From a virus: a DNA stretch of 25,608 nt. The position numbers and the translations under genes were made by a program. The DNA is taken from positions 1 through 25,608 of IMG/VR virus record IMGVR_UViG_3300017749_002349; one strand, 5' to 3'. Each line of letters begins with the position of its first letter. Within the stretch, counting starts at the first letter, position 1. Below are positions 1-25,608 of this stretch, piece by piece. The notes under the pieces were generated by a model, which was not told the DNA's origin, did no database searches, and saw nothing but the letters and a program-made list of their open reading frames with translations.

Positions 1-345
1 AACATCTAGTTTAGACAGAATGTCATGTGTTCTATCTTTGTGTTTAGATGTGACGACTGCAAGTTTCTTTCCTTGTGACTTAAGGTGTTGTAAATGTTCT
101 TCTACACCGTCATAAAACTTAATCAACTTACTATTCTTTGAAGAGAATTGGTTATACTTTCTCATGAGTTCATCTTGGTCAGTAAGTATACCTATTTCAG
201 TTAGTATATCTTTGAATGGTTTACCTATTAACTTGAAGTAATCTTTAAAATCTCTACCAGTGTTAAGAGAGTTGAATGACTTCTCCATATTTTCTTTTGA
301 ATCAATTAAGACTCCGTCTAAATCAAATATGTATAATGTCTTCAT
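1..345 (-). CDS. HAD-superfamily phosphatase, partial (C-terminus beyond left edge)
   Basis: The reverse strand encodes 115 codons from an ATG at 345 and runs open off the window edge. The N-terminus MKTLYIFDLDGVLIDS carries HAD motif I: D8 is the expected nucleophile and D10 the general acid/base. A helical cap-like stretch follows (about residues 16-75). Then comes YDGVEEHLQHLKSQGKKLAVVTS, where T99/S100 fit motif II. The DGV..L..L...G..LAVVTS pattern is typical of the Gph/phosphoglycolate-phosphatase-like HAD_2 group, which hydrolyse small phosphate esters. Motifs III and IV lie outside the window, so substrate and activity cannot be judged. Its ATG overlaps the stop of the gp4-like gene (ATGA), so the two are probably translated together from the same late transcript. 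It could be an auxiliary metabolic gene or a nucleotide-processing enzyme. Confidence 0.85.
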   Translation of the reverse strand, partial: MKTLYIFDLDGVLIDSKENMEKSFNSLNTGRDFKDYFKLIGKPFKDILTEIGILTDQDELMRKYNQFSSKNSKLIKFYDGVEEHLQHLKSQGKKLAVVTSKHKDRTHDILSKLDV

Positions 346-773
346 GTTAAGTGGTCTTCAGTTAATATTCTAAAATTCAATCGTCTATCTTTACAATACT
401 CTTCTGCAGCTTTAAACTTTGCTTGATTGACAGCATAGGTTGCAATCTCATTGAGGTATCGTTTGGTTTGTCTTTTAGGTTCCTTTGGGGGTTTAAGTTG
501 TTTCTTAGGTTTAACTTCTATAATCTCTCTTATAGATTGACCCTTGTCATTAACAAACTTTATGTAGAAGTCGGGAAAGTATCTATGTACTCTTTTATCT
601 AAAGGAGACTTGTATGGAATGATAACTTCCTCACTGCCCCACTCTATGATATTAGTATTAGTATCACAATAGACCATAAACCTTCGTTCCCATAAAGACC
701 TGTATATTATCTTTGTGGGGTCTCCTTTGTATTTTTTATAGTTCTTTGGTTTAAACCTTCCGCTGTACGACAT
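342..773 (-). CDS. gp4: T4 gp4-like head completion protein (PD-(D/E)XK nuclease-like)
   Basis: This 143-residue protein resembles T4 gp4 (about 150 residues), which acts late in head maturation before tail joining. I chose the ATG at 773 rather than an upstream in-frame ATG at 845: it gives the family-typical N-terminus MSYSGRFKPKNYKKYKGDP, and a late promoter ends 28 bases before it. The block YRSLWERRFMVYCD (residues 24-37) is characteristic. E29, the PD pair at 67-68 and E86-V-K88 (IIEVKPK) fit a PD-(D/E)XK nuclease core like that of TnsA-type enzymes. The C-terminal half is lysine-rich and helical. The gene is divergent from the baseplate operon and overlaps the HAD gene by four bases. 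Identity is well supported; nuclease activity is inferred from motif spacing. Confidence 0.88.
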   Translation of the reverse strand: MSYSGRFKPKNYKKYKGDPTKIIYRSLWERRFMVYCDTNTNIIEWGSEEVIIPYKSPLDKRVHRYFPDFYIKFVNDKGQSIREIIEVKPKKQLKPPKEPKRQTKRYLNEIATYAVNQAKFKAAEEYCKDRRLNFRILTEDHLT

Positions 774-779
774 AAATAG
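771..779 (+). promoter_or_regulatory. Variant late promoter (CATAAATAG) for the baseplate operon
   Basis: CATAAATAG differs from TATAAATAG, the form seen at three other places here, only in the first base. It would place a transcript start near 784, about 27 bases before the ATG at 811. It overlaps the start codon of the divergent gp4 gene: bases 771-773 are the reverse complement of its ATG. The mismatch makes it less certain than the other late promoters. Confidence 0.4.
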
Positions 780-800
780 ATATGAATAAGTTATATACAG

Positions 801-809
801 GTATTTATA
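801..809 (-). promoter_or_regulatory. T4-type late promoter for gp4/HAD genes
   Basis: Read on the minus strand this is TATAAATAC, matching the T4 late promoter octamer TATAAATA followed by C as in the T4 consensus. With the octamer at -13 to -6 the transcript would start near 796, giving a leader of about 23 bases before the gp4 ATG at 773. No clear Shine-Dalgarno is visible in that leader. The site lies one base before the plus-strand ATG at 811. Confidence 0.7.
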
Positions 810-810
810 C

Positions 811-2001
811 ATGGCATCAGTAAACAAATTTCTATCAAAACTCAATCAGGCAACTACAGCACTTAAGTCAGTTAAAGGTATATCGAGTAAAATATTTGGT
901 ACAGGATATCAAACGAATGTATCTACACAAGAACAAGATGTTGAAATTGAAAGAAGAAGACTTCAAGAAAGAGCAAAAGCTCTAAAAAGCAAAAACATTG
1001 GGTTAAATATGATACCCAACTATGAAGCTAAAATAAATCCTTCACTTCCAGCAACTGAATTAGTTTATCCAAGGGATAATCCTGTAGACAATTATATTCA
1101 CTTTACAATTGAACCAAGAAAAAAAAGAGAAGGTTCACCAAGTGCATTATCAACTTCACCCACAGAGATTTATCTATATGCTCCAAATGTAAAGAATGAC
1201 GCACCTTCCATTTCTTATAATAATGTTGATTTTGGAAACGTGCAGAGAGATATATTAAGTGGTGGACTTAATATTACAGATATGGACGGTGGTGTTAGTG
1301 CTGAAATAAGAGAGATGATAACGAAATTAGGCAATAGCATTGCATTGGGTACAAGTAATTTTAGGGACGATAGAACATTTAATCCACAAAAAGAAGTTAT
1401 GTTTGAAGGTATTCAGTTTAGAACTTTTGATATGGCATTTCAATTTAGACCAAATAGTCAAGAAGAGACAGAAGAAATTAATAACATTATATGGGCATTT
1501 AAGACTGCAATGTTGCCAGATACATTTCAAATGGCTCAAGGAATCGGTAAAGAATCAGAAAAATTTAGTGAAAACTACTTTAACTTACCCAATAATGTAA
1601 AGATAAAGTGGCATGGTGCAATTGCAAAGAAGATTGACGGATTTTTACCTTCATTCATAACTAATGTATCAGTTCAATACAATGGTGGTAATAAACTAGA
1701 AACCTTTTCTGATGGTATGCCTTTGGTTGTAGATATGTCACTTTCATTTGTAGAGAATGTCTTAATGACACAAGAAAATTATCAGGGTATTAGTGCAAGT
1801 AGTAAAAAAGTAGACCTTAAAAAATCTCCAAGTGCTAGAGAGATAAGAGATGCCGCATCAACTAACGAGGTTAATAATGCAAAATCTAATATAGGAACAG
1901 TGATTCCAACATACTCCGACCCTGGCGATTACACAGCTCCTGATGGAACTAAATTTAAAGATGGTAAAATAACTTACCAAAGACCTTTTGGGGCTGGATA
2001 A
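811..2001 (+). CDS. gp48: T4 gp48-like tail tube cap / baseplate protein
   Basis: This 396-residue protein opens the plus-strand baseplate operon. In T4, gp48 (364 residues) and its relative gp54 sit on the central hub and start tail tube assembly. The region around residues 195-330 resembles gp48: a strand block with F-R-P-N-S-Q-E-E-T-E-E-I-N-N-I-I (about 212-227), comparable to the PRSTEDLMAIINIYQ segment of T4 gp48. A later segment (PSFITNVSVQYNGG, then VVDMSLSFVENVLMTQENY) matches the strand pattern near the gp48 C-terminus. The N-terminal 60 residues are charged and probably helical. The C-terminal 60 are polar and low in hydrophobics. Five bases separate it from gp53. I cannot fully exclude gp54, but position and motif favour gp48. 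Confidence 0.62.
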   Translation: MASVNKFLSKLNQATTALKSVKGISSKIFGTGYQTNVSTQEQDVEIERRRLQERAKALKSKNIGLNMIPNYEAKINPSLPATELVYPRDNPVDNYIHFTIEPRKKREGSPSALSTSPTEIYLYAPNVKNDAPSISYNNVDFGNVQRDILSGGLNITDMDGGVSAEIREMITKLGNSIALGTSNFRDDRTFNPQKEVMFEGIQFRTFDMAFQFRPNSQEETEEINNIIWAFKTAMLPDTFQMAQGIGKESEKFSENYFNLPNNVKIKWHGAIAKKIDGFLPSFITNVSVQYNGGNKLETFSDGMPLVVDMSLSFVENVLMTQENYQGISASSKKVDLKKSPSAREIRDAASTNEVNNAKSNIGTVIPTYSDPGDYTAPDGTKFKDGKITYQRPFGAG

Positions 2002-2006
2002 TAACC

Positions 2007-2744
2007 ATGGCAAACGAACTATATAAAAATTTTCCCGAAATACAGTATACTTTATCTAACGGTAAAGTTGTCACAATAAAAGATTTCTTCAGAAAGGCTA
2101 GAATATCATCTTTCAGTCTTGATAAAGTTGTTGACTATGAATACTATGAATTAGACGAAGGTGAACGACCTGATGTAGCTGCATCTAAGATATATGGTGA
2201 CAGCGATTTACATTGGATTTTCTTTTTAGTCAATGACATGGAAAATTACTATGATTGGTATATGAGTTCAGAAACATTTGAAACACATATAGATTCTAAG
2301 TATACTGGTCAATACTTAACTTTTGCAACTTCTGTTGATGTTGTACAATACCCTAACTATGACAGTCAAGGAAACTTACTGAACACTAGAAAATATTTGT
2401 TAGGAGAGAAGGTCACTACTGCAAAAGGGACTGGACATATCTTAGAAGTAGACCCTCTAAATAAAAGAGTTAGAGTGGAAAGGGGACTATGGGAACAGGG
2501 GGAAACTTTAGTCGGTTTAAACAAATCTTCTGAGATAGTAAGTATCATAGAACCTAGAGATGTTATAGTACATTACGAAAATGTTGATGGAGTTAAAACC
2601 AATGTTCCTACAGCTGGTTATACTAGTGTCTCTTTATGGCAAAACGAATACAATAAAAATGAAAACAAAAGGCGAATAAAAATAGTGAAACCATCTTATA
2701 TGAATATAGTTTTACGAGAGTTTGAAACCTTAATGTCCAAATAG
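2007..2744 (+). CDS. gp53: Baseplate wedge protein gp53
   Basis: This 245-residue homologue of T4 gp53 (196 residues) belongs to the wedge subunit that bridges the wedges and hub. The diagnostic block is at residues 54-87: RPDVAASKIYGDSDLHWIFF followed by LVNDMENYYDWYMS. It corresponds to RPEEVANAIYGNPQLYWVLL...Y.GWITS in T4. The C-terminus (RRIKIVKPSYMNIVLREFE) also matches the RQIKIIAKSDINSFMNDL end of T4 gp53. The extra length is explained by an insertion at about residues 131-182, with a GEKV...GTGHILEVD....RVRVERG.W..GETL pattern that looks like a small beta-barrel and recurs in the gp7-like and DUF4815-type proteins here. It follows gp48 by five bases and is one base from the hub gene. 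Confidence 0.9.
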   Translation: MANELYKNFPEIQYTLSNGKVVTIKDFFRKARISSFSLDKVVDYEYYELDEGERPDVAASKIYGDSDLHWIFFLVNDMENYYDWYMSSETFETHIDSKYTGQYLTFATSVDVVQYPNYDSQGNLLNTRKYLLGEKVTTAKGTGHILEVDPLNKRVRVERGLWEQGETLVGLNKSSEIVSIIEPRDVIVHYENVDGVKTNVPTAGYTSVSLWQNEYNKNENKRRIKIVKPSYMNIVLREFETLMSK

Positions 2745-2745
2745 T

Positions 2746-4140
2746 ATGGACAATCAATTAGGAAAAGTTGTAGTAAGAGAAGTCACCATTCAATATGGAG
2801 ACCAAGAAACCGACTCTGTTAATATAGTAAATCTAGTAAATTCAATTTCAATATATGAAAGTATATTCAGTAAACATCTTACTGGAAATGTTGTTGTTGT
2901 TGATGCAAGAAATCTAATCAATAACTTACTATTGACTGGTCAAGAGAATATAACTATTAATTGTGAAATGCTAGAGGGTGGAAATCCTGTAAACAGAACC
3001 TTTAGATTATATAAAATTTCTAACCTTATAAGAGAGGGAGATTTAGTTCAGATATACACTATGCACTTTTGTGACCCATTAATGTACAGAAGTAAAGAAG
3101 AAAGAATAAGTCAAGCTCTTAGGGGTTCTCATACAGATATGATTGAAGGTCTTTTTGAAGAACTTAGTGGAGACCCTAATTTTATACCACTATTTACTGA
3201 ATTTGAAGAAACACAAGGTGACAATCATCAATTCGTTGTACCAAATTGGTCTGTTAATAAAACATTAGATTGGTTAGTAAACAATAGTAATCCAATTGAC
3301 GAAACGTCTTATAAAAACTCAATGTTTTTGTATCAAGACATGAAAGGACAGTATCAGTTTAAATCTATGGACAAAATGTTAGTTGATATAGAAGAAGAAG
3401 TTTTTCACCATGTTCCATACAATGCATTTAGTGAAGTATCTGCAGAAGAACGTAATTTAGTTATACTAAGTTCAAATAAACCACAAGAGTTTGATACTCT
3501 TCGTGGATTGTCGACTGGTGCATACGCTTCACTATTAAAAATATATGACCCTATTAGAAAACTAGAAAGTGTTAAAGAATATGATATTGAAGATACTATT
3601 CAAAGGAGACAAGATGTTAGAGATGGTAATAGTATTCTTGCAAAAGAAAGTCCACTAACATCTCTCATAACAAAAGATACTACATTTCCTAAACCACATA
3701 AGTTAGAACAACCTACTACCATACTTCATGAGTATACCACAACTCATATGTTTGATAACAAAGATAAGATTGATGATGAGGAAGTTTTTATGGGTGTTAA
3801 ACATACTGATAATAGTAAATTAGAAAGACATGCATTACTAGAAATCTTAAATCAAAATAGAATAGAGGTTGTCGTACCCTTTACTACTAAGATAAGGGCT
3901 GGTAAAAAAATACAATTAGATTTACCAAAAGGTCAAGTTAAAATAGGTACAAACAAGGGAATTGACTTTGATGATTATTACTTAATTACAGGAGTTTCTA
4001 TTCATATAGATAATGCGACTAAAGTGGGAACATGTAATTTAGAATGTTCAAAAGAAAGTAAACTATTATCAAAAATGGAAAGTAATTATAGTGAAAAGGT
4101 GGCAGTATTACTAACAGGTATGGAATCTAAAAAAACATGA
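2746..4140 (+). CDS. gp27: gp27-like baseplate hub protein
   Basis: This 464-residue protein lies directly before gp5 and overlaps it by ATGA, the usual arrangement for the hub that carries the spike (T4 gp27, Mu gpP and VgrG N-terminal region). Its layout fits gp27 (391 residues). First comes a strand-rich barrel with SISIYESIFSKHLTGNVVVV (33-52) and ENITINC. Next is RTFRLYKISNLIREGDLVQI, then a helical PNWSVNKTLDWLV segment. A second barrel near the C-terminus has VVVPFTTKIRAGKKIQLDLP and DDYYLITGVSIHI, like FYVDEVIHELSNN of T4 gp27. No lysozyme or other enzymatic motif is visible. The protein would form the trimeric hub between tail tube and spike. Family assignment is by pattern and position rather than close identity. 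Confidence 0.72.
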   Translation: MDNQLGKVVVREVTIQYGDQETDSVNIVNLVNSISIYESIFSKHLTGNVVVVDARNLINNLLLTGQENITINCEMLEGGNPVNRTFRLYKISNLIREGDLVQIYTMHFCDPLMYRSKEERISQALRGSHTDMIEGLFEELSGDPNFIPLFTEFEETQGDNHQFVVPNWSVNKTLDWLVNNSNPIDETSYKNSMFLYQDMKGQYQFKSMDKMLVDIEEEVFHHVPYNAFSEVSAEERNLVILSSNKPQEFDTLRGLSTGAYASLLKIYDPIRKLESVKEYDIEDTIQRRQDVRDGNSILAKESPLTSLITKDTTFPKPHKLEQPTTILHEYTTTHMFDNKDKIDDEEVFMGVKHTDNSKLERHALLEILNQNRIEVVVPFTTKIRAGKKIQLDLPKGQVKIGTNKGIDFDDYYLITGVSIHIDNATKVGTCNLECSKESKLLSKMESNYSEKVAVLLTGMESKKT

Positions 4141-5183
4141 TACATTACTACGGAATAGTTGAAGATAGAAATGACCCTCTTGAAATAGGTAGAGTGAGAG
4201 TTCGTATCTATGGTATTCATACTGAGAACAAATCACTAATTGCAACACCCGACCTTCCATGGTCTCAGGTATTACTTCCAACAACCTCTGCAGGTCTTTC
4301 AGGATTTGGAACACAACATGGTTTAGTTGAAGGGTCAACTATTGTTGGGTTCTTTCGTAATGATATTGATATGCAAGATTTCATTGTCATTGGTTCTGTT
4401 GCAGGTATACCTTCAGAAGGTTATCAAAAAGATGTAGAAGATAAGATTAGAAAAAGAACTCCCGATGAAGGTTTCAGTGACCCTAGACGATTAACTAAAG
4501 CTGATTATGATAAAACGGTTGACGGTAAAAATCCACCCGAAGTTAAAAGACCTTTTGGACTAGAACATGGATTGGACACTGCACCTATCAAACCAAAAAA
4601 ATTAAAGTTAAACTATTCAGGAAAGGGGTCTTCATTTGAAAATCCAAAACTTACTGAAAAGGATTTACCACTATATCCTTTATATACAGACGAATCAGAT
4701 GTATCAAAATATGCAAGAGGTGAGATAGTATATGATGAAGGTGGTGATAACGAGAAAGCTGGTGTCGTAGGATTGGGGGGAAGAGAGACTTATTTTAATT
4801 CTACTATCATGAATCCACCTTCTAGTTTTCATGATATACCTTCACCACAATATCCATACAATAAAGTTTATGAATCTGAATCGGGTCACGTAATAGAAGT
4901 AGACGATACAAGAGATGCAGAAAGGATTGCAGTAGAACATAGAACAGGAACCTTCTTTGAAATACACCCTGATGGTTCTCAAGTGACTAGAATTGTAAAT
5001 GACAATTGGTATGCTGTATACAAAGACAATGAAATGTATGTTGGTGGCAACTGTAAAGTGTTTGTAGAAGGTGATGCAAAGATAGAAGTCAAGGGAACAA
5101 CTGATATAGAATCTACAGGAAATCTATCAGTCGTTGCACCACAAATAAGTTTAGACGGTACAGTCATTAAGTTGAACTCATAA
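4137..5183 (+). CDS. gp5: gp5-like baseplate central spike, no lysozyme domain
   Basis: Residues 1-95 form the gp5 OB-fold: YYGIVEDRNDPLEIGRVRVR, then LPWSQVLLPTTSAGLSGFGT and VEGSTIVGFF match T4 gp5 almost block for block. A polar, proline- and charge-rich linker (about 96-238) stands where T4 gp5 has its T4-lysozyme-like domain. From about 239, YPYNKVYESESGHVIEVDDT and RTGTFFEIHPDGSQVTRIVN match the start of the gp5 C-terminal beta-helix. Only three or four VxG-type octads follow (YVGGNCKV, FVEGDAKI, EVKGTTDI), so the needle is short. At 348 residues against 575 in T4, the protein has the spike but no recognisable murein hydrolase. ATGA overlap links it to the gp27-like hub, and its stop codon overlaps the next ATG by one base. 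Confidence 0.9.
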   Translation: MIHYYGIVEDRNDPLEIGRVRVRIYGIHTENKSLIATPDLPWSQVLLPTTSAGLSGFGTQHGLVEGSTIVGFFRNDIDMQDFIVIGSVAGIPSEGYQKDVEDKIRKRTPDEGFSDPRRLTKADYDKTVDGKNPPEVKRPFGLEHGLDTAPIKPKKLKLNYSGKGSSFENPKLTEKDLPLYPLYTDESDVSKYARGEIVYDEGGDNEKAGVVGLGGRETYFNSTIMNPPSSFHDIPSPQYPYNKVYESESGHVIEVDDTRDAERIAVEHRTGTFFEIHPDGSQVTRIVNDNWYAVYKDNEMYVGGNCKVFVEGDAKIEVKGTTDIESTGNLSVVAPQISLDGTVIKLNS

Positions 5184-6265
5184 TGGCACTTGTACTTCCA
5201 GTTATACCCAATAGTCTTCCATGTCCTGATGGAACTATAATAAATCTTCCAACCAAGGCAGACTTAGCCAATGCAATTGCAAAGATAGGAGATATACCCA
5301 GTAAACTAAAAGTTTATCTTGTGACAAATGCAAGTGAGATAACTGAAGATGCAAGAAAAGAAATACAAAAAATTATTAAAGAAGTAGAAGACTTCATGGA
5401 CAAACTTGCAAATATTGCTTCTCCATATTGGGACAAGGGAACAGTTCGTAATTGGGGTAAAGAGGCCAGAGAAGCAATAGAAGAATTATTGCAAGAGTTT
5501 CATATCTATATCCCAGTAAAGATTATGGAATTGATTAGTAAGATTATTCCAGTATCATTCAAGGTCACTCTTTTAGGAATACAGATAGATGTACTTAAAA
5601 TCTTAACCAAAGAAGAACAGACAAATATAAAACTCCAAATCAGTGCAAGGATAGATAACTTTTATGCACTCATTCCTGATGAGTTCAAATTGTTTGACGG
5701 TGAGTTTGGAGTAGAATGTAATGAGTGGAAAGCAAAAGTTATATGGAGATATTTAAAGAGTGAAATTATGGATTGGGTGACTAACTCCATATTCAAGTTA
5801 TTTGATAAACTCATTGGTAAATTCAAAGAGATATGGGATTCACTAGGACTTCCAAAACTACCTGCTCTTTTTGAATTTGATTTAGGTGCATTAATTAATC
5901 TATGGAAGGCACAAGCAAAAGCAAAGTTTGGAGAAAAGAGTAAAGAGTATAGAGAGTATATTATAAACAAACTAGAAAGTTTAAACATTGCTGGATTTGA
6001 CATACTTGCAATCATAGGTAGTAAGGTTGAATTAAGTGTACAATCACTAGAAGATAAAATCAATGAGATAATTTCAGACTTTAGAGATTTTATAATTAAC
6101 TGGAAGAAGAAACTATTATTTGATTGGGTTAAAATTGTAGAAAAGTTCTTTAAAGCAATAGGTCTTGGTAAGATATTCGATTTTATAAATCTAACATTTT
6201 GTGATATACTAAAACTTGTAGGCTTTCCACAATCAATTGACATTTCAGTTCCTAAGAGTGTATAA
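5183..6265 (+). CDS. Unrecognised helical protein in baseplate operon
   Basis: This 360-residue protein starts on the last base of the gp5 stop (TAATG) and ends inside the late promoter of gp25. I do not recognise the family. Apart from a short N-terminal segment (LPVIPNSLPCPDGTIINLPT), it is rich in Lys, Glu, Ile, Leu and Phe and looks almost wholly alpha-helical. Amphipathic stretches with possible coiled coil lie near residues 45-80, 95-125 and 255-325. There is no signal peptide or obvious membrane span, and no catalytic motif. Tight coupling to gp5 suggests a virion or assembly partner of the hub. A small tape-measure-like protein, a hub chaperone or a protein that takes over part of the missing gp5 lysozyme function are possibilities I cannot choose between. 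Confidence 0.85.
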   Translation: MALVLPVIPNSLPCPDGTIINLPTKADLANAIAKIGDIPSKLKVYLVTNASEITEDARKEIQKIIKEVEDFMDKLANIASPYWDKGTVRNWGKEAREAIEELLQEFHIYIPVKIMELISKIIPVSFKVTLLGIQIDVLKILTKEEQTNIKLQISARIDNFYALIPDEFKLFDGEFGVECNEWKAKVIWRYLKSEIMDWVTNSIFKLFDKLIGKFKEIWDSLGLPKLPALFEFDLGALINLWKAQAKAKFGEKSKEYREYIINKLESLNIAGFDILAIIGSKVELSVQSLEDKINEIISDFRDFIINWKKKLLFDWVKIVEKFFKAIGLGKIFDFINLTFCDILKLVGFPQSIDISVPKSV

Positions 6266-6268
6266 ATA
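6261..6268 (+). promoter_or_regulatory. T4-type late promoter upstream of gp25
   Basis: TATAAATA followed by GTATT matches the T4 late consensus TATAAATAcTaTT closely. The octamer overlaps the stop codon (6263-6265) of the preceding gene. Placing the octamer at -13 to -6 puts the first transcribed base at 6274, the A of the gp25 ATG, so a transcript from here would be leaderless. Confidence 0.72.
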
Positions 6269-6273
6269 GTATT

Positions 6274-6693
6274 ATGGCACAATATGTTAACAACGGAAAA
6301 ACAGTCGCAAGTGAGAACATTTACTCAGACTTAAATCTTTCTTTTAAATCACACCCAATTACAGGAGATGTGACAAGAACCACTGATGTTGATGCAGTTG
6401 TAAGGTCTATAAAAAATATAGTCTCAACTAATGCATATGAAAGACCGTTCAAACCAAATTTTGGTGCAGACATAAGGTCTATGTTATTTGAATTAGATAC
6501 TACCATGTTTGGTCATGGCAGGGTTGCACAAAAAATTGCAAATAAAATAGAAACATATGAACCTAGAGTAAGTGATGTACAAATATCATTAGACGAAGTA
6601 AATCGTAATGAACTAAACATGACAATTCAATTTAAAGTAATAAACAGTATTAATGTAGAAGAAATTCAATACGTATTGACAAGGACAAGATAA
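6274..6693 (+). CDS. gp25: Baseplate wedge protein gp25
   Basis: This 139-residue protein matches T4 gp25 (132 residues), the wedge component that contacts the sheath and is conserved across contractile systems (TssE, phage W proteins). The N-terminal part has DLNLSFKSHPITGDVTRTTD. The middle has the family-typical RPFKPNFGADIRSMLFELD (57-75), and the conserved E-P-R triad is present at 96-98 (YEPRV). The C-terminal strand ends VINSINVEEIQYVLTRTR. A late promoter abuts the start codon. The stop overlaps the gp6 ATG by one base, so gp25 and gp6 are translationally linked. No anomaly in length or motif. Confidence 0.95.
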   Translation: MAQYVNNGKTVASENIYSDLNLSFKSHPITGDVTRTTDVDAVVRSIKNIVSTNAYERPFKPNFGADIRSMLFELDTTMFGHGRVAQKIANKIETYEPRVSDVQISLDEVNRNELNMTIQFKVINSINVEEIQYVLTRTR

Positions 6694-8564
6694 TGGCTAT
6701 ACAAAGTTCACAATTAAACATAACCGATTTAGATTTTGATGATATATCAGTAAACCTTAGAAATTATCTTAAAGGACAAGACCAATTCAAAGACTATGAC
6801 TTTGATGGTTCAAACATGTCTGTATTAATAGACTTACTTGCATACGCTTCACACATTGGTGCAGTAAATACAAACATTGCAGCTTCAGAGTTATTCTTAG
6901 ACTCTGCTCAAATTAGAAAAAATGTAGTGTCTCGTGCAAAAGATTTAGGATTTGTTCCTCAATCAGAAACGGGTTCAACTGCAATTGTAGATATTACACT
7001 TAGTGATGTTAGAAACCCTGATGGAACTTACCCGACAACTACTGAAATGACTTTAAGTAGAGGTTCTATTTTTAATACTACCTTTGACGGTAAAACATAT
7101 TCCTTTGTGTGTCCAACTACAATAAAACCAACACAAAATGGTGATTCTTATATTTACAATCAAGTAAACTTAGTTCAAGGAATATATGCAAGTGATACTT
7201 TCGTATATGATTCACAATTACCTAATCCTAAATTTGTATTAACTAACAACAGAGTTGATAAATCAAGAATACAAGTAAGTGTAAACTCAAATGGTGTTTC
7301 AACAACCTATGCACTATCAACTAATATCTCAACAATAACAACAGAGTCTACTGTTTTTTATGAACAAGAAAACGAAGATGGGTTTAGAGAAATATATTTT
7401 GGAGATGGAGTATTAGGTAAACAACTATTAGACGGTGACATTATAACTATAACTTATATTATAGTAGATAAGAATCATGCAAATGGTGCTAGAACATTTT
7501 CAATGTTAAACAATATCAATGGGTTTTCAAATACCACAATAACTGCCTCTTCAGTTGCTCAAGGTGGTGCAGAGAAAGAGTCTATAGATTCTATCAAGTT
7601 TAAAGCCAATAAGTTCTATACTTCACAAAACAGACTAGTCACATTGAATGATTACAAAGCAAAAGTCAGTGAGTATTATCCAAATGCAGACGCAGTTGCA
7701 GTATGGGGTGGTGAAGATAACAATCCACCCGAGTATGGAAAGATATTTGTTGCTTTAAAACCTAAGAACTCTGATTACTTATCCGATACTGAAAAAAGTA
7801 ATGTTATTAAAAAGTTAAATGCATTGAACATGTTAACAGTTAGACCGACTATTGTTGACCCCGAAATAATCAAAATATTAATTTCTACTTCTTTTAAATA
7901 TAACCCAAATGCAACTTCGTTATCAGAAGGTGAGTTAGAGACTGTAGTGACAAATGCAATTAACACATTCGATAATCAAAACTTAAGTAATTTTGATTCA
8001 ATCTTTAGACACTCTAATCTTATAAAAGATATAGACAATTCAAACGATTCAATTCTTTCTAATACAACAAACATTAGATTGAAAAAATCCCAAAAAGTTT
8101 TTACAGACACTACAAGAGGTGTAGTTGTTGAGTTCGGTAATGGACTTTACAACCCACATGTAGGTCATGCAAAGGCTAGTGGTGGTATTTTATCCACTAC
8201 TGGTTTTAAAGTTTCAGGTGATTCAGTAAATACTCAGTATTTCGATGATGACGGTAATGGTAATCTAAGAAGATACTATCTATCGGGGTCAACAAGAATC
8301 TATCAAGATAGTTCTGCAGGTACTGTAGACTATTCAACTGGAAAAATTTCAATCAATACTGTTTTCTTTACTTCAGTAGTAAATGTAGACAGTACGATTG
8401 ACTTTACCGTTATCCCTAATAGTTTAGATGTGGTTGCAACTAGAGGCAATCTAGTTGATATCGACCAACAATCTATTACGGTTAAAGGTGAAATAGACAC
8501 CATCGCAAGTGGTGAATCAAGTGCTGGAGTTGGTTATACATCAACCTCTTCCAGTAGTTATTAA
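6693..8564 (+). CDS. gp6: Baseplate wedge protein gp6
   Basis: At 623 residues this is close to T4 gp6 (660), the protein that forms the wedge dimers and the inner baseplate ring. It lies directly after gp25, as J-type baseplate proteins follow W-type ones in contractile tails. The N-terminus (LNITDLDFDDISVNLRNYLK, then MSVLIDLLAYASHIGAVNTN) is typical of marine T4-like gp6. The J-type core is seen near residues 333-360: DAVAVWGGEDNNPPEYGKIF followed by VALKP. The C-terminal 120 residues are beta-rich with serine and threonine runs and end in GYTSTSSSSY. It starts on the last base of the gp25 stop codon. Confidence rests on position and the J-type core. Confidence 0.85.
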   Translation: MAIQSSQLNITDLDFDDISVNLRNYLKGQDQFKDYDFDGSNMSVLIDLLAYASHIGAVNTNIAASELFLDSAQIRKNVVSRAKDLGFVPQSETGSTAIVDITLSDVRNPDGTYPTTTEMTLSRGSIFNTTFDGKTYSFVCPTTIKPTQNGDSYIYNQVNLVQGIYASDTFVYDSQLPNPKFVLTNNRVDKSRIQVSVNSNGVSTTYALSTNISTITTESTVFYEQENEDGFREIYFGDGVLGKQLLDGDIITITYIIVDKNHANGARTFSMLNNINGFSNTTITASSVAQGGAEKESIDSIKFKANKFYTSQNRLVTLNDYKAKVSEYYPNADAVAVWGGEDNNPPEYGKIFVALKPKNSDYLSDTEKSNVIKKLNALNMLTVRPTIVDPEIIKILISTSFKYNPNATSLSEGELETVVTNAINTFDNQNLSNFDSIFRHSNLIKDIDNSNDSILSNTTNIRLKKSQKVFTDTTRGVVVEFGNGLYNPHVGHAKASGGILSTTGFKVSGDSVNTQYFDDDGNGNLRRYYLSGSTRIYQDSSAGTVDYSTGKISINTVFFTSVVNVDSTIDFTVIPNSLDVVATRGNLVDIDQQSITVKGEIDTIASGESSAGVGYTSTSSSSY

Positions 8565-8582
8565 TCGTTATGTAGAAAGTGG

Positions 8583-8597
8583 TCGGGAGTCCCCCGA
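8583..8597. other. GC-rich stem-loop between gp6 and the 8640 gene
   Basis: TCGGG (8583-8587) can pair with CCCGA (8593-8597) around the loop AGTCC, giving a 5-base-pair stem that is unusually G/C-rich for this genome. It lies in one of the few intergenic gaps of appreciable length (8565-8639, 75 bases). There is no T-run after it, so it does not look like a standard intrinsic terminator. It may be an RNA processing, stability or attenuation element. A similar hairpin stands before the 14192 gene. Confidence 0.45.
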
Positions 8598-8624
8598 GTA
8601 GTTTCCCATTAATTTGGATTTTAT

Positions 8625-8629
8625 AGGAG
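8625..8629 (+). promoter_or_regulatory. Strong Shine-Dalgarno of the 8640 gene
   Basis: AGGAG ends 10 bases before the ATG at 8640. Clear Shine-Dalgarno sites are uncommon in this operon, where most starts overlap or abut the preceding stop, so this marks a gene with its own ribosome loading and probably high expression. Confidence 0.6.
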
Positions 8630-8639
8630 TAAAATTAAA

Positions 8640-9113
8640 ATGGCAGATAAAAAAATAAGTGCTTTAACAGCAGTCGCAGATTCAGAAATCGGTGCTGATG
8701 ATTTATTGCATATAGTAGATAATCCTGGCGGAACACCAGTAAATAAGAAAATGACAATTGGTCAATTGTTTGAAAATATCCCTACTCACCTTGCAGTAGA
8801 TGATATCACAACATTGACTGCAACAGCATCAAACCTTGCATCATCATTCGTATCAGCGATTGACTTGTCAGGTGCTGGAGCTTCAGTTGCATTTACTTTA
8901 GATGACGGTACAGATGTTGGTCAAATTAAAATCATTTATGCAAAAACTGAACCAGCAAGTTCATACAGTGCAAACATTGAAGTCACTAACTGGGGTTATT
9001 CATCAACTTCAGGTACTGAAATAGTACTTGACTCACAAGGTGAAGCTGTGATTTGTATTTGGGACGGTTCTAAATGGTACCCAATTTCTGTTTTCGGTGC
9101 AACAGTACAGTAA
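8640..9113 (+). CDS. Small virion structural protein (MADKKISALTA type)
   Basis: This 157-residue protein begins MADKKISALTAVADSEIGAD and continues DLLHIVDNPGGTPVNKKMTI, an N-terminal motif found at the head of many marine phage tail or fibre proteins, where it is thought to attach the protein to the virion. The remainder is a small beta-rich domain: ASVAFTLDD, GQIKIIYAKT, YSANIEVTNWGYSSTSG, and WDGSKWYPISVFGATVQ at the end. The WDGSKW signature is common in tail fibre heads of marine phages. It lies between gp6 and the gp7-like gene, a place with no equivalent in T4, and has its own strong Shine-Dalgarno. A baseplate-attached decoration or short fibre role is inferred from this context. Confidence 0.75.
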   Translation: MADKKISALTAVADSEIGADDLLHIVDNPGGTPVNKKMTIGQLFENIPTHLAVDDITTLTATASNLASSFVSAIDLSGAGASVAFTLDDGTDVGQIKIIYAKTEPASSYSANIEVTNWGYSSTSGTEIVLDSQGEAVICIWDGSKWYPISVFGATVQ

Positions 9114-9121
9114 AATAGAAT

Positions 9122-12100
9122 ATGAAGGAATATGCAACAGATAGTCTAAGTTCTAGACTTCCAAATCTCTTACCTGAATTTGTAAGAGAGGAAAGTCCTG
9201 CACTTGAGGCATTTCTAAAGTCATATTTTGAATACTTAGAAGCAGAGATAATTACATTATCTTCGCAATCAGTTCTTGATAATTTAAGTTTGGAAGACGG
9301 TGTCGGAGACCTATTATTGGAATCCGATACCAGTTTTTCACCGACTTCAGAGTCATCTAAAATTATTACAGAACAATCAATTTTAAATCCAACATTATTA
9401 GCCTCTCCATTTACTAAAGGAGAATATGTTGTTGGTACTAAATCTAAATCCGTTGCAAGAATTGATATTGTAATTGAGGATAAGATTTATGTAAACACTA
9501 TATCAGGAAATGGTTTCTTAAAAGGAGAAACAATTACTGGTAGAGAATCAAAACAAACAGGTGTAGTTGGAAGTTTTAAACAGAACTCTGTTCTTGCAAA
9601 CAATAAACTATTAGACTACTCTGATATTGATAGAACCTCTGAAGAATTTTTACAATACTTCCAAAATGATTTTATACCTTCATTGGATATAGGTTCTACT
9701 GTTGACCGAAGGTTAACAATAAAACACATTAAAGATTTATATCAGACAAAAGGAACTGCAGAATCTGTACAGTTCTTAATGAGACTGTTATATGGTCAAG
9801 ACGCAACAATTAGATATCCCGATAATGAAACAATATATCTAAGTGAATCAGATTATAGTCAAGTAAGAAGAATGAGAGTGGAAGTTGTATCTGCACCACC
9901 ACAACAAACAGATAGAATTGTTCAGTATCAAAGTGGTACTAAAATAATTGAGGCAGAATCAGTTATAGAAAATGTATTTGTAGATTCTGTTGAAGACAGA
10001 AAGTATTCACTAGAGATTACAGATAATCACATTGGTAAATTCACACAAGGCTCTACCGTCACATTTATAGACCGTGATGGTATTACAGAATATACTGGAA
10101 CTGTAATAGGTGTTGTGAATGATGTATCAGACGAATCATCTTCTACCTACATATCACATAATGATAGTGGAGACTTACTATTAGAAACAGGTGGTGGTTT
10201 ATTACTAGAAGAATCTTCAATAGGTTCATTGTATTCACTCAATGACAAAGTTTTCTTTGCAGGTAGTAAGAATAACACGAATGCGTCAGAATGTCAAGCA
10301 AGAGTTGACGGTTTATCTAAAGGTGGTATTACAGAAATTTTCATTGAGGAAGGTGGTCAAAACTATGAAGGTGGAGACCTAATTGTATTTGAAAATACAG
10401 GAACACAAGGTGGTGGTGCAGAAGCAGTAATTGGTTCTGTAGGAGACGAGGTATTACTCGAAGGTGGTTCAGTATTTGGACATTATGAAGTCACTGCAAC
10501 TGCAGGTCAAACCCTAGTGGGTGGGCCTGGTGTTAGAGACGACAATGGTAATCTAATTATATTCAACGATAATACACTTAAAGTTTTTGTTGATGATGTA
10601 TTACAAACACCAAACACATCATATACTGAAAGAGACTATTCACATAAAAACGATAGAGTGACATTTACAAATGCACTATCTGCTGGTCAAAGAGTTGACA
10701 TGTACACTGAGTTCAATCAGTTATTATATGAAGATGGAGAAGAGATAAACTTAGAAACTACTGTTGGTAATATCAGAAGTATCAAGATATTGAGTGGTGG
10801 TGCAGGTTATCAATCAATTCCTACTGCATTCCCAGGCGGATACATTTACTTTGATGACCTTAGTGGGTTTGTTTTAAATGAAGTTTTGACTGGTGGAACA
10901 TCTAACGCAACAGCAACTATTATAAAAATAGAAGAAGATAAGAAACGAGTAGTTGTAAAAAGATTATCAACTGATACTGGTGCATTCCAAAATGGTGAAA
11001 TAATCAATGGTGGAACATCTCTTACTGTACGTGCAAACACACAAGTAAGTGTTTCAAGTGGTACAGGTGGTAAGATATTCTGTTTCTCAGATGAGATTGG
11101 TGGAATTAAATCATTAAACATTGTTGAACAAGGTAGAGACTATACAGAAGATTCAGTAGTATCAGATAAATCTGTATTCCCTATGTTAATTACTACACCA
11201 ACTAATACTTTAAACAAAGGTGTGACTATTACAGGTCAATCATCAGGAACAACTGCTGAGGTTGTTAACTATGATGCAGATAGACACATATTAAAGTATA
11301 CAAAGTTAAACGGACACTTCTTAATAGACGAAGTTGTCACATATCAAAACACCGACCAATTTGAGGTAATGAAATCCAACCCATTTAATGCAAGAGGTAA
11401 GTTTGGTGGTGAAGGTATAATACAAGAACAATTCTTAACAGACAAAGGACATATAAACGCATCTGCTACAAACCTTCAAGACAGTAGATACTATCAAACT
11501 CATTCATATGTTATTAAGGTTGGGGAATCAATTAACAAATATAGGTCTACAGTTAAAGACTTACTTCACCCTGCTGGACATATATTCTTTGGTGAGGTTG
11601 CATTAGAAAATTCAATTAGTGGACAAACAAGAACCTCTAAGTTCCAACCAACAATTATTATGGTAATGGAACCTGTTCTTTCTGTATCAAATGCATTTGC
11701 AAATTCATTAAGAACATATCTCTTACATGCAGATATGTCTGCAACAGGCCCCGAAGGTGGTATTGGTCTATTAACGCTTGACGAAGCAGGACAACCTGTA
11801 TATAATACAGACCCTAGAACTGGTGGTTCAATTACAGAACCCGATACAGAATATGGTGACTCTAAAATGAGAAACCGACACATGAACATTCTGAAGATTG
11901 TAAACAAATCTATACCTTCAGTTAGAACTGATAATGTAAGAGGTGTTGTCCGTTCTGTAGGTTCAATTAATTTAATGGATAATCAAGACACATTAGACTA
12001 CCATAATAGAAAATTTGTAGCTGCAGACCAAGGTAAAATTGTAGATTTATATCAACCAAGTGAAGAAATCTTAGTAATGGAAGATGGAAGTAAGATAGAA

Positions 12101-12649
12101 CTTGAAGAAGAAGCATGTATCATGAGATTTGAAGAAAGAAGATTTGCAGAAGTCAAGGGAGAGGCTGGAGATAGAATTATATCTGAAGACAATGAGACTT
12201 TGATAAGATTAGAAACTGCAACAACTACAGAAGAGGTGCAATACTTTGTATCAGAGAGGAATCCCGACTTAAATGACAAGTATACTCTGTTTGAAAATGG
12301 AGATAGGATTGTATTTGAGGACGAAAGTGCAATGATTGATGAACAATCATCAGATTCTTCAGTACCTTCTACTACATTTGCATCATTTGGAACAAACTTT
12401 AAATCCCTAAATACCATTACAGGACAAAGAATATACGATATATCATATTACCTAAAAGATGAAACTGATGGCGATGATATATTATTAGAAGATGGGTATG
12501 GAAACATTCTAAGTGAAGAGTCTAAACCCGAAGGTTTGAGAATTAGTGACTTAAATGATTACTATCCTAACCTATTCATTCCCGAATTTGAAAAAAGGGA
12601 GTTAAAAAGAACAAATATTACATATAGTGCATACATAAAGTCTGCCTAG
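9122..12649 (+). CDS. gp7: gp7-like baseplate wedge protein with beta-module insertions
   Basis: This 1175-residue protein lies after gp6, as gp7 does in T4 (1032 residues), where gp7 is a large outer wedge protein that binds gp10 and gp8. Two blocks match the C-terminal part of T4 gp7. Residues 174-236 (IKHIKDLYQTKGTAESVQFL, MRLLYGQDATIRYPDNE) correspond to the YSTKGIEASYKFLFKVLYNEEVEIEI stretch. Residues 787-829 (YYQTHSYVIKVGESINKYRS, LLHPAGHIFFGEV) correspond to RSYYVMKIKS and RFVHPVGFGFI. The N-terminus (LPNLLPEFVREESPALEAFL) is helical and begins the gp7-like fold directly, so the beta-rich N-terminal half of T4 gp7 is missing. Beta modules are inserted between the two blocks. A C-terminal extension (about 980-1130) carries LLLEDG-type repeats. 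The assignment is from pattern and gene order. Confidence 0.72.
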   Translation: MKEYATDSLSSRLPNLLPEFVREESPALEAFLKSYFEYLEAEIITLSSQSVLDNLSLEDGVGDLLLESDTSFSPTSESSKIITEQSILNPTLLASPFTKGEYVVGTKSKSVARIDIVIEDKIYVNTISGNGFLKGETITGRESKQTGVVGSFKQNSVLANNKLLDYSDIDRTSEEFLQYFQNDFIPSLDIGSTVDRRLTIKHIKDLYQTKGTAESVQFLMRLLYGQDATIRYPDNETIYLSESDYSQVRRMRVEVVSAPPQQTDRIVQYQSGTKIIEAESVIENVFVDSVEDRKYSLEITDNHIGKFTQGSTVTFIDRDGITEYTGTVIGVVNDVSDESSSTYISHNDSGDLLLETGGGLLLEESSIGSLYSLNDKVFFAGSKNNTNASECQARVDGLSKGGITEIFIEEGGQNYEGGDLIVFENTGTQGGGAEAVIGSVGDEVLLEGGSVFGHYEVTATAGQTLVGGPGVRDDNGNLIIFNDNTLKVFVDDVLQTPNTSYTERDYSHKNDRVTFTNALSAGQRVDMYTEFNQLLYEDGEEINLETTVGNIRSIKILSGGAGYQSIPTAFPGGYIYFDDLSGFVLNEVLTGGTSNATATIIKIEEDKKRVVVKRLSTDTGAFQNGEIINGGTSLTVRANTQVSVSSGTGGKIFCFSDEIGGIKSLNIVEQGRDYTEDSVVSDKSVFPMLITTPTNTLNKGVTITGQSSGTTAEVVNYDADRHILKYTKLNGHFLIDEVVTYQNTDQFEVMKSNPFNARGKFGGEGIIQEQFLTDKGHINASATNLQDSRYYQTHSYVIKVGESINKYRSTVKDLLHPAGHIFFGEVALENSISGQTRTSKFQPTIIMVMEPVLSVSNAFANSLRTYLLHADMSATGPEGGIGLLTLDEAGQPVYNTDPRTGGSITEPDTEYGDSKMRNRHMNILKIVNKSIPSVRTDNVRGVVRSVGSINLMDNQDTLDYHNRKFVAADQGKIVDLYQPSEEILVMEDGSKIELEEEACIMRFEERRFAEVKGEAGDRIISEDNETLIRLETATTTEEVQYFVSERNPDLNDKYTLFENGDRIVFEDESAMIDEQSSDSSVPSTTFASFGTNFKSLNTITGQRIYDISYYLKDETDGDDILLEDGYGNILSEESKPEGLRISDLNDYYPNLFIPEFEKRELKRTNITYSAYIKSA

Positions 12650-12652
12650 TGT

Positions 12653-12660
12653 TATAAATA
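12653..12660 (+). promoter_or_regulatory. T4-type late promoter upstream of gp8
   Basis: TATAAATA followed by GTATAA sits just after the gp7-like stop. The predicted start of transcription is near 12666, giving a leader of about 23 bases that contains a strong Shine-Dalgarno. It would give gp8 and downstream genes transcription independent of the upstream operon. Confidence 0.75.
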
Positions 12661-12673
12661 GTATAAAATATCT

Positions 12674-12680
12674 GAGGAGA
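12674..12680 (+). promoter_or_regulatory. Shine-Dalgarno of gp8
   Basis: GAGGAGA stands 8 bases before the ATG at 12689 and is the strongest ribosome binding site in the window. With the late promoter upstream it forms a complete expression signal for gp8. Confidence 0.7.
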
Positions 12681-12688
12681 TACTTAAA

Positions 12689-14152
12689 ATGGCAGCAATA
12701 ATAACAGAGAAGTTTCGTACACATAATGCGAAACAATTTAAAGAGGACTTCGGTGAAAGTGCCTCATCAACATACATTTTCATAGGTCGTTCCCATTCAT
12801 GGGCAGACGACACTTCCCCACCAGTTCCAGTAAACGGAACAAGTGAGGAGATGGATTCATTTTCAGATATGCTTTCTATGAAGAAAGTGTCTACTGCAGA
12901 TGTTTCTCATGCATTAACAAGGTATGACTGGACAACAGGAACCACATATGACGAATATGCACATGATATAAGTTCTACAGAAACTTCATCAGGTACAAGT
13001 GCAAACAATTTGTTTAGTTCTAAGTTCTATGTAATAACAGACGACTATAATGTATACAAATGTTTAAGAACAGGAAGAAATTCTTCAGGTGCAACAGTTG
13101 CTTCAACTGTAAAACCAACTGGAACAAGTGCAACAGACCTAGTGTATACCTCAGACACTGGTGCAGCTGCAGGATATATTTGGAAGTACATGTATACAGT
13201 ATCTGCTGCTGATACAATTAAGTATGTGACTTCAGACTTTATCCCAGTAAAATCATTGGGTGCAAAAACTGCTGTTTCAGGTACTGGAACTAACGGTCAG
13301 TTAGGTTCAAGTGCAGACAACGACTCATCTTCATTATGGGACGTAGAAAACTCTGCAACTGCAGGTGCAATCTACCACGTAAGAGTAGATAACGGTGGTT
13401 CAGGTTATACGCCTGGAACATATAACACTGTTGCTATAGATGGTGACGGTTCAAGTGCAACTTGTTCAGTGACTGTTGGTGGTGGTGGTGCAATCACATC
13501 AGTTTCAGTGACTACAAGTGCATATGGTTCAGGTTATAATCGTGCATCTATTGATGTTGCAAGTATATCAGGAATTGGAAGTGGTTCAAGTGCAGTATTA
13601 ACACCAATCATTTCACCTATGAACGGACATGGTGCAGACCCAGTTGAAGAACTTGGTGGAAACTATGTAATCGTAAACTCAAGATTTGAGTTTAATGAAG
13701 GTTCAGGTGACTTCCCAACAGATAACGATTTCAGAAGAATAGGTTTATTACAAGACCCATTCACTGCAGGAACAACAACAGTTGCAACTGCAACAACACT
13801 TGGTGCATATTATAAAATGACTTTATCAAGTGTTTCAGGTCTATCAGTAGACGATACTATTCTTAATGCTTCTTCAGACGGAAACGGAGTTGCAGTATCA
13901 AGAATTATATCAATTAATGGTTCAGTAGTATCTCACCAACCAATTGCAAATAGTGATGGTGGATATGTAAACTTTGCACAAAATGATACTGTTTTTAAAG
14001 GTGGTGCAACCATTGGTAATGCTGATACAATAGATAGTACATTCCCCGAAGTAGAAAGATTTACAGGTAATATTCTGTATATTGAAAACAGGGGTGCTGT
14101 GACTAGAGCTGCAGACCAAATCGAAGATATTAAATTAATTATAGAAATGTAA
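12689..14152 (+). CDS. gp8: Baseplate wedge protein gp8 with beta insertions
   Basis: This 487-residue protein matches T4 gp8 (334 residues) at intervals over its whole length. The N-terminus IITEKFRTHNAKQF and YIFIGRSHSWADD match TSKFRTEKMLNFY and IFITFGRSEPW. VSHALTRYDW corresponds to LDAVIPRRDW. KCLRTGR and GYIWKYMYTVS fit YRCLD and GYVWEYLFEI. FRRIGLLQDPF corresponds to FRQISIITNPL. The last 32 residues (FTGNILYIENRGAVTRAADQ and IEDIKLII) match the T4 C-terminus. The additional 150 residues are two insertions: GGSGY-type beta repeats at about 225-310, and a Thr/Ser-rich segment at about 350-455. In T4 the gp8 dimer sits in the wedge between gp7 and gp10. It has its own late promoter and ribosome binding site. 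Confidence 0.92.
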   Translation: MAAIITEKFRTHNAKQFKEDFGESASSTYIFIGRSHSWADDTSPPVPVNGTSEEMDSFSDMLSMKKVSTADVSHALTRYDWTTGTTYDEYAHDISSTETSSGTSANNLFSSKFYVITDDYNVYKCLRTGRNSSGATVASTVKPTGTSATDLVYTSDTGAAAGYIWKYMYTVSAADTIKYVTSDFIPVKSLGAKTAVSGTGTNGQLGSSADNDSSSLWDVENSATAGAIYHVRVDNGGSGYTPGTYNTVAIDGDGSSATCSVTVGGGGAITSVSVTTSAYGSGYNRASIDVASISGIGSGSSAVLTPIISPMNGHGADPVEELGGNYVIVNSRFEFNEGSGDFPTDNDFRRIGLLQDPFTAGTTTVATATTLGAYYKMTLSSVSGLSVDDTILNASSDGNGVAVSRIISINGSVVSHQPIANSDGGYVNFAQNDTVFKGGATIGNADTIDSTFPEVERFTGNILYIENRGAVTRAADQIEDIKLIIEM

Positions 14153-14157
14153 TTATC

Positions 14158-14174
14158 GGGGACTTAGTGTCCCC
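14158..14174. other. Stem-loop between gp8 and the DUF4815-type gene
   Basis: GGGGAC (14158-14163) and GTCCCC (14169-14174) form a perfect 6-base-pair stem with the 5-base loop TTAGT, six bases after the gp8 stop. No T-run follows, so it is not a standard intrinsic terminator. The next gene starts 18 bases later with a short-spaced AAGGA (14185-14189), so the hairpin could affect its translation or protect the 3' end of the gp8 message. Confidence 0.55.
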
Positions 14175-14191
14175 ACAACAGGTTAAGGAAT

Positions 14192-17100
14192 ATGCCAGAA
14201 AAAACTGATTTAAATATAGCACCGTATTACGATGACTTTTCGGAAGATAAGAAATTCAATAAAGTTCTTTTTAGAGCGGGTCGTCCATTACAGTCTAGAG
14301 AACTAACTCAAACACAATCCATATTACAAAATCAAATTGAAAGATTTGGTTCTCATATGTTTGAAGAGGGGTCTTTAGTCACTGGTGCAGAATCAGATGT
14401 AGATTTAGAAATATTTTATGTAAAGGTAAATTCTGCAAACCCCAATTCAAATGGTTCTGCAAATGTTGAAGACTATAGAACAACATTTCATAATAAATTT
14501 GTAAGAGGTAAATCTTCGGGTGTTGTTGGTAAAGTATTCACTTCAAGTGAAGAAACAACTGATGATGCAATAACATTGTTTGTCAAATTTCATTCACAGG
14601 GAACAGATTCAAATAACTCAGTAGTTTTTTATTCAGGTGAAGAATTACAAGAGTGTACATTAGGTGAAGATGGAACAGTCACTGTAAACAGTGCTAATAA
14701 TAATGAGTTTACAATTAAACCTAAAACAGATAGTCCAGTTGGTCGTTCTTCAATTGCAAGTATATCAGAAGGTATCATATTTGCCAGAGGATTCTTTTGT
14801 AAGGTTGATGCACAAACATTAATTTTAGAAAAGTATTCAGGTAAACCAACATACAGAGTAGGTCTAACAATTGCAGAAAGTCTGTTATCTTCTGCAGATG
14901 ATACAACTTTGTTAGATAATTCTTCAGGTACAACAAACGAAAATGCAGCTGGTGCTGATAGACTTAAATTAGATTTTACACTATCTAAGTATACACTTGA
15001 TACTGCTGATGATGTGGACTTCGTAGAACTTGTCAGGGTTAATCAGGGTATCATAGAATTAAAAATCACTAGACCGATATACAATGAGATAGAAAACTCA
15101 ATGGCACGAAGAACATTCGATGCAAATGGTGATTTTGTTGTAAGACAATTTACACATAGTTTAAGAGAACACTTAGACGACACTACAAACAGAGGATACT
15201 ATACTTCAACAAATGGCGGAGATGTAGATAAATTTGTAATGCAAGTATCGCCTGGTAAAGCATATGTTAAAGGATATGAAATAGACAAGATTGGAACAAC
15301 ACCAATACCTTTCAATAAGGCAAGGTCTACAGTCACACTAAACAACACAAACACTCCAGTTAGACTTGGAAACAAATTAAGAATTACAAATGTTCACTCC
15401 TTACCTGAGTTTGGTAATGAGAGTGGAGATGCAAGTATATCACCATTTAAAGAAGTCACACTTTGGGATACTACAATATCAAGTGACGGAACAGAACCTA
15501 CAAGTGGAAAGATTGGTTTTGCAAGATTAAGAAACATAGATTTACAAAGTGGTACTGCATCTTCAAATGAATATGATGCAAATTCTGTATGGAACTTATA
15601 CTTATTTGACATTAAAATGCTAACAAAACTAAGTGGTACACTTAGTGGAACATTTACAGAAGGTGACCAAGTAGTTGGTGGAACTTCAGGTGCAACTGGT
15701 ATTGTTTCATATACTGCAAGTGGTCAGTTATATATTCATGACGTAGTAGGAACATTCGTAGTTGGTGATGCAATTACAACTAATGGTACAACTAGTGGAA
15801 CAACAACAGTCACTGCTGTAAGAAACTACAACATTGACCGTGCAAGAGGTGTATCACAAGACCCTGTAGATGCAAGTTCAACAATATTTACTGCAAATGT
15901 TAAGGTAGACGCTTCTAAAGTTTTATTGGGAACATTGACATTTGGTACTAACACTGCAGTCACTGGTTTTGCAACATCATTCACAACAGAATTAAAAGAA
16001 GGTGATTTTATAGTAAACCCTGCAAGTGGTCAATCACTAATAGTTGCAAGTGTCACTGATGACACTAACCTTGTACTCTCAAGTGCATCTTCAAGTGCAT
16101 ATACAGGTAATGTCACTAGAAATCGTGCAACTTTATATAACCAAGACCAAACTGCTTCTATATTTTCATGGCCAAGAGACTGGGTAAAAACACATTCATG
16201 TGATTCTATTCAAGTAAGAAGACAACAAGTGGTTGATGTATCAGGTGGTTCATTTACTATATCTACAGGTTCAAACGCAACCTTCGGTGCATTAAATACC
16301 GATAACTTTACAATTGCAGTTGTAAAGGCTTCTACAGATGGAAGTGCATATGATTTAGGAGACCTTTTAAACATAGAAGACTTAACAGGAACTGCAGCTT
16401 CAGATGGTGGTTCAGGTCAAACACTTACTAAATCAATTGCAAACAATAATGGTGCAAAACTTAAAATAACATTTACAGTCAATAGAACAAACCCAGCTTC
16501 TAGAAATAAGACATTGAGACAATCAAGATTACTTGGTGTTGAAAGTGCAAGAAGTGCTGGTGGGTTCTATGGAACTGCATATGATGATAAAGAAATTACA
16601 CTAGGTGTTTCAGACGTTCATAAGATTCATGCAATATATGAAGGAGTAGGAGGAACAACACCTCTACCACCTTCTTCATATTTCTCAGTAGATAGTGGAA
16701 CCTTCCAAGTCTATGAAACAATAGTAGGACAGACTTCAGACGCACGTGCAATTCTTATTACATATAGTGGTTCACTTTCAACTTCATATTATAGAATGGT
16801 ATCAGGTACATTTACAGAAGGTGAAAGTATTGTCGGTCAGACTTCACTTGCAGTCGCAACAATTACTAGTGTATCACAAGGTTCACCCGATATCAAGTCT
16901 AGATTCTTCTTTGACAATGGACAAAGAGATGGTTTCTATGACCTTGCAAAAATTACAAGAAAGGTTGGAGAACCAGTTCCTTCAGGAAAGGTATTAATTG
17001 TATTCGATTACTTCACTTCAGATAGTGGAGATTTCTTTGATGTTGAATCATATGACTCTATACCATATCAAGACATTCCAGTATACTCTCCAAGTAGAGT

Positions 17101-20100
17101 AGATTTAGGTGGTTTAGAGCCTGATGGAACATTTGAACTTTCAGACGCAGTTGACTTTAGACCAGTTGTAGGACAAATTATTGGTACTTCAACATTTGGA
17201 ACAACGAACACACAAGACCCAACCAACCCAGTGAACTTATCACATAGTACAGAGGGTGCTGTTTATGCACCATTTGGATATGATACTGGTAGAGATTTTG
17301 GTTCTTCTAGAACTGGTATATCATCTACTGGTGCAAGTGCAAACGATACCCCAGTGACAGGTTCAAGTGTAGTTGGTGACATATCTTTCTATGTTGGTAG
17401 AATTGATAAAGTATTTTTACATAAGTCAGGTTCATTCCAAACTTCTTCAGGTATTCCTGCACTATCGCCAACCAAACCAAAGGCAATAGACGATGCAATA
17501 GAATTATTTGAAGTTCAGATTCCTGCATATACAAAGAATTTAAAAAATATAAGAGTCAGAACACAAGACCATAGAAGATTTACAATGAAAGATATCGGTA
17601 AAATCAATAACCGTGTCACAAACTTAGAACGAATTACTGCATTATCTTTATTAGAAAGAGATACACAAACAAAACAAATTTTAGACGCAGACGGATTCGA
17701 TAGATTTAAATCAGGATTCTTAGTAGATAACTTTAGAGGTCATAGAGTTGGTGATGTAAATCACCCCGACTATCAAAATAGTGTAGATACTAAACTTGGT
17801 GCAATGAGACCTAAGTCTTATTCACAATTCTTTGACATTGAGTTTAATAGTGTATTGTCATCAAACTTCCAAAAGACTGGAGACTTAATTACTTTACCTT
17901 ATACACCTGCAACATATGTAAATCAAGATAAGGCCTCAAGAACAATTAATGTTAATCCATATCATGTATTTAATTTCTTTGGAACAGTTAAGTTATCACC
18001 CGAAACAGATATATGGAATGATACAGAACAATTACCCGAAGTAAGAATTAACAGAGAAGGAAACTTTGATGCAGTTCTTGCTGAAAATACAAACTCACTA
18101 GGAACAGTTTGGAACTCATGGCAGACAACATGGGTTGGTGAACCTAACGTAGTATCAACAGAAGTGCAGGCCACTTCTAATGGTTCTTGGAGTGGAGACC
18201 CAGCACAAGGTGGTGAATGGGTTGCAGGGTTATCCGTCACAAGAGAAGTCACTGAAACTGTAGAAACACAAACAAGAACAGGTGTGACAACAAGTGTTGT
18301 AGAAGACTTTGTAGAAACAAGAAACGATAGAGTTGTAAGTATATCAATAGTACCTTTCATGAGGTCTAGAACTATTGAGATAGATGCAACCAACTTAAAA
18401 CCAAATACAAACCACTATTTCTTCTTTGACGGAATACGAGTTGATAAATTTACTAAACCATTTAGTACAACATATTCACAAGACGGTGGAATCACAACTA
18501 CATCAGAATGTAAATCAGACGGTAATGGTAGACTTCGTGCATACTTTGAATTACCTAATAATAATGTACAAAGATTCCCAACAGGACAAAGAGAATTAAG
18601 ATTAACTTCTAGTTATTATGATTTAACAAATCCAGGCTCACAAGCGAGTGGTGTCTATCAAGCACAAGGTTTATTACAATCTAACCAAACAGAGATAACA
18701 TCTACAAGAAACGGTAGAGTAATATTAGAAAGAACTAATGGTTCTAGACAAATTACTAGAAGTGGTGAAAGAATAAATGCACAAGTATTTGATACCGTGT
18801 CTCCACCAGTACCACCAGTGCCAGAATTACCTGTAATACCTGAGATTATACAAGACCCTGTACCAATACCAGTACCTCCACCATTCATTGCGGCACCATT
18901 GCCACCATTGGTTGAGCCAGAACCATTTATTGCACCTCCAGTATTTATTCCTACAACAAGACAAATACTTGATATACCTGATAGGATAGAAGACAGAAGA
19001 TTCTTTGATTTCCCATTAGAAAGAGGTTGGGGAGACCCACTTGCACAATCATTCTTGGTTGAAAAATCAGGTGGTATGTTCGTGACATCTTTAGATTTAT
19101 ACTTTGAGAAAAAAGATACAACATTACCAGTTTCTGTTGAAATTAGAAATATGGTAAATGGATATCCAGGCCAAACTGTAATACCTTTCTCAACAGTGAC
19201 TAAGAACCCAGGCGATGTAAACACTTCAACAGACGGTTCTGCAGTGACAACATTTACATTTGAATCTCCAGTTTACTTAGAAGAAGATTTTGAATATTCA
19301 TTTGTTGTTTATTCTAACTCAAATGAGTACACTGCATTCATATCAAGAATGGGTGAGAAAGACCTTGCAACAAGTCAGACAATTTCAGGACAACCATATG
19401 CAGGTTCATTATTTGTGTCTCAGAATGCATCAACATGGACTGCAACACAAGAAGATGACCTTAAGTTCCACATGAAAATTGCAAACTTTGATGTATCTAA
19501 AATACCAGTATTGAAATTTGAAAACAAAGCATTACCAGTTTCTACTTTACAAACAAATCCTGTTGAAACATTCAGTGGTCAACAGTATGTAAAAGTTTAT
19601 AATTATACTCATGGTATGTACACAACAAATTCAAATGTGACTATTGCAGGAGTGACAGGTGATAAAGAAAATGGTGTATTAAATATTGCAACACCTTCAG
19701 TAAGTGGAACACCTACTAATGGAACATTTAATGTGTCTCTTACTGGTGGAACAGGAACAGGTGCAACTGCAGAATTTACAGTTGCAAGTAATGTTATAAC
19801 TACTTCATACATAACAGACCCAGGCACAGGATATGCAACAACAGATACATTGTCTGCAACAAACTTTGACGGTGGAACTGCAGACTTAACAGTGGGTGTA
19901 GATGTAGTTGGTGATACACTAGGTGGAGTTCCAGTGGCTGCAATCAATCAAACATTTACTGCAGTTGCAAATATGGAAATAGATTCATTTACAGTAATCC
20001 CCGATATATCTAGTTATGATGTTAAAACAACATACGCATCGAATGACTCAACAGTTGGTGGTGGAGAAAACGCAACTTCAACTAGAAACTATTACTATGA

Positions 20101-20845
20101 TACACTGCATACATTGATTCCAAGTTTAAATTACAACATGACTAGAATTAGTGCAAGTGTATTAACAACACCTATGGATTCGCCTGAAGGATATAGTAAT
20201 GGAACTGCATACACTAAAAACACAACAAGTAAGTTTATCACATTAAATGATAATGTGTTCTTTGATTCACCAAGTGTAGTTGCATCTCCATTAAACGAAA
20301 CTAATGAGATGTCTTCAGAGAAATCATTTACATGTACACTTCAATTACAATCTGTAAACGGAAATGTTTCACCAGTAATTGATGTTGGAACAATAGGTGC
20401 AATAGGTATTTCAAATAGAATTAATAATATTGATAGTTCTTCAGATGTACAAACAGGAACAGTCTATACTCCTTCAACAGAACCTGATGGAGATAATAAT
20501 GCAATGGTATATTGTACAAGAAAGGTTAATTTAAAAACACCTGCAACAACACTTAAAGTTATTTCAGATGTGTTTAGACCACCAACAACAGAAATTGAAG
20601 TGTTATACAAAGTTCTTAAGAATGATGAATCAACACCATTTGATGATTTAAACTGGGAGTATTTCAATACAACAGGAACGCCTGATACAACTGTAGAGGC
20701 AGACGCAAGAAACTTTAAAGAATATGAGTGGACTGTTGATGACCTACCCGAGTTTAGTGCATTCGCAATTAAGATTGTTGGTAAAGGAACAAATAGTTCA
20801 GTAGTACCTATGGTATCTGCATTAAGATGTTTAGGTCTTGCATAA
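14192..20845 (+). CDS. Giant DUF4815-type baseplate/tail structural protein
   Basis: This 2217-residue protein starts MPEKTDLNIAPYYDDFSEDK, then FRAGRPLQSRELTQTQSILQ and NQIERFGSHMFEEGS. This N-terminal signature is that of large DUF4815 virion proteins of marine T4-like phages. Its place after gp8, where T4 has genes 9 and 10, suggests it takes the role of the outer wedge/fibre-socket proteins; that is inference. Beta modules with GEx(V/I)VG(G/Q)TS motifs lie near residues 483-545 and 840-890. A proline-rich hinge lies at about 1537-1590. After the hinge, DPLAQSFLVEKSGGMFVTSL begins a jelly-roll-like domain (about 1610-1730). A glycine-rich repeat lies near 1846-1915, and the C-terminal strands end VPMVSALRCLGLA. 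There is no enzymatic motif. The stop codon overlaps the next ATG by one base. Confidence 0.85.
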   Translation: MPEKTDLNIAPYYDDFSEDKKFNKVLFRAGRPLQSRELTQTQSILQNQIERFGSHMFEEGSLVTGAESDVDLEIFYVKVNSANPNSNGSANVEDYRTTFHNKFVRGKSSGVVGKVFTSSEETTDDAITLFVKFHSQGTDSNNSVVFYSGEELQECTLGEDGTVTVNSANNNEFTIKPKTDSPVGRSSIASISEGIIFARGFFCKVDAQTLILEKYSGKPTYRVGLTIAESLLSSADDTTLLDNSSGTTNENAAGADRLKLDFTLSKYTLDTADDVDFVELVRVNQGIIELKITRPIYNEIENSMARRTFDANGDFVVRQFTHSLREHLDDTTNRGYYTSTNGGDVDKFVMQVSPGKAYVKGYEIDKIGTTPIPFNKARSTVTLNNTNTPVRLGNKLRITNVHSLPEFGNESGDASISPFKEVTLWDTTISSDGTEPTSGKIGFARLRNIDLQSGTASSNEYDANSVWNLYLFDIKMLTKLSGTLSGTFTEGDQVVGGTSGATGIVSYTASGQLYIHDVVGTFVVGDAITTNGTTSGTTTVTAVRNYNIDRARGVSQDPVDASSTIFTANVKVDASKVLLGTLTFGTNTAVTGFATSFTTELKEGDFIVNPASGQSLIVASVTDDTNLVLSSASSSAYTGNVTRNRATLYNQDQTASIFSWPRDWVKTHSCDSIQVRRQQVVDVSGGSFTISTGSNATFGALNTDNFTIAVVKASTDGSAYDLGDLLNIEDLTGTAASDGGSGQTLTKSIANNNGAKLKITFTVNRTNPASRNKTLRQSRLLGVESARSAGGFYGTAYDDKEITLGVSDVHKIHAIYEGVGGTTPLPPSSYFSVDSGTFQVYETIVGQTSDARAILITYSGSLSTSYYRMVSGTFTEGESIVGQTSLAVATITSVSQGSPDIKSRFFFDNGQRDGFYDLAKITRKVGEPVPSGKVLIVFDYFTSDSGDFFDVESYDSIPYQDIPVYSPSRVDLGGLEPDGTFELSDAVDFRPVVGQIIGTSTFGTTNTQDPTNPVNLSHSTEGAVYAPFGYDTGRDFGSSRTGISSTGASANDTPVTGSSVVGDISFYVGRIDKVFLHKSGSFQTSSGIPALSPTKPKAIDDAIELFEVQIPAYTKNLKNIRVRTQDHRRFTMKDIGKINNRVTNLERITALSLLERDTQTKQILDADGFDRFKSGFLVDNFRGHRVGDVNHPDYQNSVDTKLGAMRPKSYSQFFDIEFNSVLSSNFQKTGDLITLPYTPATYVNQDKASRTINVNPYHVFNFFGTVKLSPETDIWNDTEQLPEVRINREGNFDAVLAENTNSLGTVWNSWQTTWVGEPNVVSTEVQATSNGSWSGDPAQGGEWVAGLSVTREVTETVETQTRTGVTTSVVEDFVETRNDRVVSISIVPFMRSRTIEIDATNLKPNTNHYFFFDGIRVDKFTKPFSTTYSQDGGITTTSECKSDGNGRLRAYFELPNNNVQRFPTGQRELRLTSSYYDLTNPGSQASGVYQAQGLLQSNQTEITSTRNGRVILERTNGSRQITRSGERINAQVFDTVSPPVPPVPELPVIPEIIQDPVPIPVPPPFIAAPLPPLVEPEPFIAPPVFIPTTRQILDIPDRIEDRRFFDFPLERGWGDPLAQSFLVEKSGGMFVTSLDLYFEKKDTTLPVSVEIRNMVNGYPGQTVIPFSTVTKNPGDVNTSTDGSAVTTFTFESPVYLEEDFEYSFVVYSNSNEYTAFISRMGEKDLATSQTISGQPYAGSLFVSQNASTWTATQEDDLKFHMKIANFDVSKIPVLKFENKALPVSTLQTNPVETFSGQQYVKVYNYTHGMYTTNSNVTIAGVTGDKENGVLNIATPSVSGTPTNGTFNVSLTGGTGTGATAEFTVASNVITTSYITDPGTGYATTDTLSATNFDGGTADLTVGVDVVGDTLGGVPVAAINQTFTAVANMEIDSFTVIPDISSYDVKTTYASNDSTVGGGENATSTRNYYYDTLHTLIPSLNYNMTRISASVLTTPMDSPEGYSNGTAYTKNTTSKFITLNDNVFFDSPSVVASPLNETNEMSSEKSFTCTLQLQSVNGNVSPVIDVGTIGAIGISNRINNIDSSSDVQTGTVYTPSTEPDGDNNAMVYCTRKVNLKTPATTLKVISDVFRPPTTEIEVLYKVLKNDESTPFDDLNWEYFNTTGTPDTTVEADARNFKEYEWTVDDLPEFSAFAIKIVGKGTNSSVVPMVSALRCLGLA

Positions 20846-21057
20846 TGTCTGAGTATATCAAAGTAGAAGGACATACATCTTTGTTAAGAGATTCCGAATC
20901 TTCTGCAATTGTAAATACGGACATAAGTGCATGGAGATTACAAAAACTTAGAAAAGATAACTATAAAAAACAAGTAGAAGAAATAAATAATATTAAGAGT
21001 GATATAAACGATATGAAAAACATTCTTACTCAAATAGTGGAAAAGATAAATGGCTAA
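20845..21057 (+). CDS. Small conserved phage protein with C-terminal coiled coil
   Basis: This 70-residue protein begins at the ATG overlapping the preceding stop (TAATG). An upstream in-frame ATG at 20827 would lie within the end of the 14192 gene and is less likely. The N-terminal half, EYIKVEGHTSLLRDSESSAI then VNTDISAW, is a motif I recall from short proteins of T4-like marine phages placed among tail genes. The C-terminal half (about 40-68, with VEEINNIKSDINDMKNILTQ) has hydrophobic heptad spacing and is probably a coiled coil. Function is unknown; a small structural or assembly factor that trimerises is plausible. It overlaps the following fibre gene by eight bases (ATGGCTAA), so the two are likely translationally coupled. 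Confidence 0.85.
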   Translation: MSEYIKVEGHTSLLRDSESSAIVNTDISAWRLQKLRKDNYKKQVEEINNIKSDINDMKNILTQIVEKING

Positions 21058-22843
21058 ACAAGTAGACCAATTCAGTACTTTAGAAGACTTCAGAAAAACC
21101 TTTAATGAGGTTTCTACAGATGTTGGCGATATAGGTGGACTTAGAACTACAAGTCAAGGTACTATTGTAGACGCAGTAAACAGTATTGAAGACAAGTCAT
21201 TCTTTTTCCAAGAATTTATTTTTATTGCAACTTCAGGACAAACTACATTTTCAGGAACAGATAGTTTTGGAAATACACTAGAATTTAAAAAAGATAGATT
21301 ACAAGTTTATGTAGAAAGAGACCACCAAATAAAAGATGACGACTATACAATCGGTGGATTTGGTGTATTAAGTGGAAACACTTATAGTCAGATTACACTT
21401 GCTACTGGTGCGACTGTTGGTGATAAGATTACTGTATATTCATACACTGGTTCATACTTAGGAGTTGCAGACTCAGGTGTTGCAACAGGGTTCTTTAACC
21501 AAACTGCAGAAAATGTAATTTACAACAACAATGATAGTGGAATCATATTTAATGAGACTTCTATTAATGCAACAACTACACTTTCAACAAGTGCAAAAAT
21601 AGAGTTTGACGGAAATGTATATCACCAAGATAATGTCACACTTGCAAGTGGTAAAACATTAACTGCACCAACACTTACAGATGGAACTATGTCTATCAAT
21701 AGTGGTGCAATCACAAGTGCAACTACTGGTTCATTTAGTGGTAATGTTGGAGTTGGTTCACTTACTTCTGCTGGAGATGTCGCAGGAACAACTGGTACAT
21801 TCTCTTCAAGTATATCTGCAACTGCAGGTACTTTCTCTTCAGATTTAACAGTCACTGGAAACACTACACTAAATGGTAATATTGATTTAGGTAATGCTAG
21901 TGGTGATACGATTAGCTTGACAGGTTCAGTAGATTCTGATATAATATCAGATACGAATAATACTCGTGCCTTAGGGTCTAGTAGTAAAAGGTGGTCAACT
22001 GTATACTCAACAGATTTAAATGCAACAGGCACCTCTACATTGTCTACAGTGGACATTAATGGTGGTAATATAGACGGTACAGTAATCGGTAGTTCAACTG
22101 CAGCTGCAATTACTGGTACATTAATTACTGCAAGTACAAACTTTGCAGGAGACTTAACTGGTGATGTCACTGGTACAGTTTCTAGTATTGCAAATCATGA
22201 TACAGGAGACTTGACAGAAGGGTCTAATTTGTATTATACTGATACTAGAGCAAACTCTGCTTTTGATACTAGACTTGCAACTAAAAATACAGCAAACTTG
22301 AGTGAAGGCACCAATTTGTATTATACTGATGCAAGGGTATCAACAAGAACAGACACTATATTAAATCACTCTAACCACACTAATATTACAGTAAGTAAAG
22401 TTGGTGATGAGTTGAGATTATCTGCAACAGAAGACAACCTTGCAAACAATACTGCAAATGATTTAAGTGATATTAATTATACTTCATCTCCTACTGCAGG
22501 TCAAATCCTTGCATGGGATGCTAGTGCAGGATATTGGGAACCTGTAGACCCAAGTAATACTACAGATAATGTTTCAGAAGGTTCGAACAATAAGTATTTC
22601 TCAGACGATAGAATGAATGCAATTATAGATGTTGCAGCTTCTAAAGGTCTTGTAAAAACATACGTGGACAATGCGAATGGTGGTGCTGATGACCCTTTAG
22701 ATGGGACAATCACAATCGACCTAAATACCTCGAACGGATTAACCGTTAGTAGTAATTCTGTTCAGTTAGATTACGAGACTACAAGTACTGCACCTACTCA
22801 AGTAGGTAGTACTTCGACTGGACACTTATGGTTTGTGATATGA
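21050..22843 (+). CDS. Tail-fibre-like protein with YYTD repeats
   Basis: This 597-residue protein has a marine-phage tail fibre layout. An N-terminal virion-attachment region (MAKQVDQFSTLEDFRKTFNE; SFFFQEFIFIATSGQTTFSG) is followed by a small beta domain (LQVYVERDHQIKDDDYTIGG). Next is a long Thr/Ser/Gly-rich shaft (about residues 185-370) with recurrent GTFSS, ATGT and SGNVG segments, probably beta-helical. Then come EGSNLYYTDTRA and EGTNLYYTDARV repeats (about 388-430) and a degenerate EGSNNKYFSDDRM copy (about 510). SKRWSTVYSTDLNATGTSTL is the motif seen in many fibre shafts before structural repeats. There is no C-terminal intramolecular chaperone signature. It overlaps the 70-residue gene and is followed after one base by the first repeat-protein gene. 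Receptor binding is a reasonable inference, not shown. Confidence 0.8.
   Translation: MAKQVDQFSTLEDFRKTFNEVSTDVGDIGGLRTTSQGTIVDAVNSIEDKSFFFQEFIFIATSGQTTFSGTDSFGNTLEFKKDRLQVYVERDHQIKDDDYTIGGFGVLSGNTYSQITLATGATVGDKITVYSYTGSYLGVADSGVATGFFNQTAENVIYNNNDSGIIFNETSINATTTLSTSAKIEFDGNVYHQDNVTLASGKTLTAPTLTDGTMSINSGAITSATTGSFSGNVGVGSLTSAGDVAGTTGTFSSSISATAGTFSSDLTVTGNTTLNGNIDLGNASGDTISLTGSVDSDIISDTNNTRALGSSSKRWSTVYSTDLNATGTSTLSTVDINGGNIDGTVIGSSTAAAITGTLITASTNFAGDLTGDVTGTVSSIANHDTGDLTEGSNLYYTDTRANSAFDTRLATKNTANLSEGTNLYYTDARVSTRTDTILNHSNHTNITVSKVGDELRLSATEDNLANNTANDLSDINYTSSPTAGQILAWDASAGYWEPVDPSNTTDNVSEGSNNKYFSDDRMNAIIDVAASKGLVKTYVDNANGGADDPLDGTITIDLNTSNGLTVSSNSVQLDYETTSTAPTQVGSTSTGHLWFVI
22226..22330 (+). 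repeat. Direct repeat encoding the YYTD motif
   Basis: An 18-base sequence, AATTTGTATTATACTGAT, occurs at 22226-22243 and again at 22313-22330, 87 bases (29 codons) apart and in frame. It encodes the NLYYTD core of two successive repeats in the fibre protein. Confidence 0.8.
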
Positions 22844-22844
22844 T

Positions 22845-24098
22845 ATGTCTGATGAAATTTATGTAAATATAGGAACTTCGTTCCAACAACCCTACCAAGG
22901 ACAAGGACTTGCACAAGGTCGTACACCTGTTATAGCACAATATATTGCAAGAAAACCTGCAAATGCACAAACACCTTTTACATATCAAAATAGACAACCT
23001 GCAAGTGCAAGACAACCCAGTTCTGCACAAACACCTTATATTGCAAATAGACAGACCCCTTCCATAGTTCAGGCAACTGCAAATTATCCATATATTGCAT
23101 CTGCACAACAGACATATCCTTACATTGCAAATGCACAAACTACTACTCAAAATACTGGAAGAGCGCCTATAATATATCAGGCAACAGGAAGAACGCCATT
23201 TACATATGCAAGACAAGGACAAACACCATATAGTGCAACTGGAAGACTACCTTCTACATATGAAACACAAGGTCAAACACCTTACAGTTTTCAACAGAAT
23301 TATCAACAAACATATGAAACACAAGGACAACAACCTTATACATTTAATGATACTGGTCAACAACCTTCTATATATCAAGCTCAGGGAACACAACCATATA
23401 GTTATCAACAGAATTATCAGACCCCAACTATATACACTGCACAAGTAAGTACCAATAGTCAAGCAACATATCAACACCCGACTACATATCAACATCAGGC
23501 ACAGATAACTTACAGACACCCTACTAATTCTCAGAGTGTATTTCAAACTACAGTACAAGCACAAACAACGTATCAGCACCCTTATACAGCTCAAACTCCT
23601 GCTTCTACAATTGGAAGACAACCTACAACATACACTTATCCCGACCCTGCAGTTTGGGGCCCGTATCCAGTGACAGGTGGTTTATTGTCTAGTTATTCGT
23701 ACTATTATGAAGGATTTAGAAGTCAAAATCCAGTTGCGCCAGTGCAATATGGAGATGCATTTGGTTCAAGTCCTTGGCCTGCGATTCCTTCAAGTACTCC
23801 AGGCTATCAATATATTCAACGACAATATTGGTTGAATAGACCAAGTAATTCTACTTTATCGGGAACACTGAATCTTGGAAACTTTGCACCTACAATAACA
23901 TTTAGTACTCAATTTCAATATCTTCAAATTATTAGTGGTGGAACCACTACAAATATACCTTATGCAACCTTTACGCCAAATGGTTCGCCTATGACACCAG
24001 GCAATGCATTGTGGAGTGGAAGTATGCCTATTGTCACATCACAATTCCCAACTCATATAATTTTTAACGGTAATAGCGCCACATTAGCATTATTTTAA
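22845..24098 (+). CDS. Pro/Tyr/Gln repeat protein with strict two-residue alternation
   Basis: This 417-residue protein starts MSDEIYVNIGTSFQQ, one base after the preceding stop. Residues 16-268 are low-complexity units, most often ten residues long with consensus P-Y/S-x-Y/F-x-A-x-x-Q-Q/T (for example PYTFNDTGQQ, PSIYQAQGTQ, PYSYQQNYQT). All 26 prolines in this span are at even positions. All tyrosines and phenylalanines, and nearly all alanines and glycines, are at odd positions. The region has one Lys, three acidic residues, no Cys and no Trp. From about 269 the pattern ends and a non-repetitive domain follows (WGPYPVTGGLLSSYSYYYEG; later GTLNLGNFAPTITFSTQFQY; end NGNSATLALF). I do not recognise a described family. 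Position among fibre genes suggests a fibre or adhesin, and the alternation suggests extended beta structure. Confidence 0.85.
   Translation: MSDEIYVNIGTSFQQPYQGQGLAQGRTPVIAQYIARKPANAQTPFTYQNRQPASARQPSSAQTPYIANRQTPSIVQATANYPYIASAQQTYPYIANAQTTTQNTGRAPIIYQATGRTPFTYARQGQTPYSATGRLPSTYETQGQTPYSFQQNYQQTYETQGQQPYTFNDTGQQPSIYQAQGTQPYSYQQNYQTPTIYTAQVSTNSQATYQHPTTYQHQAQITYRHPTNSQSVFQTTVQAQTTYQHPYTAQTPASTIGRQPTTYTYPDPAVWGPYPVTGGLLSSYSYYYEGFRSQNPVAPVQYGDAFGSSPWPAIPSSTPGYQYIQRQYWLNRPSNSTLSGTLNLGNFAPTITFSTQFQYLQIISGGTTTNIPYATFTPNGSPMTPGNALWSGSMPIVTSQFPTHIIFNGNSATLALF
22890..23648 (+). repeat. Pro/Tyr/Gln repeat tract, units always an even number of codons
   Basis: The spacings between successive prolines across residues 16-268 are 12, 10, 6, 8, 6, 6, 8, 10, 10, 16, 10, 10, 8, 10, 18, 10, 10, 10, 18, 14, 20, 6, 8, 6 and 2. 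All are even, so unit lengths are multiples of six bases. Copies are diverged at DNA level, but short words such as ATTGCAAATGCACAA and ACACAAGGACAA recur. Confidence 0.85.
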
Positions 24099-24099
24099 T

Positions 24100-24103
24100 G
24101 GAG
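24100..24103 (+). promoter_or_regulatory. Shine-Dalgarno of the 24112 gene
   Basis: GGAG lies two bases after the stop of the first repeat gene and 8 bases before the ATG at 24112. The second repeat protein therefore has its own ribosome loading instead of depending only on coupling. Confidence 0.5.
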
Positions 24104-24111
24104 TATAATAA

Positions 24112-25020
24112 ATGGCAATAGGACAAACACAACAACCGTATATTTTTCAATATCAGACTCCATATACATTACAGGTCACGTCTCAACAACCTTATAGTTT
24201 TCAACAACCTACAAGGCAACCAGTAAATGTTCAGAATATTAGACAACAACCATATTCTTTTACTGCAAATAAACAAACCACTGCACAATATCCACATATT
24301 ATTCAAGTGTCATATCAAGCAAATAAACAAACAAGTGGGACTAGACCTATTGCAACTGCAGTAAGAAATTATTCATATAGTGCAAACAAACAAACTCCAT
24401 ATCCATTTATTAATAGTGGTCAGATAGCATACCCATACACTGCAAGAAGACCTGCAACTACACCAGTTGCTCAGGCACAACAACCTTATCCGTACATTGC
24501 TGATGCACAAACACCGTATCCATATATTGCACAATCAACATATCCTTACATTGCAAATGCACAACAACCATACCCATATGAAGCAAATGCACAACAACCA
24601 TACCCATACATATCTCAAACTCCAAGTACGTATGCAAGACAGGGTAGAACACCATTTACATATAACCGTCAGGCATCATACAGTTTTGAAACACCTGCAA
24701 GAACTCCAAGTACATATGTGAATCAACAACCTAGTATTTACCAACACCCTGTAATCTATAGAAATCCTTATATTGCAAATGCTAGACAACCTTCAACATA
24801 TCAACATGCATATCAATCACCTTATAGTTTCCAACAAAATTATACATTCCAACAACCATATACAACAACTAGAACGGTTGGCCCGATTGCAAAAGTTAAA
24901 GGTGTATACAGAAATAATGCTGGAAGTGTAGAGAAGGTTGACGAGATTTATGTCAATGATGGTGGAACTTTAGAGAAAATTCACCAATCAGTTCCAACTG
25001 CTCAATTCAATAAGGGTTAA
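24112..25020 (+). CDS. Second Pro/Tyr/Gln repeat protein with EIYVN-type C-terminal motif
   Basis: This 302-residue protein starts MAIGQTQQPYIFQYQ and carries the same repeat type as its upstream neighbour over residues 9-249, with near-perfect decapeptides at 125-166 (PYPYIADAQT, PYPYEANAQQ). Prolines are at odd positions from 9 to 79, at even positions from 96 to 118, and at odd positions again from 125 to 249. Tyrosines take the opposite parity throughout. The C-terminus is different: VKGVYRNNAGSVEKV then DEIYVNDGGTLEKIHQSV, two tandem copies of a motif I associate with phage tail and fibre proteins. The DEIYVN string is also at the N-terminus of the upstream repeat protein. It lacks the globular C-terminal domain of that protein. 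No characterised homologue is known to me; a fibre or surface-adhesion role is inference. Confidence 0.85.
   Translation: MAIGQTQQPYIFQYQTPYTLQVTSQQPYSFQQPTRQPVNVQNIRQQPYSFTANKQTTAQYPHIIQVSYQANKQTSGTRPIATAVRNYSYSANKQTPYPFINSGQIAYPYTARRPATTPVAQAQQPYPYIADAQTPYPYIAQSTYPYIANAQQPYPYEANAQQPYPYISQTPSTYARQGRTPFTYNRQASYSFETPARTPSTYVNQQPSIYQHPVIYRNPYIANARQPSTYQHAYQSPYSFQQNYTFQQPYTTTRTVGPIAKVKGVYRNNAGSVEKVDEIYVNDGGTLEKIHQSVPTAQFNKG
24136..24858 (+). repeat. Second Pro/Tyr/Gln repeat tract
   Basis: The tract covers residues 9-249. Proline and tyrosine hold opposite parity, with a one-residue phase shift between residues 79 and 81 and a reversing shift at 118-120. Units of ten residues dominate between 125 and 170. 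Confidence 0.82.
24553..24608 (+). repeat. Exact 26-base direct repeat at 30-base spacing
   Basis: A 26-base sequence starting GCAAATGCACAACAACC is present identically at 24553-24578 and 24583-24608. The 30-base period equals one ten-residue protein unit, coding for ANAQQPYPY in both copies. Identity at DNA level suggests a recent duplication. Confidence 0.9.
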
Positions 25021-25025
25021 AAAGG

Positions 25026-25033
25026 TATAAATA
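25026..25033 (+). promoter_or_regulatory. T4-type late promoter upstream of the 25040 gene
   Basis: TATAAATA followed by GTATATATGG sits six bases after the stop of the second repeat gene. With the octamer at -13 to -6, transcription would start at 25039, one base before the ATG at 25040, giving an essentially leaderless mRNA as at gp25. Confidence 0.72.
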
Positions 25034-25039
25034 GTATAT

Positions 25040-25372
25040 ATGGCTATACTTGCAAACATATTTATCGACCAAGGTGCTGACTTTTCAATCACTGTAGATG
25101 TCACGGACTCTTCAGGTGATGTATTAAACATGTCAGGATATTCTGCAGCTGCACAAATAAGAAAAACATATTCTTCTGCAACTGCAAGTGGAACATTCAC
25201 ATGCACCGTACAAGAAGCGAGTGGGCAAGTGACCATGGCATTAACAGATACACAAACAACAGCATTAGAAGCTGGTAGATATGTTTACGATATGACAGTC
25301 ACCAGTGGTGGAGGAAACAAAACTAGAGTTGTTGAAGGACAGGCAATTGTGACGCCAGGAGTGACAAGATGA
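25040..25372 (+). CDS. Small conserved phage structural protein
   Basis: This 110-residue protein starts MAILANIFIDQGADFSITVD. It continues with VTDSSGDVLNMSGYSAAAQI, then RKTYSS, VTMALTDTQTTALEAGRYVY, and ends TRVVEGQAIVTPGVTR. This is a beta-sandwich-like sequence I know from many marine T4-like phage genomes near tail fibre genes, of unknown exact role. The pattern IDQG.DF...V.V.D..G...(D/N)(L/M)(S/T)GY..A.QIR...SS resembles baseplate upper-protein-type beta domains, which suggests it joins a fibre to the tail; that is inference. It is preceded directly by a late promoter. Its TGA overlaps the next ATG (ATGA), coupling it to the fibre-like gene downstream. Confidence 0.8.
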   Translation: MAILANIFIDQGADFSITVDVTDSSGDVLNMSGYSAAAQIRKTYSSATASGTFTCTVQEASGQVTMALTDTQTTALEAGRYVYDMTVTSGGGNKTRVVEGQAIVTPGVTR

Positions 25373-25608
25373 GCAACATAAAAGGAACATTAAGTAGGGT
25401 TGCAACTATCGGTGGAAGAATACAAGGACAAGGTAATCTTCGTGCAAAACAGGTTGCGATAGGAAATGCATCAACCTCTACAGACATATCAACTAAAAAT
25501 TTAAACGAACTTGCAGATGTAAATGCAACAGAAACAGATGACGGACTTCTTTCATATGATGCCTCTTCTGATAAATGGACAACTACCACTTCTATAGACG
25601 GTGGGACA
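25369..25608 (+). CDS. Tail-fibre-like protein, partial (C-terminus beyond right edge)
   Basis: The frame runs open for 80 codons from the ATG at 25369 to the window end. It starts MSNIKGTLSRVATIGGRIQG and continues through GNLRAKQVAIGNAS to LNELADVNATETDDGLLSYD and ASSDKWTTTTSIDGG. The G.L......GG.IQGQG...AK opening and the LADV....T.DG.LL.YDA.SDKW motif are common in N-terminal parts of marine phage tail fibres, the same kind as the WDASAGYWEP motif in the 21050 protein. It is coupled to the 25040 gene by ATGA. Length and receptor-binding region lie outside the window. Confidence 0.78.
   Translation, partial: MSNIKGTLSRVATIGGRIQGQGNLRAKQVAIGNASTSTDISTKNLNELADVNATETDDGLLSYDASSDKWTTTTSIDGGT

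Follow-up and report, generated by a model that had tools for sequence, protein, structure and literature searches.

The tail fibres of phages T4 and T5 (gp34, gp37 and pb1) are homotrimers whose shafts are built as beta-helices, beta-prisms or coiled coils (PMC5537660, PMC12750041). The likely fibre described here resembles them in its conserved base, repetitive shaft, variable tip and position in a tail-fibre gene region, but its first chain, ORF A, has no similarity in PDB, Pfam or PHROGs. The nearest idea is the tandem beta-zipper generally known from staphylococcal fibronectin-binding proteins and fibronectin F1 modules (PMC7480013), where the strands added to the folded host modules come from a disordered peptide. 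Extended repeats also seem to pair antiparallel with a partner in our case, as indicated by sequence covariation, but each chain is a repeat tract encoded by one of two neighbouring phage genes. The partner, too, is a tract protein and not a folded module of the F1 type, and the pairing involves a residue code, matched lengths and mirrored indels. Heterodimeric coiled coils likewise join two chains of matched length in a defined register, although they are helical with period 7, whereas here the period is 2 and antiparallel pairing of beta type is indicated. The curli proteins CsgA and CsgB are also repetitive, Gln/Asn-rich and fibre-forming, and many of the phages considered here encode the curli exporter CsgG; however, A contains no curlin repeat and lies at a separate locus, and curli lack the complementarity of two chains. 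A further close system is the host recognition cluster of pelagimyophages, which runs from a VrlC-like baseplate gene to the neck genes (PMC7029224). Our genes occupy this same locus, and the accessible part of that description does not include the tract proteins.

The window, by which we mean the whole 25,608-nucleotide stretch of IMG/VR record IMGVR_UViG_3300017749_002349 that was analysed, contains the following features.

14192..20845, plus strand: 2217-aa baseplate protein at the VrlC position, starting the host recognition cluster (phrog_358; synteny with HTVC008M gp8-VrlC; PMC7029224)
21050..22843, plus strand: 597-aa structural or fibre-like protein, upstream of A (phrog_697, 1.4e-8)
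22845..24098, plus strand: ORF A, 417 aa, with the N-terminal motif MSDEIYVN..., a two-phase tract and a variable C-terminal domain
22872..23648, plus strand: two-residue-parity tract of A, residues 10-268 (parity counts, family HMM)
22959..23282, plus strand: A residues 39-146, ungapped antiparallel complement to B residues 232-125 (i+j constant)
23631..24095, plus strand: variable C-terminal tip domain of A, residues 263-417, putatively receptor-binding and distal (tip comparison)
24112..25020, plus strand: ORF B, 302 aa, the putative partner chain, with tract residues 4-262 and a conserved C-terminal module
24484..24807, plus strand: B residues 125-232, antiparallel partner stretch for A 39-146 (pairing score)
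24859..25017, plus strand: C-terminal module of B, residues 250-302 (alignment; DEIYVN motif)
25040..25372, plus strand: homologue of the L-shaped tail-fibre assembly protein, the gene after B (phrog_1084, 3e-28; phrog_3304, 1.2e-23)

Relatives of the window carry A followed by B past the baseplate genes and a paralogous pair, C followed by D, close to the neck genes. The fibre-gene locus is bounded by the VrlC-like gene and a gp13-like gene and adjoins the homologue of the L-shaped fibre assembly protein. The phages are T4-like, their gp8 being nearest to that of HTVC008M (38%), and of 12 long contigs 10 encode CsgG and none psbA, which fits genomes of pelagimyophage type rather than those of cyanophages. 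In phages with a tip-bearing C, a 95-aa gene (L013:7210-7494) lies between C and D, in a gap of about 320 bp. Directly 3' of D are a glycosyltransferase-8-like protein (a weak match) and two 2OG-Fe(II) oxygenases (L013:8479-12918); such oxygenases are also present in HTVC008M, which is without the fibre.

The initial annotation had claimed a strict two-residue parity in the repeat tract of A, and our recount agrees with it. Counted from the ATG at 22845, residues 10-268 have all 26 prolines at even positions and all 28 tyrosines and six phenylalanines at odd positions; alanine (25 of 26) and glycine (12 of 13) are almost always odd, and the even/odd counts of Gln (39/11), Arg (9/2), Asn (9/2) and Ile (10/2) lean the other way. 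The mutual information between residue and parity is 0.469 bits, against 0.052 +/- 0.016 in the shuffles that the annotation had proposed as a comparison, none of 2000 being as high. Neither first- nor second-order Markov nulls equal this value; a third-order null does so in 167 of 2000 cases, because it reproduces the repeat words themselves. In 259-aa stretches of the other long ORFs of the window the value never exceeds 0.110, and the parity of A ends near residue 268, the non-repetitive C-terminal domain (269-417) having prolines in both phases (7/9 even/odd). Cys and Trp are absent from the tract, as had been claimed, but the tract is not simply uncharged: 11 Arg, 4 His and 1 Lys stand beside 2 Glu and 2 Asp.

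The parity rule is not peculiar to the window. A search of metagenomic phage proteins, also proposed in the annotation, found it family-wide in hundreds of relatives in marine phages of IMG/VR (A in 42 loci, C in 128 candidate stretches, D in 207, and a more distant dialect in 42 loci). In 85 representatives with 26,938 tract residues, proline is divided 3644:2 between the phases, with 28 register slips, and the longest unbroken parity runs extend to 556 residues. A two-phase HMM fitted on 74 representatives, with phase-specific emissions of 0.27 and 0.000 for proline and 0.001 and 0.216 for tyrosine, was better than a one-phase model by about 6,700 nats. Eighteen representatives outside the fit gave 810:0 for proline, 1:716 for tyrosine and 1:251 for phenylalanine, with zero slips in 5,820 residues. 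The only strong period in the tract spectrum is 2.0 (power 44, the next being 4.6), which is not the period 3 of a collagen-like Gly-X-Y repeat. Beyond these relatives, A had no match in Pfam or PHROG, the curlin repeat PF07012 was found in neither A nor B with Pfam, and a PDB sequence search with profile A1 returned nothing; a PDB match for the N-terminus of C, to a designed barrel, was rejected as spurious. INPHARED tblastn with A, B, the C-terminus of B and the N-terminus of C gave no match, in a search where low-complexity masking may hide repeats, and from the INPHARED searches no cultured phage with these tract proteins is known. They were undetected in the loci and genomes of HTVC008M and Mosig, 18 pattern matches in cellular genomes were all unrelated, and a search of the published literature found such proteins nowhere described.

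The claim that selection rejects odd-length indels is borne out by the family, where distinct indels among relatives are even or odd in a ratio of 1018:23 in the tract and 22:30 outside it, so that odd slips are rare but not nil; L010, for instance, slips by a single residue at alignment column 31. When the tract was defined by composition only and nearest-neighbour pairs were compared, the ratios were 320:27 in the tract and 21 odd to 22 even outside, many of the odd indels lying at glycine-rich ends or in distant-pair comparisons. For lengths 1-3, at which slippage of repeat units is unlikely, two-residue indels outnumber those of one or three residues by 77:2 in the tract, against 13:22 outside. 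The dN/dS of the A tract is 0.18-0.40, with zero prolines lost between the window and five relatives, and by these measures the tract is under purifying selection. It is very unlikely that the tract is simply a disordered, sticky adhesive of low complexity, with parity as a by-product of repeat duplication: the AlphaFold2 monomer model of A alone has low confidence (pLDDT 27.6) and the paralogues have repeat words in common, as such a chain would, but the two-residue indels and the dN/dS values speak against it, and a disordered chain would have no reason to keep a register, to match a partner in reverse order or to mirror its indels.

These last properties concern ORF B, the partner gene. Its composition, like the antiparallel complementarity, length matching, mirrored indels and concerted evolution of tips reported below, lay outside the initial annotation. 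B has the composition and words of A with two register slips (prolines 6/27 even/odd), both odd, near residues ~80 and ~120, 40 residues apart and kept in the clade (L001, L007); they are possibly beta-bulges. Its C-terminal module, with the sequence KVKGVYRNN..DEIYVNDGGTLEKIHQ, has the motif DEIYVN in common with the N-terminus of A, and an antiparallel pair would place these two ends together on the proximal side.

Partner tracts are matched in length. In 18 A/B pairs the spans correlate with r=0.99 and a median difference of 4 aa (258/254, 254/254, 269/268, 199/199 and 172/165, for example), and in 66 C/D pairs ranging from 191 to 556 with r=0.98 and a median difference of 10 aa (246/246, 270/270, 492/494, 552/540); among non-redundant C/D pairs r is 0.996 and 29 of 30 are at most 15 aa apart. 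Some mismatches occur in L055, L057, L060, L086 and L087. These are near-identical contigs with exact repeat-block differences in one partner gene only, probably from repeat collapse in short-read assemblies, and partner-length mismatch may be usable as an assembly check.

Partners are also matched in register when one is read backwards. At a single value of i+j, a median of 90% of the prolines in whichever partner has fewer lie opposite another proline, compared with 0.51 for non-partners and 0.56 for parallel pairing, which has a much weaker register and was rejected. True partners exceeded every non-partner in 34 of 37 cases, and the proline register exceeded all 200 unit-shuffles in 37/37 C/D and 9/15 A/B pairs. 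With D reversed against C, proline faces proline at constant i+j at 41/41 positions in L106, 44/44 in L103, 45/45 in L113, 51/52 in L071 and 70/73 in L076. The facing words (PYIANAQQP with PFTYQNRQP, or PYPYIANAQEP with PFTYARQGQTP) follow a symmetric code, with P-P, R-I/I-R and Q-T/T-Q on the proline face and R-H/H-R, F-Q/Q-F, V-N/N-V, N-S/S-N, Y-A/A-Y and Y-G/G-Y on the aromatic face, while F-F, Y-V, I-P and R-R are avoided at register. A pair matrix learned on C/D and then applied to other phages recognises their A/B pairs. Scored on non-proline pairs only, seven A/B pairs gave +0.45 to +0.74 bits in register, dropping to about -1 out of it.

In the window itself the two tract spans are equal, and A residues 39-146 pair with B residues 232-125 over 108 residues without a gap, scoring 62.8 against a maximum of 42.1 for 200 unit-shuffled versions of B and 17.9 for parallel pairing. 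Non-proline pairs in this stretch give +0.71 bits, and every even shift within 20 gives -0.10 or less. In the distal ~110 residues of this pair no register was detected, also with a second word dialect, and in the clade of the window (L001-L010) the single-register proline count was not above shuffles (z 0.8-2.7). As the register is clear only for A 39-146 and B 232-125, the proposal that A and B pair over their full length draws on the equal spans (254 each) and on such relatives as L014, L019, L026, L136 and L157.

Two other readings bear on this complementarity. Three parallel A chains could form a homo-oligomeric extended fibre, a beta bundle with an aromatic core, with B in a separate bundle. 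Phage fibres known so far are usually trimers, and parity and even indels alone would fit such a bundle, but we think it unlikely, as it leaves unexplained the length match of neighbouring genes, the antiparallel proline register, the mirrored indels and the self-complementary fusions. That the antiparallel relation is historical, arising at the DNA level by inverted duplication, antisense coding or gene conversion and not physical, is hardly conceivable. The partner genes adjoin and draw on a common stock of words, but an inverted copy is a reverse complement, in which the CCN codons of proline become NGG (Arg, Gly or Trp); no mutation writes a protein backwards in sense, and gene conversion runs in the parallel order, in which the register is much weaker.

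Changes in length are mirrored between partners. Between L054 and L095, C differs by +26, -14 and +16 at 320, 382 and 460, and D by +26, -14 and +16 at 164, 89 and 23, where positions 166, 104 and 26 are expected. The net length change of C and D is identical in 50 of 90 comparisons, and 383 of 906 indels have a mirror partner, defined as an equal-sized indel no more than 40 residues from the mirror point, against a shuffled mean of 57 and maximum of 81, in comparisons that share sequences and are non-independent. Many of the indel mismatches are between nearly identical contigs whole repeat blocks apart (44 or 88 aa), a pattern suggestive of repeats collapsed during assembly.

Some phages have a single gene for a chain that starts with the N-terminus of A and closes with the C-terminus of B, and in these fusions the C/D-trained matrix places a hairpin, centred mid-protein. 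For A/B pairs of other phages and fusions taken together, hairpin scores of 60-148, against at most 21 for shuffled sequences, were obtained in 10 of 19, among them the fusions L143 (148), L020 (142) and L028 (130; dipeptide shuffles up to 21). With the proline register as sole criterion, 17 of 24 single-gene versions, a different dialect and fused C-D genes (L145, z=9.4) included, score above all or nearly all of 200 unit shuffles, while six or seven fail this test, among them L029, L031, L033, L038, L133 and L156.

Of the geometries offered in the initial annotation, an extended chain whose two faces differ chemically is supported, and so is a beta ribbon; a beta-helix or a cross-beta stack of a single protein is not, because units of 6, 8 and 10 residues are freely mixed and a partner chain accounts for the pattern. 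None of the results calls for prion-like or silk-like behaviour. We consider it extremely unlikely that each protein folds alone as a beta-solenoid or amyloid-like cross-beta structure. The Gln/Asn/Tyr-rich composition and the curli exporter in 10/12 long contigs would suit such a fold, but the mixture of units within one chain and parity runs of up to 556 residues are unlike stacked coils, the complementarity of partners is left unexplained, and a protein with curlin repeats already adjoins CsgG. A and B as curli substrates were rejected because CsgG is also found in HTVC008M, where no tract protein was detected. The protein beside CsgG (L264:747-1484, minus strand; L265:2154-2876, plus strand; L266:2225-2944, plus strand) looks secreted, with PF07012 matches in two of three tested (E=1.3e-4 and 0.0032) and CsgF and a FecR-domain protein adjoining; it is a candidate for the curli subunit that PMC7029224 reports as missing in pelagimyophages.

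We favour a two-chain reading based on sequence statistics, namely parity, even indels, length matching, antiparallel complementarity, mirrored indels, hairpin fusions and tip concordance. It is likely that A with B, and C with D, would form a giant two-stranded antiparallel beta-ribbon fibre encoded in the tail-fibre cluster. It is likely, too, that the ribbon would be duplex-like, two different polypeptides that complement each other at every residue, in antiparallel order, along 170-550 residues through a simple symmetric code, with compensatory mirrored indels, serving abundant marine phages as length-programmable host-recognition fibres encoded by gene pairs and single-gene hairpins. Antiparallel strand pairs alternate between hydrogen-bonded and non-bonded positions, and proline, without an NH, fits the non-bonded ones only. 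Period 2 implies an extended chain and constant i+j antiparallel neighbours, and proline of one phase always facing proline matches what sheet geometry would predict for a ribbon. The alternating faces, the one-phase proline (3644:2) and the constant i+j of an antiparallel ribbon are all found, and they point to a putative hydrogen-bond assignment. Even-phase residues would occupy non-hydrogen-bonded pairs with their NH outward, where alone proline is tolerated, and odd-phase Tyr, Phe, Ala and Gly would make the inter-strand hydrogen bonds and form one aromatic/small face, large residues opposite small. An odd indel in one strand would shift proline into bonded positions.

In this fibre, chain A would run fully extended outward from the phage and chain B would return antiparallel alongside it, giving a ribbon that spans the whole tract, about 250 residues here and as many as about 550 in relatives. 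At 0.33 nm per residue, the A tract would measure about 85 nm when fully extended. Close to the phage, the N-terminus of A would meet the C-terminal module of B, and in this clade the variable C-terminal domain of A would sit at the distal end. C with D would be a second, longer pair of the same build, and in some phages one gene would provide both strands as a giant hairpin.

A and B would presumably be virion fibres, and the C-terminal domain of A probably recognises the host. Within one phage, the tips of A and of its paralogue C are 87-96% identical in six of seven phages (44% in L010), against mostly 23-60% between clades, whereas the A and C tracts of one phage are 35-47% alike, with no such concordance. 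This is what two fibres aimed at one receptor would show. Such homogenisation of the tip between a phage's two paralogous fibre genes is seen in L003/L083, L004/L065, L006/L013, L007/L094 and similar cases. The AlphaFold2 model of the tip is of low confidence (pLDDT 47.6), and Foldseek with this model found no structural match. By eye, the C-termini of C-type proteins in L096, L103, L106, L113, L050 and L051 are TFFANGMLVHN-like, as in Hint/intein C-termini, which suggests that the fibre may be auto-processed at its distal end.

The kind of protein fibre proposed here seems not to have been described before. If the proposal is right, it would add a new fibre architecture together with a pairing principle, strand recognition through a short residue code along hundreds of residues, which covary as clearly as RNA stems do, and designers would have a natural programmable beta-zipper. 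The parity rule would become a direct, testable structural prediction. For the phages, paired even-length indels would tune the length of a fibre of ~85-180 nm made from small genes, and a putative receptor-binding tip would be identified for a widespread group of uncultured marine phages.
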